Of a DNA stretch of 64,000 nucleotides, positions 1-64,000 are shown in pieces. The notes under the pieces were generated by a model. That model ran no database searches, was not told the DNA's origin, and worked only from the letters and a program-made list of their open reading frames with translations. Origin of the DNA: Beijerinckiaceae bacterium (GTDB lineage: Bacteria > Pseudomonadota > Alphaproteobacteria > Rhizobiales > Beijerinckiaceae); contig CANGBC010000001.1 in assembly GCA_947452005.1 (NCBI GenBank), forward strand, positions 124,001-188,000, in the 5' to 3' direction. Position numbers and translations under genes: made by a program. The stretch's first letter is position 1, and each line of letters opens with the position of its first letter.

Positions 1-313
1 CCTGACGATATAATTTCCGATCGGCCTGGGCCCGGGGGCCTCGAACAGCAGCACCCTTTGAGCGATTGAGCATTCGGAATTGGATCCCGGCCTCATCAGC
101 CATCCGACCCATCAACCCGTCCAGGGCGTCTATTTCTCTGACGAGATGACCTTTCCCGAGGCCGCCGATCGCCGGATTGCACGACATCACACCAATCGAT
201 GCCGCACTCTGGGTCATCAAGGCAGTCCGAGCGCCCAAGCGCGCAGCTGCAGTAGCCGCTTCACAGCCAGCGTGGCCACCGCCTATTACGATTACATCAA
301 AGGAAAGGTTCAT
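1..313 (-). CDS. mnmG: tRNA uridine-5-carboxymethylaminomethyl modification enzyme MnmG, N-terminal part
   Basis: With MnmE, this FAD enzyme adds the carboxymethylaminomethyl group to the wobble uridine of certain tRNAs. The gene runs off the left edge; the first 104 codons are visible, starting at ATG 313. Residues 5-20 hold the FAD-binding dinucleotide fold ([14 protein letters not shown]). The conserved stretch [13 protein letters not shown] follows, and then a segment with RGPRAQADR, all typical of MnmG (GidA). It lies downstream of mnmE on the same strand with a parS site in the 66-bp gap, the usual rho-mnmE-mnmG order beside the alphaproteobacterial origin. Everything beyond residue 104 is outside the window. 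Confidence 0.96.
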
Positions 314-350
314 TCTGAAGCTCTGTCGAAACGCACCCGAATCGGAAAAC

Positions 351-366
351 TGTTTCACGTGAAACA
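351..366. promoter_or_regulatory. parS centromere-like site (ParB binding)
   Basis: The sequence TGTTTCACGTGAAACA is a perfect 16-bp palindrome identical to the canonical chromosomal parS consensus. It lies in the gap between mnmE and mnmG, close to the predicted origin at 4.7-5.1 kb, where bacterial parS sites cluster. ParB would load here for origin segregation; parAB itself is not in the window but usually follows mnmG-rsmG. Confidence 0.93.
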
Positions 367-379
367 GTCTCATCTTTCA

Positions 380-1687
380 TTATTTGCCCATGCAAAAGCG
401 TGAGAAAATGGCGCCGAGAATGTCGTCAACGCCGATCCTGCCCATCAACGCTTCAAGCTCATTGGCGACGCGCCGTAGATCGTCCGCCATCAATTCGAGC
501 GCATTGCCATCGTTTCCCATGGCCAATTCCAAATGTCGAGCTGCCGTAGCCACGCAAGCATGTTGCCGCAGATTTGTGATCAAGGGCGGCTCACCGGACA
601 GCGCGACTGCCGCTCTCTCCTCTAAATGCCGCAATAATTCCCCGATTCCCTGCCCGCTCACAACCGACAGCCCAACATCCGCCCAAGGCGGGAGCTTGTC
701 GAGCAAATCCATTTTGGTCGCCACGCGCAACTGGTCCGCCTGTCCGAACGCAACCGAATCGACCGTCGCTCTCGCGTCACCAAGCCAAAGAACAAGGTCA
801 GCCCGGCCAATCTCCCGCTCTGTACGTTCGATCCCAATACGTTCGACGGGATCACTGGTCTCCCTTAGGCCTGCCGTATCTGACACCAGAACACTGTAGC
901 CACCGAGATCAAACTCGACTTCGATGACATCCCGCGTCGTCCCGGCATGTTCGGAGACGATAGCCACATCACGCCGGACGAGAGCATTCATCAGGGATGA
1001 TTTCCCGGCGTTTGGCGGGCCCGCCAGCGCGACACGATAACCAGATCTAATCCGCTCGCCGCGGTTCGCATCAATCAACGCAGCTTGCAAACCCGCTGAC
1101 AGCTGCAACAAAATATTACGCACCTGAGGCATCACGCCCGAAGGCGCGTCACCCTCGTCGGCAAAATCGATCTCGGCCTCAAGCAAAGAAAAGGCGTCGA
1201 GCAGCAAATCTCGCCACTCAGCCGCTCGATCTGCAAGATGCCCTCCCGCTTGCGTGAGTGCCTGCCGACGCTGCGCCTCTGTCCGCGAGTCAATCAGATC
1301 AGCAATTCCCTCGACAGAGGTTAGCGCCAATTTACCATTCTCAAAAGATCGTCGAATAAATTCTCCGGGTTCAGCCATACGGCAACCGTCTTCAGCGGCC
1401 AATGCCTGGAACAAGCGCGCGATCACTGCGCGGCTCCCATGTACTTGAAATTCCAAGGAATTCTCGCCCGTGAAGCTATTGGGCGCCGTAAAACTGATCA
1501 CCAGACCATGATCAATCACCACGCCATCACGCGGATCACGGATAGGCCGATAGACAGCCTGACGCGCTGGAAACTGGGCACCACAATAACGCTCGGAAAT
1601 GTGACCGGCGCGAGGTCCTGAGATCCGCACAACGGCAACCCCACAGCCGAGCGAGCCACTGGCAAGGGCAAAAATAGTGTCCGTCAT
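380..1687 (-). CDS. mnmE: tRNA modification GTPase MnmE
   Basis: Partner of MnmG in wobble-uridine (xm5U34) modification of tRNA; a potassium-dependent dimeric G protein. The 435-residue product has the N-terminal formyl-tetrahydrofolate domain (about 1-120). The helical domain holds an inserted G domain with G1 GPPNAGKS (223-230), G3 DTAG (270-273) and G4 TKMD (314-317). The C-terminal FCMGK carries the catalytic Cys432 of the CxGK motif. Length is close to that of other alphaproteobacterial MnmE. It sits between rho and mnmG on the same strand. Confidence 0.97.
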   Translation of the reverse strand: MTDTIFALASGSLGCGVAVVRISGPRAGHISERYCGAQFPARQAVYRPIRDPRDGVVIDHGLVISFTAPNSFTGENSLEFQVHGSRAVIARLFQALAAEDGCRMAEPGEFIRRSFENGKLALTSVEGIADLIDSRTEAQRRQALTQAGGHLADRAAEWRDLLLDAFSLLEAEIDFADEGDAPSGVMPQVRNILLQLSAGLQAALIDANRGERIRSGYRVALAGPPNAGKSSLMNALVRRDVAIVSEHAGTTRDVIEVEFDLGGYSVLVSDTAGLRETSDPVERIGIERTEREIGRADLVLWLGDARATVDSVAFGQADQLRVATKMDLLDKLPPWADVGLSVVSGQGIGELLRHLEERAAVALSGEPPLITNLRQHACVATAARHLELAMGNDGNALELMADDLRRVANELEALMGRIGVDDILGAIFSRFCMGK

Positions 1688-1756
1688 AAGACCCTCGCAC
1701 CAAGCCAGGCCGGACGGGGACGCGGGATGATATCCCCGCTATCCCCTCAATTCACA

Positions 1757-3025
1757 TCAGGTGTTCATAGACTCGAAGAAGCTCGCATTGCCCTTCGGCG
1801 TTTCGCGAAGTTTCCCGAGCAAGAATTCAATCGCGTCCACAGTCCCCATCGGATTGAGGATACGACGCAGCACATACATCTTCTTGAGTATGTCTGCCGG
1901 CACCAGCAGATCTTCTTTGCGTGTGCCAGAGCGCGTGATGTCCAGCGCCGGGAACGTCCGCTTATCGGCGACCTTACGATCAAGAATAATTTCGGAGTTA
2001 CCCGTGCCCTTGAATTCTTCAAAGATCACTTCGTCCATACGTGAGCCCGTATCGATCAAAGCGGTAGCAATAATCGTCAGCGAGCCGCCTTCCTCGATGT
2101 TACGCGCCGCGCCGAAAAAGCGCTTGGGACGCTGCAGAGCATTCGCATCCACACCGCCCGTCAACACCTTTCCGGATGACGGCACAACGGTGTTGTAAGC
2201 GCGTCCAAGACGCGTAATCGAATCCAGCAAGATGACAACGTCACGACCATGCTCGACCAACCGCTTGGCCTTTTCGATCACCATTTCGGCAACCTGGACG
2301 TGCCGCACAGCCGGTTCATCGAAGGTTGAAGAAACCACCTCACCCTTCACAGACCGCTGCATATCAGTCACTTCTTCAGGCCGTTCATCGATCAACAGAA
2401 CGATAAGATAGCATTCTGGATGGTTCGCGGTGACTGATTGCGCGATGTTTTGCAGCAGAACGGTCTTACCAGTACGAGGAGGCGCAACGATCAACGCGCG
2501 CTGACCCTTACCAATCGGCGAAACAATATCGATAATGCGAGACGACAAATCCTTGCGCGTCGGATCATCAATTTCGAGCTTCAAACGCTGATCCGGGTAG
2601 AGCGGTGTCAGGTTATCGAAGTGCACCTTGTGACGCACTTTTTCCGGATCTTCAAAATTGATCGTGTTGACCTTGAGAAGAGCAAAATACCGCTCGCCCT
2701 CTTTGGGGCTGCGGATCAAACCTTCGACCGTGTCACCTGTCCGCAAGCCAAACCGCCGAATTTGCGATGGCGAAACGTAAATATCATCCGGCCCGGCCAA
2801 ATAATTTGCGTCCGGAGACCGCAAGAAACCAAAGCCATCAAGGAGTACTTCGACAACCCCTTCTCCGATGATCTCAATATCTCGGCTGGCCAACTGCTTC
2901 AGGATCGCAAACATCAATTCCTGTTTGCGCATGATGGAAGCGTTTTCGACCTCGTGCTCCTCCGCAAAAGCGAGGAGTTCCGTCGCCGATTTACGCTTGA
3001 GATCCTGAAGTTTGATTTCCCGCAT
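1757..3025 (-). CDS. rho: transcription termination factor Rho
   Basis: Hexameric RNA helicase that ends transcription at Rho-dependent sites. The 422-residue protein has an N-terminal helical Rho_N domain (1-45), a cold-shock-like RNA-binding domain with RNP1 (DGFGFLRSP, about 63-71) and a RecA-like motor. The motor has Walker A APPRTGKT (181-188) and Walker B VVILLD (253-258). It lies upstream of mnmE with a 69-bp gap. The 197-bp leader before it holds a small terminator-like hairpin, so autogenous attenuation is possible, as known for rho in other bacteria. Confidence 0.98.
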
Positions 3026-3039
3026 GGGAGCTAGTCCTT

Positions 3040-3065
3040 AAAAAGTCCCGCGCTGAGAGAGCGGG
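3040..3065 (-). terminator. terminator-like hairpin in the rho leader (possible attenuator)
   Basis: On the minus strand CCCGC and GCGGG (3065-3061 and 3051-3047) can form a short 5-bp stem with a 9-nt loop, followed closely by a run of five T (3044-3040), 14 bp before the rho start codon. This could end transcription before rho. The stem is short, so this is weak evidence. Confidence 0.3.
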
Positions 3066-3222
3066 CCGAAGAGATCGTTTGGGAGGGCAGCTGAACAGGC
3101 GGGGAAGAGAACCCAAGGCCTATCGCAAAGCGCGCCTTTTAGGAGGGACCACACAGGTAACTTAAAACATCTGGGTGATCAAGCGACGGCGACACAGATG
3201 CTCGCCGCCCAACAATCCAGCG

Positions 3223-3651
3223 TCAGCTGAACGGCTTCAAAATAACCAAGCCGACAATCAGGATCATCAAGACAGTTGGGACTTCGTTCAGAATACGAAA
3301 GAACCGTCCGCTCCGCTTATTGATCCCAGCGGCAAAATCCTTTCGTAACCGTCCAAGAAAACCATGGGCTCCTGACATCAGGATCACGAGGATAACCTTG
3401 CTGATAAACCAAGGCTCGATCCAAAAGACTGAAATTGTCGCCAAATAAAGACCTGTCAGCCAGGCGACAACGAGCGCCGGGGTCATAATATAGCGATAGA
3501 GCCGGAATTCCATGACCTCAAAAAGCTTTCCAGGCTCCGACTGAGGTAGAACACCAGCGTGATAGACAAACAGCCGCGGCAGATAGAGGAGGCCGGCCAT
3601 CCAGGAAATCACAGCCAAAATATGAAGCGTTTTGACCCAAAGGTAGATCAT
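3223..3651 (-). CDS. hemJ: protoporphyrinogen IX oxidase HemJ
   Basis: Membrane protein of about 142 residues with four predicted hydrophobic helices. It oxidises protoporphyrinogen IX to protoporphyrin IX late in heme synthesis, replacing HemG/HemY in most alphaproteobacteria. Family features include an early conserved His in the first helix (VKTLHILAVISWMAGLLYLPRL), the HGFLGRLRKDFA stretch in the middle and a C-terminal hydrophobic helix. Its ATG overlaps the hemE stop by one base (TAATG), so hemE and hemJ are translationally coupled; both act in the same pathway. Confidence 0.93.
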   Translation of the reverse strand: MIYLWVKTLHILAVISWMAGLLYLPRLFVYHAGVLPQSEPGKLFEVMEFRLYRYIMTPALVVAWLTGLYLATISVFWIEPWFISKVILVILMSGAHGFLGRLRKDFAAGINKRSGRFFRILNEVPTVLMILIVGLVILKPFS

Positions 3652-4691
3652 TACCCGCCTCTGACCCGCGCGACCATTTGCTCAACATGAGCAATCGGGG
3701 TCTCTGGTGTGATGCCGTGACCTAAGTTGAAAATATATGGCCTCCCAGAAAACGCAGCCTTGATCCGGTCCACATTTTCATCCAGAGCTCGGCCACCCGC
3801 GATCAACGCAAGCGGATCGAGATTGCCCTGAACCGTTTTTTTCGGCTGGATCGTCTTGGCAACCCAAGACAGATCAGCAGATGTGTCAAGGCCGATTGCG
3901 TTAATGCCAGGATGGCTCGTAAACGCCTCCAGATGCGACCCAACGCCTCTAGGGAACGCGATAACCCGGGCGTGAGGCACACGAGCCTTAAGTCCCTCTG
4001 TGATCGCGAGGATGGGTTTCAGACACCATCTCTCAAATTCAATAACCGGAAGAACCCCTGCCCAGGAATCAAAGATCTGCACTGATTCCACACCAGCCTG
4101 AAACTGGTGCTCCAAATAATCAATCGACGCAGTCACCAAAATATCGATAAGATTCTGAAATAAAACAGGATTTTGGTAAGCAAAGAGACGCGCGGGCTTT
4201 TGATCTGGGGTGCCACGCCCGGCAATCATATAACTCGCAACCGTCCACGGTGCGCCACAAAAGCCAATTAGCGAGGTCTCTGACGGGAGCGCCGTTTTCA
4301 GCCTATCGATTGTCTCAAAAACAGGTCCGAGCCGCTCCAGATCAATTTTATCTCGTAAAGCCGCCAATCCGGCTGCATCCTCAATAGGCGGTAAACGCGG
4401 ACCCTCGCCCTGCTCAAAGCTCACCTTTTGACCCAGAGCGTCCGGAACCACCAAAATATCACTAAAAAGGATCGCCGCATCAAAGCCAAAACGACGAATG
4501 GGCTGAAGCGTTGCTTCGGTCGCGAGCTTTGGGGAATAGCAAAAATCGAGAAAGGTTGGGACGCTTGCTCTGATCTCGCGATATTCAGGAAGATAACGGC
4601 CCGCCTGACGCATCATCCAAAGTGGCGGGATCGGGCTCGAATGACCATCGAGAGCTTGAACGAAGAGCTTGTTTTCCGGTTTATGCGACAC
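3651..4691 (-). CDS. hemE: uroporphyrinogen decarboxylase HemE
   Basis: Decarboxylates uroporphyrinogen III to coproporphyrinogen III. I chose the GTG at 4691, giving 346 residues, the usual family length. An AAGGGA sequence lies a few bases upstream, and the N-terminal signature WMMRQAGRYLPEYRE then sits at 25-39 as in other HemE. The frame stays open to ATG 4787, but those 32 extra codons would encode a lysine-rich stretch that is really the AT-rich tract of the predicted origin. GFCGAPWT and NLGHGI are further family motifs. hemE beside the origin is a conserved alphaproteobacterial arrangement. Confidence 0.96.
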   Translation of the reverse strand: MSHKPENKLFVQALDGHSSPIPPLWMMRQAGRYLPEYREIRASVPTFLDFCYSPKLATEATLQPIRRFGFDAAILFSDILVVPDALGQKVSFEQGEGPRLPPIEDAAGLAALRDKIDLERLGPVFETIDRLKTALPSETSLIGFCGAPWTVASYMIAGRGTPDQKPARLFAYQNPVLFQNLIDILVTASIDYLEHQFQAGVESVQIFDSWAGVLPVIEFERWCLKPILAITEGLKARVPHARVIAFPRGVGSHLEAFTSHPGINAIGLDTSADLSWVAKTIQPKKTVQGNLDPLALIAGGRALDENVDRIKAAFSGRPYIFNLGHGITPETPIAHVEQMVARVRGG

Positions 4692-4722
4692 GATCCGCCT
4701 ATCCCTTAAAAAAACCTTCAAA

Positions 4723-4743
4723 GATCTTTTGATCTTTTTCTTC
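4723..4743 (+). repeat. 13-mer-like repeats in the predicted DNA unwinding element
   Basis: GATCTTTTGATCT (4723-4735) and GATCTTTTTCTTC (4731-4743) each match the E. coli 13-mer consensus GATCTNTTNTTTT at 11 of 13 positions and overlap by five bases. They sit in the AT-rich part of the origin, 57 bp before the best DnaA box, the same order as in E. coli oriC. The role as the unwinding element is inferred. Confidence 0.6.
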
Positions 4744-4788
4744 TTCTTATTAGACCCCTGATTACCGTGGCACCAGAGAGTGAACAAG

Positions 4789-4808
4789 TTAAGCCTTCGT
4801 TATCCACC
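4789..4808 (+). promoter_or_regulatory. overlapping CtrA half-box pair and DnaA box in oriC
   Basis: TTAA-N7-TTAT (4789-4803) differs by one base from the CtrA consensus TTAA-N7-TTAA. Its right half is the start of the DnaA box TTATCCACC (4800-4808). Such overlap would let CtrA block DnaA, the logic known from Caulobacter. Confidence 0.55.
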
Positions 4809-4850
4809 TGTCCCCACAGATCACCATACTTCATGGAACCTGTGGATGGG

Positions 4851-4865
4851 TTAATAAAAGTTTAA
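4851..4865 (+). promoter_or_regulatory. CtrA box (TTAA-N7-TTAA) in oriC
   Basis: TTAATAAAAGTTTAA matches the CtrA full-site consensus exactly. It follows the minus-strand DnaA-like box at 4841-4849 by one base. CtrA binding at oriC represses replication in Caulobacter; the same role here is inferred. Confidence 0.6.
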
Positions 4866-5094
4866 CGATAACAAAGCATCAAGCCCCAAACACTCCGGGC
4901 AAGTGCACATCTTGTTATGGGTATTCACTTTGCCCCCGGTCACGCTGGCTTTATAGCCCCCAATGTCTTTAATGTTAATTGAAATCGGGGTTAGCGTGGC
5001 TTGGCAACCCGCGACCTGCTCCCGAAGCCCCCTTTTTCCGACTTAGTCCCCAATCATACAGGCTTTGTGGACAGGCCAAACGCATGGATCGAAT

Positions 5095-5928
5095 GTGGGA
5101 CGTAATTATTTTCATCTCCACTTGGTCTCTGATGCCACCGGCGAAACGTTGATCGCGGTGAGCCGTGCCGTCACGGCGCAGTTTCAGGGTGTGTCGTCTA
5201 TTGAACACGTCTACCCTCTCCTGAGGACACGCGCTCAACTTGATCGAGCGATAGCAGAGATCGAATCCGCTCCTGGGATTGTCCTCTTTACTTTGGTCGA
5301 TCCTGAATTGACGAGCGTACTGGTCAATTCCTGCCGAGAATGTGGCAGTCCCTGCCTGTCTGTTTTGGAACCCATCTTCGGAATGTTTCAATCTTATTTG
5401 GGCACAGCACAGACATCGCGGCCCGGCGCACAGCACATGCTCAATGCAGAATATTTCAGGCGAATTGATGCGCTGAATTTCACCATGATGCATGACGACG
5501 GGCAACAGGTCGAAAATCTTGAAGAAGCGGATGTCTTATTGCTCGGCGTTAGCCGAACATCCAAGACCCCCACCAGTATTTATCTCGCAAACCGCGGCAT
5601 CAAGACGGCCAATATCCCGCTGGTGCCTGGCGTGTCATTGCCACCTTTTGTTGAGAAGTTGAAACGGCCACTCATCGTCGGCCTCATCGCCTCACCGGAA
5701 CGAATCGTGCAGATCCGCCAGAACCGATTGCTTGCACTAAACGCCGACCAAGAAAGCCCTTACGTTGATCGCACAGCCGTGGCCGCAGAAATCGCTCATT
5801 CCAAAAGACTTTTTGCGGAACGCGGATGGTCAATGATTGACGTGACGCGTCGCTCGATTGAGGAAACAGCAGCTGCCATCCTCGATCTCTACAAAGAGCA
5901 TCGTATGAAATTTATTGCGGAGGGTTGA
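5095..5928 (+). CDS. pyruvate, phosphate dikinase regulatory protein (bifunctional kinase/phosphorylase, DUF299)
   Basis: Proteins of this family reversibly phosphorylate PPDK or PEP synthase at a threonine, using ADP to inactivate and phosphate to reactivate. The 277-residue product starts here at GTG 5095, so that it begins close to the conserved YFHLHLVSDATGETL (5-19). A TTG at 5065 would add ten residues lying in an origin DnaA-like box. The P-loop-like GVSRTSKT is at 151-158, followed by YLANRG. It is the first gene right of the origin, where this gene (the 'RP001' position) is conserved, and it is followed 4 bp later by maf. Confidence 0.92.
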   Translation: MGRNYFHLHLVSDATGETLIAVSRAVTAQFQGVSSIEHVYPLLRTRAQLDRAIAEIESAPGIVLFTLVDPELTSVLVNSCRECGSPCLSVLEPIFGMFQSYLGTAQTSRPGAQHMLNAEYFRRIDALNFTMMHDDGQQVENLEEADVLLLGVSRTSKTPTSIYLANRGIKTANIPLVPGVSLPPFVEKLKRPLIVGLIASPERIVQIRQNRLLALNADQESPYVDRTAVAAEIAHSKRLFAERGWSMIDVTRRSIEETAAAILDLYKEHRMKFIAEG

Positions 5929-5932
5929 TGTC

Positions 5933-6556
5933 ATGACGCTCAGCTCACTCTGGCAGGATAAAGATCCCCTCATACTGGCATCTACGAGCGTGACACGGCT
6001 CAAGCTCCTTCAGGACATCTTTATCCCGGTTGACCCTGTCGGGCCCGATATCAATGAACGGGGCATTGAAGAAATTCTTCAGGCTGAAAACACACACCCA
6101 GCGCAAATTGCATTGGCACTCGCCGATGCGAAGGCAAGGGAAGTAGCTAAAAATAACGCGGGTAGATGGATCGTTGCAGCTGACCAAACTCTGGCTCTGG
6201 GCGCGGAGCAATTTCACAAGCCCAATTCGATTGAACAAGCCGGCGCGCAACTGAAAAAGTTGCGCGGCCAAACGCATCAGCTCCACTCGGCTTTTGTCTG
6301 TTATCGGGGCGAAGAACGACGCTTTGCGCACGTTGAGACCGCGCAACTGACGATGCGCGAGTTTAGTGACACATTCCTGACGTCTTATCTGAACGCCGCC
6401 GGGTCACGCGTGACGCACAGTGTTGGTGCGTACCAAATCGAGGGCCTAGGCATCCATCTCTTTGAGAAAATTGAAGGTAATCACAGCACGATCCTCGGAC
6501 TTCCCTTAATCCCACTCCTCGCGTTTTTACGCGACGCTGGCTTGGTCGAGGCCTGA
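5933..6556 (+). CDS. maf: Maf-family nucleotide pyrophosphatase
   Basis: Maf proteins hydrolyse non-canonical or canonical nucleoside triphosphates to monophosphates and pyrophosphate. The start ATG 5933 is preceded by GGAGGG with 8-bp spacing; an in-frame TTG at 5915 would overlap ppsR. The 207-residue protein has the N-terminal signature LASTSVTRLKLL (15-26), slightly off the usual ASxSxxRRxLL. A central AADQTL and the later YQIEGLG stretch are typical. In many Rhizobiales aroE follows maf; here coaE starts 6 bp after the stop. Confidence 0.9.
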   Translation: MTLSSLWQDKDPLILASTSVTRLKLLQDIFIPVDPVGPDINERGIEEILQAENTHPAQIALALADAKAREVAKNNAGRWIVAADQTLALGAEQFHKPNSIEQAGAQLKKLRGQTHQLHSAFVCYRGEERRFAHVETAQLTMREFSDTFLTSYLNAAGSRVTHSVGAYQIEGLGIHLFEKIEGNHSTILGLPLIPLLAFLRDAGLVEA

Positions 6557-6562
6557 ACCGAT

Positions 6563-7141
6563 ATGCGAAAGATTGGGCTCACAGGTTCTATTGGAATGGG
6601 TAAATCGGCCACCGCGGCCATTTTCAAAGAGTTTGGCGTTCCGGTGCATGATTCGGATCTCGCAGTTCACGAGATTTATGCGAGCCCTGAAGCCGCGCCA
6701 ATTCTCGCGGCTTTCCCTTCAGCGGCAGGAAATGGCGGGGCCGACCGTAAAAAGCTCGCTGAAATTGTCCTGAACGATCCCGCTGCTATGAAGCAACTCG
6801 AGGCGATCGTTCACCCACTCGTTTCCGCGCATCGACAGGCTTTTCTTGAGCGGGCTCGCCAAAAAGGTGCGCGTTTTGCTGTCTGTGATGTCCCGTTGCT
6901 TTTCGAAACCAGACTCGACCGCGACATGGACGTTGTTTTGGTCGTTTCAGCCCCTTTTGCCGTGCAAAAGGCCCGGGTGTTGCAGCGACCTGGAATGACG
7001 CAAGCAAAGTTTGATGCCATTCTGGCGAAACAGATTCCCGACGAGGACAAACGTCGACGCGCGCATCTGGTGGTGGATACGTCAAATGGCTTTGAGGATA
7101 CCCGCCGTCAGATTGACCGATTCTTGCGTACGCTCGTCTGA
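6563..7141 (+). CDS. coaE: dephospho-CoA kinase
   Basis: Phosphorylates the ribose 3'-hydroxyl of dephospho-CoA, the last step of coenzyme A synthesis. The 192-residue P-loop kinase begins with GLTGSIGMGKS, whose P-loop is at 8-15. The HPLV (about 88-91) and DVPLLFE (about 109-115) motifs are typical. It follows maf by 6 bp and precedes dnaQ by 25 bp, so the four rightward genes after the origin form one operon. Two other CoA enzymes, coaA and coaBC, are in this window. Confidence 0.96.
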   Translation: MRKIGLTGSIGMGKSATAAIFKEFGVPVHDSDLAVHEIYASPEAAPILAAFPSAAGNGGADRKKLAEIVLNDPAAMKQLEAIVHPLVSAHRQAFLERARQKGARFAVCDVPLLFETRLDRDMDVVLVVSAPFAVQKARVLQRPGMTQAKFDAILAKQIPDEDKRRRAHLVVDTSNGFEDTRRQIDRFLRTLV

Positions 7142-7166
7142 ACGCTGCTGATCAAACAGGACTGGT

Positions 7167-7862
7167 ATGCGACAAATCATCCTCGACACAGAGACGACAG
7201 GCCTAGACCCGGCAACGGGCGACCGAATTGTGGAAATCGCCTGCGTAGAAACTCTGAATACCGTTCCAACGGGAGAGCATTTTCACGTCTATATCGATCC
7301 ACAGCGCGATATGCCGGACGAGGCATTTCGGGTTCATGGACTGTCGGCGCAATTTTTGAAAGGTAAGCCAACCTTCGACCAGATCGTCGAAGATTTTCTG
7401 GCTTTCGTGGACGATTCAGTTCTCGTCATTCATAATGCCGAATTCGATATGCGCTTCATCAATGCTGAATTGAAGCGCTGCGGACGTGACCCCTTGTTGA
7501 TGGATCGCGTCATCGACACTCTGGCCATGGCGCGCCGCAAACATCCAGGCTCACCGGCGTCTCTGGACGCATTATGTTCGCGCTATCGCATCGACAATTC
7601 ACGCCGCGTGCAGCATGGCGCCTTGCTTGATGCTGAATTGCTGGCAGAGGTTTATGTCGAACTCAGTGGTGGGCGGCAATCCACACTCGTTCTGGCTAGC
7701 GAGATCAAAGTCGTAGAAAAAGCCGAAGCAATCGAAGTACGCCCGAGGCCCGAGCCACTGGTATCTTCAGTCAATTCAGAAGACGAAAACGCCCACCGTT
7801 CCTTTATCGGAAAGATGGGCGAAAAAGCTGTCTGGCTGAAATATCTCGGACCGCTCTCTTAA
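7167..7862 (+). CDS. dnaQ: DNA polymerase III epsilon subunit (proofreading exonuclease)
   Basis: 3'-5' exonuclease that proofreads for the replicative polymerase. The 231-residue DEDDh enzyme shows all five active-site residues: D7 and E9 in LDTETTG, D94 in HNAEFD, H150 and D155 in HGALLDAEL. The C-terminal extension after residue 175 would bind the alpha subunit. It ends the ppsR-maf-coaE-dnaQ operon and overlaps the end of convergent secB by 4 bp. Confidence 0.96.
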
Positions 7863-8335
7863 GAGACGGTCGGCTGATTTTCACTTTCAGCAAGGCGTTG
7901 CCGATAGAGGCTCACGAAATCAATCGGATCAATCAGAAGCGGCGGGAAACCGCCGCCACGGATCGCATTGGCAACGATTTCACGCGCGAATGGAAAGAGG
8001 AGGCGAGGACATTCGATCATAAGGATCGGGTGCAGATCCTGCTCGGGAATGTTCTGCACGCGAAAAACGCCACCGTAGGTCAGATCGAAGCGGAACAATG
8101 TATTTGTAGCTTCGACGGCGGACCCCTCAAGCACCAACTCAATTTCGTAATCAGACGCCGCGAGTTGGCGCATGTTCACATTCACTTGGATTGAGATCTC
8201 CGGACCTCCCTGCTGTGAAGTCAAGGAGCGCGGCGCATTCGGATTTTCGAAGGACAGATCCTTCGTATATTGCGCCAGGACGTTCATCTGGGGCACCAGA
8301 TCCTGAGAGGCGCCGTTCCCGTTTGCGTCCGTCAT
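7859..8335 (-). CDS. secB: protein-export chaperone SecB
   Basis: Tetrameric chaperone that keeps preproteins unfolded and delivers them to SecA. The 158-residue protein has the conserved core: [14 protein letters not shown] (about 22-35), [27 protein letters not shown] and [16 protein letters not shown]. The strand is opposite to dnaQ, with a convergent 4-bp overlap of the ends. Confidence 0.97.
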
Positions 8336-8416
8336 TTCGTCTGTCTCCGATAAAAATCATCTGCGCGGCGGGTAACATGCTGGCTCTGTCTTCACAAGCC
8401 AACAGAGCGTCAAAAA

Positions 8417-8872
8417 TCAAGTTTGGTCTTCACGGCCGCGTGGCAAATTAGGCATCTGAGGACCGTCGGCGTGCCATTCTGAAGCGTCGAGATCAAGCGT
8501 GCCCGACGAACGCGATGCATAGCGGCGGCGAACCGCGGAACCGGCATGATCCCCAACCCCCGGGAGAAGAAGCAACAGCCCGATCAAATCTGTTACGAAC
8601 CCGGGAATAATCAGGAGGAGTGCAGCCAGTATCCGCACCGGCCCCAAAATGACGAAATCAATCCTTTGGCCTTCAGCCAGGCCAGCTTGCTGGAGCTCCT
8701 GAAGAACGCTTCGGCTTGACCGACCGAGCAGAAAAAATCCGATAAAGGTTGTCGCCAAGCCGAGGAGGAGGGTCAGGCCGAGCCCTAAGACCGAGACCAA
8801 GACAATAAAGACCAGAAATTCGACGCCCGCCCATAGGAGCAGAGCCATCTTCAGAATGCCCCTCACAATCAC
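8417..8872 (-). CDS. FxsA family membrane protein
   Basis: FxsA proteins are small inner-membrane proteins of poorly defined role; the E. coli member affects exclusion of phage T7 by the F plasmid. The 151-residue product has two or three hydrophobic segments in residues 8-48 and 82-105, including LLLIIPGFVTDLIGLLLLLPG, the most conserved part of the family, followed by a short cytoplasmic tail. The start is a GTG preceded by ACGGGGA. It lies upstream of secB on the same strand, 81 bp apart, and divergent from timA. Confidence 0.85.
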   Translation of the reverse strand: MIVRGILKMALLLWAGVEFLVFIVLVSVLGLGLTLLLGLATTFIGFFLLGRSSRSVLQELQQAGLAEGQRIDFVILGPVRILAALLLIIPGFVTDLIGLLLLLPGVGDHAGSAVRRRYASRSSGTLDLDASEWHADGPQMPNLPRGREDQT

Positions 8873-8996
8873 GTCCCCGTTAGCTTGGCTTTAATCGCCG
8901 ATGGCAAACTGCAAATGCCATCCTATCTGATATATATATGGGTGGGTTCCGGTGAATGACAGAGCCGGATCAGCATCAGGCTGGATGAAAAGATCA

Positions 8997-9692
8997 ATGG
9001 ACGCAACAACACTGGTTTTCGGGCTTTTGGCCATTTTCGTCGTTTGGAAGCTCCGCTCGGTTCTGGGAACACGCACGGGCGAGAAGCAATCGAACCTCGA
9101 AATGTATCGCCGTAAATCGGAGCCCCCGGCTGAGGCCGCTGATAACGTTCTGCAATACCCGGGCAAATCCGTGGACATGGCTGAGCCCACCTTCGACGAT
9201 CTGCGCGCCGCCTGGTTGCAGATTCCGGGGATCGAACAAAATGTTTTGCTCGGCCTAGAGGCGGTGGTGCAGGCTGACAAAACTTTTGAACCGCGCTCTT
9301 TTATTGATGGTGCCAAATCTGCGTATGAGATGATTATTATGTCATTTGCCGCCGGCAATCGCGCGGCTTTGCGCGACCTCCTGTCTAAAGAAGTTTACGA
9401 CAGCTTTGTCGCTGCGATCAGTGATCGCGAAGCGCGGGGCGATACGGTGGACACGACATTTGTTTCTATCGATCGTGCCGTGATGGAAGATGCCCATCTT
9501 CGCGATTCGACCGCACAAATCACGATGCGCTTCCAATCAAAATTGATCACTGCAACCCGCAGCAAGGACGGCAAGATTGTTGACGGCAACCCTGACAAGG
9601 TCGTCGACATGATTGATGTTTGGACATTTGCGCGTGAAACAAGTTCGCGTGATCCCAACTGGCGTCTGGTCGCAACGGAAGTTGGCGCCTGA
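8997..9692 (+). CDS. Tim44/TimA family putative adaptor protein
   Basis: The bacterial TimA family is related to mitochondrial Tim44 and thought to act at the inner membrane. From ATG 8997 the product has 231 residues: a short N-terminal transmembrane helix (about 5-18), the conserved WKLRSVLGTRTGEK, a low-complexity linker, and a Tim44-like domain from about 75 to the end. Upstream in-frame starts at GTG 8952 and ATG 8985 exist. I preferred 8997 because homologues place the helix near residue 1, but ribosome-site evidence is weak for all three. mltA starts 6 bp after the stop. Confidence 0.85.
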   Translation: MDATTLVFGLLAIFVVWKLRSVLGTRTGEKQSNLEMYRRKSEPPAEAADNVLQYPGKSVDMAEPTFDDLRAAWLQIPGIEQNVLLGLEAVVQADKTFEPRSFIDGAKSAYEMIIMSFAAGNRAALRDLLSKEVYDSFVAAISDREARGDTVDTTFVSIDRAVMEDAHLRDSTAQITMRFQSKLITATRSKDGKIVDGNPDKVVDMIDVWTFARETSSRDPNWRLVATEVGA

Positions 9693-9697
9693 TTAAA

Positions 9698-10834
9698 ATG
9701 GAAGATCTCAAAAACGCGCTCGGCGCAGGGCTCGAGCGGCTACGTTTTGAAGATCTTGCGCAATTTCACAATGACGACCTTCAGGAAAGCTGGAACGCTT
9801 TCCTGAAGTCATGTCGGGCTATCGTCGAGCCGGTACCACATCAGCGCCGGGGTGTTGAGCCTTCTTCGCAGCATGTGGAGATCTGCAAGAAAGCCCTGTC
9901 CCTTGGGCATCTTTCGTCCTCAAAAGCGCGCGCCTTTTTTGAATCGGAATTCACGCCTTTCCTGGTCGTGCCTTCGTCTTCCGAGCGGCAATCAACCCCA
10001 GCTTTTTTTACCGCCTATTACAGACCGGAGGTTACTGCCTCCGCAATTCGGACCGATGAATTTACCGAGCCGCTGTTTGCCAGACCTCGAGATCTCGTTA
10101 CCTTATCACCCGGTGAAGATGTAGCTGGACTGGCTGGACTTGCCGCCGCGAGACGGACGTCGAACGGCGTGCTAGCGCCGTATCCGACGCGCGCACAAAT
10201 TGATGCAGGCTTTATCAGCGACCAAACGCAGCCGCTTGCCTTTGTCTGTGACGCGATCGAAGCCTTTATGATCCATGTGCAAGGGTCGGCGCGACTGCGG
10301 TTTCCCGATGGCGCAAAGATCGACCTCACTTACGCGGGGCGCAATGGGCGCCCCTACACATCGATTGGAAAAATTCTGATCGCGGATGGTGAGATCCCCT
10401 TGGCGGATATGTCGCTCGATCGCTTGAAAGCTTGGGTTCGACAATCTGGACAGAAACCGGGCGAAGGCGGGCGGGCGCTTCTTCATCGCAATGAATCGTT
10501 TGTTTTCTTTTCGGCCTCGCCCGTTGCTGACGATTCCCTCGAGCCAGTTGCGGCGGCCAACGTTCCGTTGACGCCTTTGCGCTCAATCGCCGTTGACCGT
10601 AGTCTTTGGCCCTACGGCCTGCCCTTCTGGATTGAAGCGGACCTCCCATGGCATGATGGCGCCATGATTCCTTTTCATCATTTGATGATCGCGCAAGATA
10701 CAGGCTCGGCCATTCTGGGACCGGCCCGGGCGGACCTTTATTTTGGCACGGGCGATGAGGCTGGGCGCTTGGCTGGAAACATTCGTCATTATGGGCGGAT
10801 GATTGTTTTGTTGCCTAAAGAGGTCGCTCCGTGA
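9698..10834 (+). CDS. mltA: membrane-bound lytic murein transglycosylase A family protein (MltA)
   Basis: MltA cleaves peptidoglycan between N-acetylmuramic acid and N-acetylglucosamine, forming 1,6-anhydro ends. The 378-residue protein has the MltA barrel insert in the middle (FFTAYYRPEV about 103-112, HVQGSARLRFPDG about 190-202). The C-terminal 3D domain has catalytic-type aspartates in AQDTGSAI and RADLYFGTGDEAG. It has no signal peptide or lipobox in the visible frame, unlike the E. coli lipoprotein. It is followed by smr with a 4-bp GTGA overlap and lies after timA, a conserved Rhizobiales order. Confidence 0.9.
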   Translation: MEDLKNALGAGLERLRFEDLAQFHNDDLQESWNAFLKSCRAIVEPVPHQRRGVEPSSQHVEICKKALSLGHLSSSKARAFFESEFTPFLVVPSSSERQSTPAFFTAYYRPEVTASAIRTDEFTEPLFARPRDLVTLSPGEDVAGLAGLAAARRTSNGVLAPYPTRAQIDAGFISDQTQPLAFVCDAIEAFMIHVQGSARLRFPDGAKIDLTYAGRNGRPYTSIGKILIADGEIPLADMSLDRLKAWVRQSGQKPGEGGRALLHRNESFVFFSASPVADDSLEPVAAANVPLTPLRSIAVDRSLWPYGLPFWIEADLPWHDGAMIPFHHLMIAQDTGSAILGPARADLYFGTGDEAGRLAGNIRHYGRMIVLLPKEVAP

Positions 10835-11421
10835 AGGGCCCGCGCAAGGGCGGCCGCCTGAGTCGAGAGGATGTTCGCTTGTGGGCGGCTGTTGCGCGCA
10901 CCGTTCGGGCGAAGCCCGGTGCCGAGCTCCCCTCGCATGACGACGATGAACCCGTTCCGGAGACCGAACGTGTCGCGCCACCGTCTTTGGCGGTCCCCGC
11001 CCCACCTCGTCCTGCGCTGACGGGCAAGCCAAACACGCCTCCCCTGGCCCCTTTGGAGCGTCGTCTGAAGCAACGGCTGTCGCGAGGGCAGTTCGAAGTG
11101 ACCATGAAGCTGGATCTGCACGGCATGTATCAGGCGCAGGCTTATGATGCGCTCCGAGATTTTCTGACCCGCGCATTTCACAACGATGCCCGTGTCGTCT
11201 TGGTCGTGACAGGTAAAGGCCGAACGCAGGCGTCAGACGATACGGGTTTTCATGATCGTAAGGGTGTTTTACGTCGTGTGGTGCCCCAGTGGCTTTCTGA
11301 ACCTGACATGCGTCACATCGTCTTGGGGTTTGAGGAGGCCGCGCGTGGTCACGGTGGCAGCGGCGCACTCTATGTTCGTTTGCGGTCGGGCCGTCGCGTG
11401 ACAGAAGGCGCGCTCAGATGA
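10831..11421 (+). CDS. Smr domain protein
   Basis: Smr domains of the MutS2 type are thought to be nucleases acting on DNA or RNA. The 196-residue protein has a charged, proline-rich N-terminal half. Its Smr domain runs from about residue 90: LDLHGMYQAQAYDAL (the DLHG motif), VVTGKGR and GGSGALYVRLR. The GTG start overlaps the mltA stop, and its own stop overlaps the ATG of the next regulator gene, so three genes are translationally linked. The substrate is unknown. Confidence 0.88.
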   Translation: MKGPRKGGRLSREDVRLWAAVARTVRAKPGAELPSHDDDEPVPETERVAPPSLAVPAPPRPALTGKPNTPPLAPLERRLKQRLSRGQFEVTMKLDLHGMYQAQAYDALRDFLTRAFHNDARVVLVVTGKGRTQASDDTGFHDRKGVLRRVVPQWLSEPDMRHIVLGFEEAARGHGGSGALYVRLRSGRRVTEGALR

Positions 11422-11801
11422 CCCCTCTTGGACAAAAGCTGCGTGCCATGCGCGCCGAGCGCGGCATTACGATGAAAGATATGGCCATCGCGATCGGCGT
11501 CTCGCCGGCTTATTTGTCTGCCTTAGAGCATGGACATAGAGGCGCGCCCGCTTGGTATCTCGTCCAGCGCATCATCACCTTTTTTAACGTCATTTGGGAT
11601 GAAGCTGAAGAAATCGAACGCCTCGCGCAGATTTCGCATCCGCGGATTGTGGTCGATACGGCAGGCCTTGGCGCAGAAGCGACCGAATTGGCCAATAAAT
11701 TTGCGCGGCAGATCAGCACGCTCACCGAGTCTGATGTCCGAGCTTTGCTCGCTTTGCTAAATGAGCGCGTCGCGCTCGCGTCTAAAAGACCACGGTCTTG
11801 A
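11418..11801 (+). CDS. XRE family helix-turn-helix regulator
   Basis: Small DNA-binding protein of 127 residues. The HTH covers about 5-60 (LRAMRAERGITMKDMA, SPAYLSALEHG). The C-terminal region (about 80-120) is helical and could mediate dimerisation. It overlaps smr by 4 bp (ATGA) and ends 52 bp before the PfkB-type kinase. Its targets are not evident from the sequence; its place at the end of the timA-mltA-smr group is conserved in Rhizobiales. Confidence 0.85.
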   Translation: MTPLGQKLRAMRAERGITMKDMAIAIGVSPAYLSALEHGHRGAPAWYLVQRIITFFNVIWDEAEEIERLAQISHPRIVVDTAGLGAEATELANKFARQISTLTESDVRALLALLNERVALASKRPRS

Positions 11802-11853
11802 CGCATCCAGTGCGCGGTGCGAAACCGCCATCAAAATCGGAGGATGTTGTTTC

Positions 11854-12861
11854 ATGCCTGTAGAAAAACTCGAAGTTCTCGGTCTCGGCAATGCAATCGT
11901 TGATGTGATCGCGCAGGCAGAAGACGACTTCCTTGTTCAGCATGGTCTCGCTAAAGGCGGCATGATGCTGATCGATGAGGGGGCCGCCCATCGTCTTTAT
12001 GATTCAATGGGTGCGGCCACAGTGATTTCTGGCGGCTCTGCAGCCAATACAATTGTTGGCCTGTCTTCATTTGGAATCCGCACAGGCTTTGTGGGTAAGC
12101 TTCGTGATGATGAAGCCGGTCGCTCATTCGCACATGATATTCGCAAGAGCGGCGTTCATTTCGAGACACCTTTTGCCAGCAACGGGCCATCCACCGCCCG
12201 TTGTCTTATTCTGGTGACGCCAGATGGCGAGCGCACCATGAATACGTATCTCGGTGCTTGCCAAAATCTTGGTCCAGATGACATTGACGAGACCATGGTT
12301 CGCGATGCGTCCATTCTTTATCTCGAAGGCTATCTCTGGGATCCGCCAGCTGCAAAAGAGGCCTTCAAGAAGGCCGCAGCGATTTCACATGCGGCGGGAA
12401 ACCAAGTCGCTCTGACTTTGTCTGATGCTTTCTGTATTGATCGTTATCGTGACGAATTTCTTGAGCTCATTCGCCACAAGGTTGTCGACATCGTCTTCGC
12501 AAATCAGCATGAGCTGAAGTCGCTTTATCAGACCTCAGATTTTGACAGCGCGGTTTCGGCCTTCCGCAATGAAGGCGTTCTGGGTGCAGTGACCTGCTCG
12601 GAAGACGGCTGTCTGATTGTTACGCGTGATGAAACCTTGGCCATTCCTGCGTCGCCTATCGAGAAGCTGGTCGACACAACGGGCGCTGGCGATTTGTTTG
12701 CGGCAGGCTTTTTGGCCGGGCTCGTGCGCGGAAGCGATTTGCGTGAGGCAGGCCGTCTGGGTGGTTTGGCCGCCGCCGAAGTCATTCAGCACTATGGCGC
12801 GCGTCCGCAAGTAAATTTGGCCGCCTATGCTGTAGATAATGGAATGTCTGCTCTCAGCTAA
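11854..12861 (+). CDS. PfkB family carbohydrate kinase, adenosine-kinase-like
   Basis: The 335-residue protein belongs to the ribokinase/PfkB family. It has the N-terminal GNAIVDV, the first signature GGSAANT (about 61-67) and the second signature DTTGAGD (274-280), with D280 as the catalytic base. I start it at ATG 11854 because CGGAGG lies 10 bp upstream; the frame is open further but overlaps the XRE gene. Its general resemblance is to adenosine kinases of alphaproteobacteria, but ribokinase or another sugar-kinase function cannot be excluded from sequence. It converges with coaA. Confidence 0.85.
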   Translation: MPVEKLEVLGLGNAIVDVIAQAEDDFLVQHGLAKGGMMLIDEGAAHRLYDSMGAATVISGGSAANTIVGLSSFGIRTGFVGKLRDDEAGRSFAHDIRKSGVHFETPFASNGPSTARCLILVTPDGERTMNTYLGACQNLGPDDIDETMVRDASILYLEGYLWDPPAAKEAFKKAAAISHAAGNQVALTLSDAFCIDRYRDEFLELIRHKVVDIVFANQHELKSLYQTSDFDSAVSAFRNEGVLGAVTCSEDGCLIVTRDETLAIPASPIEKLVDTTGAGDLFAAGFLAGLVRGSDLREAGRLGGLAAAEVIQHYGARPQVNLAAYAVDNGMSALS

Positions 12862-12864
12862 GGC

Positions 12865-13827
12865 TCAGAGTTTTTTCAGCTCAACCTGTTCAATTTTGTG
12901 GTTCTGACCTTTGGTCAGAACCAAGCTCGCGCGCGCCCGTGTGGGCAAAATGTTTTCGTGCAGATTACGCAAATTGATTCTCTGCCAGATATCACGCGCG
13001 GTACGTTCGGCCTCGACGTCGTTTAAATCGGCATATTTTCGAAAATAGGACCGCGGATCGCGGAAGGCCGTTTCGCGCAATGTCATGAAGCGTGACACGT
13101 ACCAGCGCTCAAGATCGCCATCATCCGCGTCGAGATAGACCGAGAAGTCGAAAAAGTCCGAAACAAAGGGGATCTCTTTGCCGGGCTTGTTGGGCAGAAG
13201 AACATTGAGTCCCTCAACGATTAAAATGTCGGGTCGGTCCACCAAAATCGATTTGCCTGGCATCACGTCATAGACGAGATGCGAATAGACGGGAGCCTCA
13301 ACGTTGCGCTTGCCTGCTTTAATTTCTGACAGGAAGCGCAAGAGGCTCGATCCGTCATAACTTTCTGGAAAACCTTTGCGGTCCATCAGGCCTTCACGTT
13401 CCAGAACCGAATTGGGATGTAGAAATCCGTCGGTCGTGATGAGCTCGACCTTGGGCGTGTTGGGCCAGCGCGACAAAAGCGCTTTCAACACGCGCGCTGT
13501 GGTTGATTTGCCGACCGCCACCGAGCCTGCAATGCCGATGATATAGGGCATCTTGCCATCTTCAGCGCCGAGAAATCTCTGCGTGGCTTTGAACAGCCCC
13601 TGGGTTGCCGCCACATACAGCGCCAGAAGACGGGAAAGCGGCAGATAAATCGCGATGACCTCTTCGACCGAGATTGGGTCGTTGATGGACTGAAGTTTTT
13701 CCAAGTCTTCAATGGTCAGCGTCAATGGCGTGTCGGCGCGCAGAGCCGCCCATTCCTGACGCGTGAAATGACGATAAGGCGAAAGTTTCTGAGATGTCGC
13801 TGCGGGAGTGTTGAGTTTTTTCTTCAT
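12865..13827 (-). CDS. coaA: type I pantothenate kinase
   Basis: Phosphorylates pantothenate, the regulated first step of coenzyme A synthesis. The 320-residue type I enzyme has P-loop GSVAVGKS (101-108), then ELITTDGF and [11 protein letters not shown], and the family C-terminal end [18 protein letters not shown]. It is the last gene of the leftward his block, 26 bp after hisE, an association common in Rhizobiales. Confidence 0.96.
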
Positions 13828-13853
13828 TGCGTTCCCCGACAGCCCGACCCGTA

Positions 13854-14168
13854 TTAACCCCGGGCGGCTTTTTCCTCATGCCCCGACATGCCTGTGCGAC
13901 GACCAAGCTCGTCGAGTACATCTTGCAACGGAATGCCGCCAGCCTGAAGCGCTACCAATAGATGATAGAGAACGTCAGCCGCCTCGGCCGTCATGGGTGC
14001 GCGCTCGCCTTGCGCTGTTGCCATGGCAAACTCGACGGCTTCCTCGCCGAATTTTTTGCCGCAATGGGCGACACCCTTGTCGAGCAAGGTCTTGGTATAG
14101 GATTTCTCGGCATCAGCCGCGCTGCGCGCTGCAATGATTGCGGCCAAATCTTCAAGACGGAAAGCCAT
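13854..14168 (-). CDS. hisE: phosphoribosyl-ATP pyrophosphatase
   Basis: Histidine synthesis: hydrolyses phosphoribosyl-ATP to phosphoribosyl-AMP and pyrophosphate. The 104-residue protein carries the MazG-like core [13 protein letters not shown] (about 47-59) and [10 protein letters not shown] (about 73-82) with the metal-binding acidic residues. It is single-domain (no HisI fusion) and lies 15 bp downstream of hisF. Confidence 0.95.
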
Positions 14169-14183
14169 GCCTCGGTCTCCTTG

Positions 14184-14945
14184 TTAGTCCATCCGGACAG
14201 GCAGGCCCGCGCTCTGCATATGTTCTTTGGCGGCGCGGATTGTGTATTCGCCGAAGTGGAAAATAGATGCCGCCAGAACCGCTGTGGCATGCCCGTCGCG
14301 GATGCCCTCGACAAGATGGTCCAGCGTACCGACTCCGCCCGATGCGATCAAAGGCACATTCACTGAATCAGCGATGGCCCGGGTCAACGTAATATCAAAC
14401 CCAGATTTGGTGCCGTCTCTGTCCATTGACGTCAGCAGGATTTCACCAGCGCCCAAAGCGACAACTTCTTTGGCATAATCAATCGCGTTGATCCCCGTTG
14501 GCTTGCGACCGCCATGGGTGAAGATTTCCCAGCGACCTGGTGCCACCTGCTTGGCATCGATGGCGACAACAATGCATTGGCTGCCAAATTTTTCCGCCGC
14601 TTCGCGCACAAAATCCCGATTGTTGACGGCTGCCGTCATGATCGAGACCTTGTCGGCGCCAGCCAAAAGAAGATTGCGAATATCATCCGTCGTTCGCACG
14701 CCACCGCCAACTGTCAGCGGCATAAAGCAGGCTTCAGCCGTCCGTCTCACGACGTCGAGAATAGTGCCGCGGTTTTCATGGCTGGCGGTGATGTCGAGAA
14801 AGCAGAGTTCGTCGGCGCCGGCAGCGTCGTAAGCAATGGCGCTTTCGACCGGGTCACCGGCATCTTTCAAGTCAACAAAGTTCACGCCTTTGACGACGCG
14901 ACCGTCCTTGACGTCAAGGCAGGGAATGACACGGCATTTAAGCAC
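14184..14945 (-). CDS. hisF: imidazole glycerol phosphate synthase subunit HisF
   Basis: Cyclase half of IGP synthase; works with HisH to make imidazole glycerol phosphate and AICAR. I start it at GTG 14945, preceded by GGGAGG, giving 253 residues with catalytic D11 in CLDVKDG. The frame is open seven codons further. The (beta/alpha)8 barrel shows the phosphate motifs VGGGVRT and ASGGVG. It overlaps the end of hisA by 8 bp. Confidence 0.96.
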
Positions 14946-15693
14946 GCCGAGCCTCCCGCGCGACACGGATCAGATTCAAAGCCGATGCTGGATCAAGGCG
15001 TCCATCATAAAGGGCACGGCCCGTGATCGCTCCCGCGAGCTTTTCGCAATCGGGCATCAGGAGGCGCTCGACGTCGGCGAGTGATGCGAGTCCACCCGAT
15101 GCAATCACGGGGATGGACAGGGCCTCAGCCAAGGCGAGGGTGGCCTCAATATTGAGACCCTTCAGGACTCCGTCGCGCGAAATATCCGTGTAGATAATTG
15201 CGGCAACACCGGCATCCTCAAAACGCTTGCCGAGTTCAAGGGCTGTGACTTGCGAGACTTTGGCCCAGCCATCAACGGCCACAAGCCCATCGCGCGCGTC
15301 AATGCCAACGGCGATTTTGCCGGGGTGACGACGCGCAGCTTCGCGCACAAGATCGGGGTCGCGAACAGCAGCTGTTCCGATGATGACGCGAGCCACACCT
15401 TTCGAAAGCCAACCGTCAATCGTGCGCATGTCACGAATACCGCCACCCAGCTGGACCGGCATTTTGATCCGCTTGAGAATGGATTCGACCGCTTGTGCAT
15501 TTCGGGGTTCACCGGCGAAGGCGCCATCCAGATCGACAACATGCAAATATTCGAAACCCTGCTCTTCAAACGATTGCGCTTGTGCGGCGGGGTCGGTGTT
15601 GAACACCGTAGCCTGGTCCATGTCGCCATGAATCAGGCGCACGCATTCGCCTTGCTTGAGATCGATCGCAGGAAAAAGAATCAAGGTGTCCAC
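14938..15693 (-). CDS. hisA: phosphoribosylformimino-5-aminoimidazole carboxamide ribotide isomerase HisA
   Basis: Amadori isomerase of histidine synthesis, also a (beta/alpha)8 barrel. The 251-residue protein has the N-terminal [11 protein letters not shown] with catalytic Asp11. The phosphate-binding motifs are GGGIRD in the middle and IASGGLAS near the end. The GTG start at 15693 lies inside the last codons of hisH (13-bp overlap), so translation is probably coupled. Confidence 0.96.
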
Positions 15694-16325
15694 CTCAGGA
15701 AGTTGGCGATCAGTGCCAGTCCAAGTTTCTGGCTCTTTTCGGGATGGAATTGGGTGCCAACGATATTGTCTCGCCCGACCATGGCTGTCAGCTCAGCACC
15801 ATATTCAGTGGAAGCAATCACATGATCTGGATTGGTCGCTTGCAGATGGTAGGAGTGGACGAAATAGGCATGCAGCCCGTTTTCACCCGTTGGAATATCC
15901 TTGAGCAGCGGATGCTGGCGTTTTGGTGCCAGCGTGTTCCAGCCCATATGGGGAACTTTTAAATTGGGAGTTGTTGGCTTGATCTCGATGACTTCGCCTG
16001 GAATCCAGGCGAGCCCTTGCGCCACGCCATGCTCAAGACCGCGCGAGGCGAGCAATTGCATGCCAACGCAAATACCCAAGAATGGTTTGCTACCACGAAT
16101 GACGCTCTCTTCCAGCGCTTCGACCATGCCCGCAACGTGATCAAGCCCACGACGGCAATCGGCGAAGGCACCGACGCCTGGAAGCACAATGCGATCGACC
16201 CGGCGCACAACATCTGGATCGGATGTGACGATGACTTGGGCGCCTTGTTCCGCAGCGGCGCGCTCAATCGCTTTATGGGCGGAGTGCAGATTGCCGGAGC
16301 CGTAATCAACGATGGCGACACTCAT
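15681..16325 (-). CDS. hisH: imidazole glycerol phosphate synthase subunit HisH
   Basis: Glutamine amidotransferase that supplies ammonia to HisF. The 214-residue class I amidotransferase has the nucleophile C86 in [11 protein letters not shown] and the His/Glu pair in QFHPEKSQ near residue 195. It overlaps hisA at the 3' end. The DUF2628 gene lies between hisB and hisH, ending 3 bp before hisH. Confidence 0.96.
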
Positions 16326-16328
16326 CGC

Positions 16329-16787
16329 TCAGGCTCCCGCAGACGGAAAAAGGCCAACAAAGTTGGGGGTGGTGTTCACGGTTGAGGTCTCGGTCGAGGA
16401 TTTTTGATCTTGAAAAGACCACCGCGCAAAGAAACGGCGTTCTGCTTCTGCAAGACGGCTCTCTTGCACAAGATCCATCATGCGAAAGCCACGACGCACC
16501 AGCGCATGGCGGCGCAAGGTTGATGCTTCGAAACCGAGGCACAACGCCACGATGAATGCGATGAAGCTCTCTGCCATGATGGGCAATATCTGAGCATGGA
16601 CCAGATAGGCCAACGAGATTTGTAGCAGCACCCAAGTCAAGAGCGCGAGCCATGCACGCGTCCAGATGAGCCAAAAAGGCCCCAGCAGAAAGGCCCACCA
16701 GCTGAATCCTTCGCGCACGAAAACCGCCCGCTCAAAAGCGGACGGCTCGTCTGGGGATCCCTTTATATGGACCGAGTAAATGCCCAT
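16329..16787 (-). CDS. DUF2628 membrane protein in the his operon
   Basis: A 152-residue protein from ATG 16787; the frame is open upstream but would overlap hisB. The N-terminus YSVHIKG and the segment REGFSWWAFLLGPFWLIWTRAW are typical of DUF2628. About three transmembrane helices follow (about 28-100). Its function is not known. It is placed between hisB and hisH with gaps of 10 and 3 bp, so it is co-transcribed with histidine genes, but nothing in it suggests a catalytic role there. Confidence 0.85.
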   Translation of the reverse strand: MGIYSVHIKGSPDEPSAFERAVFVREGFSWWAFLLGPFWLIWTRAWLALLTWVLLQISLAYLVHAQILPIMAESFIAFIVALCLGFEASTLRRHALVRRGFRMMDLVQESRLAEAERRFFARWSFQDQKSSTETSTVNTTPNFVGLFPSAGA

Positions 16788-16797
16788 GTGGCGGTGC

Positions 16798-17391
16798 TCA
16801 GCCTGCGAGGCTGCCCTTGGTGGAGGGCACGCGATCTTTCTGGCGCGGATCAATTGCGATTGCCGCACCCAGAGCGCGCGCGAGACCCTTGAAGCAGGAT
16901 TCCGCAATGTGGTGATCATTGAGACCATAGAGTGTCTCAAAATGCAGAGTGATCCCGGCATTCATCGCGAAGGCCTGGAAAAACTCCCGCACCAGATCGG
17001 TGTCGAAGTCGCCGATCTTGCTGTGGTGAAAATTCGTGCGGAAGACGAGGAATGGCCGCCCGGAAATATCCAGCGCCACACGGGTGAGCGTCTCGTCCAT
17101 TGGCAACATCGCATCGGCATAACGGGTGACGCCGCGCAGATCGCCCAGCGCTTGCCGGATCGCCTGACCCAGCACGATACCCGTATCCTCGACCGTGTGA
17201 TGCTGATCAATGTGTAGGTCGCCCTTGGCCTCGATCTCAATGTCGATGAGGCTGTGACGGGCGATCTGGTCGAGCATGTGATCAAAAAAACCGATGCCGG
17301 TCTTAATCGCAGCCATGCCCGTGCCGTCGAGCTTGACCGTCGCCTTGATGTCGGTTTCGCGGGTTTGACGCGAAAGGGTGGCGCTACGCAT
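16798..17391 (-). CDS. hisB: imidazoleglycerol-phosphate dehydratase
   Basis: Dehydrates imidazole glycerol phosphate to imidazole acetol phosphate. The 197-residue monofunctional enzyme shows the two manganese-binding repeats DQHHTVED (about 72-79) and NDHHIAES (about 167-174). [12 protein letters not shown] (about 37-48) is also typical. It is the first gene of the leftward hisB-DUF2628-hisH-hisA-hisF-hisE-coaA operon, whose promoter must lie in the 167-bp gap shared with hslV. Confidence 0.97.
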
Positions 17392-17497
17392 GATGAACGT
17401 CCTGAGCTGATATGGCGGCTTCTAGCAAGCCCGGTGCCGTATGGCTACCTCAGACCCGCGTTGGTGAGAATTTCCAGCCATAGTCTTACCGCAGAGG

Positions 17498-17528
17498 CTC
17501 TTGTCAGTGTCTTACCGGCTCCATAAAT
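17498..17528 (+). promoter_or_regulatory. candidate heat-shock (RpoH) promoter of hslVU
   Basis: CTCTTG (17498-17503), a 17-bp spacer and CCATAAAT (17521-17528) approach the alphaproteobacterial sigma-32 pattern (CTTG, 17-18 bp, CYTATNT). It lies 31 bp upstream of the hslV start codon. hslVU are classical heat-shock genes; the promoter call itself is by eye. Confidence 0.35.
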
Positions 17529-17558
17529 GCGGCCTTTCTTGACCTCTTGGAGCCATCC

Positions 17559-18110
17559 ATGTCCGATTCCCCCTCATCTCAATCATCTGGATGGCATGCG
17601 ACCACAATTTTGATGGTGCAAAAGGGGGGCCGCACCGTGATTGGGGGCGACGGTCAGGTGAGCTTGGGGCAAACGATTATCAAAGGAAATGCCCGGAAAG
17701 TGCGCCGCCTGGGCAAAGGGGACGTCATCGCTGGTTTTGCCCTTTTTGAGCGCCTTGAGACAAAAATCGATCAATATCCCGGGCAATTGCTTCGAGCCTG
17801 CGTGGAATTGGCCAAGGATTGGCGCACTGACCGCTATTTACGCCGGTTGGAGGCTATGATGCTGGTCGCAGACGAGAAAGTCGGCCTTGTCCTGACCGGG
17901 ACCGGCGATGTGCTGGAGCCTGAACAGACTGAGCATGGGTCGGTGATGGCGATCGGCTCTGGCGGCAATTATGCCCTGGCCGCCGCCCGGGCTCTGTTGC
18001 CCGCCGATCAGGATGCTGAAACGATTGTTCGCTCGGCCATGAAAATTGCGGCCGAGATTTGCGTCTATACGAATTCCAGCCTCGTCATTGAATCGATCGA
18101 GAGGCGCTGA
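17559..18110 (+). CDS. hslV: ATP-dependent protease proteolytic subunit HslV
   Basis: Threonine peptidase core of the HslUV protease. From ATG 17559 (TTGGAG a few bases upstream) the product has 183 residues: a propeptide of about 14 residues, then the nucleophile T15 in [18 protein letters not shown] (about 32-42) and GNARKVRRL. The propeptide is typical of alphaproteobacteria and must be cleaved to expose the threonine. hslU starts 1 bp after the stop. Confidence 0.96.
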
Positions 18111-18111
18111 C

Positions 18112-19416
18112 ATGACCAATTTTTCGCCTCGTGAGATCGTCTCTGAACTCGACCGCTTTATTGTTGGGCAAAACGAGGCCAAGCGGGCTGTCGCCATCGC
18201 TTTGCGGAACCGCTGGCGCCGATTGCAGCTCACCGGAGCCATGCGCGAAGAAGTGCTGCCTAAAAATATTCTGATGATTGGGCCAACTGGATGCGGCAAG
18301 ACCGAGATCGCTCGACGCCTCGCCAAATTGGCTGGTGCTCCTTTTCTGAAAGTTGAAGCGACCAAGTTTACCGAGGTGGGTTATGTCGGTCGTGATGTCG
18401 AGCAGATCGTTCGAGATCTTTTGGAAACGGGTATTTCCTTGGTCAAAGAAACCAAGCGACGCTCGGTGACAGCCAAAGCTCAGGCGGCCGCGGAAGAGCG
18501 GGTTCTTGATGCCCTTGTTGGGAAAAGTGCCACTGCCGCAACGCGCGACACGTTCCGTAAAAAATTACGCCTTGGCGAGCTTGATGACAAGGACGTAGAG
18601 ATTGAACTGACGCATTCGAATATTGGAATGCCAATGTTCGAATTGCCTAATATGCCGGGCGCGTCTGTCGGCGCCATATCCATTGGCGACATTTTTGGCA
18701 AGTTTGGAGGCAAGACGCGGGTTTTGCGCACGACGGTGAAAGCGGCCTATGAGCCGCTGATTGCAGAAGAGAGCGATAAATTACTTGATCAAGACCAATT
18801 GGTGCAGGAAGCCATCCGTGACGTTGAAAATAACGGCATCGTTTTTCTGGATGAGATTGATAAAATTTGTGGGCGTGAAAATCGAGGTGGGGCGGATGTC
18901 TCGCGCGAAGGTGTCCAGCGCGATCTTTTGCCTTTGATTGAAGGCACCACTGTCTCAACCAAGCATGGGGCTGTGAAAACCGATTATATCCTGTTCATCG
19001 CCTCAGGCGCATTCCACGTCTCAAAACCGTCTGATCTTTTGCCAGAATTGCAGGGCCGACTGCCCATTCGTGTGGAACTCAAACCGCTCGTCGAGGACGA
19101 TTTCAGACGGATTTTGACCGAAACTGAGGCGAGCCTGATCCAGCAATATACCGCGCTCATGGAAACCGAGGGCGTCAAACTGACTTTTGTGGCGGGAGCT
19201 ATTGAGGCGCTGGCGCGTATCGCCGTGCAGGTGAACTCGACCGTAGAGAATATCGGAGCGCGTCGCCTTCAGACAATTATGGAAAAATTGCTGGAAGAGG
19301 TCAGTTTTTCGGCACCTGACAGATCCGGTCAGGAAATTGTCATAGATGGGCCCTTTGTAGAAAAGCAGATCGCTGATCTCGCCCGGAATGCCGATTTGAG
19401 CCGCTTTGTTCTGTGA
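18112..19416 (+). CDS. hslU: ATP-dependent protease ATPase subunit HslU
   Basis: AAA+ unfoldase that feeds substrates to HslV. The ATG at 18112 gives 434 residues; an earlier frame start lies inside hslV. Motifs: Walker A GPTGCGKT (57-64), Walker [11 protein letters not shown] (about 244-253), and the family N-terminus [17 protein letters not shown]. It follows hslV by 1 bp, and the pair is probably transcribed from the candidate heat-shock promoter at 17.5 kb. Confidence 0.97.
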
Positions 19417-19486
19417 CGGCTGAAAGGCTTGCCAGAGGGTCTGCCGATTTGCGATAAGGCGGCCTTGCTGATCGGAGCCATGACGC

Positions 19487-20521
19487 ATGCAAGCCTTCCA
19501 ACAGCTCGTCTTTTCGGGTGTTCAGCCGACGGGCAATTTGCATCTGGGTAATTACCTCGGGGCCATCACGAAATTCGTGGCCTTGCAGGACACGCACGAC
19601 TGCATTTATTGCGTCGTCGATCTGCATGCGATCACGGTTGCTCAAAAGCCTTCAGAGCTGACCTCTAATATTCGTGAAGTCACAGCAGCCTTCATTGCTG
19701 CCGGGATCGATCCGAAAAAACACATCGTCTTCAACCAAAGCCAGGTTGCAGAACATGCGGAGTTAGCGTGGATCTTCAATTGCGTTGCGCGCATTGGCTG
19801 GCTCAATCGCATGACGCAATTCAAAGAGAAGGCTGGCAAGGACCGAGAAAACGCTTCTGTTGGTCTTTATGCGTATCCGACACTGATGGCCGCCGACATT
19901 CTTGTTTATCGCGCGACACATGTTCCTGTTGGCGAGGATCAGAAGCAGCACCTCGAGTTGGCGCGTGATATTGCGCAGAAATTCAATAATGATTTTCTCG
20001 CAGATAATCCGGCTTATGCTGACGGGAAAGGCTTCTTTCCGCTCCCCGAGCCCCTCATTCAGGGTCCGGCCACGCGCGTGATGAGTTTGCGTGATGGCTC
20101 GAAGAAGATGTCGAAGTCGGACCCCTCCGACAATTCGCGCATTAATTTGGCTGATGATGCCGACACGATTGCGCAGAAGATCCGCAAGGCCAAGACTGAT
20201 CCCGACGCACTGCCTTCGGCTCTGGATGGCCTGGCCGGACGCCCAGAGGCGGATAATCTGGTGGGAATCTACGCTGCGCTGGAAGACAAGACCAAGCTCG
20301 ACATTTTGCAGCAATTCGGTGGCGGAAATTTTTCGACCTTTAAATCAGCTTTGGTTGATCTGACGGTTGCCAAGCTCGCCCCCATTGGCGGTGAAATGCG
20401 CCGTCTTCAGGCTGATCATGCCTATATCGACAGCGTTTTGCGGGATGGGGCCAATCGTGCCCGCGAGAGGGCCGGCGCCACCATGTCGGCTGTCCGCGAT
20501 ATTGTGGGCTTCGTGCGCTGA
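19487..20521 (+). CDS. trpS: tryptophanyl-tRNA synthetase
   Basis: Charges tRNA-Trp with tryptophan. The 344-residue class I synthetase has the HIGH-like motif [10 protein letters not shown] (14-23) and the KMSKS motif in [10 protein letters not shown] (about 206-215). Length fits the family. It starts 70 bp after hslU. Another ATG lies 7 bp upstream, out of frame. Confidence 0.97.
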
Positions 20522-20618
20522 AGCCGCGACACAATCGCCATTGATCTTGGGGGCCTTAAGCCCTTATCTGAGGACGTGATCCGTCGCCGGCCTTGAACCG
20601 GACGCCGAGGAGAAAGTC

Positions 20619-21182
20619 ATGTTTATTCAAACTGAAGCCACGCCAAACCCCGCCACGCTGAAATTTTTGCCTGGCCGCACGGTCCTGCCTGAGGGCACGC
20701 TCGAGATTCGGGACACGGATGCCGCCGCGAAATCTCCCCTGGCAAAGGCGCTTTTCGCTATTCCTGGCGTCTCGACGGTCTTTTTTGGTGCCGATTTTGT
20801 GTCCGTCAGCAAGTCGGATGTCGAGTGGCAGCATCTGAAGCCCGCTGTGCTGGGCGCGATCATGGAACATTTTGTGTCTGGCGCGCCGTTGCTGGTGGAT
20901 GGGCAGGACATGTCCGGCGCTGATGAGGGCGAAGAATTTTTCGCCCCAGAGCATGCTGAGACAGTGGCAACCATTAAAGACCTTCTCGAAACCCGCATCC
21001 GTCCGGCAGTGGCTGGCGATGGTGGCGATATCACCTTCCGCGGCTTTCGCGATGGCATCGTTTATTTGACAATGAAGGGGGCTTGTTCCGGCTGCCCTTC
21101 ATCCACGGCCACGCTCAAGAGCGGAATTCAGAATCTTCTCAAGCACTTCTTGCCGGAAGTGCAATCGGTCGAGCAGCTTTGA
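20619..21182 (+). CDS. NfuA/NifU family Fe-S cluster carrier protein
   Basis: Scaffold or carrier that delivers Fe-S clusters. The 187-residue protein has an Nfu_N domain (1-90, MFIQTEATPNPATLKFLPG) and a C-terminal NifU domain with C156 and C159 in CSGCPSS, the bridging cluster ligands. Its location among trpS, tsaB and miaB is the usual one in alphaproteobacteria. miaB, a two-cluster enzyme, is a plausible client nearby. Confidence 0.94.
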   Translation: MFIQTEATPNPATLKFLPGRTVLPEGTLEIRDTDAAAKSPLAKALFAIPGVSTVFFGADFVSVSKSDVEWQHLKPAVLGAIMEHFVSGAPLLVDGQDMSGADEGEEFFAPEHAETVATIKDLLETRIRPAVAGDGGDITFRGFRDGIVYLTMKGACSGCPSSTATLKSGIQNLLKHFLPEVQSVEQL

Positions 21183-21186
21183 TCTG

Positions 21187-21870
21187 ATGAAAGTCCTCGC
21201 TATCGACACATCTCAGGCGGCCGTTTGCGCCTGCATTATGGGTGATGACGGGGCGCTTTTGGCGCAGGAAGTGTTGCCGATGGTGCGCGGCCATTCGGAA
21301 GCTCTTCTTCTACTGGTCGAACGCGTGGCAAAGGCGGCGGCCCTGCCCTTTTCGCAGCTCGACAGAATTGCGGTTGTGGTTGGGCCTGGCTCTTTCACGG
21401 GGATACGGATTGGCATAGCGGCAGCGCGCGCCATAGGTCTGGCCGCAGGCGTTCCGGTTGTCGGCGTTTCTTCTTTGGCTGCTTTTGCAGCGCCTTTGAT
21501 CGGGCGCGAGGGGGCCGGCGTGATCGTTGCTGCTGTCGATGCCAAACATGGCCATGTCTATGTGCAGGGTTTTACGGTTAAAGGTCAGCCGCTGGCCGCT
21601 CCCCGCATCGCTACGGTTCGGGATGCCGTGCGTACCTTGGGGGCTGGTCCCTTGGTCTTTGCAGGCTCCGGCGCAACCATGATGGCGATTGAGGCTTGGT
21701 CATTGGGCGCGCAGGCTGAAGTGGCCGGAGAAGCGATTAGCCCCGATATTGCCTATGTCGCTCGGCTTGGAGCCTTGGCAGATCCTGCTTCGGCACCTGC
21801 CCGCCCCTATTATTTGAAAGCGCCAGATGCCAAGCCACAGCTCAATGGCGCTGTCCCTCGGACAGTCTGA
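21187..21870 (+). CDS. tsaB: tRNA threonylcarbamoyladenosine biosynthesis protein TsaB
   Basis: Partner of TsaD (and TsaE) in forming t6A37 in ANN-decoding tRNAs. The 227-residue protein has the ASKHA-fold start VLAIDTSQAAVCACI (3-17) and the family signature VVVGPGSFTGIRIGIAAARA (about 63-82). It starts 4 bp after nfu. The next gene, rimI, overlaps its stop by one base (TGATG). Confidence 0.95.
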   Translation: MKVLAIDTSQAAVCACIMGDDGALLAQEVLPMVRGHSEALLLLVERVAKAAALPFSQLDRIAVVVGPGSFTGIRIGIAAARAIGLAAGVPVVGVSSLAAFAAPLIGREGAGVIVAAVDAKHGHVYVQGFTVKGQPLAAPRIATVRDAVRTLGAGPLVFAGSGATMMAIEAWSLGAQAEVAGEAISPDIAYVARLGALADPASAPARPYYLKAPDAKPQLNGAVPRTV

Positions 21871-22358
21871 TGCTGCGCTGGCCGTTTTTTTCCAAAAAGC
21901 CTGATCCGATCATCCGCCCCCTCGAGGCCCGCTGGTTTGCGGATTGCGCGCGATTGCATGGATGCTTTTTCGCCCGCGCTTGGGGGGTTTCGGATTTCGA
22001 GGGCCTAGTCCGAGATCACCAGGTCGTGGCGGATGGTGCCTTTGATGGGCCGGGCAAGATATGTTTTGGCTTTGCCATTTCCCGGTTTGTGGCCCCGGAG
22101 GCTGAGCTGCTCTCAATCGCGGTCGAGCCGCGCCATCAGGGCCGCGGCGTCGGGCGGCACCTTTTGAGTGCGCATTTCTCCCGGCTTGCGGCCCAAGGGG
22201 TCCGGGAGGTTTTTCTTGAGGTTGAACAGGGCAATATGCCCGCGGTTCAGCTTTATGAGCGGTTTGGATTTGCAACGGTTGGCGAGCGCGTTGGCTATTA
22301 TCCGAAAAAAGACGGGTCGCGCGCCACGGCGCTGGTGATGCGCGCTGGACTCAGCTGA
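21870..22358 (+). CDS. rimI: ribosomal protein S18 alanine N-acetyltransferase RimI-like
   Basis: GNAT acetyltransferase of 162 residues, coupled to tsaB. The acetyl-CoA loop is at about 86-96 (VEPRHQGRGVGRHLL), followed by FLEVEQGNMPAVQLYERFGFATVGERVGYY, split into the typical motif-B residues. Assignment to RimI rests on the tsaB-rimI pairing, which is widespread. The true substrate could be another protein N-terminus. Confidence 0.88.
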   Translation: MLRWPFFSKKPDPIIRPLEARWFADCARLHGCFFARAWGVSDFEGLVRDHQVVADGAFDGPGKICFGFAISRFVAPEAELLSIAVEPRHQGRGVGRHLLSAHFSRLAAQGVREVFLEVEQGNMPAVQLYERFGFATVGERVGYYPKKDGSRATALVMRAGLS

Positions 22359-22462
22359 AGACTTTTGTTCTCAAAAGCACCTTATGGCACTAGAACGTCA
22401 TGAAACTTCGCCTATCCTGCAGGGGTGGTCGAAGCACGATTCCCACTTGAGGTGAAACCCGC

Positions 22463-23851
22463 TTGAATAAGCCGCAATCCGCTCAGCAAAGCAGTCAGGC
22501 TGGACGGCGAAAATTGTTCATCAAGTCCTATGGATGCCAGATGAACGCCTATGATGCCACGCGCATGGCGGACGTGCTTGCGCCCGAGGGCTATGACGAA
22601 ACGACCGATATCGCTGAAGCCGATCTGGTCGTTCTCAACACGTGTCACATTCGCGAACGCGCAGCAGAAAAGGTTTTTTCGGAGCTCGGCAAAGTACGCG
22701 AGCTGAAGGAAGAGCGTACAAAACGCGGGCAGGATATGAAAATCGCCGTGGCCGGCTGCGTTGCGCAGGCCGAAGGCGCAGAAATTATCCGCCGCCAGAA
22801 AGCGGTTGATCTTGTCGTTGGCCCGCAAAGCTATCATCGACTGCCCGATATGTTGCGGGGTCTCGACGCAGGCGCCCGCATCGAAACGGAATTTCCGATC
22901 GAAGATAAATTTGATCATTTGACTGCGCCGAAGCCAGAAAAAGTGGCCAGTCGGGGGATCTCGTCATTTCTGACGATTCAGGAAGGCTGCGATAAATTTT
23001 GCACGTTTTGTGTTGTGCCCTATACGCGCGGGGCAGAAACATCTCGCCCAATCAGCAAGATCCTCGATGAGGCCCGCCACCTCGTGTCAGCGGGCGTACG
23101 TGAGCTGACGTTGCTTGGTCAAAACGTCAACGCTTTTCATGGCACCGATGAAACCGGCCAAAGTGTTTCCTTGGCAGCACTCACAGCGCGGCTTGCAGAA
23201 ATTCCCGGGCTTTTACGCATTCGCTATATGACCAGTCATCCAAATGACATGCTGGATGACTTGATTGAGGCGCATGCAAAACAGCCCGCCTTGATGCCTT
23301 TCCTGCATCTGCCTGTTCAGTCAGGATCAGACCGCATTTTGCAAACAATGAACCGCAAACATACGGCGCAGCAATATATTGATCTCATCGCGCGCGTTCG
23401 TGCGGTCCGACCAGATATAGCTTTGTCCTCGGATTTCATTGTCGGCTTTCCCGGTGAAACGGAAGAAGATTTTCAGGCCACACTGGAATTGATCAAAACG
23501 ATCAATTTTGGGAGCAGCTATTTTTTCAAATATTCGATTCGGCCCGGCACGCCCGGCGCCGAAATGGACAATCAGGTCCCTGAAGATATCAAGAGCGAGC
23601 GCTTGCGCCGCCTGCAGGACATCGCCGATGGCTTGCGATATGCCTATAATGCCGAAGCGGTTGGAAAAGTGATGCCAGTTTTGTTCGAGAAAAACGGGCG
23701 CTACCCCGGGCAGATCGCGGGCAAGACACCCTATCTTCAGGCCGTTCAGGTTGATGGACCCGACTCGTTGATTGGTTGCGTAGCGGACGTACTGATTACA
23801 GAAACCCGGACCAATTCACTCATGGGTTCTCTCGTTGGAGAGACAGCATGA
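22463..23851 (+). CDS. miaB: tRNA-2-methylthio-N6-dimethylallyladenosine synthase MiaB
   Basis: Radical-SAM methylthiotransferase that converts i6A37 to ms2i6A37 in tRNA. The 462-residue protein starts at TTG 22463, the start that best fits homologues. The auxiliary cluster cysteines are C25, C61 and C99. The radical-SAM cysteines are C176, C180 and C183 in CDKFCTFC, and a TRAM domain ends it. Many alphaproteobacteria have a Fur-family gene between rimI and miaB; here the 104-bp gap holds none. Confidence 0.96.
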
Positions 23852-23873
23852 GCCCTTTAGGGGAGATGCGCGC

Positions 23874-24938
23874 TTGAGATCTTCGGACAAGACTGATTCT
23901 GCTGGCCGCGTGCACGCGGCTCCCGAGCGCGCTGGCGCTGCTGATTTGGCGCCGGTCGAAAAGACCGAGATGACCATTGCGTTTGACGACAACCGCCACG
24001 CATCGCTCCTTTTTGGTCATTACGATCAAAATCTCGCGCGCATGGAGCGGCGTCTGGGTATTGCCGCGAGTGCCAATGGCAATCATGTCACGCTGAAAGG
24101 TGCCCCCGAGGCTTGTGATCAGGCCAAGCGTGTTTTGGAAACGCTCTACGAGCGGATCAAGAAGGGACAGTCTATCTCTCTGGGCGACGTCGATGGCGCC
24201 GTTCAGGAAGGCGCATTGCAGGGTAACCTGTTCCCGAAGGAAGATAGCGGGCGCACGACGTTTGACAGCGTCAATACGCGAAAGCGCGGGGCGGTGCGCG
24301 CGCGTAATGCGGCACAGGATCATTATCTGCGCGCGCTCAAGCGCAATGAGCTTGTTTTTGCGGAGGGGCCGGCTGGTACGGGTAAGACGTGGTTGGCTGT
24401 TGGTCATGCTGTGTCGCTGCTAGAGCAGGGTGCTGTTGAAAAAATTATTCTGTCGCGCCCGGCTGTTGAAGCAGGTGAACGTCTCGGCTTTCTGCCTGGC
24501 GACATGCGTGAAAAGGTCGATCCCTATCTGCGACCAATTTATGATGCGCTCTATGATTTCATGGACGGCCGCATGGTCGAGCGCGGCTTGCAGACCGGCA
24601 TGATCGAAGTGGCACCGCTCGCCTTTATGCGCGGGCGTACATTGACCTCAGCCTGCGTGCTTCTTGATGAGGCTCAAAACGCGACATCCATGCAGATGAA
24701 AATGTTCCTGACCCGCTTGGGAGAAGGGTCGCGCATGATCATCACGGGCGATCCAACGCAAACGGACTTACCACCGGGCCAAAAATCTGGCCTGAGCGAG
24801 GCTGTTCATTTGCTTGCCAATCTGGAGGGTATTGGGCACGTCAAATTCCGTGATGTCGATGTCGTGCGACATGATCTCGTGCGCCGCATTGTCAGTGCCT
24901 ATGAAGCAGCGCATGTCGTGAATCAGGCTCAGAAATGA
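23874..24938 (+). CDS. PhoH-like ATPase
   Basis: PhoH-like proteins are ATPases thought to act on RNA together with YbeY. TTG 23874 with GGGGAG upstream gives 354 residues. A KH-like N-terminal region is followed by the PhoH domain with Walker A GPAGTGKT (about 163-170) and Walker B VLLDEAQN (about 262-269). The frame is open upstream into miaB. It overlaps ybeY by 4 bp (ATGA), so translation is coupled. Confidence 0.93.
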   Translation: MRSSDKTDSAGRVHAAPERAGAADLAPVEKTEMTIAFDDNRHASLLFGHYDQNLARMERRLGIAASANGNHVTLKGAPEACDQAKRVLETLYERIKKGQSISLGDVDGAVQEGALQGNLFPKEDSGRTTFDSVNTRKRGAVRARNAAQDHYLRALKRNELVFAEGPAGTGKTWLAVGHAVSLLEQGAVEKIILSRPAVEAGERLGFLPGDMREKVDPYLRPIYDALYDFMDGRMVERGLQTGMIEVAPLAFMRGRTLTSACVLLDEAQNATSMQMKMFLTRLGEGSRMIITGDPTQTDLPPGQKSGLSEAVHLLANLEGIGHVKFRDVDVVRHDLVRRIVSAYEAAHVVNQAQK

Positions 24939-25438
24939 CACTTGAATCTGACATATCTATCGAATGCGAGAGTTGGTCCGCGCTTGCGAATTTGCATCAG
25001 CTTGTCGACGGTGCCTTGGAAGTAACGGTCTTGGAAGCGAAGAAAAAGCTTCTGGATGGCGCGGAAGTCAGCCTTCTGTTTTGTGACGATGCGCGCATTC
25101 AGGAATTGAATCGTGACTGGCGCGGGCTTGATAAGCCTACAAACGTCCTTTCTTTTCCGGCTGTGCCAGAAAATCGGTTGGCCAGCGCACCCTTGTTGGG
25201 AGACATTGCAATTGCCTTCGAGACAGTGTCTCGCGAGAGCCAAGAGGAAAGCAAGACATTGTCTGATCATACAAGCCACATGATTGTTCATGGGCTCCTG
25301 CATCTTCTTGGATACGACCACGAAACGGACGAAGAGGCGGAACAGATGGAAGCGCTTGAGCGTGCAGCTCTTGCACGTCTCGGTATTTCTGATCCCTATG
25401 CCGCCACAGAACCTGTCAACGGAAAGAAAACATCATGA
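24935..25438 (+). CDS. ybeY: endoribonuclease YbeY
   Basis: Zinc endoribonuclease in 16S rRNA maturation and ribosome quality control. The 167-residue protein has the H-x3-H-x5-H zinc motif as H119, H123 and H129 in HGLLHLLGYDH, plus TNVLSFP (about 69-75). It is overlapped at both ends: by phoH (ATGA) and by the next CBS-domain gene (ATGA). Confidence 0.96.
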   Translation: MTLESDISIECESWSALANLHQLVDGALEVTVLEAKKKLLDGAEVSLLFCDDARIQELNRDWRGLDKPTNVLSFPAVPENRLASAPLLGDIAIAFETVSRESQEESKTLSDHTSHMIVHGLLHLLGYDHETDEEAEQMEALERAALARLGISDPYAATEPVNGKKTS

Positions 25439-26406
25439 GCCTGCCGGACACATCCCATGGGGACAGTCGCCCGGAACGTCCCAGCTTGATCGAGCGAGTC
25501 CGCTCTCTGTTTGGATTGAACAATCCATCAATCCGAGACGATATAGAAGACGCTCTCGACGATCAGTCCGTTGGAAGTGATTTTACCCTGCAAGAAAGGA
25601 CGATGTTAAAAAACGTCCTCGGCCTGCATGAATTGCGTGTGCAGGATGTGATGGTTCCGCGGGCAGATATTATCACTGTTGGGATCGAAGATAATCTCGC
25701 GGATGTATTGTCCGTTTTCCGCACCGCCGGGCATTCGCGCCTGCCGGTCCATGGTGACTCGCTCGATGATCCGCGTGGCATGGTGCACATCCGCGATTTT
25801 GTTGATTACATCGCGAGTGCCGCCGAAGAGTTTTGGAAGGGACCGGCGGCAAAGGGCGAGGAGCGATCGACCAAACGCGATGCCGTGATGCGCTTGCGCG
25901 GTTTGGGTGAGCTTGATCTGGCTTTGCCTTTATCGAAAGCCAATATTGTTCGTCCCGTCCTGTTCGTTCCCCCGTCTATGCCAGCGCTCGATTTGCTTGT
26001 TAAAATGCAGGCCACTCGCACGCATATGGCGCTGGTGATTGATGAATATGGCGGCACGGACGGACTCGCTTCGATCGAAGACATTGTCGAGATGATTGTT
26101 GGCGACATTGAAGATGAGCATGACGAAGATGATCGTCCGTTGATCGAAAAGCAGGTTGATGGTCACTGGATTGTTGATGCGCGCGCCAATCTGGACGACC
26201 TCACCGACGAAATCGGCTTCAATTTTGCATCGCTGACCGAGGAAGAAAAAGTTGAAACCTTGGGCGGGCTCGTCATCATTCTCGCCGGTCGCGTGCTGCT
26301 GCGCGGCGAAATTTTTGAAGTTCCTGGTGCCATTCGCTTCGATATTCTTGACGCTGATCGTCGACGTCTGAAGCGCCTTCGGCTGACCCTTTTGGGCGGC
26401 GAATGA
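25435..26406 (+). CDS. CBS-domain CorC/HlyC (TlyC) family protein
   Basis: The 323-residue protein has two CBS repeats: the first from about 68 (LRVQDVMVPRADIITV), the second in the middle with IDEYGGTDGL. A C-terminal CorC_HlyC domain follows (about 240-320), ending in RRRLKRLRLTLLGG. No membrane segment is present, so it is a cytosolic CorC-like form. Links to Mg/Co efflux or membrane homeostasis are known for the family only. It precedes lnt by 13 bp; this order is conserved. Confidence 0.88.
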   Translation: MSLPDTSHGDSRPERPSLIERVRSLFGLNNPSIRDDIEDALDDQSVGSDFTLQERTMLKNVLGLHELRVQDVMVPRADIITVGIEDNLADVLSVFRTAGHSRLPVHGDSLDDPRGMVHIRDFVDYIASAAEEFWKGPAAKGEERSTKRDAVMRLRGLGELDLALPLSKANIVRPVLFVPPSMPALDLLVKMQATRTHMALVIDEYGGTDGLASIEDIVEMIVGDIEDEHDEDDRPLIEKQVDGHWIVDARANLDDLTDEIGFNFASLTEEEKVETLGGLVIILAGRVLLRGEIFEVPGAIRFDILDADRRRLKRLRLTLLGGE

Positions 26407-26419
26407 TTCTGGATCTGTT

Positions 26420-28030
26420 ATGCTGAAGCTTGCTCACGCTATCACCTTGTCAGACGGTTGGCGCCGCTACTTGATCGCTGGCGGAGCAGGAGTAATGGGG
26501 GCTCTTGCGATGGCTCCCGTGCATATCATTCCCGCGGCAATCATTCCGATGGTTGTGGTGGTCTTGCTCTTGGACGGCTTGGTCCCGGTTAAAGGCGCGC
26601 GCTTTGATCGCAGTGCCTTGTGGCAGGCGGGCTTGATCGGCTGGTTCTTGGGCTTTGGTTATTTTGTGGCAGGGCTTTGGTGGCTCGGCGCGGCATTTCT
26701 GGTCGATGCTGAAGAATTTGCCTGGGCCTTGCCTTTCGGCGTGGCAGGGTTACCGGCGATTTTGGGTTGTTTCACAGCCCTTGGCACAGTCGTGGCCCGC
26801 GTATTGTGGTCTCCCGGTTCAACGCGGATTTTGGCACTGGCTTTGGCTTTGGGTTTTTCCGAATGGTTGCGCGGCATTTTATTCACCGGCTTTCCATGGA
26901 ATGATTTTGGCATGATGCTGGGCGGCAATCTTGTGCTGGCGCAAGGCGCGAGCATCGTGGGATTGCATGGCTTGACGTTTTTGTCGGTGTTTATCTTCGC
27001 GAGTCCGGCTGTTCTTGCGGATCGCTCATCGGGTCGTCGCCCCGCCGCACTACTCTGGGGCCTTGTTCTTCTGGCGGTGCTTACAGCTTTTGGGGCGTTG
27101 CGCCTGTCCGGCGCATCGCAGTCTATGGTTGCGGGCGTGAAGCTGCGCATCATGCAACCTAATGTGCCGCAGGATGATCGTTTCCGAGTTGAAAACAAGG
27201 AACAAATCCTGAGTCAATATTTGCGCCTGTCGGCTCAGCCAAGCGCATCTGCACCCAATGGACTGGCTGACATCACGCATCTGATTTGGCCTGAGTCAGC
27301 CTTTCCTTTTGTCCTTTCGCGCGACGCTGAATCCTTGGCGCGTATCAGCCGGTCTTTGGGTCGTGCCGTGCTGGTGACGGGCGCTGCACGGGCAGAGACG
27401 ACCGGCGGCAGTTCCTTTCCCGGTGAAATCAGAAAAGTCTCTTATTTCAATTCGATTCAGGTGCTGACGGCTTCCGGCACCATCGTGGATACTTATGACA
27501 AGGTGCATCTCGTCCCGTTCGGTGAATACTTGCCGTTTTCCGCGCTTCTTGAGCGAATGGGTGTCCGGCAGTTTGTGCATATTCCTGGGGGGTTCGAGCC
27601 AGGCATTGCGCGCAAGTTGTTGCAGGTTCCCGGCCTTCCCCCCGTTTTTCCACTGGTCTGTTACGAAGCGATTTTTCCCGAATCACTCGATGCGGAGGTG
27701 CGTCGTGATGCCGGTGTGATCGTCAATGTCACCAATGATGGCTGGTTTGGCCCGACCTTCGGACCCTATCAACATCTCGCGCAAGCGCGCTTGCGCAGCA
27801 TCGAAAGCGGGACACCGTTTTTGCGTGCCGCGAATACAGGAATCTCTGCAATCATAGATCCTTATGGACGCATTACCGATCAACTAGCGATTGGTGTTGA
27901 AGCAGTGCTGGATGCATCTTTGCCCAGCGCCATTCCAGCGCCGCTGATCGCGCTTTATCCGTTTTTGAGCCCATTTTTATTTGGCCTTTTTGGTCTGCTG
28001 CTTCTTGGTCTGCTTCGCTGGCGGCGCTAA
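26420..28030 (+). CDS. lnt: apolipoprotein N-acyltransferase (Lnt; ActA in rhizobia)
   Basis: Adds the third acyl chain to lipoproteins at the inner membrane. The 536-residue protein has about six N-terminal helices (15-220) and a carbon-nitrogen hydrolase domain with E292 (WPESAFP), K361 (YDKVHLVPFGEY) and C414 (VCYEAIFPE) as catalytic triad, then a C-terminal helix. The Sinorhizobium orthologue actA is needed for growth at low pH and is also followed by a PhrR-type regulator. Confidence 0.96.
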   Translation: MLKLAHAITLSDGWRRYLIAGGAGVMGALAMAPVHIIPAAIIPMVVVVLLLDGLVPVKGARFDRSALWQAGLIGWFLGFGYFVAGLWWLGAAFLVDAEEFAWALPFGVAGLPAILGCFTALGTVVARVLWSPGSTRILALALALGFSEWLRGILFTGFPWNDFGMMLGGNLVLAQGASIVGLHGLTFLSVFIFASPAVLADRSSGRRPAALLWGLVLLAVLTAFGALRLSGASQSMVAGVKLRIMQPNVPQDDRFRVENKEQILSQYLRLSAQPSASAPNGLADITHLIWPESAFPFVLSRDAESLARISRSLGRAVLVTGAARAETTGGSSFPGEIRKVSYFNSIQVLTASGTIVDTYDKVHLVPFGEYLPFSALLERMGVRQFVHIPGGFEPGIARKLLQVPGLPPVFPLVCYEAIFPESLDAEVRRDAGVIVNVTNDGWFGPTFGPYQHLAQARLRSIESGTPFLRAANTGISAIIDPYGRITDQLAIGVEAVLDASLPSAIPAPLIALYPFLSPFLFGLFGLLLLGLLRWRR

Positions 28031-28163
28031 GCAAACGATCAGTTTCGTGCAACAAAGCCTTGCCCTGAGCTTTGCCGTCTGAGACAAGAATGTTGTTTCA
28101 GCAATGCTGAAGTTTGAGCGGAATGCGGCACCGTTCAGGTTTCGAGCATGGAGATAATTGCGC

Positions 28164-28595
28164 GTGACCAAACAGCCGAACCCCATCGACCTATATGTTG
28201 GAAACCGCGTCAGGATGCGCCGTGCATTGCTTGGCCTGACGCAGGAAAAATTAGGCTTGGCCCTCGGCCTGACTTTTCAGCAAGTCCAGAAATATGAGAA
28301 GGGCACCAATCGCATTGGTGCGAGCCGCTTGCAGGCTATTTCGCGCGTGCTCGATGTGCCGCCTTCCTATTTTTTCGAAGGCGCGACAGATTCATTGGGC
28401 GACATGTCGGGCTTTGCGGACGGAACGCGGACCTTTGTACCTGACCTTGTGACGTCGACTGAGGGCTTGCACCTCAACCGCGCCTTCGCGAGAATTACCG
28501 ATCCAAAGGTGCGACGTCGCATTGTCGACCTTGTCGTTCAAATTGCTGAGAGCCAAGCCAGTGTACCCGAGGCCGCCTCGGAAAGCTCCGCTTAG
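28164..28595 (+). CDS. XRE family regulator, PhrR-like
   Basis: The 143-residue protein has an HTH at about 10-66 (RVRMRRALLGLTQEKLGLAL, FQQVQKYEKGTNRIGASRL) and a C-terminal helical tail. GTG 28164 is chosen because GGAG lies 10 bp upstream and the product then begins TKQPNPIDLYVG, as homologues do. A TTG at 28158 is also in frame. The lnt-regulator-metK order matches the actA-phrR order of Sinorhizobium. Its stop codon is at the foot of the structured metK leader. Confidence 0.88.
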   Translation: MTKQPNPIDLYVGNRVRMRRALLGLTQEKLGLALGLTFQQVQKYEKGTNRIGASRLQAISRVLDVPPSYFFEGATDSLGDMSGFADGTRTFVPDLVTSTEGLHLNRAFARITDPKVRRRIVDLVVQIAESQASVPEAASESSA

Positions 28596-28658
28596 CGTTC
28601 GTTAAAAAGAACAAAACGGCTTGTCTGGCTTGACCTGACGAACGCTCAATGGCACAAG
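28595..28658 (+). ncRNA. candidate structured metK leader (SAM-sensing RNA?)
   Basis: GCGTTCGT (28595-28602) pairs perfectly with ACGAACGC (28638-28645). The loop holds AACGGCTTGTCTGGCTTG, which resembles the AACGGCTTCCTGGCGTG core of SAM/SAH riboswitches known before metK in Rhodobacterales. CTTGT in the loop (28620-28624) can pair with ACAAG (28654-28658), giving a pseudoknot. It lies between the regulator gene and metK. The motif match is by eye, and unlike the known class it does not include the Shine-Dalgarno sequence. Confidence 0.35.
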
Positions 28659-28721
28659 TTTCGACCGTAGCGCCGATGATCTGAGGCGTTCTGAGAAACT
28701 GCGCGATTAGCGGAGATGAGT

Positions 28722-29909
28722 GTGACCAGACAAAATTATTTGTTCACCAGCGAGTCGGTTTCCGAAGGCCATCCGGATAAAGTTTGCGACCGTATTTCCG
28801 ACGAAGTCGTTGATCTGTTTTTCCGTGAAGGTGCCAAGGCAGGCATTAATCCCTACGATATTCGTGTTGCTTGCGAGACCCTCGCAACTACGAATCGTGT
28901 GGTGATTGCTGGCGAAGTCCGCGGCCCCTCTTTCACTGAAGACACAATCACTCATCTGGCGCGCCAAGCCATTCGCGACATCGGCTATGAGCAGGATGGT
29001 TTTCACTGGGAACACGCGAAGATTGAAGTTCTCTTGCACGCGCAGTCCGTCGATATCGCACAGGGTGTTGATTCTGCCAGCGACAAGGACGAGGGCGCGG
29101 GCGATCAGGGCATCATGTTTGGTTACGCTTGCCGCGAAACCCCCGAGTTGATGCCAGCCCCCATCTATTACTCGCATAAGATCCTGCAGCTTCTCTCCGA
29201 TGCACGCCGTTCAGGTGTTGAAAAACATCTGGGCCCCGATGCAAAAAGCCAGGTCACGATCCGTTATGAAAATGGGAAGCCGGTTGAGGCCACGCAGATC
29301 GTCGTGTCTCATCAGCATGTGAAGGAAGATCTGACCTCGCAGCAGATTTCCGACATTGTTCGCCCATATGTTGAAAAAGCATTGCCAGCGGGTTGGATCA
29401 CGAAAAATACCCAATGGCACATCAACCCGACGGGCAAGTTCTTCATCGGCGGTCCCGATGGCGACACGGGCCTGACTGGCCGCAAGATCATCGTCGACAC
29501 TTACGGCGGCGCAGCACCTCATGGCGGCGGCGCTTTCTCGGGTAAAGATCCGACCAAGGTCGACCGGTCGGCGGCTTATGCCGCACGCTATCTGGCTAAA
29601 AACGTCGTCGCCGCTGGTTTGGCTGATCGCTGCAGCATTCAGCTTGCTTACGCCATCGGCGTTGCTGAGCCGCTGTCGATCTATGCGGACCTGTATGACA
29701 CAGGCCATGTCGATCCGGCCAAGCTGGAAAGCGTCCTGCGCGAGGCGATGAAACTCACGCCGCGTGGAATCCGCGAGCATCTCCAGCTCAATCGTCCGAT
29801 CTATGCACGCACCTCGGCCTATGGCCATTTTGGTCGCGCGCCGGATGCTGATGGCGGCTTCTCGTGGGAAAAGACCGATTTGGTCGATGCCCTCAAGAGC
29901 CGATTCTAA
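28722..29909 (+). CDS. metK: S-adenosylmethionine synthetase
   Basis: Makes S-adenosylmethionine from methionine and ATP. The 395-residue protein starts here at GTG 28722, 6 bp after GGAG; the ATG at 28716 directly abuts that GGAG and is less likely. Family motifs: [34 protein letters not shown] (about 125-138), [19 protein letters not shown] (about 266-284). A candidate structured leader precedes it, and trmB follows 20 bp later. Confidence 0.97.
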
Positions 29910-29929
29910 ATCAACGAAGAGGTCAAAAA

Positions 29930-30658
29930 ATGTGTGCGGATGAGATTGCCGGCGTTTCCGGGCCAATCAACCGCACACTTTATGGCCGCCGCAAAGGCAA
30001 AAAGCTCCGCCAACTCCAGGCGGGGCTTGTCACACATACACTCCCTGACATTTCAGTCGATTGCTCAAAAGCATTTTCGCCCGAGCATTTGTTTGAAAGG
30101 TCTTATTCGAATTATCGCATGGAAATTGGCTTCGGTGGCGCGGAGCATCTCGTGCACGAAGCGGCAAGCCATCCAGATGTTGGCTATATTGGCTGCGAGC
30201 CATTTCTGAATGGCGTTGCTAAACTTCTCGTCCAGCTGAATGAAAAACAGATCAGCAATGTGCGGGTGCACCATGGTGATGCGCGCGATGTTTTGCTGCG
30301 CTTGCCTGATGCATGCCTGTCGCGCGTTGATGTTCTTTACCCTGACCCTTGGCCAAAATGGCGCCAACGCAAGCGGCGTTTTCTGTCAGAAAAAAATATC
30401 GATGAAATCGCCCGTGTCTTGAAGCCAGGTTCTGTATTCCGTTTTGCCACAGATATTGATGATTATGCTGGCTGGGTCCTCGCGCGCGTCCTGAAATCAG
30501 ACCGCTGGATCTGGCAGGAAGCCCAGCAGGGTGAGCGCGCGTGGCAAGAGGCATGGGAGAATTGGCCCAGCACCCGCTATGAGGCGAAAGCCTTTCGCGA
30601 GGGCCGCACGCCCGTCTATTTAAGCTTTATCAGATTAGCTTCATCAGTCGCGCCATAG
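29930..30658 (+). CDS. trmB: tRNA (guanine-N7-)-methyltransferase TrmB
   Basis: Methylates G46 of tRNA using S-adenosylmethionine. ATG 29930 with GAAGAGG upstream gives 242 residues. The SAM-binding motif is MEIGFGGAEHL (about 65-75) and the catalytic region is DVLYPDPWPKWRQRKRR (about 134-150). It follows metK, which makes its cofactor. Its last 43 bp overlap the end of a gene on the opposite strand. Confidence 0.95.
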   Translation: MCADEIAGVSGPINRTLYGRRKGKKLRQLQAGLVTHTLPDISVDCSKAFSPEHLFERSYSNYRMEIGFGGAEHLVHEAASHPDVGYIGCEPFLNGVAKLLVQLNEKQISNVRVHHGDARDVLLRLPDACLSRVDVLYPDPWPKWRQRKRRFLSEKNIDEIARVLKPGSVFRFATDIDDYAGWVLARVLKSDRWIWQEAQQGERAWQEAWENWPSTRYEAKAFREGRTPVYLSFIRLASSVAP

Positions 30659-31389
30659 CGATGCAGGGATGAGCCATGCGCGTGGAGCCAGGCTTCTGCG
30701 CGATCGGTCATGGGCGCGAGTTTTTTTGTGACCGCCCAGAATTCGTCCGAATGGTTCATGTGAACCAGATGAGCAACCTCGTGGGCCGCGAGATAATCCA
30801 GCACAAAGGGCGGTGCCATAATCAGGCGCCATGAAAAACTGAGCGCTCCGCTTGCCGAGCAGGAACCCCAGCGGCTGGTCGTGTCACGCACTGTCACACG
30901 TCGAGGTGCAAATCCAAGGCTCCCGCAATGTTCTCGAACAGCGGCTTCGAGTGCAGTTTGCGCTTCCTTCTTGAGAAAATCGTGCAGGCGTCGGGACAGA
31001 TGTTCTTGCGAGCAGGAGGCGCGAAAAATTTTCTCGCTTGCGCAGATTTCAACACCCCCGCGCAGGCGCTCAATATGCGCAATCGTAAAGTCTTCGCCTT
31101 TGAACGGAATGGCCGCGCCATCAACAAACGGAACGGCGCGCGGTACGCGGTTCAGCCGCGCTGCAATCCACGCGGCGTGGCGTTGGGCCAAGTCCTGAGC
31201 CGAGGCAAGTGAACCGCGCTTGGGCAAAGTTATGACGACATCGCGCGTTGCATTGCGCACGCGCAACGTGAAGCGCTTGGCGCCGGAAACTCGCTTGAGC
31301 AGCACGCGATAACTCACGCCCTCATGGACGACGTCCAAATGATCGGGCGTTTTTGGAGCGGTTGTTAGCTGTCGGAGCAGACGGAGCAT
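30616..31389 (-). CDS. YgjP/DUF45-type zinc metallopeptidase
   Basis: A 257-residue M48-like metallopeptidase of the YgjP family. The motif AAHEVAHLVH gives H203, E204 and H207, with a further H213 in MNHSDEFW. RDTTSRWGSCSASG (about 158-171) is the family hallmark. No signal peptide is seen, so it is probably cytosolic. Its 3' end overlaps trmB convergently by 43 bp. The substrate is unknown. Confidence 0.88.
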   Translation of the reverse strand: MLRLLRQLTTAPKTPDHLDVVHEGVSYRVLLKRVSGAKRFTLRVRNATRDVVITLPKRGSLASAQDLAQRHAAWIAARLNRVPRAVPFVDGAAIPFKGEDFTIAHIERLRGGVEICASEKIFRASCSQEHLSRRLHDFLKKEAQTALEAAVREHCGSLGFAPRRVTVRDTTSRWGSCSASGALSFSWRLIMAPPFVLDYLAAHEVAHLVHMNHSDEFWAVTKKLAPMTDRAEAWLHAHGSSLHRYGATDEANLIKLK

Positions 31390-31434
31390 GGACTGGAATC
31401 TAACCGATTCCAGTCCCTTTGCGCCAGAGGCTGT

Positions 31435-32736
31435 TCATTCGGCTGAGGCTGCCAATTTCAGTTTGGGCTTGGCACCCCGGGCCGCATCCTGTTCCAGGTT
31501 GGAAATGAAGTCGCGGATACGCGGTGCGATCTCAGAGCGATAACGCGAGCCGTTGAACACGCCGTAATGACCCACACCATTCTGCAGGTAATGCACTTTG
31601 CGCGACGCAGGGATGTTTATGCAGAGCTCTTGGGCGGCATAGGTTTGTCCGACGCCGGAAATGTCGTCTTTTTCACCCTCAACCGTCATCAAGCCTGTGC
31701 GATGAATGGCTGTGAGATCAACAGGCTTACCACGATGTTTCATCTCGCCCTTGGGCAGAGAATGCCGAACAAAGACGTTCTCGATAGTCTGCATGTAATA
31801 ATCTGCCGAGAGGTCCATCACCGCCATATATTCGTCGTAGAAATCACGGTGCTTTTCAGCTGAATCACCGTCGCCTTTAACGAGATGATTGAACATGTCG
31901 ACATGAGCATTCACATGGCGATCCATATTCATGGCCATGAATCCAGAGAGCTGTAAAAAGCCCGGATAGACTTGCCGGCCAAAGCCCGGATAGGGAAATG
32001 GGACGCTGAAGATGCAATTGCGGCGGAACCAATCGGTGCCACGCTCTTGTGCAAGAGCATTCACAGCGGTCGGGCTACGGCGCGTGTCGATGGGGCCACC
32101 CATCAGCGTCATCGAAGCGGGGACGAGCGGATGGCCTTCGGCCTCCATGCGCGCCACAGCTGCGATCAGCGGTACCGACGGCTGGCAAACGCCGAGCGTA
32201 TGAAGACCAGCGCCCACAAGGTCTTTGCCGAGGACCTGATAAATTTCAATCAGATAGTCGATGTAATCGTCCAAATCGAACGACCCGGCGGTCATCGGCA
32301 CCATGCGGGCATCAGCCCAATCGGTGATGTAGACCTCGTAATAGGGCAGAAAAGCTTCCACAGTTCCGCGCAGAAGGGTCGCGTAATGGCCCGACAGCGG
32401 AGCGACAATCAGCAAGCTGGGTTGGGGCTTCGCCAATTTGGCATCACGCGCAAAGTGGATGAGTCGGCAGAAAGGCTTTTCCCATACGATCTCTTCCGTG
32501 ACGCCGACCGTGACCCCGTTCAAGCTTGTCGTGTCGAGACCAAAAGTCGGCTTGCCATAGCGCCGCGTCAGTCGCTCAAATAGTTCTGCCGAGGCAGCCA
32601 TATTGCGACCGAAGGGCGTGTTCGCCAGGGGGTTGATCGGGCTCTTGTAAAAAAGCCGCGCTGCATCCGTCATCGCCCTCGCGGGAACGAGAGCGGCATG
32701 TGCCATCTCATACATATGATAGGAGAAACGGTTCAT
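31435..32736 (-). CDS. intracellular poly(3-hydroxybutyrate) depolymerase
   Basis: Mobilises stored polyhydroxybutyrate. The 433-residue protein has an alpha/beta-hydrolase core and a PHB_depo_C domain. The catalytic nucleophile is C184 in LGVCQPSVPL, the cysteine lipase box of this family, and the stretch PYYEVYITDWADARMVP (131-147) is typical. A C-terminal GHYGVFNG holds the active-site histidine. It suggests that the organism stores PHB, although no synthase gene is in the window. It is divergent from regB. Confidence 0.93.
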   Translation of the reverse strand: MNRFSYHMYEMAHAALVPARAMTDAARLFYKSPINPLANTPFGRNMAASAELFERLTRRYGKPTFGLDTTSLNGVTVGVTEEIVWEKPFCRLIHFARDAKLAKPQPSLLIVAPLSGHYATLLRGTVEAFLPYYEVYITDWADARMVPMTAGSFDLDDYIDYLIEIYQVLGKDLVGAGLHTLGVCQPSVPLIAAVARMEAEGHPLVPASMTLMGGPIDTRRSPTAVNALAQERGTDWFRRNCIFSVPFPYPGFGRQVYPGFLQLSGFMAMNMDRHVNAHVDMFNHLVKGDGDSAEKHRDFYDEYMAVMDLSADYYMQTIENVFVRHSLPKGEMKHRGKPVDLTAIHRTGLMTVEGEKDDISGVGQTYAAQELCINIPASRKVHYLQNGVGHYGVFNGSRYRSEIAPRIRDFISNLEQDAARGAKPKLKLAASAE

Positions 32737-32940
32737 GCGGATAGCCCTTCATGTGGCGAAGCAGCAAGGCCAAAACGCTCCACAGACCTGAGCGTTCTAG
32801 TGAACTTTTCGCATAGCAGCATAAGCTTGTCCTCCTCTTGTGCAAGTGCGTCAAAAGCACAAGGCGCCGCTCCAGCCTCCGTTTGCGGGTTTTTTGTCTC
32901 TGAGCTGGCAGAAGGTGCGGTTCAGCACTAATTGTGGGTT

Positions 32941-34317
32941 ATGCGTGATCTTGCTGAACTTGATCTTGGTAGACGGGCCCGGCGCCTCCGGGTCGACACA
33001 ATCGTGCGGCTGCGCTGGCTGGCTGTGGCCGGGCAGTCGCTGGCGGTCCTGACAACACATTTCGCGCTGGGTTTTTCTCTACCTCTAACTGTTTGTTTTC
33101 TCGTCATTTCTGCCTCAGCTTGGCTGAATCTCGGGCTCCGTTTGCGGTTTGCTGCGAGCCATCGGCTTGGTGACCGGCTGGCGCTGGTGCTGCTCTGCTA
33201 TGATGTGCTGCAGCTTTCGGCCCTGTTGTTTTTGACGGGGGGCCTGCAAAATCCGTTCGCCATGCTGTTTCTGGCTCCGGTGATGATTGCCGCTGTCTCG
33301 CTGACCGGGCGTGCGACACTGTTGCTGGGCGCGCTCGTCGTCGCCATGGCCAGCTTTCTGACCATTTTTCATTATTCCCTGCCTTGGCGGCTCGGCGAGC
33401 CCATGGCGCTTCCGGTGCTCTATGTCGCAGGCATCTGGATCGCCATCGTCTTGGGGACAGCCTTTATCGGGATCTATGCCGCCCGCGTTGCTGACGAAGC
33501 CCGCAGGCTGTCGGATGCGCTGGCCGCCACCGAGCTCGTCCTTGCGCGAGAACAGCATCTCACCCAGCTTGATGGGCTGGCGGCAGCCGCAGCCCATGAA
33601 CTGGGGACGCCACTGGCCACGATCACCCTCGTCGTGAAAGACCTTGCCAAGCTTTTGCCAGACGAAGGCGAGGCCGCGGCAGATGTCGCACTACTCGCAC
33701 AAGAGGTGCAGCGCTGTCGGACGATTCTTGGCAAGCTCGCTTCACTTGGCAACGAAACAGGCACCATGCTCGACCGCATGACGATTTCGTTGCTGGTAGA
33801 AGAGGTCGTTGCGCCGCAACGGGATTTTGGCATCAAGATCACGATTGAAAAGTCAGGCGATGGTTCTGAGCCCGTGTGTCAGCGCAATCCGGGAATTCTC
33901 TATGGGTTGGGTAACCTTGTCGAAAATGCCATTGATTTTGCCGCGACCCATGTCGGAATCCATATTCGCTGGGGTGCCGCGCAGGTCCGATTGACGATTG
34001 AGGATGACGGCCCCGGTTTTCAACCCGAAGTCCTGTCACGCTTGGGCGATCCCTATATTTCCACGAAGGGGCCGGATCGGCGGGCCAAGTCGGAAGAGGG
34101 TGGATTAGGGCTTGGGCTTTTCATTGCCAAAACATTGCTGGAGCGGTCGGGGGCGAGCGTTGCCGTTTCCAACCGGCCGCAGCCTCAGTCGGGCGCGCGC
34201 ATTTCCGTGGTTTGGCCACGCAGCCTTTTTGAGCCCGTACGTTCACAAGACAGGCAGGATGATGGAAACGCCGCGATTCAGGCCTATATCCATGGGAAAG
34301 CGAGGACTGAACCATGA
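32941..34317 (+). CDS. regB: redox-responsive sensor histidine kinase RegB/PrrB/ActS
   Basis: Membrane sensor of quinone-pool redox state. From ATG 32941 the product has 458 residues with about six transmembrane helices (22-190). It has the RegB-specific quinone-site motif GGLQNPF (about 100-106), the phosphorylated H219 in AAAAHELGTP, an N-box NLVENAIDFA, and G-boxes DDGPGF and GGLGLGLFIAK. It overlaps regA by 4 bp, forming a RegB-RegA pair that controls redox and, in rhizobia (ActSR), acid-response genes. Confidence 0.95.
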   Translation: MRDLAELDLGRRARRLRVDTIVRLRWLAVAGQSLAVLTTHFALGFSLPLTVCFLVISASAWLNLGLRLRFAASHRLGDRLALVLLCYDVLQLSALLFLTGGLQNPFAMLFLAPVMIAAVSLTGRATLLLGALVVAMASFLTIFHYSLPWRLGEPMALPVLYVAGIWIAIVLGTAFIGIYAARVADEARRLSDALAATELVLAREQHLTQLDGLAAAAAHELGTPLATITLVVKDLAKLLPDEGEAAADVALLAQEVQRCRTILGKLASLGNETGTMLDRMTISLLVEEVVAPQRDFGIKITIEKSGDGSEPVCQRNPGILYGLGNLVENAIDFAATHVGIHIRWGAAQVRLTIEDDGPGFQPEVLSRLGDPYISTKGPDRRAKSEEGGLGLGLFIAKTLLERSGASVAVSNRPQPQSGARISVVWPRSLFEPVRSQDRQDDGNAAIQAYIHGKARTEP

Positions 34318-34889
34318 CGGACAGCTTGAAGACCGCCGAAGATACGAGTGTCGTCTCTGGCCTCGAAGACAAGACATTGTTGATCGCCGATGATGATCGG
34401 CCCTTCCTGACCCGCCTTACGCGCGCCATGGAGACGCGTGGTTTTCAGGTGACGCCTGTTGAATCTGTGGCAGAGGGCTTGGCAGCCATCCGTCAATCAA
34501 CGCCTTCTTTCGCAATCATCGACATGCGTTTAGCTGACGGCAATGGCTTGGACATTATCTCAGAACTTAAAGCGCTGCGTCCGGATTCACGCGGCATCAT
34601 CCTGACCGGCTATGGCAATATTGCGACGGCTGTTACGGCGGTGAAGCTTGGCGCCTTCGACTACCTAGCCAAACCAGCGGACGCGGACGAGATCTACAAC
34701 GCACTTATGGCGATCCAGCACGATAAAACGGAACTGCCTGAAAATCCGATGTCAGCAGACCGTGTCCGGTGGGAACATATCCAGCGCATCTATGAATTGT
34801 GCGGCCGCAACGTCTCGGAAACAGCGCGCCGTCTCAATATGCATCGCCGCACGTTGCAACGCATTCTGGCCAAACGCGCCCCGCGCTAA
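34314..34889 (+). CDS. regA: response regulator RegA/PrrA/ActR
   Basis: Partner of RegB. The 191-residue protein has a receiver domain with acidic pair D26-D27 (LIADDD) and phospho-acceptor D70 (IIDMRLADGNGLD), T in ILTGYGN, and K in LAKPAD. A linker and a Fis-type HTH at the C-terminus follow (NVSETARRLNMHRRTLQRIL, split by the turn). The ATGA overlap with regB couples translation. Confidence 0.96.
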   Translation: MTDSLKTAEDTSVVSGLEDKTLLIADDDRPFLTRLTRAMETRGFQVTPVESVAEGLAAIRQSTPSFAIIDMRLADGNGLDIISELKALRPDSRGIILTGYGNIATAVTAVKLGAFDYLAKPADADEIYNALMAIQHDKTELPENPMSADRVRWEHIQRIYELCGRNVSETARRLNMHRRTLQRILAKRAPR

Positions 34890-35354
34890 TTATCCATCGC
34901 GATCCCGGTCCCAGAGGTGGTGAAGCCGGTCCGCCGCCGTATAGCCGAATTTGAGAAGCATGTTTTTGCGGGTCGCAGGCGCGAGCCTGTGAAATGGGGC
35001 TTCGCGGATGACAGCTGCGCCATAAGGGTCGGCGACAATGAGACCGGCGCTTTCTGGAATGAGATCAGCCGGGAAATCGACCGCGACCGCAAAGAAAAAG
35101 CGGTCGCAATGGTCGCCGTAGCCCTGCCATTTCTGGTCGGTCCGGAAATCCTGAATCGATGATTTGATCTCTACAATGAGAAGTTCGCCATTGGCATCCA
35201 GCGCCAAAATATCGGCGCGCAGGCCGCTGGGCAGGGCTATTTCCTGCACCGAGGCATATCCAAGCTGGCGCAACAGCCGCCGCGTGCCCCTGGCAATACG
35301 AAGGGCAGGGTCCGATTGGCGGCCGTCGGCGGGTAGGTGAAACTCGATGGGCAT
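34890..35354 (-). CDS. mmcB: MmcB family DNA repair protein
   Basis: A 154-residue PD-(D/E)xK nuclease-like protein of the MmcB family, whose Caulobacter member is involved in repair of mitomycin C damage. The nuclease core is RADILALD (about 46-53) followed by LLIVEIKSS (about 58-66), giving the D-ExK pattern. Its 3' end directly abuts the regA stop. Function is by family. Confidence 0.88.
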   Translation of the reverse strand: MPIEFHLPADGRQSDPALRIARGTRRLLRQLGYASVQEIALPSGLRADILALDANGELLIVEIKSSIQDFRTDQKWQGYGDHCDRFFFAVAVDFPADLIPESAGLIVADPYGAAVIREAPFHRLAPATRKNMLLKFGYTAADRLHHLWDRDRDG

Positions 35355-35429
35355 GGTGATCTTCTAGCAGGTCAAAACCCGTGCTAGGAAGCTTTGCAAG
35401 TCAGGCATTTTGAGGACCGCACCAGGCCG

Positions 35430-36581
35430 ATGAACCCGCTCTTCGCTGACCTTCCAACCACCATTTTCGAAATGATGTCCTCGCTCGCCCGCGAGCATGA
35501 TGCCATTAATCTTGGTCAAGGTTTTCCTGACGATCCCGGTCCTGAAGATGTGCGGCGCAAGGCTGCTGAAGCTTCTGTGTCTGGCTATAATCAATATCCA
35601 TCCATGATGGGCATTCCCGAATTGCGGGAGGCGATTGCTGCTCATTATGGACGTTTTCACGGGCTCTCGATCGATGATCAGCGCGAGACCATGGTGACAT
35701 CGGGCGCAACCGAAGCGCTGACGGCGGCAATTCTCGCAACCGTCTGTCCGGGCGATGAGGTCGTGCTCTTCCAACCCGTTTATGATTCCTATTTGCCGAT
35801 GGTGAAGCTCGCAGGCGGCATTCCAAAACTTGTGACCCTGAAGCCGCCAAACTGGCATTTTACGCAGGAAGATCTCGACGCTGTCTTTAGCCCCAAGACG
35901 AAAGCCGTCTTGATCAACACGCCGCTCAATCCAACAGGTACGGTCCTGCCGCGGCATTTGTTGGAAATGCTGGCGAGCTATTGCGTCAAATTTGACGCGA
36001 TCTGCATCAGCGATGAGGTATGGGAACATATTGTTTTTGACGATCATCAGCATGTTCCTCTGATGTCGATTCCAGGCATGCGCGAGCGCACAATCAAAGT
36101 GGGATCGGCGGGCAAAATTTTTTCCCTCACGGGATGGAAAATCGGGCTCGTTGTCGCCGCTCCTGATTTGCTGCGTGTTGTCTCGAAAGCGCATCAGTTT
36201 TTAACCTTCACGACACCACCTAACCTGCAAGCGGCCGTGGCCTATGGCCTGATGAAGGACGCAAATTATTTCTCTGACATGAGGGTAGGCTTTGAAAAAA
36301 GCCGTGATCGCTTGACAGACGGCTTGCGGACGCTGGGCTTTGACGTGATTCCAAGCCAAGGCACATACTTCTTGAACATTGACATTTCGCCTCTTGGTGA
36401 GACGGATGATTTTGATTTCTGCAAACGGCTCGTGACAGAACACCGGGTGGCCGCTATCCCGGTTTCGGCTTTCTATGCGCAGGACCCTGTCAAAAACGTC
36501 ATCCGGCTTTGTTTTGCGAAAAAAGATACAACCTTGGATGAAGGTCTCGCGCGATTGGCGAGAGCGATTGGCCGGACGTGA
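35430..36581 (+). CDS. PLP-dependent aminotransferase, class I/II
   Basis: The 383-residue fold-type I aminotransferase starts at ATG 35430; upstream codons have no ribosome-site support. INLGQGFPDDPGP (about 25-37) is the substrate-side signature of the kynurenine/methionine aminotransferase (YbdL, KAT) subgroup. The PLP lysine is K229 in SAGKIFSLTGWK. Specificity cannot be settled from sequence. Eleven bases separate it from the solute-binding-protein gene. Confidence 0.9.
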   Translation: MNPLFADLPTTIFEMMSSLAREHDAINLGQGFPDDPGPEDVRRKAAEASVSGYNQYPSMMGIPELREAIAAHYGRFHGLSIDDQRETMVTSGATEALTAAILATVCPGDEVVLFQPVYDSYLPMVKLAGGIPKLVTLKPPNWHFTQEDLDAVFSPKTKAVLINTPLNPTGTVLPRHLLEMLASYCVKFDAICISDEVWEHIVFDDHQHVPLMSIPGMRERTIKVGSAGKIFSLTGWKIGLVVAAPDLLRVVSKAHQFLTFTTPPNLQAAVAYGLMKDANYFSDMRVGFEKSRDRLTDGLRTLGFDVIPSQGTYFLNIDISPLGETDDFDFCKRLVTEHRVAAIPVSAFYAQDPVKNVIRLCFAKKDTTLDEGLARLARAIGRT

Positions 36582-36591
36582 GGCGAGCTTG

Positions 36592-37680
36592 ATGTTGAAG
36601 CTTATTCTTAAACTTTATCTCGCGAGCATCGTCTTGTTGGTTCCGGCGTTTGCGCAGGATCGTGTTTTGAACGTCTACAATTGGACGGACTACATCGATA
36701 CCAAATTGCTCGATGAATTCACCCGCGAGACGGGCATTAAAATTGTTTATGATACATATGATTCCAACGAAATGCTCGAGGCGAAACTGCTGGCGGGCAA
36801 TACCGGCTACGATATTGTTGTGCCGTCAGGCACTTTTTTGCAACGCCAGATTCAGGCTGGCGTTTTTCAGCCGCTCGACATGCGTCAAATTCCGAATGCG
36901 AAAGGTATCTGGCAAGAGGTTGCTGCGCGGCTCGCTGTCTATGATCCTGGCAATAAGCATGCTGTGACCTACATGTGGTACACGACAGGCTTGTCCTACA
37001 ATGTTGACAAGGTGACACAGCGGCTCGGCTCGGCGCCCATCGACAGTTGGGATATTGTCTTCAAGCCAGAACTGATCAAGAAAATTGCCGATTGCGGGGT
37101 GTATTTTCTCGATAGCCCGGAAGATTTGATTTCGGTGGCCCTACGCTACTTGGAGCTCAACCCGGATTCCAAAAAGCCAGATGATATTCGCAAGGCAGCT
37201 GCGCTGATCGCGCAAGTTCGCCCTTATGTCAAAAAATTCCATTCGTCTGAATATATCAACGCATTGGCCAATGGTGACATTTGTCTCGCCATCGGTTGGG
37301 CTGGGGATACGTTTCAGGCACGCACCCGCGCTGAGGATGCAAAGAACGGGATCAAGATCAATTACACGATCCCGAAAGAAGGCACGTTGATGACATTCGA
37401 CGCGTTCGCCATTCCGAAAGATGCACCGCACGTTTCAGAAGCCTATGCGTTCATCAATTTCATGCTGCGTCCGCAGGTGGCTGCACGCAATAGCAGCATC
37501 ACCAATTATGCCAATGGTGTGATTGATTCAAAGCCCTTCGTCGAAAAGAGCGTTCTTGAAAACCCAGCAATTTATCCGGACGATGCAACCATGGCGCGGT
37601 TGTTCACCATCACGCCTTATGATGCAGCAACGCAGCGCATCGTGACGCGCGAATGGATTCGCGTGAAGACGGGCAAATAA
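36592..37680 (+). CDS. polyamine-type ABC transporter substrate-binding protein (PotF/PotD-like)
   Basis: A 362-residue periplasmic protein. The signal peptide is about 1-20 (LILKLYLASIVLLVPAFA). The mature domain starts VLNVYNWTDYID, the usual PotF opening that contacts polyamines, and FDAFAIPKDAPH occurs late. The frame is open upstream into the aminotransferase, but ATG 36592 gives the signal peptide. No permease or ATPase genes of the transporter are nearby, so it is an orphan. The ligand (putrescine or spermidine) is by family. Confidence 0.9.
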   Translation: MLKLILKLYLASIVLLVPAFAQDRVLNVYNWTDYIDTKLLDEFTRETGIKIVYDTYDSNEMLEAKLLAGNTGYDIVVPSGTFLQRQIQAGVFQPLDMRQIPNAKGIWQEVAARLAVYDPGNKHAVTYMWYTTGLSYNVDKVTQRLGSAPIDSWDIVFKPELIKKIADCGVYFLDSPEDLISVALRYLELNPDSKKPDDIRKAAALIAQVRPYVKKFHSSEYINALANGDICLAIGWAGDTFQARTRAEDAKNGIKINYTIPKEGTLMTFDAFAIPKDAPHVSEAYAFINFMLRPQVAARNSSITNYANGVIDSKPFVEKSVLENPAIYPDDATMARLFTITPYDAATQRIVTREWIRVKTGK

Positions 37681-37705
37681 AAAGGGCGGGTTGAACCCGC
37701 CCTTT
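37681..37705. terminator. bidirectional terminator between potF-like and bug-like genes
   Basis: AAAGGGCGGGTT and AACCCGCCCTTT form a perfect 12-bp inverted repeat around one G, starting right after the potF-like stop and ending 2 bp before the convergent gene's stop. A and T runs on both sides suit both strands. Confidence 0.85.
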
Positions 37706-37707
37706 AT

Positions 37708-38715
37708 TTACTCGATGAGATCGCGGGCTTTTTCAGCCAGATGCTTGGGCGTGGCCAAGACTTTTTTGACAACCTCCTGCATCACAACACCGCGAACCGG
37801 GTCGACTTCGATATTGGCCGCGCCGACTTCTTTCAGGAAGTCTAGATCTTTCATCACAGCATCAAAAGCCTCGCGCAGCGCTTTGACGCGTTCCGCCGGA
37901 ACGCCGGGCGTTGTGGCTAATGGACGTCCAAGCAATGTGCCTGACACAAGCAATTCGACAATCTTGCGATTGTCTGCATCAGGAATGACATCTTCGATGG
38001 ATGGGACGCCGGGAAGATCTGAGGCTTTTGGGCCAGCCTGCACGATGACAGTAATGTCTTTATTGGCGAGCCAGTTTGGCTTGGTCACTTTCCAGCTCGA
38101 CCAGGTGTTATTGCGCGCGCCCACTTCCCCGCGCTCCATGGCGAGATTCACATCATTGCCACCTGGATAGCCGGTCACGATTTTGAATTTAGTGCCGGCA
38201 AATTCATTCAGCATTGCAGGGAACATGTACGTAATCGCGCCGCGTCCTGTCGCGCCAGCAATCACTTCCTTGTTGCGCGCATCTTCAATGGATTTGACGC
38301 CGGTGGTTTTCCAGACGGTCATCGTTTCGACGGTGGGGCAGATGGAACCAATCCATTGAAACTGGTTGGCATCAAACATGACGCCCTTCACGCCAGCCGC
38401 CTGCATGGCTGGAAACGTGTTGGCGATCATTCCGATGTTGGTGCCATCACGGGGGGCGACTTCGTAAAGATAGTTCGCCATTTTCAATCCGCCGGCGCCC
38501 GTCATATTTTGGGGGACGACTGACGGGTTGCCGGGGATATATTTGCCGAGATAACGGGAGACGACGCGCGCATGCAGGTCATATTCGCCGCCTACGGCGA
38601 CACCGATCAGCACGTTGACGGTCTTGCCGTGATAAAAATCAGAGACACTGTCGGCCTGTGCGGTCGAGGCCGCTAACAGGGCGGCGATCGAGACCAGTGA
38701 TGTCAGATTCATCAA
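37708..38715 (-). CDS. tripartite tricarboxylate transporter (Bug/TctC) substrate-binding protein
   Basis: A 335-residue periplasmic binding protein with a signal peptide (1-21, ending STAQA). The Bug-family core has VGVAVGGEYDLHARVVSRYLG split across residues 36-57, PGNPSVVPQNMTGAGG (about 60-75) and GTNIGMI. Ligands of the family are small carboxylates. TctA and TctB membrane partners are not nearby, as is common for Bug proteins. Confidence 0.87.
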   Translation of the reverse strand: MMNLTSLVSIAALLAASTAQADSVSDFYHGKTVNVLIGVAVGGEYDLHARVVSRYLGKYIPGNPSVVPQNMTGAGGLKMANYLYEVAPRDGTNIGMIANTFPAMQAAGVKGVMFDANQFQWIGSICPTVETMTVWKTTGVKSIEDARNKEVIAGATGRGAITYMFPAMLNEFAGTKFKIVTGYPGGNDVNLAMERGEVGARNNTWSSWKVTKPNWLANKDITVIVQAGPKASDLPGVPSIEDVIPDADNRKIVELLVSGTLLGRPLATTPGVPAERVKALREAFDAVMKDLDFLKEVGAANIEVDPVRGVVMQEVVKKVLATPKHLAEKARDLIE

Positions 38716-38769
38716 TTTCCTCCCATTTATTCTTCGGCCGGTTTTCCGGCTCCTTGTGATCGTCTTATC

Positions 38770-39651
38770 TCATTTCTGGCATTTCGGGCAGTAGAAGGTC
38801 GAGCGCCCACTTTGCACGATCCGGCGGACCGTGCCGCCGCATCCGTTCGTTGGGCAAGGCGATCCTTCTTGGTCGTAGACCCGGAAGCTGTGCTGGAAAT
38901 AGCCAAGAGAACCATCCGTCTGGCGGTGGTCGCGCAGGGATGACCCACCCGCCTGCACAGCATCTTGAAGGACGAGGCGGATATTGGCGGCGAGCCGCTC
39001 CGCGCCCGGGGTTGGCGCGCCGGATTTGCGAGCGAGCGTCCCTGCGCTGCGTTTGGGCGACAGCCCCGAGCGGTGGAGGGATTCACAGACGTAAATATTG
39101 CCGAGCCCTGCAATGAGCCGCTGATCGAGCAATGCGGCCTTCAGAGGGGCCTTACGCCCCTTGAACAGGCCGGCCAGATGGGCCCCGTCGAGCTCATTGC
39201 CTAGGGGCTCGACGCCGAGGTCCCGGAAAAATGGGTGCTCAGAGAGGGTGGCTTGCGGGACCAGGTCCATGAAGCCAAAGCGGCGGGGATCATTATAGGT
39301 CACCCGGGCACCGCTCGAGAGGTGGACCACGACATGGTCATGGGCCAGCGCCTTTGACCGTTCGTGGTGGAATTCGCCCTGCTGGAGGCTTTTAGCCCCC
39401 TCCTCGACCCGGAACGAGCCGCTCATGCCCAGATGGCAGACCAGAACGACGCCATCATCGAGATGAACCAATAGATATTTGGCCCGGCGTGAAAGCCCTG
39501 TGATGGTCCGGCCAGCCAGGCGCTCTGGAAAGTGCTCTGGCAGCGGGAAGCGGAGGTCCGGGCGCCGCTGCTCCACTTTTTTGATCTTTTGACCCACCAT
39601 GGCGGGCTCAAGTCCCCGTCGGACCGTCTCAACCTCGGGCAGTTCAGGCAT
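38770..39651 (-). CDS. mutM: formamidopyrimidine-DNA glycosylase
   Basis: Removes oxidised purines such as 8-oxoguanine, with AP-lyase activity. The 293-residue protein has catalytic P2 and E3 in [16 protein letters not shown], then K in [10 protein letters not shown] near residue 58. The C-terminal zinc finger has four cysteines (CPTNGC and FYCPKC). It is divergent from ubiE, the usual position in alphaproteobacteria. Confidence 0.97.
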
Positions 39652-39749
39652 GGCGGGTCCAGCACTCTTTAGCTTTGATCTCAGATGATAATCCTACATG
39701 GCCAATTCGGAGATGTCGCGCTATGGTCCCGCCCGTTTTGGAGTCAGTC

Positions 39750-40529
39750 ATGGATCACGCAACTTCTTCCGCCCCGCGCCCCGACGAGGAGACCCATTTC
39801 GGTTTCTCCACTGTGCGTCTTGGCCAGAAGCAGGCCCTTGTGGACGATGTGTTCCACAAGGTCGCTGATCGCTATGACCTGATGAACGATTTCATGTCTG
39901 CGGGCCTTCACAGGGCCTGGAAGGACGTTCTGGTCTCCATGGTCAAGCCCCCTCGGAACCGTCCCTTCCATCATCTTGATGTGGCGGGCGGCACGGGTGA
40001 CGTGGCGTTCCGCATTGCGGATGCTGGTGGGCCGGAAACGGAAGTCACCATTCTCGACATTAATGGCGAGATGCTGCGTGTGGGCGAAGAGCGTGCCGCG
40101 CAGCGCCATATTGCGGGCAAACTCACCTTTGTTGAAGCCAATGCGGAAGAACTGCCGCTGCCGGATAAGACATTCGATGCCTACACAATCGCCTTTGGCA
40201 TTCGCAATGTGCCGCGCATAGATCATGCGCTGGCGGAAGCTTATCGCGTGTTGAAGCGCGGCGGTCGTTTTCTGTGCCTAGAGTTTTCGGCTGTCGATAT
40301 TCCCGGCCTTGATAAAATTTATGATGCTTATTCCTTCACAGCCATTCCTGCGATTGGCAAAGCTGTGACAGGCGATGGCCATCCCTATCGTTATCTCGTC
40401 GAGTCGATCCGTAAATTTCCGCATCCGGAAGTGTTCCGTGACATGATCGAAGAGGCTGGATTTCAAAGGGCTTCTTACACACGCTTGACCGGCGGCGTCG
40501 TGGCCATTCATTCGGGCTGGAAGCTTTAA
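39750..40529 (+). CDS. ubiE: ubiquinone/menaquinone C-methyltransferase UbiE
   Basis: Methylates the quinone ring in ubiquinone synthesis. ATG 39750 (GGAG 6 bp upstream) gives 259 residues. [20 protein letters not shown] (about 29-48), the SAM motif [12 protein letters not shown] (about 73-84) and [18 protein letters not shown] are typical. ubiB starts one base after the stop, so the two form an operon continuing into coaBC, dut and an Rrf2 gene. Confidence 0.95.
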
Positions 40530-40530
40530 T

Positions 40531-42105
40531 ATGGCTTTGTTCAGCACGATTGGTCATCTCTGGCGGCTCGGACGTGCAGGCTTCGTGCTGGCACGTGAGG
40601 GCGTTTTTTCTGACCTTGATCCCGTGATGTTGCCACCCGCCGCGCGTTTGCCTTTGGCGCTTGCGCGCTTGGTCGCGCGCGGTGGCTCTGAAGCGCAGTC
40701 CGCACGTCTGGCCATTGCCATCAGTAGATTGGGTCCGTCCTATGTAAAGCTCGGGCAATTTCTGGCCACGCGGCCTGATGTTGTTGGGCCCGCCGTGGTG
40801 CGTGACCTTGAATTTTTGCAAGATCGGATGGAGCCCTTCCCACAAGCCATTGCGGAAGCCCAAGTGGCAGCGGCATTTGGACGTCCATTGAAAGACGTCT
40901 ATGTCGAATTTGGCCCCGCTGTTGCAGCGGCGTCTATTGCTCAGGTTCATCGGGCTCGTGTGAAAGATATTCACGGCGAGCGTGATGTGGCTGTGAAAGT
41001 TTTGCGCCCGGGTGTGCAGTCGCGTTTTGCGCGGGATTTGTCCGACATGTATGCGGCCGCGCGTTTTGCGGAAGAACATTTTCCAGATGCGCATCGATTA
41101 CGCCCCGTCGAAGTGGTCGACACTTTGGCGCGCTCGGTCCGCATGGAAATGGATTTCCGCCTTGAGGCGGCGGCTGCGTCCGAATTTGCGGAAAACGTTG
41201 CCGATGATCCTGACTTCCGGATCCCGTCCGTTGATTGGGATCGGACCACCAAGGAAGTTCTCACCCTTGAGTGGATTGACGGAATTCCGCTCACCGATCT
41301 GGAAGCTTTGAAGCGCGCAGGACATGATCTGCCGCGCTTGGGCAGCATCGTCATTCAATCCTTCTTGCAGCACGCTCTGCGCGATGGGTTCTTCCATGCC
41401 GATATGCATCAGGGTAATTTGTTTATGGACCCGCAGGGTCGCTTGGTTGCCGTGGATTTCGGCATCACGGGTCGATTGGGCCATAAAGAGCGCCGCTTCT
41501 TGGCTGAGATCCTTTATGGCTTCATCACGCGCAATTATCGTCGTGTTGCGGAAGTGCATTTCGAAGCAGGCTATGTGCCTGAGACTTTCAATATCGACGA
41601 TTTTGCCCAGGCTGTGCGCGCGATTGGCGAGCCCATTCATTCACGCACGGCTGATCAGATCTCCATGGCCAAGCTTTTGACGCTCCTTTTCGAGATCACC
41701 GCCATTTTCGAAATGAAAACGCGCACCGAACTTGTGATGCTGCAAAAGACCATGGTTGTCGTGGAAGGCGTTGGGCGCACGCTCGACCCGAAACTGGATT
41801 TGTGGTCGACAGCTGAGCCCGTGGTGCGCGCCTGGATCGAAGAAAATCTGGGCCCACGCGGCAAGCTTGAAGATCTGGGACGTAACCTTTCCTCCATTGC
41901 ACGTTTTGCCAATGATCTGCCGAATGTGCTGATCCGCGGCGAGCGCTTGGTTGAGCGTCTTGAAAAATTGGCTGCCGAAGGCTTCGATCTGTCGGTTGAG
42001 ACTGTTGAGCGTATTGGACGGGCCGAGGCCCATCGCGCGCGCATGGGTCATGCGGCACTGTGGGTGATCTCGGTCCTGATGGCGATTGGCTTGTGGTTGC
42101 GTTGA
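40531..42105 (+). CDS. ubiB: ubiquinone biosynthesis protein UbiB (ABC1/ADCK family)
   Basis: Atypical ATPase kinase-like protein needed for ubiquinone synthesis, at the inner membrane. The 524-residue product has the family KLGQFLATRPDVV (about 71-83), the alanine-rich AAASIAQVHRARV (about 132-144), HADMHQGNLFMD, DFGITGRLG and a C-terminal hydrophobic helix (about 505-522). It is between ubiE and coaBC on the same strand. Confidence 0.95.
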   Translation: MALFSTIGHLWRLGRAGFVLAREGVFSDLDPVMLPPAARLPLALARLVARGGSEAQSARLAIAISRLGPSYVKLGQFLATRPDVVGPAVVRDLEFLQDRMEPFPQAIAEAQVAAAFGRPLKDVYVEFGPAVAAASIAQVHRARVKDIHGERDVAVKVLRPGVQSRFARDLSDMYAAARFAEEHFPDAHRLRPVEVVDTLARSVRMEMDFRLEAAAASEFAENVADDPDFRIPSVDWDRTTKEVLTLEWIDGIPLTDLEALKRAGHDLPRLGSIVIQSFLQHALRDGFFHADMHQGNLFMDPQGRLVAVDFGITGRLGHKERRFLAEILYGFITRNYRRVAEVHFEAGYVPETFNIDDFAQAVRAIGEPIHSRTADQISMAKLLTLLFEITAIFEMKTRTELVMLQKTMVVVEGVGRTLDPKLDLWSTAEPVVRAWIEENLGPRGKLEDLGRNLSSIARFANDLPNVLIRGERLVERLEKLAAEGFDLSVETVERIGRAEAHRARMGHAALWVISVLMAIGLWLR

Positions 42106-42121
42106 GGAAGGGGAAGGGACG

Positions 42122-43360
42122 ATGAGCCTGACCGGAAAGCGCGTCCTTCTGATTATAGGCGGGGGCATCGCCGCCTATAAGGCGCTCGATCTTATTAGGC
42201 GCTTGCGTGAACGCGGCGCCAGTGTGCTTCCGGTGCTGACGGCCGCAGGCAAGCAATTTGTCACGCCACTGTCGGTCGCGAGCCTCGCAGGCGTCTCCGT
42301 GCACGAAGATCTCTTCTCGCTGACCGAAGAAGCGAGCATGGGTCACATTGAATTGTCGCGTGCCGCTGATCTCGTGGTTGTGGTGCCGGCAACCGCCGAT
42401 CTGATAGCCAAAGCGGCCAATGGGTTGGCCAATGATCTGGCTTCCACGCTTTTGCTGGCGACAGATAAAAAAGTTCTGATGGCGCCTGCCATGAATGTGC
42501 GGATGTGGCTGCATGCTGCAACCCAACGCAATGTCGCGCAGCTTGAACGCGATGGCGTTCTGTTTGTGGGACCAGCTGATGGCGAAATGGCTTGCGGCGA
42601 ATTTGGTCCCGGGCGCATGGTTGAGCCACTTGATATTGTGGCGGCAATTGAAAAAGCTCTCGCTTCATCAACTGTCATCCCGCTTCCGGGAAATGGCCCG
42701 CTCGCGGGGCGCAAGATCATCATTACCTCTGGCCCAACGCATGAGCCGATAGATCCGGTTCGCTACATTGCCAACCGTTCGTCGGGTCAGCAAGGTCATG
42801 CGATTGCCAAGGCAGCAGCACGTGCCGGCGCGCGGGTTGTTTTGGTGAGCGGTCCGGTTGCGATCCCGGATCCGTCCGGCGTCACAACACATCATGTCGA
42901 GACAGCGCGTGAAATGTTGGCCGCTGTGGAAGCGGCTTTACCGGCCGATATTTTCATTGGCGCGGCAGCAGTGGCTGATTGGCGTGTTGAAAATGCCGGC
43001 GCCCAAAAGATGAAAAAGTCCACGTCTGGGATGCCGTCTCTGCAATTTGCGGAGAACCCGGATATTCTTGCGTCTGTTAGCGCGAAGTCGAAAGATCGTC
43101 CGGCGCTTGTCGTGGGCTTTGCTGCCGAGACAGAAAACGTCATTGCTTATGCGCAGGATAAACTGGCGCGCAAGAAATGTGATTTGATCATTGCCAATGA
43201 TGTCAGCCCAGAGCGCGGCGTGATGGGCGGATCAAAAAACGAAGTGCATCTTGTCTCGAAATCCGGCGTCGAATCCTGGCCTCTCCTTGACAAGGATGAG
43301 GTCGCGCGTCGCCTCGTCGACACTTTCTCTGCTCATTTTAAAAAAGGCGGCGTGGCATGA
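42122..43360 (+). CDS. coaBC: bifunctional phosphopantothenoylcysteine decarboxylase/phosphopantothenate-cysteine ligase
   Basis: Makes 4'-phosphopantetheine from phosphopantothenate and cysteine. ATG 42122, after the purine-rich GAGGAAGGGGAAGGG, gives 412 residues. The N-terminal CoaC flavoprotein domain has [12 protein letters not shown] and APAMNVRMW. The CoaB ligase domain from about 200 has [20 protein letters not shown]. Its stop overlaps the dut start by 4 bp. Confidence 0.96.
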
Positions 43361-43833
43361 GCGTCGATGTGCGCGTCAAGCGCTTGCCGCACGGCAAGGA
43401 TTTGCCTCTGCCGACCTATCAGACACCTGCCGCGGCGGGTCTTGATTTGCTCGCCGCCATTCCACCGCAGACGCGCCTTGTCATCGAGCCGGGTAGCCGC
43501 GATCTCATTCCCACCGGGCTCGCGATTGAATTGCCCGCAGGTTTTGAGGCCCAGATTCGTCCTCGCTCGGGGCTGGCCTTGAAACATGGCGTCACGCTGG
43601 TGAATACGCCGGGCACGATTGACGCCGATTATCGGGGCGAGATCGGGGTGATCCTCATCAATCATGGCTCGGAGGCTTTCGAGATCGTCCGGGGAGACCG
43701 GATAGCTCAAATGGTTGTAGCTCCTGTTGTTCAAGCTCATCTTGTCGAGGTTGATGAATTATCGTCATCTGATCGCGGCGCTGGCGGTTTTGGATCGACG
43801 GGCGTCTCGCATTCGCAACGGAGTTCCGGATGA
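43357..43833 (+). CDS. dut: deoxyuridine 5'-triphosphate nucleotidohydrolase
   Basis: Hydrolyses dUTP to dUMP, keeping uracil out of DNA. The 158-residue trimeric-type dUTPase shows its five motifs: AAGLDLLA (about 26-33), [34 protein letters not shown] and the C-terminal [10 protein letters not shown]. It follows coaBC with a 4-bp overlap (the coaBC-dut pair is widespread) and overlaps the next Rrf2 gene by 4 bp. Confidence 0.97.
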
Positions 43834-44279
43834 TCCTCCTCTCGCGTCGTAGCCAATTGGCCATTGCCGCAGTCGTGGATGTGGCCCTGCATGCCCGCCC
43901 GGCCCCGGTGGCGGCGAAATCACTTGCGGCCCGGCATCATTTGCCGCCGCGCCATCTTGAGACTCTCCTTCAGGCGCTCGTCAAAGCGGGCATTTTGAAA
44001 GGCGTGCGTGGCCCGCGCGGTGGCTACGAGCTCGCCAAGGAGCGTCGCCGCATCACGGCGGGTGAAGTCGTGCGCGCGGCTATGGCGGATGGCGTGGAAG
44101 ATCTGGATCCGGCCCCCGAATCCAAGCTGGTCGAGCAGGTCGTGCAACCGCTCGTTGATAAGGCCGGGCAGACGTTTCTGGCCCAGCTCGATGCCGTCAG
44201 CATTGATGACCTGTGTCGGGAATCGGGTGACAAGGCCGTTTTTGAGGGCATGTCCTCCGGCTCTGATTTCACAATTTGA
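43830..44279 (+). CDS. Rrf2 family transcriptional regulator
   Basis: A 149-residue regulator with a winged HTH (about 5-65, including [14 protein letters not shown]) and a helical dimerisation part. Only one cysteine is visible (C132 or nearby, DDLCRESG), so the three-cysteine Fe-S site of IscR, NsrR or RirA is absent. It lies just upstream of cysK and may control cysteine synthesis as CymR does; this is inferred. ATG 43830 overlaps the dut stop. Confidence 0.85.
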
Positions 44280-44361
44280 AAACGGATAAAAGATAATATC
44301 TCGACCAGATCTGTGAAAAGCAATTAGAATAAGCCCAGATCGATGAAAGGGAGTGCGCCCC

Positions 44362-45321
44362 ATGACTGACAAACGCCCCGGCCGAGGCCGTATCTACGAC
44401 AATATCACAGCGACCATCGGTGATACGCCGCTTGTGCGCTTGCAGCGCATCGCCAAGGAGCGTGACGTCAAGGCGAACCTGCTCGCCAAGCTTGAATTCT
44501 TCAACCCGATTTCGAGCGTTAAAGACCGCATCGGCGTTGCTATGATCGATGCCCTGGAAGCAGCTGGAAAAATCGATCCGGCTCACACTGTTTTAGTAGA
44601 GCCAACATCGGGCAATACCGGCATCGCATTGGCGTTTGTGGCTGCCGCTCGCGGCTACAAGCTGATCTTGGTCATGCCTGAAAGCATGTCGATCGAGCGC
44701 CGCAAAATGCTTGCGCTTTTGGGTGCGCAGCTTGAGTTGACGCCCGCCGCCCAAGGCATGAAGGGCGCGATTGCCAAAGCGCAGGAAATTGTCGCCACGA
44801 CACCCGGTGCCATTATCCCGCAACAATTTGAAAATCCGGCCAATCCGGAAATTCACCGCAAAACCACGGCTGAAGAAATCTGGAACGACACGAATGGCAC
44901 CGTCGATGTTTTCATTTCAGGCGTCGGTACGGGCGGCACGATCACCGGCGTTGGGCAAGTTTTGAAACAGCACAAGCCCGGCGTAAAAATCATCGCAGTC
45001 GAGCCAGAAGATTCGCCTGTTCTGTCGGGCGGTCAGCCGGGTCCTCACAAGATCCAAGGCATTGGCGCGGGTTTTGTGCCCTCGGTGCTCGATCGCTCGA
45101 TCATTGATGAAGTCGTGACAGTCGGCAATCAGACGGCGTTTGAGACGGCACGTCATCTTGCGCGCGTCGAAGGGATTCCGGTTGGCATTTCTTCTGGCGC
45201 GGCAGTCGCCGCAGCGCTTGAAATCGGCGCGCGTCCGGAAATGGCCGGCAAAAACATCGTCATTATTATTCCCTCCTTCGCAGAGCGCTACCTCTCGACC
45301 GCCCTTTTCGAAGGTCTTTGA
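44362..45321 (+). CDS. cysK: cysteine synthase A (O-acetylserine sulfhydrylase)
   Basis: Makes cysteine from O-acetylserine and sulfide. ATG 44362 with AAGGGAG upstream gives 319 residues. The PLP lysine is K54 in [22 protein letters not shown] (about 81-91), [10 protein letters not shown] and the C-terminal SSGAA are typical. An 82-bp gap separates it from the Rrf2 gene. A strong hairpin terminator follows. Confidence 0.96.
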
Positions 45322-45345
45322 GAGCACCGCATTGACATGATGAAG

Positions 45346-45372
45346 AGAGGCGCCGGTGTGGCGCCTCTTTTC
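45346..45372 (+). terminator. Rho-independent terminator after cysK
   Basis: AGAGGCGCC (45346-45354), a 5-nt loop and GGCGCCTCT (45360-45368) form a perfect 9-bp stem followed by TTTC, 25 bp after the cysK stop. Confidence 0.85.
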
Positions 45373-45422
45373 ATTTTGGTGATCCTGATTTAGCCATGGA
45401 AGACTGAACCCGGGGGCGCGAC

Positions 45423-46193
45423 ATGACTTACGAAACCGTTTTGACCGAGACTCACGGTCCGGTGCGCCTCATTAGGCTCAATCGACCCGACGCCTTGAAT
45501 GCGCTGTCCGTTCAGCTGATCAAAGACCTCAATGGCGCGCTCGATGACGCCGAGGCTGCGGAAGAAATCCGTTGCATTATCCTGACGGGTTCGGAAAAGG
45601 CCTTTGCAGCCGGTGCCGACGTCAAGGAAATGCAGAACAAATCCTATCTTGATGGCTATCTCGGCGACTTTGTCGGGGAATGGGAGCGCGTCACCCGCAT
45701 GCGCAAGCCTGTTATTGCCGCCGTCGCCGGATTTGCGCTGGGCGGTGGTTCTGAGCTCGCCATGATGTGTGATTTCATTCTGGCCGCCGATACGGCGAAG
45801 TTTGGCCAGCCGGAGATCAAGCTGGGTATTTTGCCAGGCGCCGGGGGAACGCAGCGCCTGACCCGCTTGATTGGCAAATCCAAGGCCATGGAAATGTGCC
45901 TGACGGGGCGTCTCATGGATGCGAAGGAGGCTGAACGGGCGGGCCTCGTGTCCAGGATTGTTCCAGCGGCAGATCTCATTCCTGAGGCTCTCAAGACGGC
46001 CCAGACCATCGCTTCCATGTCACTGCCAGCGGTGATGATGGCCAAGGAATGCGTGGATCGAGCCTATGAAACGTCTTTAAGCGAGGGAATCCGCTTCGAA
46101 AGACGCGTTTTTTACGCAACTTTTGCCACACCCGAGCAGAAAGAAGGCATGCAGGCCTTTATTGAAAAGCGGCCACCCGCCTTCCATCGATAA
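45423..46193 (+). CDS. enoyl-CoA hydratase/isomerase family protein
   Basis: Crotonase-fold enzyme of 256 residues with [11 protein letters not shown] (about 61-71) as the first oxyanion loop, [15 protein letters not shown] (about 102-116), and the catalytic region [14 protein letters not shown] with Glu residues near 109 and 135. It fits the enoyl-CoA hydratase of beta-oxidation or short-chain metabolism. Specificity is not decided. A 50-bp leader separates it from the cysK terminator, and rpsT follows after 146 bp. Confidence 0.93.
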
Positions 46194-46339
46194 AACCCGC
46201 TCCGCTGGGCCAGATTCTCCGGCCCTTTGCATTGACGCCGGACGAGCTTCCCGTCTATAAGCCCCAATCTTCCGCGCCCATGGTGTGGAAACTGAATTTG
46301 TAGGCCCCTCACGAGCGGCCGACCCTTCGAGGAAAACCA

Positions 46340-46606
46340 ATGGCGAATACCTCCTCGGCCAAGAAGGCCGTCCGCAAGATCGAGCGTCGCACCGCGGTCA
46401 ACCGTGCGCGTCGCAGCCAGATGCGCACTTATGTCCGCAAGGTTGAAGAAGCCATCGCGACTGGCGATGCGAATGCTGCTCAGGCAGCTCTCGCAGCTGC
46501 TGAGCCGTTGGTGATGCGCGCTGCGCAGAAGGGCATCGTTCATAAGAACAATGCTTCGCGCAAGATCTCGCGCCTCACCGTGCGCGTGAAGGCGCTCGCG
46601 AAATAA
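46340..46606 (+). CDS. rpsT: 30S ribosomal protein S20
   Basis: Small-subunit protein that binds 16S rRNA. The 88-residue, lysine/arginine-rich helical protein has the family beginning [16 protein letters not shown] and the [16 protein letters not shown] end. A strong terminator follows. In alphaproteobacteria rpsT is the usual upstream neighbour of dnaA, as here. Confidence 0.97.
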
Positions 46607-46634
46607 AAGTGCTTCTAAAAGAAGCGGACAGTTT

Positions 46635-46664
46635 AAAAAAAGCCCGGCTCTGCCGGGCTTTTTT
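46635..46664 (+). terminator. Rho-independent terminator after rpsT
   Basis: AGCCCGGC (46641-46648) and GCCGGGCT (46652-46659) form a perfect stem around TCT, flanked by A-run and T-run, 28 bp after the rpsT stop. Confidence 0.9.
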
Positions 46665-46822
46665 GCATTTTGAATAGTGCAGCTCTCGCTCAGAGTGAGT
46701 GAAAGACGCTTTTGATTATTTCTTTTCGCGGGATTCGCTAGCTCACTCGAAACCCCGCAGATTCAATGACTTGTCGGCTAAGCACGAGAAGCATTGAAAA
46801 TGGGTGCGCTTGACAACCATTT

Positions 46823-46831
46823 TTATCCATA
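46823..46831 (+). promoter_or_regulatory. DnaA-box-like site upstream of dnaA
   Basis: TTATCCATA matches the DnaA box TTATCCACA at eight of nine positions. It is about 650 bp before the dnaA start codon. Autoregulation of dnaA through such boxes is known in other bacteria; distance makes it uncertain here. Confidence 0.35.
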
Positions 46832-46944
46832 CGCAGAGCACCGATGATGGACTCGTGTTGACACGTAAGCGTCACAGATGACTTCTCACATGTCCCCAAG
46901 AATCAGGGCTTTATCGAGGTCAATCCAGATTCGTACACCGATGA

Positions 46945-46977
46945 CGTGCATTTTTTTGGACCAAAAAAAAATGCACG
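46945..46977. repeat. imperfect inverted repeat
   Basis: CGTGCATTTTTTTGG (46945-46959) and CCAAAAAAAAATGCACG (46961-46977) are complementary apart from two extra A, around a single A. It would form a long A/T-rich hairpin; no gene ends near enough for an obvious terminator role. Confidence 0.6.
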
Positions 46978-47203
46978 CTGACGAGATTGTTGCGGAGCTT
47001 GGAAGCGCTGTGTAAGAATTTGTTCAGACAGAAGGCGCCAAGCGCGGCATTTAAAAGATGATCTAAAATAAGAAGTTACGCGATACGTTCTCACGTCATG
47101 TCAGCGTAGTTCCAAAAGATCCTCCGCCGCCGACGCACTCTGTTCGAGGCCTGTTCCAAAAGGCCATATAAGCGACAGCTTATAAAAAAAGTGGATGATT
47201 AAA

Positions 47204-47221
47204 CTGTGACGCTCGTCACAG
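47204..47221. promoter_or_regulatory. CRP/FNR-type palindromic operator
   Basis: CTGTGACG-CT-CGTCACAG is a perfect 8-bp inverted repeat. Its core TGTGA-N6-TCACA equals the classical CRP consensus. It lies 11 bp before the start codon of the small frame at 47233 and 263 bp before dnaA. Confidence 0.5.
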
Positions 47222-47232
47222 AAGGGGGCATC

Positions 47233-47370
47233 ATGACTTTTACACGCAAAACGGAATTTACGGCCAAGACAGATCTGCTGGATCGCGATCTGAAGGGTGC
47301 GTTGGAAATCCGTGGCGTGGAAAGTTGTGCCCGTATCGCAGTCCCTTTTGGGCACTCGGGGTTTTATTGA
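47233..47370 (+). CDS. hypothetical small protein (45 residues)
   Basis: ATG 47233 is preceded by AAGGGGG with about 4-6 bp spacing and by a perfect palindrome (47204-47221). The frame encodes 45 residues beginning TFTRKTEFTAKTDLLDRD and ending FGHSGFY, with one cysteine and no membrane segment or signal. I recognise no family. A good ribosome site and a plausible operator favour a real small gene; the short length and lack of known relatives argue for caution. It ends 114 bp before dnaA. Confidence 0.4.
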   Translation: MTFTRKTEFTAKTDLLDRDLKGALEIRGVESCARIAVPFGHSGFY

Positions 47371-47484
47371 GCTGAGCTAAGGTCAGCGCCCTGCACGGCC
47401 CTTCGGGGCAGTCAGCCTGCGTCATTGCGCGTTTGAAACCCGTCTGAGGTTCCCCTCGACGTTTCATGATTGAGAAGATTTTCA

Positions 47485-49005
47485 ATGCTTAAGCCACGTC
47501 TCGATTCCGTTCATGCCTCGCGCGCTGCGGACAATTCTGACGCTACCGTTGCCATGGATTATTCCGAGGCTTGGCAACGCGTATGCCGTCGTCTTCGCGC
47601 CGAACTGGGTGAAGATGTTTTCAATTCTTGGTTCGGCCGTCTCGAGCTCGACGAAGTGCATGACGATGTCGCGCGCTTGTCAGTGCCCACGAAATTTTTG
47701 AAGAGCTGGATCCAGTCGCACTATACGGATCGCATTCTGGCGACCGTTTCGGCTGAAATGCCTGGCATCGTCTCGTTGGTCGTGTCTGTGCGCACATCAG
47801 GGCGTGTCGTCGCCCAGCGCGCGGTTGAGCCAGCCACCCTGCGCGCTGATGAGGCTGCGCCTCGCAGCACAGCCAGCCTTTTCGCCCCGCCGAGCGCTCT
47901 TTCAGCCCGACGCGATGCCGACACCGCGCACCGCGACGCCAAGCATGGCGAAAGCGAGGCCTTGGGTGGCTCGCCTCTGGATCGCCGCCTGACCTTTTCG
48001 ACCTTCCTGGTTGGCAAATCGAACCAGCTCGCCCATGCCGCCGCCCAGCGCGTGGCGCAGGCACCGGCTTCCGAGCTGCCGATCTACAATCCGCTCTACG
48101 TCCATGCCTCCGTGGGTCTGGGTAAAACCCACCTTATTCAGGCTGTTGCCCATAATGCGACAGAGGCTGGCCGTCGGGTCATCTATCTGACGGCTGAGAA
48201 GTTCATGTACGGTTTCGTTTCCGCGCTGAAGGCGCAGACGGCCATTGCTTTTAAGGAAAAGCTGCGCGCGATTGATGTTCTGGTCATCGATGACGTCCAG
48301 TTCCTCCAGGGCAAGTCGATCCAGCAGGAATTCTGTCACACGCTGAATGCGCTGATTGATGCGGGTCGTCAGGTTGTTATCGCCGCTGATCGTCCGCCAT
48401 CTGATCTGGAGAGCCTTGATGAGCGGGTGCGCTCGCGTTTGGCCGGTGGCCTGTGCGTTGAAATGGGCTCGCTCGACGAAGCCTTGCGCGTGAAAATTCT
48501 GGAAACGCGAATTGCTGCTGCACGGATCTCGCAGCCAACCTTCGAGGTTCCCGCGCCCGTGATCACCTTTGTTGCTCGCTCGATCCAGACCAATGGTCGT
48601 GATCTTGATGGCGCTGTGAATCGCTTGCTTGCACATGTCACTTTGACAGGTGCGCCCCTCTCGGTTGAGACGGCAGAAACCGCTATCCGCGATCTCGTGC
48701 GCACACGCGAACCCAAGCGCGTCAAGATTGAAGACATCCAGAAACTTGTCGCCACGCATTTCAATGTCAGCCGCGCCGATATTTTGTCGTCACGCCGTAC
48801 AGCAACCGTTGTGCGCCCGCGACAGATCGCCATGTATCTGGCGAAAGTGCTCACACTTCGTTCGCTGCCAGAAATTGGGCGTCGCTTTGGTGGCCGTGAT
48901 CACACGACCGTCCTTCATGCCGTGCGCAAGATCGAAGGTCTGGCGAATAATGACGGACAGCTCAATGAAGAGCTCGAACTCCTCAAGCGCATGCTGATGG
49001 ATTGA
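47485..49005 (+). CDS. dnaA: chromosomal replication initiator protein DnaA
   Basis: AAA+ initiator that binds DnaA boxes and opens oriC. ATG 47485 (GAGAAG upstream) gives 506 residues. Domain I starts about 22 ([17 protein letters not shown]), then a linker. Domain III has Walker A with K214 (GLGKTHL) and Walker [10 protein letters not shown]. Domain IV carries the DnaA signature [15 protein letters not shown]. The in-frame ATG 47548 is a possible alternative but has no ribosome site. dnaA lies about 42 kb from the predicted oriC, separation being usual in alphaproteobacteria. Confidence 0.97.
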
Positions 49006-49029
49006 TCCATCGCGCTTTCTCAAAAAGAA

Positions 49030-49059
49030 AAAGGCCGCTCCTAGGAGCGGCCTTTTTTT
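49030..49059. terminator. terminator between dnaA and typA
   Basis: AAAGGCCGCTCC and GGAGCGGCCTTT form a perfect 12-bp stem around TA (49030-49055) followed by T-run; it serves dnaA and, through the upstream A-run, probably also convergent typA. Confidence 0.88.
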
Positions 49060-49078
49060 ATTCTCGGATCTGAGTGGC

Positions 49079-50902
49079 TCAGACCGCACCATCCTTGGAA
49101 CGTTCGGCGCGCTTGCGATCGTTAGGATCGAGGAAACCCTTGCGCAGACGGATCGACTTCGGAGTCACTTCAACGCGCTCGTCGTCTTCGATGTAAGCCA
49201 GCGCTTTTTCCAGCGTCATGCGGATCGGCGGGGTGAGGCGCACCGCTTCATCCTTGCTCTGTGTACGAATATTGGTGAGCTGCTTACCCTTGAGGACGTT
49301 GATCTCCAGGTCATTCTCACGAGTGTGCTCGCCAACGATCATGCCGCGGTACACTTTCCAGCCGGGCTCAATCATCATCGGACCGCGATCTTCCAGCTTC
49401 CACATGGCATAGGCGACAGCTTCGCCCTGTTCATTGGAAATCAGCACGCCATTGCGACGGCCCTGAATGTCGCCCTTGTGCGGGGCATATTCATGGAACA
49501 GGCGGTTCATGATCGCCGTGCCCTTGGTATCGGTGAGCAATTCGCCCTGATAACCAATCAGGCCGCGCGTCGGCGCATGGAACACGAGACGCAGGCGATT
49601 GCCGCCCGAGGGACGCATTTCAAGCAAATCTGCCTTGCGTTCAGCCATTTTCTGCACGACGACGCCGGAATGTTCTTCATCCACGTCGATCACGACTTCT
49701 TCGATGGGCTCAAGAACCGTGCCGTCCTCGGCGCGCTGGAACACCACGCGCGGACGCGAGATGCTGAGCTCGAAGCCTTCGCGGCGCATCGTTTCAATCA
49801 GAATGCCGAGCTGCAATTCGCCGCGACCCGAGACGATGAAATTGTCGCCCGTTGGCGAATCTTCGACGCGCAAGGCAACATTGCCTTCGGCTTCTTTGTA
49901 GAGGCGCGCACGGATCATGCGGCTCGTCACCTTGTCGCCTTCGGTTCCGGCGAGTGGGCTGTCATTGACCATGAAGGTCATCGACAAGGTCGGCGGATCA
50001 ATCGGTTGCGCCTGCAAAGGCACGGTGACATCCATCGCGCAAAGCGTGTCGGCGACGTTGAATTTTTCGAGACCCGCGATGGCAACAATGTCGCCGGCTT
50101 CTGCTTCGTCAATCGGCTGGCGCTCGATGCCGCGGAAGGCGAGAATTTTTGAAATACGACCCTGCTCGACGATTTTGCCTTCGCGATCCAGAACCTTGAC
50201 CTGCTGATTGGGCTTCACAGATCCTGCGAACACGCGGCCTGTGACCATGCGGCCGAGATAGGGGTTGGCTTCGAGAAGCGTGCCGAGCAAGCGGAACGAT
50301 CCCTCTTCGATCTTAGGTTCTGCAACATGCTTGAGCACGATGTCGAACAAAGCAGCCATGCCCTGATCCTGCGGACCATCGGGAGAATCGGCGACCCAGC
50401 CTTGCTTGGCTGAGCCGTAAATGATCGGGAAGTCGAGCTGCTCGTCGGTTGCGTCGAGCGCGGCGAACAGATCGAACACTTCGTTGACGACTTCGGTCAC
50501 GCGCGCGTCTGGGCGATCCACCTTGTTGATGCAGACGATCGGCTTGAGACCAATCTTCAGCGCCTTGCCGACAACGAATTTCGTCTGCGGCATCGGGCCT
50601 TCAGCAGCGTCAACGAGCACGATGGCGCTATCGACCATCGAGAGAATGCGCTCCACTTCGCCACCGAAGTCGGCGTGGCCTGGTGTGTCGACGATGTTGA
50701 TGCGCACGTCTTTCCAAACCACCGAAGTAGCCTTGGCAAGAATGGTAATGCCGCGCTCTTTTTCCAGATCGTTGGAATCCATCACGCGTTCAGCCACGCG
50801 CTGGTTGTCGCGGAATGCACCCGACTGCTGGAGGAGCTTGTCGACGAGCGTGGTCTTGCCGTGGTCAACGTGGGCGATGATGGCGATATTACGCAGTTTC
50901 AT
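49079..50902 (-). CDS. typA: ribosome-associated translational GTPase TypA/BipA
   Basis: GTPase that binds the 70S ribosome and acts in 50S assembly and stress response. From ATG 50902 it has 607 residues, the family length; the frame is open 56 codons further upstream. G1 AHVDHGKT (10-17), [15 protein letters not shown]3 [16 protein letters not shown] and G4 NKVD are present, followed by elongation-factor-like domains and the BipA C-terminal domain. It lies downstream of argG on the same strand. Confidence 0.97.
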
Positions 50903-51092
50903 GGGCCTGCCAGTGTTTGGGATCGGCGCCCCGGACATCCGGCGACGGCATAAACGATTTTGCAGGCCCGGTTTTGAACTGGGCGGGCAACTCGCGATCT
51001 TGTGGAAACGAGACGGCCAGAGGCCGGTTTGCGCGCTGAATACACGAAATCCGGGCTCTTGTGAACCCAAACCGACGATCCGCGGAGATGAA

Positions 51093-51119
51093 AAAGGCCC
51101 CGTTTTCGGCGGGGCCTTT
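51093..51119 (-). terminator. terminator after argG
   Basis: On the minus strand AAAGGCCCCG and CGGGGCCTTT (51119-51110 and 51102-51093) form a 10-bp stem with a 7-nt loop, then a T-run (complement of 51091-51095), 11 bp after the argG stop. Confidence 0.85.
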
Positions 51120-51129
51120 GATTTTCAGC

Positions 51130-52362
51130 TTAGCCGCGCTTGTTGCGCTTGCCCAAAGTGCGCAGACGCAGGGCATTGAGCTTGATGAAGCCCGCAGCAT
51201 CGAGGTGATCATAGGCGACGGCGCCTTCCTCGAAGGTGACGAGATCCTGATCATAGAGCGAATAAGGAGACTGGCGCCCAACCACGCGGGCGGTGCCCTT
51301 GTAGAGCTTCAGGCGGACGGTGCCCGTCACGTGCTCTTGGCTCTTGTCGATCAGAGCCTGCAGCATTTCGCGTTCTGGCGAGAACCAGAAGCCGTTGTAG
51401 ATCAGCTCGGCATATTTGGGCATGAGCTCATCCTTCAGATGAGCTGCGCCACGGTCGAGCGTGATGGATTCAATGCCGCGATGGGCCGCCAGCAGGATCG
51501 TGCCGCCCGGGGTTTCGTAAACGCCGCGTGACTTCATGCCGACATAGCGGTTTTCGACGAGATCAAGGCGGCCAATGCCATTGGCTTTGCCAAGCTCATT
51601 GAGCTTCGTCAAAAGGGTGGCGGGCGACATTCTCTCGCCATTGACTGCCACCGCATCGCCCTTTTCAAAGTCGATGGTGATTTCGGTCACAACATCTGGC
51701 GCATCTTCAGGCGCGATCGTGCGCATGTGGACATATTCCGGGGGCTCGACCCACGGATCTTCCAACACTTTGCCTTCTGAAGATGAGTGCAGCAGATTGG
51801 CGTCAACCGAGAAAGGTGCCTCGCCCCGCTTGTCTTTTGAAATCGGGATCTGGTTTTCTTCGGCAAAAGCAATCAGCGCTTCGCGGCTTTTGAAATCCCA
51901 TTCGCGCCACGGCGCGATCACCTTGATGTCGGGCTCAAGAGCGTAATAGCCGAGCTCGAAACGCACCTGATCATTACCCTTGCCGGTGGCGCCGTGTGAG
52001 ACGGCGTCCGCACCAACTTTGCGGGCGATTTCGATTTGCTTCTTGGCGATGAGCGGGCGGGCAATCGATGTGCCCAGCAGGTACAGCCCTTCATAGAGCG
52101 CATTGGCGCGGAACATCGGGAAGACGTAATCGCGGATGAATTCCTCGCGCAGGTCTTCGATGAAAATATGTTCCGGCTTGATGCCGAGCAGCTCAGCCTT
52201 TTTGCGGGCTGGTTCCAGCTCTTCGCCCTGACCCAGATCTGCCGTGAAGGTCACGACTTCGCAATTATAGGTCGTCTGCAGCCATTTCAGGATGATGGAC
52301 GTGTCGAGACCGCCCGAATAGGCGAGGACTACGCGTTTGACGTCTTTGATGGGTCGGGACAT
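51130..52362 (-). CDS. argG: argininosuccinate synthase
   Basis: Condenses citrulline and aspartate with ATP to argininosuccinate in arginine synthesis. The 410-residue protein has the PP-loop [12 protein letters not shown] (about 11-22), then [18 protein letters not shown] (about 117-134) and a C-terminal [19 protein letters not shown] (about 358-376). Length is typical. It is monocistronic with its own terminator. Confidence 0.97.
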
Positions 52363-52431
52363 GGGCGGCTCTTGTCGCAGAGTGAGGAGGCGGGCGTGAA
52401 GGCGGGTTTGGCCCGGCTTGATCGCGGCGGA

Positions 52432-53127
52432 CTATAGAGCCGCGTCTGTGTCGCGCAAGTCAGATTCCACGCACTTTCGGGGCCAGAAAAGCCGATAAAG
52501 CCCCAGCACGATCAGGATCGTGAACAGGCCCGCAAAAAGCGTGTCGGACAGATAATGCCCGCCAAAGGCGATGCGAAGCGCACTGGTGGCGGCTCCAAAG
52601 CTCAGCGCGGCCACAATAGCCAGAGGGCGAACCGGTGGGGGCGTCAGCAGCGCTGGGGCCAGCGTCCAGAAAGCCGAGGCCGCTTCACCCGAGACAAAAG
52701 AGCAGTTGCGCGCGCATTGCCCGTCAAACCGAAACCAGGGGCGAAATTCCCATTTGCCGCCCATTTCTAGCGTCTGAACGGGCCTGGGGCGGTGTGAATG
52801 GTCTTTCAGGACCAGATTGACCACAAGACCGGGGCCGAGCGCCAGCGACAGGCAAAGAAAGACGACTGCCCGCCCTGAGGGCGACCATGGGTGCGTGAAC
52901 CCGACCAGGCTCAAGACCCAGGCTAAAATGGCCAAGGCGGGAAGACAGAGCGGTGCACCATAGAAAATGCTGCGCAGCATTTCCCCGGTCGGCGTCTGAC
53001 CGATGAAGCCCGCCCCCTCCTGCCAGAACAGGCGGGCCACAGAGAGATCGAGCTCCGGCGCGAGGCCGAAGATGAGGCCTGTCAGGATGGACAGGGCCAA
53101 GGCGATCAGGAGAGCGTTTCTCAGCAC
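52432..53127 (-). CDS. PAP2 family phosphatase, lipid-phosphatase-like
   Basis: A 231-residue membrane protein with about six helices. It has the PAP2 acid-phosphatase motifs KDHSHRPRP (about 107-115, KX6RP), CSFVSGEAAS (about 142-151) in the place of PSGH, and RIAFGGHYLSD (about 184-194, SRX5HX3D-like). It may act on lipid A or undecaprenyl phosphates by analogy with LpxE-type enzymes. The middle motif has E where most PAP2 enzymes have the catalytic His of PSGH. It is divergent from the ThiF-like gene. Confidence 0.82.
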   Translation of the reverse strand: MLRNALLIALALSILTGLIFGLAPELDLSVARLFWQEGAGFIGQTPTGEMLRSIFYGAPLCLPALAILAWVLSLVGFTHPWSPSGRAVVFLCLSLALGPGLVVNLVLKDHSHRPRPVQTLEMGGKWEFRPWFRFDGQCARNCSFVSGEAASAFWTLAPALLTPPPVRPLAIVAALSFGAATSALRIAFGGHYLSDTLFAGLFTILIVLGLYRLFWPRKCVESDLRDTDAAL

Positions 53128-53235
53128 AGGCGCGGCCAGTTGGGGATCAGGTCCAGCCCTTCTAGAGGTCAGCCGCCACGAAGAGAAGTCCCTCCACGCT
53201 TGCTCTCACTCTCCCGGCTCCCTAGTTTGACGGCC

Positions 53236-54018
53236 ATGAGCTTGTCAGCAGAAGAAATCGAGCGCTACGCGCGCCACATTGTCTTGCAGGGCGTCGGCGG
53301 CCCCGGGCAGCAGAAACTCAAGGCGGCGCGGGTCCTTGTGATCGGGGCTGGCGGCCTTGGCTCCCCGGTCCTGCAATATTTGGCAGCTGCAGGGGTCGGC
53401 ATGCTGGGGATCGTCGACGACGATGACGTCGCCCTGTCCAATCTCCAGCGTCAGGTTTTGCATGGGACGCCAGATATTGGCACCCCCAAGGTCGACAGCG
53501 CGGCCCGCGCCATCGCCCGGCTGAATTCCCACGTAGAGGTCATAGGTCACCGCCAGCGGATCGATGCCGCCAATGGGCGGGACCTGGTGCGCGACTATGA
53601 TCTGGTGGTCGAGGGGTCGGACAATTTTGAGACCCGCTATGCGGTCTCCGATGCCTGCTTTTTCGAAAAGAAGCCGCTGGTCACCGCGGCGGTCGGGACC
53701 TTCGACGCCTCATTGACGACGCTGCGCCCGTTTGAGACCAATCCGAATGGCGCAAACAATCCGACTTATCGCTGTCTGTTTCCCGAGCCCCCGCCTGCGG
53801 GCACGGTGCCCGCTTGCGCTGAAGCCGGCGTCTTGGGCGCGCTCACGGGCATAGTGGGCGCGATGATGGCGCTGGAAGCGATCCGCGAAATCGTCGGGTT
53901 CGGCGAGGGTCTGACGGGACGTATCCTGCTTATCGACAGCCGTGCGATGCGCTTTGAAACGGTTCGCTATGCGTGGGACCCTGACAACTGTCTGAATGGC
54001 TCAGGAAAAGCGCCGTAA
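53236..54018 (+). CDS. ThiF/MoeB/HesA family adenylyltransferase-like protein
   Basis: Such enzymes adenylate the C-terminal glycine of ubiquitin-like sulfur carriers. The 260-residue protein has the nucleotide motif VIGAGGLGSPVLQYLAAAGVG (about 34-54), D in VDDDDVALSNLQRQ, VEGSDNFETR, and a cysteine in PACAEAGVLGAL corresponding to the catalytic position. The two CxxC zinc motifs of MoeB are missing, and there is no rhodanese domain. MoeB or ThiF function is likely but not decided; no moaD or thiS gene is nearby. Confidence 0.85.
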   Translation: MSLSAEEIERYARHIVLQGVGGPGQQKLKAARVLVIGAGGLGSPVLQYLAAAGVGMLGIVDDDDVALSNLQRQVLHGTPDIGTPKVDSAARAIARLNSHVEVIGHRQRIDAANGRDLVRDYDLVVEGSDNFETRYAVSDACFFEKKPLVTAAVGTFDASLTTLRPFETNPNGANNPTYRCLFPEPPPAGTVPACAEAGVLGALTGIVGAMMALEAIREIVGFGEGLTGRILLIDSRAMRFETVRYAWDPDNCLNGSGKAP

Positions 54019-54027
54019 GCTCACAAG

Positions 54028-54071
54028 CCATCCACAGGCTTGTACACAGAGTTGAACACAGGACATCCACC
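54028..54071 (+). repeat. phased cluster of DnaA-box-like 9-mers
   Basis: Four related 9-mers occur at 12, 12 and 11 bp spacing: CCATCCACA (54028), TTGTACACA (54040), TTGAACACA (54052) and ACATCCACC (54063). The first two match TTATCCACA at 7/9. They lie in the 164-bp gap before the DUF1993 gene. Confidence 0.5.
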
Positions 54072-54182
54072 GGCTTTCGACGGGGTTATGCCCAATTCCG
54101 AGGGATTTCATGCTGGCTTGAAGCAGCCCCAGCCATGCTTTATCGATGAAAGACCATAAAAGAAAAACGGGAGGGTTTTCGC

Positions 54183-54707
54183 ATGTCATTGTCGCTTTAT
54201 CAGGCCCATATTCCGCTCATGCTGCAAATGCTCGGCAGCCTCGCTGGCATGTGTGACAAAGCCGCAGCCCATTGCGCCGATCGCAAGATCGACCCGCAGG
54301 CTCTGCTGACCGCCCGCCTCTTCCCCAATATGTATGCTCTGCAAAAGCAAATTCAGGTGTCGACCGATTGGGTGCGCACCACCGCGTCCATGCTGTCAGG
54401 CGTTGAAGCGCAAAAGCCGCCGCACGAAGAAAAATCCTTCGATGAATTGCGCGCCCGGATTGCGGCGACCGTTGCTTTTGTAAAGGGGATCGATCCGGCC
54501 AAGATTGATGCCGCGCAGGGTCGCGAAATCACCTGGGCAACCTCAGCCAATACGCGCGTCATGCTGGGTGAAGATTTTGCGCTTCATCAGGCTATGCCGC
54601 AGTTCTTTTTTCACGTAACCACCGCCTATGCGATCTTGCGCCATAATGGCGTGGATCTCGCCAAGCGTGATTTCATGGGCGATGTGCCGCGCGTGAAATT
54701 CATCTGA
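54183..54707 (+). CDS. DUF1993 domain protein
   Basis: A 174-residue protein of the DUF1993 family, which has a four-helix DinB-like fold in some members. It begins LSLYQAHIPLMLQMLGSL, has ARLFPNMYALQKQIQ (about 43-57) and ends near FHVTTAYAILRHNGVDLAKRD. No function is known. It has GGGAGGG upstream. RidA, an aldolase and a dehydrogenase follow on the same strand. Confidence 0.85.
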   Translation: MSLSLYQAHIPLMLQMLGSLAGMCDKAAAHCADRKIDPQALLTARLFPNMYALQKQIQVSTDWVRTTASMLSGVEAQKPPHEEKSFDELRARIAATVAFVKGIDPAKIDAAQGREITWATSANTRVMLGEDFALHQAMPQFFFHVTTAYAILRHNGVDLAKRDFMGDVPRVKFI

Positions 54708-54739
54708 TTGCACAGCCTACAAAGAAAGAGACAGATCAC

Positions 54740-55090
54740 ATGACGATCAAGCGTATCGGTCCCGGCGTCCGCATGAGCAAGGCCGTGGTGCATGGCAATA
54801 CGGTTTACACCGCTGGTCAGGTCGCCGACAAAACGGTGGGCTTGAGCGTTGCGGAACAGACGCAGGAAATCGTTGATCTGATTGATGCGATTCTGGCTGA
54901 AGCGGGCACGGACAAGACAAAGATCCTGTCGGCCACGATCTATCTGTCGGACATTGCGACCTTCCCGGAAATGAATTCGATCTGGGACAAGTGGGTTGTG
55001 CAGGGACACACACCGGCGCGCGCAACGCTCGAAGCCAAGCTTGTTGGCCCGCAATATAAAGTCGAAATCGCCGTGATTGCGGCCATCTGA
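54740..55090 (+). CDS. RidA family protein (enamine/imine deaminase-like)
   Basis: RidA proteins hydrolyse reactive 2-aminoacrylate-type enamines. The 116-residue protein has VYTAGQVADK (about 23-32) and TIYLSDIATFPEMNSIWDKW (about 67-86) and ends ARATLEAKLVGPQYKVEIAV. The conserved Arg105 region of RidA appears as ARATLEAK, which fits the family. A hairpin follows the gene. Confidence 0.9.
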   Translation: MTIKRIGPGVRMSKAVVHGNTVYTAGQVADKTVGLSVAEQTQEIVDLIDAILAEAGTDKTKILSATIYLSDIATFPEMNSIWDKWVVQGHTPARATLEAKLVGPQYKVEIAVIAAI

Positions 55091-55098
55091 AAAAGGCG

Positions 55099-55117
55099 CC
55101 CCGGACAAAGTCCGGGG
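55099..55117 (+). repeat. GC-rich palindrome after the RidA gene
   Basis: CCCCGGAC-AAA-GTCCGGGG is a perfect hairpin 9 bp after the stop codon without a following T-run. Similar palindromes are often dispersed intergenic repeats in alphaproteobacteria. Confidence 0.6.
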
Positions 55118-55161
55118 CACGACAATCAAATCAAAGCCGCAAAGGCTCAGGGAGCAAACAC

Positions 55162-55860
55162 ATGACGCGCGATGAAGCCAAACAAAAACTGGTCGCTGGT
55201 GGCCATATTCTCGATGCCGCTGGTCAGGGCGATTTCACGCGCGGGCATATTTGCGTGCGTGTGCCTGATGATGCGAACCAGTTTTACATGAAGCCGCATT
55301 CTTTCGGCTTTGACGAAATGACCGTCGACAATGTCGTGACCTGCGACCTCGAAGGCAACAAGGTTGATGGATGGGCACCCCGCCATAGCGAAGTCTATAT
55401 CCATTCCGAAATTTTCAAGATGCGCCCGGATCTTAATGCCAGCATTCATACGCACCCGACCTATGCCGTCGCCTTTTCGGCACTGGGTCGTCGCATGAAA
55501 GCATTGAGCCAGCCCAGCGCGCTGTTTGTCGATAATTATGGCGTCTATACCGATTCCATCGATCTCATTCGTTCAAAAGACATGGGACATGGTGTTGCCA
55601 AGGCTCTCGGTAAATGCCCGGTTGTTTTCTTGAAAAATCATGGCGTGGTTGTTTGCGGCCCGACCATTGAAGATGCGGTGATCAGCTGCATCATGCTGGA
55701 AAACGCCTGCCAGATTCAGATGATCGCTGATGCAGCCGGTGAAACCGCTGGCGAATTCCCAATGGAAGACGTGATGGCGCTGCGCAAGAAATTGCTCAGC
55801 CCCGAACAGAACGCCATCAACTTCAAGTATCTGCAGCGTCGCGTCGAACGCGCGCGCTAA
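55162..55860 (+). CDS. class II aldolase/adducin family protein
   Basis: A 232-residue zinc aldolase-like protein. SIHTHPTYAVAFSALG (about 94-109) carries the paired zinc histidines, KNHGVVVCGPTIEDAV (about 155-170) the third, and GDFTRGHICVRVP lies near the N-terminus. FucA/AraD-type activities are possible; some relatives decarboxylate 3-oxo acids. It sits between the ridA and dehydrogenase genes, suggesting a small catabolic operon. Confidence 0.87.
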   Translation: MTRDEAKQKLVAGGHILDAAGQGDFTRGHICVRVPDDANQFYMKPHSFGFDEMTVDNVVTCDLEGNKVDGWAPRHSEVYIHSEIFKMRPDLNASIHTHPTYAVAFSALGRRMKALSQPSALFVDNYGVYTDSIDLIRSKDMGHGVAKALGKCPVVFLKNHGVVVCGPTIEDAVISCIMLENACQIQMIADAAGETAGEFPMEDVMALRKKLLSPEQNAINFKYLQRRVERAR

Positions 55861-55873
55861 GCTATATCAAAAG

Positions 55874-55897
55874 AGCGGCGGGCTTGATCCCGCCGCT
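55874..55897 (+). repeat. GC-rich palindrome after the aldolase gene
   Basis: AGCGGCGGG (55874-55882) and CCCGCCGCT (55889-55897) form a perfect 9-bp hairpin around a 6-nt loop in the gap before the dehydrogenase gene. The following sequence is A-rich on this strand, so a classical terminator is doubtful. Confidence 0.6.
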
Positions 55898-55924
55898 GTC
55901 AAAAACCAAAAGCGGGAGGCGTAG

Positions 55925-56965
55925 ATGAAGGCCATTGTCATTCGGCAATTCGGTCCCCCAGATGTCATGAAATATGAGGAGTTGCCAGATCCGGCCCCTC
56001 GTCATGGCGAGATCCGCATTGCGGTTCATGCGGCCACCGTCAATCGCGTGCTTGATGTTGCTGTGCGACGCGGCGAGCAAGCGCAGCGCGGCGTTGAACT
56101 CCCGCTGATCCCCGGTGTCGATTGTGCAGGCGTGATTGATGCCATTGGCCCTGGCGTGACCAAATTCAAAATTGGTGATCGCGTGTGCGCAGCAGGTCGC
56201 ATGCCGCTCGATCCCTGCAATGAAGACGGCACCGGCGGCACTGAGCGCAATGGCATGATGGGCATCAAGCGCCCGGGTGGTTTTGCTGAAAAAGTTTGTG
56301 TCCCGGCGAGCTCCGTTTTTGCGCTGCCTGACAAGCTTGGCTTCCACGAAGCCGCAGTTGTGATGCGCCATTGCCCAACCGCCTGGAACCTGCTCGTCAA
56401 TGTGGCCGGTCTCAAGGCTGGTGAATGGGTTCTCATCATGGGTGCCAGCGGCAATCTGGGCAGCGTTGGCATTCAGATCGCAAAGCATGTGATTGGTGCG
56501 CGTGTGATCACAACAGCCGGGTCACGTGAGCGTGCCGATTCCGGCCTCGCGCTGGGAGCTGATCATGCGATTGATTATTCGACGCAGGATTTGCGCGCCG
56601 AAGTGATGCGCATCACCGAGGGCAAGGGCGTGCATGTTCTCTATGACAATATCGCCAATCCGAAAGTTCTGCCGGACGCGTTTTTGACCTTGGGCAACAA
56701 GGGTCGCCTCGTGACAGCCGGCGCTCATGGCGGCCCGAATGTGACGATCGATTTCTTCCATCTCTATGATCACAAGATCACGATCAAGGGCATGCCCGGC
56801 TCGCGGGATGAAGATCGTCCAAAATGTTTTGCGGCTGCGGCTGAAGGCAAGATCAAAGTGCGCATTGCGCATGTCTTGCCGTTGTCGAAAGCGCCCGAGG
56901 CGCATCGCATGATGGAATCGGATGCGGGCATGGGCAAGATCGTGCTCGACCCAACGATGGGTTAA
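55925..56965 (+). CDS. zinc-binding dehydrogenase family oxidoreductase (MDR, quinone-reductase-like)
   Basis: A 346-residue medium-chain dehydrogenase/reductase. The GroES-like N-terminal domain (1-125) begins MKAIVIRQFGPPDVMKYEE and has PGVDCAGVIDAIGPGV. The NAD(P)-binding domain has VLIMGASGNLGSVGIQIAK (about 170-188) and a final IVLDPTMG. A GGGAGG ribosome site precedes it. The substrate is not evident; it fits an operon with the RidA and aldolase genes. Confidence 0.87.
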   Translation: MKAIVIRQFGPPDVMKYEELPDPAPRHGEIRIAVHAATVNRVLDVAVRRGEQAQRGVELPLIPGVDCAGVIDAIGPGVTKFKIGDRVCAAGRMPLDPCNEDGTGGTERNGMMGIKRPGGFAEKVCVPASSVFALPDKLGFHEAAVVMRHCPTAWNLLVNVAGLKAGEWVLIMGASGNLGSVGIQIAKHVIGARVITTAGSRERADSGLALGADHAIDYSTQDLRAEVMRITEGKGVHVLYDNIANPKVLPDAFLTLGNKGRLVTAGAHGGPNVTIDFFHLYDHKITIKGMPGSRDEDRPKCFAAAAEGKIKVRIAHVLPLSKAPEAHRMMESDAGMGKIVLDPTMG

Positions 56966-56966
56966 G

Positions 56967-57602
56967 TCAGGTCGTCTTGAACAGGCGGAACATTTCACTG
57001 ATCCGCCACGGCTTAGAGATCAATTCCGCATTGGGCGGGAGCTGCTTGTCGAAAACACTCGCCGCTCCCGTCGACAAAATCACTTTGATGGCCGGCCAAG
57101 TCTTCATGACAATATTGGCCAGAACCACACCATCCATGCCGGGCATCATCACATCAGTGAAGACAGCCGAGAGATTGAGTGCGTGTTCTTGCAGGATCAT
57201 CAACGCTTCTTCGCCCGTCTCAACTTCGATGACGTTGACCCGCAGCTCTTCCAGAATGGAGCGGGCGAGCCCCGCATCTTGCGTTGAATTGACGACCAGA
57301 ACGCTCTGGCCAGTGGCCGCAAGGGCACCGGCAGTCCCGGCCAGCGTGAGCCCGGCGGCCGCGAATTTTTCCCCGTTTCCATGCGCCCGCAGGCGAACGC
57401 CCGCGTTTTCAGCCTCGCCAATAAATTCAACACCGGCTTTTTGCAGGGCCAAGCGGACAGCGCGCAATTTCTCCGGGCTGCCTGAATAACGCCCAGTCTC
57501 AAAATTATGGATGGTGTTGCGATGGACGCCTGCAGCCTGCGCCAGCTGGTCCAGAGACCAATTGACGGCGGCGCGTGCCATTCTGACTTGTGCTGGCGTC
57601 AC
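56967..57602 (-). CDS. XRE helix-turn-helix fused to a receiver domain
   Basis: The 211-residue protein joins an XRE HTH (1-60, AGVHRNTIHNFETGR) to a receiver domain (about 99-211), an unusual order because receivers usually come first. The phospho-acceptor position is D150 in VFTDVMMPGMDG, with T in ILSTGAAS and K in ISKPWRI. The usual acidic pair after strand one is replaced: the sequence is VVNSTQD, so phosphorylation may be altered or absent. No histidine kinase is adjacent. It converges with the dehydrogenase gene. Confidence 0.85.
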   Translation of the reverse strand: MTPAQVRMARAAVNWSLDQLAQAAGVHRNTIHNFETGRYSGSPEKLRAVRLALQKAGVEFIGEAENAGVRLRAHGNGEKFAAAGLTLAGTAGALAATGQSVLVVNSTQDAGLARSILEELRVNVIEVETGEEALMILQEHALNLSAVFTDVMMPGMDGVVLANIVMKTWPAIKVILSTGAASVFDKQLPPNAELISKPWRISEMFRLFKTT

Positions 57603-57785
57603 TGTTTGCCTGCCTTTTTTGCCACTTTTTTGTTATAATGAACTAATTCCCGTGTCTCAGCCAGTCCTCGGCATAAATGCAACGCTAAAGCTTTGGTCGT
57701 ATAGGGACGTCTGTCGCAGCTTGCGTGCCCCATGGGGCGGACGGTATGGACGAGCGACGAGTTTTTTAAAGAAACAGGCCGTGAC

Positions 57786-58400
57786 ATGACGATCCGCGTT
57801 CATCAGGGTGATTTGCCGGCCAGCGCCTCATTTGGCGCCAGCGTTGCCATCGACACCGAGACTTTGGGGCTTAATCCGCACCGCGACCGCCTTTGCGTTG
57901 TCCAATTGTCGGCGGGCGACGGAACGGCAGATGTGGTTCAGATCGCGAAGGGGCAGACGAGCGCCCCCAACCTGCAAAAACTGCTGGCGGACCCTGCGGT
58001 CACCAAGATTTTCCACTTCGGTCGCTTCGACATCGCTGTTTTGGAAAAGACTTTCGGCACGCCTGTGAACGGCGTCTATTGCACCAAAATCGCCTCCAAA
58101 CTGGTGCGCACCTATACGGATCGCCACGGTTTGAAAGACCTGACGCGGGAATTGATTGGCATTGATTTGTCGAAGCAGCAGCAATCGTCTGATTGGGCCG
58201 CCACCAGTCTGAGCGAGGCGCAATTGGCCTATGCTGCGTCCGACGTCCTGCATTTGCATGCGCTCAAGGACAAACTCGATGCCATGTTGGCGCGTGAAGG
58301 CCGGACAGATATTGCCGCCGCCTGCTTTGGATTTTTGCCAGTCCGGGCGCGTCTCGACTTGCTGGGTTGGCCTGAGCAGGACATATTTGCACATCAATGA
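57786..58400 (+). CDS. ribonuclease D-like 3'-5' exonuclease
   Basis: A 204-residue DEDDy exonuclease: D and E in AIDTETLGLNP (about 19-29), D in FHFGRFDIAVLE (about 77-88), and Y in AYAASDVLHLHAL (about 158-170). It consists of the catalytic domain alone, without HRDC, as is usual for short RNase D forms in alphaproteobacteria. ATG 57786 is chosen; the frame is open upstream. It precedes the lptC gene and is conserved there. Confidence 0.9.
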   Translation: MTIRVHQGDLPASASFGASVAIDTETLGLNPHRDRLCVVQLSAGDGTADVVQIAKGQTSAPNLQKLLADPAVTKIFHFGRFDIAVLEKTFGTPVNGVYCTKIASKLVRTYTDRHGLKDLTRELIGIDLSKQQQSSDWAATSLSEAQLAYAASDVLHLHALKDKLDAMLAREGRTDIAAACFGFLPVRARLDLLGWPEQDIFAHQ

Positions 58401-58449
58401 GCAGTCATCAGAGGGATCCATCAGATTTGGACCCGGCAGGAGTTGCGGC

Positions 58450-59130
58450 GTGACGGTGAATGGACGGATGGATCAAGCGGGAGCAGGTGCACAACGCGCC
58501 TTGCACTTCCGCGCGGCCAATCGTCATTCCGCACAGGTCAAATTTCTGCGCCGTGCGCTTCTGTCGAGCGCTGTCGTGGGTACCCTTGCCGTTGTTGGCC
58601 TGAGCTGGTTCAATCCATTCGGAAAGAGCGCGCTGGAAGTGTCGATCAAGGGGAGCAATCTCGACGGCACGCGGGTCACGATGGAACAGCCGCGCCTTGC
58701 AGGCTATCGTCGCGATGGTCGCCCTTATGAAGTGAATGCGGATTCGGGCGTGCAGGATGTGCGGCAGCCCAATCTGCTGGAGCTTAACAATCTCGACGCT
58801 AAAATTGGCATGATTGATCAGACCAGCGTGCGTGTTGTTTCCTCAGCTGGCACCTATGACAGTTTTCGAGAATTTATGGATTTTCATAAAGCGGTTCGGG
58901 TACGCTCGAATACGTATGACATCGACATGAAGAGCGCCCGCATGGATTTCAAAGCCGGCACCATGGTGACGGATGAGAATGTCAAAGTGCTCATCACCGA
59001 GGGTCAAATCCAGGCTGACACCATGAACATGGTCGACAATGGCCAGAGCCTCATTTTTGAAGGCAAGGTGCGTTCAACATTTTCCTCGGGCGATCAATCC
59101 GAGCCGACTTCAGGGGGCAAGGCGCAATGA
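58450..59130 (+). CDS. lptC: LPS export ABC transporter periplasmic protein LptC
   Basis: Inner-membrane-anchored part of the LPS transport bridge. GTG 58450 with AGGAG upstream gives 226 residues. A single N-terminal transmembrane helix spans about residues 36-54 (LLSSAVVGTLAVVGLSW). The periplasmic jellyroll has TVRVVSSAGTYDSF-like repeats. The frame is open upstream into the exonuclease gene. Its stop overlaps lptA by 4 bp. Confidence 0.88.
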   Translation: MTVNGRMDQAGAGAQRALHFRAANRHSAQVKFLRRALLSSAVVGTLAVVGLSWFNPFGKSALEVSIKGSNLDGTRVTMEQPRLAGYRRDGRPYEVNADSGVQDVRQPNLLELNNLDAKIGMIDQTSVRVVSSAGTYDSFREFMDFHKAVRVRSNTYDIDMKSARMDFKAGTMVTDENVKVLITEGQIQADTMNMVDNGQSLIFEGKVRSTFSSGDQSEPTSGGKAQ

Positions 59131-59747
59131 GATTAACCGCCGCATTTACGGCAGTTTTCGTTGCTGCAGGATTCTTGTGCGCTGGCGCGCAGGCCGCAGG
59201 TCCGACGCCCGCGCCGCAAGCCAAAAAGCGCAGCAACGGCTCGGTCTTGCCCGGCGGCGACGCCAAGGCACCAATCACCGTTGATGCCGAGAAACTCGAA
59301 TATTTTGATCGTGATCAAAAGCTGATCTACACCGGAAACGTGTTCGTCCAGCAGGGCGATTCAAATATGCGCGCAACGATCATGACGGTATTTCTGAGCA
59401 AAGACGAAGGCATGGCTGCAGCCCAGCAAGCGGTGCAAACAGATTCGTCAGGGCGCATTCGACGCATCGAAGCCAAGGGCCCCGTGACAGTCACGCAGCG
59501 CGATCAAGTCGGCACGGGTGACAATGGCGTCTATGACAAGATCGACAACAAAGTCTATTTGTTCGGCAATGTCGTTTTGAGCCAAGGAACGAATGTCACC
59601 AAAGGCGATCGTGATTCCAAACTCGTCTATGATCTCGACACCGGCTATGCGCAGGTGATCGGGGGCCGTGTGAATTCCATTTTCACGCCGGGTTCGTCTG
59701 ACGAAAAAACTGCCGCCAAACCCGCTGAGCGCAAGCCCGCGCGCTGA
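59127..59747 (+). CDS. lptA: LPS transport periplasmic protein LptA
   Basis: Periplasmic bridge protein carrying LPS to LptD/E. The 206-residue protein has a signal peptide (about 1-22, ending AGAQA) and the OstA/LptA repeat domain: PITVDAEKLEYFDRDQKLIYTG (about 50-71), KGPVTVTQRDQVGTGDNGVYD. It overlaps lptC (ATGA), and lptB follows after 30 bp. Confidence 0.93.
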   Translation: MRLTAAFTAVFVAAGFLCAGAQAAGPTPAPQAKKRSNGSVLPGGDAKAPITVDAEKLEYFDRDQKLIYTGNVFVQQGDSNMRATIMTVFLSKDEGMAAAQQAVQTDSSGRIRRIEAKGPVTVTQRDQVGTGDNGVYDKIDNKVYLFGNVVLSQGTNVTKGDRDSKLVYDLDTGYAQVIGGRVNSIFTPGSSDEKTAAKPAERKPAR

Positions 59748-59777
59748 TGCGTGCCATGAGAATGTGAGCCGATCAAA

Positions 59778-60563
59778 GTGGCGACGTCTTCCCTGACAAA
59801 AAATTCTGATCTGCGCGCAGCGCTTCCCGACACGCCGGGCGAGGGCTGGCTTGCCGCCTATGGTCTGGGCAAGAGCTATGGCGGCCGCCAGGTCGTCCAG
59901 GACGCCAGCCTTGCCGTTTGCCGTGGTGAGGCAGTGGGTCTGCTGGGGCCCAATGGTGCCGGCAAAACGACAGTCTTTTATATGATCACGGGGCTGGTGC
60001 GGCCTGACAAAGGTCGCATTGAGCTCGATGGCCATCCGGTCACGCAGCTCCCGATGTATCGGCGGGCCCGCCTTGGGATCGGCTATCTGCCGCAGGAAGC
60101 CTCGATTTTTCGTGGGTTGAATGTGGAAGACAACATTCGTGCGGTGCTCGAAAACACCGTGTCGGATCGCGACGAGCGCGAGCAACAGCTCGAATCTCTG
60201 CTCGAGGAATTTGACATCAAGCGGCTGCGCAAGGTGCCATCGATTGCTTTGTCAGGCGGCGAGCGCCGTCGGTGTGAAATTGCCCGCGCTTTGGCGGGGC
60301 AGCCGAGCTTTATGCTGCTGGACGAGCCTTTCGCGGGTATCGACCCCATCGCCGTCGGCGACATTCAGCAATTGGTCCGCCACCTCAAGCAGCGTGGCAT
60401 TGGCGTTTTGATCACCGATCACAATGTGCGCGAAACGCTGGGTTTGATCGATCGCGCCTATATCATCCATTCTGGACAGGTACTGACCGAGGGCACGCCC
60501 GAGGAAATCGTGGCCAATCCTGACGTGCGCCGCTTTTATCTGGGTCAAGACTTCCGTATGTAA
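59778..60563 (+). CDS. lptB: LPS export ABC transporter ATP-binding protein LptB
   Basis: ATPase that powers LPS extraction with LptF/G. The 261-residue protein has Walker A GPNGAGKT (57-64), signature [15 protein letters not shown] (about 158-172), Walker [14 protein letters not shown] (about 178-190) and [10 protein letters not shown] (H-loop). It starts at GTG 59778. rpoN follows after 164 bp, the classic alpha- and gammaproteobacterial order. Confidence 0.96.
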
Positions 60564-60727
60564 CGGAAATACCACTAAAACCCGGATAAAATTAACCACA
60601 AAACGTCAGAGGGGCGACAGTTCGGCTCTGATACAAGCGAGTTAGCATAGCTATCGCTCCGTAAGTGCTGTATATGCAATTTCCGGGCCGACCTCCGGTC
60701 GGGTGGAAAAGGCAATCGAGTAGCTGA

Positions 60728-62299
60728 ATGGCGCTTTCGACAAAGCTCATGCTCCGCCAGGGACAATCCCTGGTGATGACGCCGCAGCTGCTGCAGGCCA
60801 TCAAGCTGCTTCAGTTTTCGAGCGTTGAGCTCGCAGCGTTTGTCGAGGAGGAGCTTGAGCGAAATCCCTTGCTCGAGCGCAGCGAAGACCGTCCAGACCC
60901 AATCCCTGATGCGCCCGCCGAACATGCCGAACATTGGGATGACGATTCCGATTTCGATCCCGGCGACCGATCCCGTGCCGAGGGTGACTGGGCATCGGAA
61001 TCTTTGTCGACCGATCAACACAGTCTCGAATCCGATATGGGCACCGAGATCGGCAATTCGTTCGATTCCGACCGTGCACCAACGCCCAATGAATCCCCGG
61101 CCCAGATGGAAGGCTCAGGACTTTCCGCCACGTCCTGGACAGGCACATCGGGCGGTGGCGATGGTGAGGGAACCGACCTCGAAGCCTATGTTGCGGCTCA
61201 GGTCACGCTTCAAGATCATTTGGGCGAACAATTGGTTTTGGCGCTTGTCGATCCTGTTGAGCGCCTGATCGGCCACACGATCATCGATTCGATCGATGAG
61301 GCGGGTTATCTCTCCGAAAGTCTTGAAGAGATTGCCGAGCGCCTCGGCGCATCCATGACGGTTGCCAGCGCGGTTTTGGCAAAAGTGCAAACCTTTGATC
61401 CCGTCGGAATCGGTGCGCGGAATTTGGCCGAATGTCTCGCCATCCAATTGCGCGAGAAAAATCGCCTTGATCCGGCCATGCAGGCGCTCCTCGACAATCT
61501 CCCGCTTTTGGCAAAGCGTGATTTCGTTGCGCTGCGTAAAATTTGCGGCGTCGACGAAGAAGATTTCGCCGAAATGGTTTCAGAAATCCGCCGTCTCGAT
61601 CCAAAGCCCGGCCGCGCCTTTGGCGGCGGCCCCATTCAGACCGTTGTGCCGGATGTGACTGTGCGCACCGCTAAAGATGGCACGTGGCATGTCGAGCTCA
61701 ATCCGGAAGGCTTGCCACGCGTTTTGGTCAATCACACTTACGCGACGCGCGTTTCCAAAATGCAGGGAAGCGCTGCAGACAAGAGCTTTGTGTCCAATTG
61801 TCTGCAGACGGCCAATTGGTTGACCAAATCCCTTGAGCAGCGCGCGCGGACGATTTTGAAAGTCTCCGCAGAGATCGTGCGCCAGCAAGATGCGTTCTTT
61901 GCCCATGGCGTTGAACATCTGCGACCGCTGAATCTGAAAACCATTGCAGACGCCATTGGCATGCATGAATCAACTGTATCACGCGTGACGTCGAACAAAT
62001 ACATGTCGTCACCGCGTGGTCTTTTTGAATTGAAATATTTTTTCACCGCGTCCATTCCGGCGCGCACCGGCAGTGAATCTCATTCAGCGGAAGCGGTCCG
62101 TTTTCGCATCAAGCAATTGATTGATGCCGAAACGGTGAAGGACGTTTTGTCCGACGATGCCATTGTTGTGAAATTAAAAGAACAGAACATCGATATCGCC
62201 CGCCGCACGGTAGCTAAGTACCGTGAAAGCTTGCGCATTCCCTCTTCGGTGGAGCGTCGGCGCGAAAAGGTCGCCATGGACCAACACGGCGACGTGTAA
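60728..62299 (+). CDS. rpoN: RNA polymerase sigma-54 factor RpoN
   Basis: Sigma factor for nitrogen and other regulons; needs enhancer-binding activators. The 523-residue protein has the N-terminal region I (KLMLRQGQSLVMTPQLLQAI, then EELERNPLLE), an acidic middle and the core-binding domain. A C-terminal RpoN box ARRTVAKYRE (about 495-504) binds the -24 element. It is followed by hpf and ptsN, as in many proteobacteria. Confidence 0.97.
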   Translation: MALSTKLMLRQGQSLVMTPQLLQAIKLLQFSSVELAAFVEEELERNPLLERSEDRPDPIPDAPAEHAEHWDDDSDFDPGDRSRAEGDWASESLSTDQHSLESDMGTEIGNSFDSDRAPTPNESPAQMEGSGLSATSWTGTSGGGDGEGTDLEAYVAAQVTLQDHLGEQLVLALVDPVERLIGHTIIDSIDEAGYLSESLEEIAERLGASMTVASAVLAKVQTFDPVGIGARNLAECLAIQLREKNRLDPAMQALLDNLPLLAKRDFVALRKICGVDEEDFAEMVSEIRRLDPKPGRAFGGGPIQTVVPDVTVRTAKDGTWHVELNPEGLPRVLVNHTYATRVSKMQGSAADKSFVSNCLQTANWLTKSLEQRARTILKVSAEIVRQQDAFFAHGVEHLRPLNLKTIADAIGMHESTVSRVTSNKYMSSPRGLFELKYFFTASIPARTGSESHSAEAVRFRIKQLIDAETVKDVLSDDAIVVKLKEQNIDIARRTVAKYRESLRIPSSVERRREKVAMDQHGDV

Positions 62300-62428
62300 G
62301 CGCGCCTGTCAACCTGACCCAACGGACTGTTCCTTTTCTGTGCAAGCCGCTCTAGCCTGAGGCTGGATGCAGCGTCGCGCCCGCTGCTGCATTCTTTCAC
62401 AGTGAAGCGGTGCCAACGGGGGCAGCAC

Positions 62429-63004
62429 ATGGGCCTCAGGGTTTCGGGTAAAAATTTCAACATCGGCGAAGCGTTGCGCGAGCACGTTTTGGAGCGGATC
62501 AATGCAGCCTCATCGCGCTATTTCGACGGCTCGGTGACGGGACATATCGTCGTCGATCATGAAGGTTCAGGTTATCGAACCGATTGCACGCTGCATTTGA
62601 CATCCGGCACCACTTTGCATGCGGAAGGACGTGCGCAGGAACCCTATGCCAGTTTCGAACAGGCTGCCGAGCGTCTGGAAAGCCGACTGCGACGCTATAA
62701 GCGACGCTTGAAAGATCACCATGCTGGCGGATCACAAAATCATACAGTTCCGGTTGCAGGCGAGATGGTCGCGGATTATGTCCTTCAGGGCCCTGACGAG
62801 GATGATGCGGGAACTGAATTTCACCCCGTTGTCGTCGCCGAAAGGACCAGCACCCTGAAAACATTCAGCGTGGCGGAGGCTGTCATGGAACTCGATTTCA
62901 CGGGAGCGCCCGTGCAGGTTTTCCGAAACGCCGGTCACGGACGTGTGAACATCGTCTATCGCCGTCCTGATGGAAACGTGGGATGGATTGACCCGAGCCC
63001 CTAG
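62429..63004 (+). CDS. hpf: ribosome hibernation promoting factor (long form)
   Basis: Dimerises 70S ribosomes into inactive 100S. ATG 62429 gives 191 residues; a GTG at 62402 adds nine residues and is less likely. The N-terminal domain (about 1-100) has LRVSGKNFNIGEALREHV. The C-terminal dimerisation domain (about 135-191) has RTSTLKTFSVAEAVMELD and FRNAGHGRVNIVYRRPDG. This domain is what defines the long form. Confidence 0.95.
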   Translation: MGLRVSGKNFNIGEALREHVLERINAASSRYFDGSVTGHIVVDHEGSGYRTDCTLHLTSGTTLHAEGRAQEPYASFEQAAERLESRLRRYKRRLKDHHAGGSQNHTVPVAGEMVADYVLQGPDEDDAGTEFHPVVVAERTSTLKTFSVAEAVMELDFTGAPVQVFRNAGHGRVNIVYRRPDGNVGWIDPSP

Positions 63005-63115
63005 GATGGGGCATCTGGCGAGTCCGGACGCTGATTTCTTGTGCCGCAGGACACCCCTGCGGCACGCTTCTTGCTCCGCTGCAACACGTTCATTTGACCC
63101 AGGCCACGGAACATC

Positions 63116-63583
63116 ATGTCGCTGAAGGATCTGCTAAGCCCTGACGCCATTCTGCCGGCGCTCAAGGTGACTTCGAAAAAAGCGGCATTGCAGGAAATCA
63201 GCGAAAAAGCCGCGCTGATTTCCGGGATCCCCGCGCGCGAAATCTTTGACGCCCTTTTGCAGCGCGAGCGCTTGGGCTCGACGGGCGTGGGCAATGGCAT
63301 TGCCATTCCGCATGGGAAGCTGGCCAAGGCCGGGCGCATCTTTGGTGTTTTTGCGCGGCTGGAGCGCCCCATCGATTATGAGGCGCTGGATGGCGCACCC
63401 GTCGATCTGATCTTCATGCTCATTGCGCCCGAGACGGCAGGTGCCGATCATCTGAAAGCGCTGGCCCGCACGGCGCGTATCTTTCGTGATCCCGTCACGA
63501 CGACCAAGTTGCGTGCGACGCGCGATGCCGCAGCGCTTTTCACCATGTTGATCGCGCCGCCAAGCTCGCAGAACGCGGCTTAA
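63116..63583 (+). CDS. ptsN: PTS IIA-like nitrogen-regulatory protein PtsN
   Basis: EIIA-Ntr of the nitrogen PTS, phosphorylated by NPr. The 155-residue protein has the phospho-acceptor H66 in GIAIPHGKLA. It follows hpf by 111 bp, the standard rpoN-hpf-ptsN arrangement. It links nitrogen and potassium status to regulation. EI-Ntr and NPr genes are not in the window. Confidence 0.95.
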   Translation: MSLKDLLSPDAILPALKVTSKKAALQEISEKAALISGIPAREIFDALLQRERLGSTGVGNGIAIPHGKLAKAGRIFGVFARLERPIDYEALDGAPVDLIFMLIAPETAGADHLKALARTARIFRDPVTTTKLRATRDAAALFTMLIAPPSSQNAA

Positions 63584-63584
63584 A

Positions 63585-64000
63585 TCAGCGCCACGCGCGC
63601 GCCTCATAATCAATCAGATAGGCTTGAGGTCTGGCTGCAATCGCTGCCATACCCGTCAGCACGGCATCTTTAGCAATCAACAGATCGGTCGCGATGGAGC
63701 GCGCCATCCCGTCCATCGGCGCTTTGGCTTCGAAGGTCTGCCGAAAAGCTGCTGCATCCAAGAAGGGCAGAATTTTAGGCAGGATCCCGCCCGAAAGCGT
63801 GACGCCACCGCGCGCCAGAAATGTTAGCGCCAGATCGCCCGACAATCGGGCAACGAGCTGCCAGAAATGGCGCAAGGTCATCGCCTCGTCACCACGCGCA
63901 TCAAGCCTTGCGCGCTGCACGATGTCTGGGCCGCTCAGACGGATTTTTGTGCGCGCCTGATGCAAACGCACCAGACCTGGCCCTGAAACCAGTGTCTCGG
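63585..64000 (-). CDS. glk: glucokinase, C-terminal part
   Basis: The reading frame stays open to the window end at 64000, so only the last 138 residues are visible. ETLVSGPGLVRLHQA at the right edge is the glucokinase signature (cf. LSGPGLVNLY). LARGGVTLSGGILPK (about 56-70 of the visible part) is the typical Glk C-terminal glycine motif. It phosphorylates glucose to glucose-6-phosphate. Its 3' end abuts ptsN convergently. Confidence 0.88.
   Translation of the reverse strand, partial: ETLVSGPGLVRLHQARTKIRLSGPDIVQRARLDARGDEAMTLRHFWQLVARLSGDLALTFLARGGVTLSGGILPKILPFLDAAAFRQTFEAKAPMDGMARSIATDLLIAKDAVLTGMAAIAARPQAYLIDYEARAWR

Follow-up and report, generated by a model that had tools for sequence, protein, structure and literature searches.

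A predicted Caulobacter-type chromosomal replication origin between hemE and ppsR in a Beijerinckiaceae bacterium

Does the short gap between the divergent genes hemE and ppsR mark the site at which the chromosome of this Beijerinckiaceae bacterium begins to replicate? The gap comprises 403 bp at positions 4692-5094 of the window, by which we mean the whole 64 kb stretch of DNA that was analysed, bases 124001-188000 of contig C1 (321,296 bp) in a 2.03-Mb MAG estimated to be 58% complete. A preliminary description had placed the replication origin here, and we likewise predict, at a probability of roughly 0.95, that this intergenic segment, to which no strand is assigned, is a chromosomal replication origin (oriC) of the Caulobacter type, a prediction supported by the boundary genes, by enriched and aligned sites, by parB and parS and by GC skew. 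The main evidence is comparative and comes from the homologous gaps of relatives. The experimentally identified Caulobacter origin lies between hemE and COG1806, is 404 bp long and contains DnaA, CtrA and IHF sites (PMC1914354), and the same source gives seven criteria for an alphaproteobacterial oriC, which include a surplus of sites over the other intergenic regions of a genome and a homology between close relatives above that of the genome.

The boundary genes which that source requires, hemE and COG1806, are both present. To the left of the gap, the genes assigned by Pfam (mnmE, rho, hemJ (UPF0093) and hemE) lie on the minus strand, hemE (3651-4691) encoding a uroporphyrinogen decarboxylase (URO-D; PF01208, E 4.3e-109), while to the right ppsR, maf, coaE and a dnaQ-like exonuclease gene lie on the plus strand, followed by secB on the minus strand. 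ppsR (DUF299/COG1806, Kinase-PPPase; PF03618, E 2.7e-89) occupies 5095-5928 and probably starts with the GTG at 5095, a position occupied by GTG or TTG in the alignment of relatives; its four nearest named relatives are MAGs labelled Rhizobiales or Beijerinckiaceae, with 95-98% identity. Gene orientation does therefore flip at the gap, as had been described, from hemE on the minus to ppsR on the plus strand. The suggestion that the window is centred near the start of replication does not hold, the predicted origin being located ∼4.9 kb from its left edge. The length of the gap falls within the 200-1000 bp given for intergenic origins in PMC1914354, and its GC content of 46.9%, versus 56.1% for the whole window, agrees with the raised A/T content listed there. 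ARAGORN found no tRNA genes in the full 64 kb (1-64000).

Divergent genes require promoters, and the gap could be a mere hemE/ppsR promoter region at which DnaA and CtrA act as transcription factors while replication starts elsewhere. The location of dnaA accords with this explanation, its domain (PF00308) being found at 47977-48459 on the plus strand, 43 kb from the predicted origin, and so does the number of DnaA boxes. The box on which the original proposal relied, TTATCCACC (4800-4808, plus strand, one mismatch), is present, though the one-mismatch count of the gap is at chance level, as many being found in 88 of the 300 dinucleotide shuffles of the gap by which chance was assessed for all of its elements; this box alone would therefore not carry the origin claim. 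One-mismatch boxes number 38 in the whole window. Two weaker boxes reported with it were also recovered, CCATCCACA (4841-4849, minus strand), which abuts the CtrA site, and the ppsR-proximal CTGTCCACA (5066-5074, minus strand), each with two mismatches to TTATCCACA, and a further weak DnaA-box-like sequence, TAGTCCCCA, is located at 5044-5052 on the plus strand. While the DnaA consensus of PMC1914354 is TTATNCACA, the counts presented here use one-mismatch boxes and TCCACA cores instead. The TCCACA count of the gap is above chance, being matched in 5 of 300 shuffles. The DnaA sites expected by PMC1914354 are found well above shuffle numbers over the set of 79 gaps described below; the window alone exceeds chance for TCCACA only. 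The perfect sequence TTWTCCACA is absent from the gap and occurs seven times in the 2.03 Mb assembly (reversed control, 16), and its use as a sole criterion was dropped.

The CtrA box of the preliminary description is a full TTAA-N7-TTAA site, TTAATAAAAGTTTAA, at 4851-4865 (no strand assigned), the sole one in 64 kb; at least one such site appears in 9 of 100 shuffles of the whole window. In the 2.03 Mb assembly it is one of 10, the reversed-pattern control giving 19, and its presence within the gap is above chance (2 of 300 gap shuffles). The CtrA sites listed among the criteria of PMC1914354 are thus represented in the window, and a full site is found in 25 of the 79 gaps. A scan of contig C1 in 6418 windows of 403 bp, in which coding and intergenic windows were pooled, reached the total DnaA count of the gap in 42 windows, and DnaA counts of at least 2 together with a full CtrA site were observed only in windows overlapping the gap. 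GcrA, a component of the CtrA circuit, is present in 40 of 41 genomes, including that of the organism itself.

Comparison with relatives provides the strongest indication that the gap is an origin. The best 80 of 104 ppsR matches were kept, two of which could not be judged (L101, with no upstream match in 5 kb, and L139, at a contig end), and 78 relatives' gaps of 318-799 bp were combined with that of the window to give the set of 79. These contain 119 one-mismatch DnaA boxes (shuffle mean 16.7, max 26), 165 TCCACA cores (14.7, max 22) and 26 full CtrA sites (0.4, max 2), with 40 shuffles of each gap. The counts are not independent, since the gaps are related; after thinning to 69 less redundant gaps, they were 106, 142 and 22, respectively, versus 15.1, 13.6 and 0.53 in 200 shuffles. 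Expressed per kb, one-mismatch DnaA boxes, TCCACA cores and CtrA sites reach 3.46, 4.79 and 0.75 in the gaps and 0.34, 0.34 and 0 in 786 kb of flanking sequence from the same loci, a control that is mostly coding and hence rough. Against the prediction, 3 of the 79 gaps lack any DnaA count.

The sites are also constrained in position. In an alignment of 10 rows, the window and nine relatives, of which L070 and L071 fit worst, DnaA and CtrA sites occupy common places: TTRTCCAC coincides with the TTATCCACC box in 7 of the 10 rows, window included, the TCCACA core with the box at 4841-4849 in 8 and with that at 5066-5074 in 9, GTCCCCA with the sequence at 5044-5052 in 6, and the full CtrA site is in place in 8. 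Across the gaps, 19 of 25 CtrA positions fall in the fourth and fifth tenths, and the tenth nearest the upstream gene has the highest A/T content and no TCCACA.

Of the 78 judged loci among the best 80 of 104, 60 have hemE as the closest of the tested genes preceding ppsR, and in the other 18 (L073, L079, L081, L082, L085, L086, L088-L090, L097, L113, L116-L119, L124, L125 and L127) this position is taken by hemJ or rho. The sites remain in the 18 gaps that lack hemE, which argues against the promoter explanation: one-mismatch boxes average 1.28 per gap, versus 1.57 in the 61 others, and a CtrA site is retained in 6. Thus, as judged from sequence, origin-type sites persist in the absence of hemE, which is not needed for their maintenance. 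The earlier statement that hemE beside oriC is a conserved arrangement is correct in that the boundary pair is that of Caulobacter, but not as a general rule, as hemE is absent from 18 of the 78 loci. A whole-genome set, in which ppsR was matched in 48 of 61 genomes and 30 loci, 29 of them from relatives, were given, shares many genome records with the 80-locus set; among the loci listed, 10 of the 29 relatives have no hemE within the 1.5-kb flank. A search for hemE in seven of these 10, all same-genus genomes, with G021 and G031, in which hemE is in place, as controls, located the gene on another contig in six, while the search of the seventh genome, G015, gave no match. In G005 hemE is flanked by a coproporphyrinogen oxidase gene on one side and a NUDIX gene on the other, and in G001 it adjoins a cytochrome c gene with a DXP synthase gene nearby. 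These neighbours are reminiscent of photosynthesis clusters, which we offer as a candidate reading by analogy; the photosynthesis cluster of Bradyrhizobium S23321 includes hemE (PMC4036050).

GC skew and segregation sites point to the same region. The cumulative GC-skew minimum of contig C1 is at window position 8,927, and a one-break model places the change-point at window position 9,000, with a 95% interval of -10.3 to 30 kb; none of 1000 permutations was as strong, the interval being 40 kb wide. In G021, a genome of the same genus with a 5.94-Mb contig sampled at 36 points, skew is 0.0 in the sample holding hemE-ppsR. All 17 samples taken from 4.52 Mb via the contig end to 1.37 Mb have positive skew, and 17 of the 18 between 1.5 and 4.5 Mb have negative skew, the exception being at 4.0 Mb. 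Skew turns no more than 10 kb from hemE-ppsR and a second time on the opposite side, with a local minimum 9 kb from the gap of that genome. G055, from another family of the order, was rejected as a second skew control, as its 20 samples give no usable minus-to-plus turn at hemE-ppsR (+0.028 before, -0.029 after). The skew check, proposed at the outset for the whole chromosome and corresponding to the skew shift among the criteria of PMC1914354, reveals a turn near the gap in contig C1 and G021 but none in G055. Two local deviations were observed in addition: the lone positive sample among the negative ones of G021 (L055, G021:C1:4000001-4020000) is perhaps an inversion or island, and C1:230001-240000, outside the window (in L042), has 44.7% GC versus mostly 54-60% elsewhere and is perhaps acquired DNA.

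The parS-type sequence GTTTCACGTGAAAC occurs in perfect form only at C1:122102 and C1:124352, which are separated from the gap by 6.6 and 4.3 kb, the latter copy being at 352-365 of the window (no strand assigned). The parS pattern used in the search has a third match without mismatches on C12, and matches with at most one mismatch number 6, no more than with the reversed-pattern control (12). parB (ParB_N) is located at C1:120595-120876, a second, weaker ParB_N match being on C14, so that parB and two perfect parS lie within 9 kb of the gap. The skew turn and parS near the gap, and the dispersal of the seven perfect TTWTCCACA of the assembly over five contigs, weaker box clusters having been sought on contig C1, weigh against replication starting elsewhere, and we regard a promoter region alone as very improbable.

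The origin reading raises the question of where the DNA would open. The A/T-rich sequence claimed earlier corresponds to a tract at 4708-4752 (no strand assigned), a candidate unwinding element in which 35 of 45 positions are A or T, a composition shared by 0.09% of the 45-mers of the 321-kb contig. It contains two copies of GATCTT, at 4723 and 4731, and is kept in the nearest relatives. Within it, at 4735-4752 on the minus strand, are six NA(A/G) trinucleotides, TAATAAGAAGAAGAAAAA, resembling DnaA-trios, a run found in 1 of 300 shuffles. A BUS module in the published sense, a box with at most two mismatches, 0-16 bp and at least three NAN (PMC8287927), could open the predicted origin at this hemE-side run. 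Of the 79 gaps, 39 contain a minus-strand run of at least four trinucleotides, compared with 11.9 on average and at most 19 in shuffles, and in 31 of these 39 it lies in the hemE-side quarter. The runs are strand-biased, 10 gaps having one on the plus strand (7.3 on average and at most 12 in shuffles); the literal BUS pattern itself is present in 43 of 79 (shuffle mean 12.6, max 19). However, no box with two or fewer mismatches stands alongside the hemE-side run of the window, the best neighbouring box having four, and such a box lies within 16 bp in only 7 of the 39 gaps having a minus-strand run. The one literal match in the window, TTATCCACC at 4800-4808 followed by a 10-bp spacer and GATCACCAT, is distinct from the hemE-side run and does not exceed chance, 53 of 300 shuffles matching too, and the surplus of literal matches over the gaps may merely mirror the surplus of boxes. 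Opening by a BUS module in addition to the other origin functions is therefore possible but doubtful. More speculatively, and in our estimate less probably still, the origin of this genus may keep mostly weak DnaA boxes and a strong hemE-side trio run with no canonical box next to it, and may be opened via cooperative binding at a degenerate box rather than through an anchoring high-affinity box of the Bacillus type; it may also have retained its position through the loss of hemE, perhaps more than once.

One expected element is less evident. The IHF consensus WATCAN5WTR is absent from the window, such that the IHF sites among the criteria of PMC1914354 are not represented, and IHF sites are not enriched over the 79 gaps (12 versus 8.7 in shuffles); according to that source, individual elements may be missing from given genomes. 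A conserved block, TTTAATGTTRAT, at 4966-4979 (no strand assigned), with TGTTRA in 9 of 10 aligned rows, has an IHF-like core on the other strand without matching the consensus used, and is possibly a degenerate IHF site. TGTTGAT is found on the plus strand in 20 of the 79 gaps, at a distance of 93-126 bp from the ppsR end in 16 of them, and 7 gaps have it on the opposite strand. The 79 gaps are also rich in GANTC (CcrM) sites (285 versus 168.2 in shuffles), but as there are none in the gap of the window, they were left out of the argument.

The gap might, besides acting as an origin, yield a non-coding RNA similar to CcnA of the Caulobacter origin, as it carries a CtrA site. Against this, Rfam gives no match up to E 1 within 3000-7000, a CcnA-like homologue is described in PMC8959179 as not clearly detected in S. 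meliloti, and a consensus fold of one strand of the 10-row alignment has 13 pairs with a covariation term of +1.17, pairs which largely connect inverted DnaA boxes. Such an RNA is thus unlikely, more so than either proposal for opening.

The predicted origin is an ordinary one, in the expected place and with the expected landmarks, and is new only for this lineage; a literature search returned, among the matches listed, no paper on the replication origin of this genus. The Caulobacter origin has parS nearby and its unwinding tract on the hemE side, and a further comparison is offered by Methylocystis sp. SC2, which we take to be a related methanotroph. The predicted oriC of the latter is similarly away from dnaA, has a GC content below that of the chromosome and one-mismatch DnaA boxes, and is without a clear skew inversion, as in G055, but is 1063 bp long compared with 403 bp here (PMC3794950). 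Cori of Caulobacter crescentus is alike in its hemE and COG1806/DUF299 boundaries, a length of ∼400 bp, an A/T content above that of the genome and DnaA and CtrA sites (PMC1914354). It has five CtrA sites versus one full site in the gap, which, unlike Cori, has a single DnaA box within one mismatch and lies in a window with no consensus IHF site. Rickettsia origins share the boundary pair and are 383-396 bp in length but are ∼82% A/T, compared with 53% here (PMC1914354).

From the gene context, the sites with their conservation and place, the skew and parS, we infer the following order of binding, opening and firing at the predicted origin. DnaA-ATP would bind weak boxes with a TCCACA core, in the three quarters of the gap nearer ppsR, and oligomerise toward hemE, opening the A/T-rich tract at 4708-4752, at which the helicase would then be loaded. 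When abundant, CtrA~P would bind the TTAA-N7-TTAA site at 4851-4865, beside the DnaA box at 4841-4849, and so exclude DnaA. After copying, ParB on the parS sites 4-7 kb away would segregate the origins.

Combined, these results indicate that a position next to hemE is an unsafe rule for locating oriC in Rhizobiales, because hemE is absent from 18 of the 78 judged named loci, and that ppsR is the more constant marker among these loci, though they were gathered via ppsR. The predicted location of oriC would be useful for read-coverage estimates of growth in this uncultured Beijerinckiaceae lineage.
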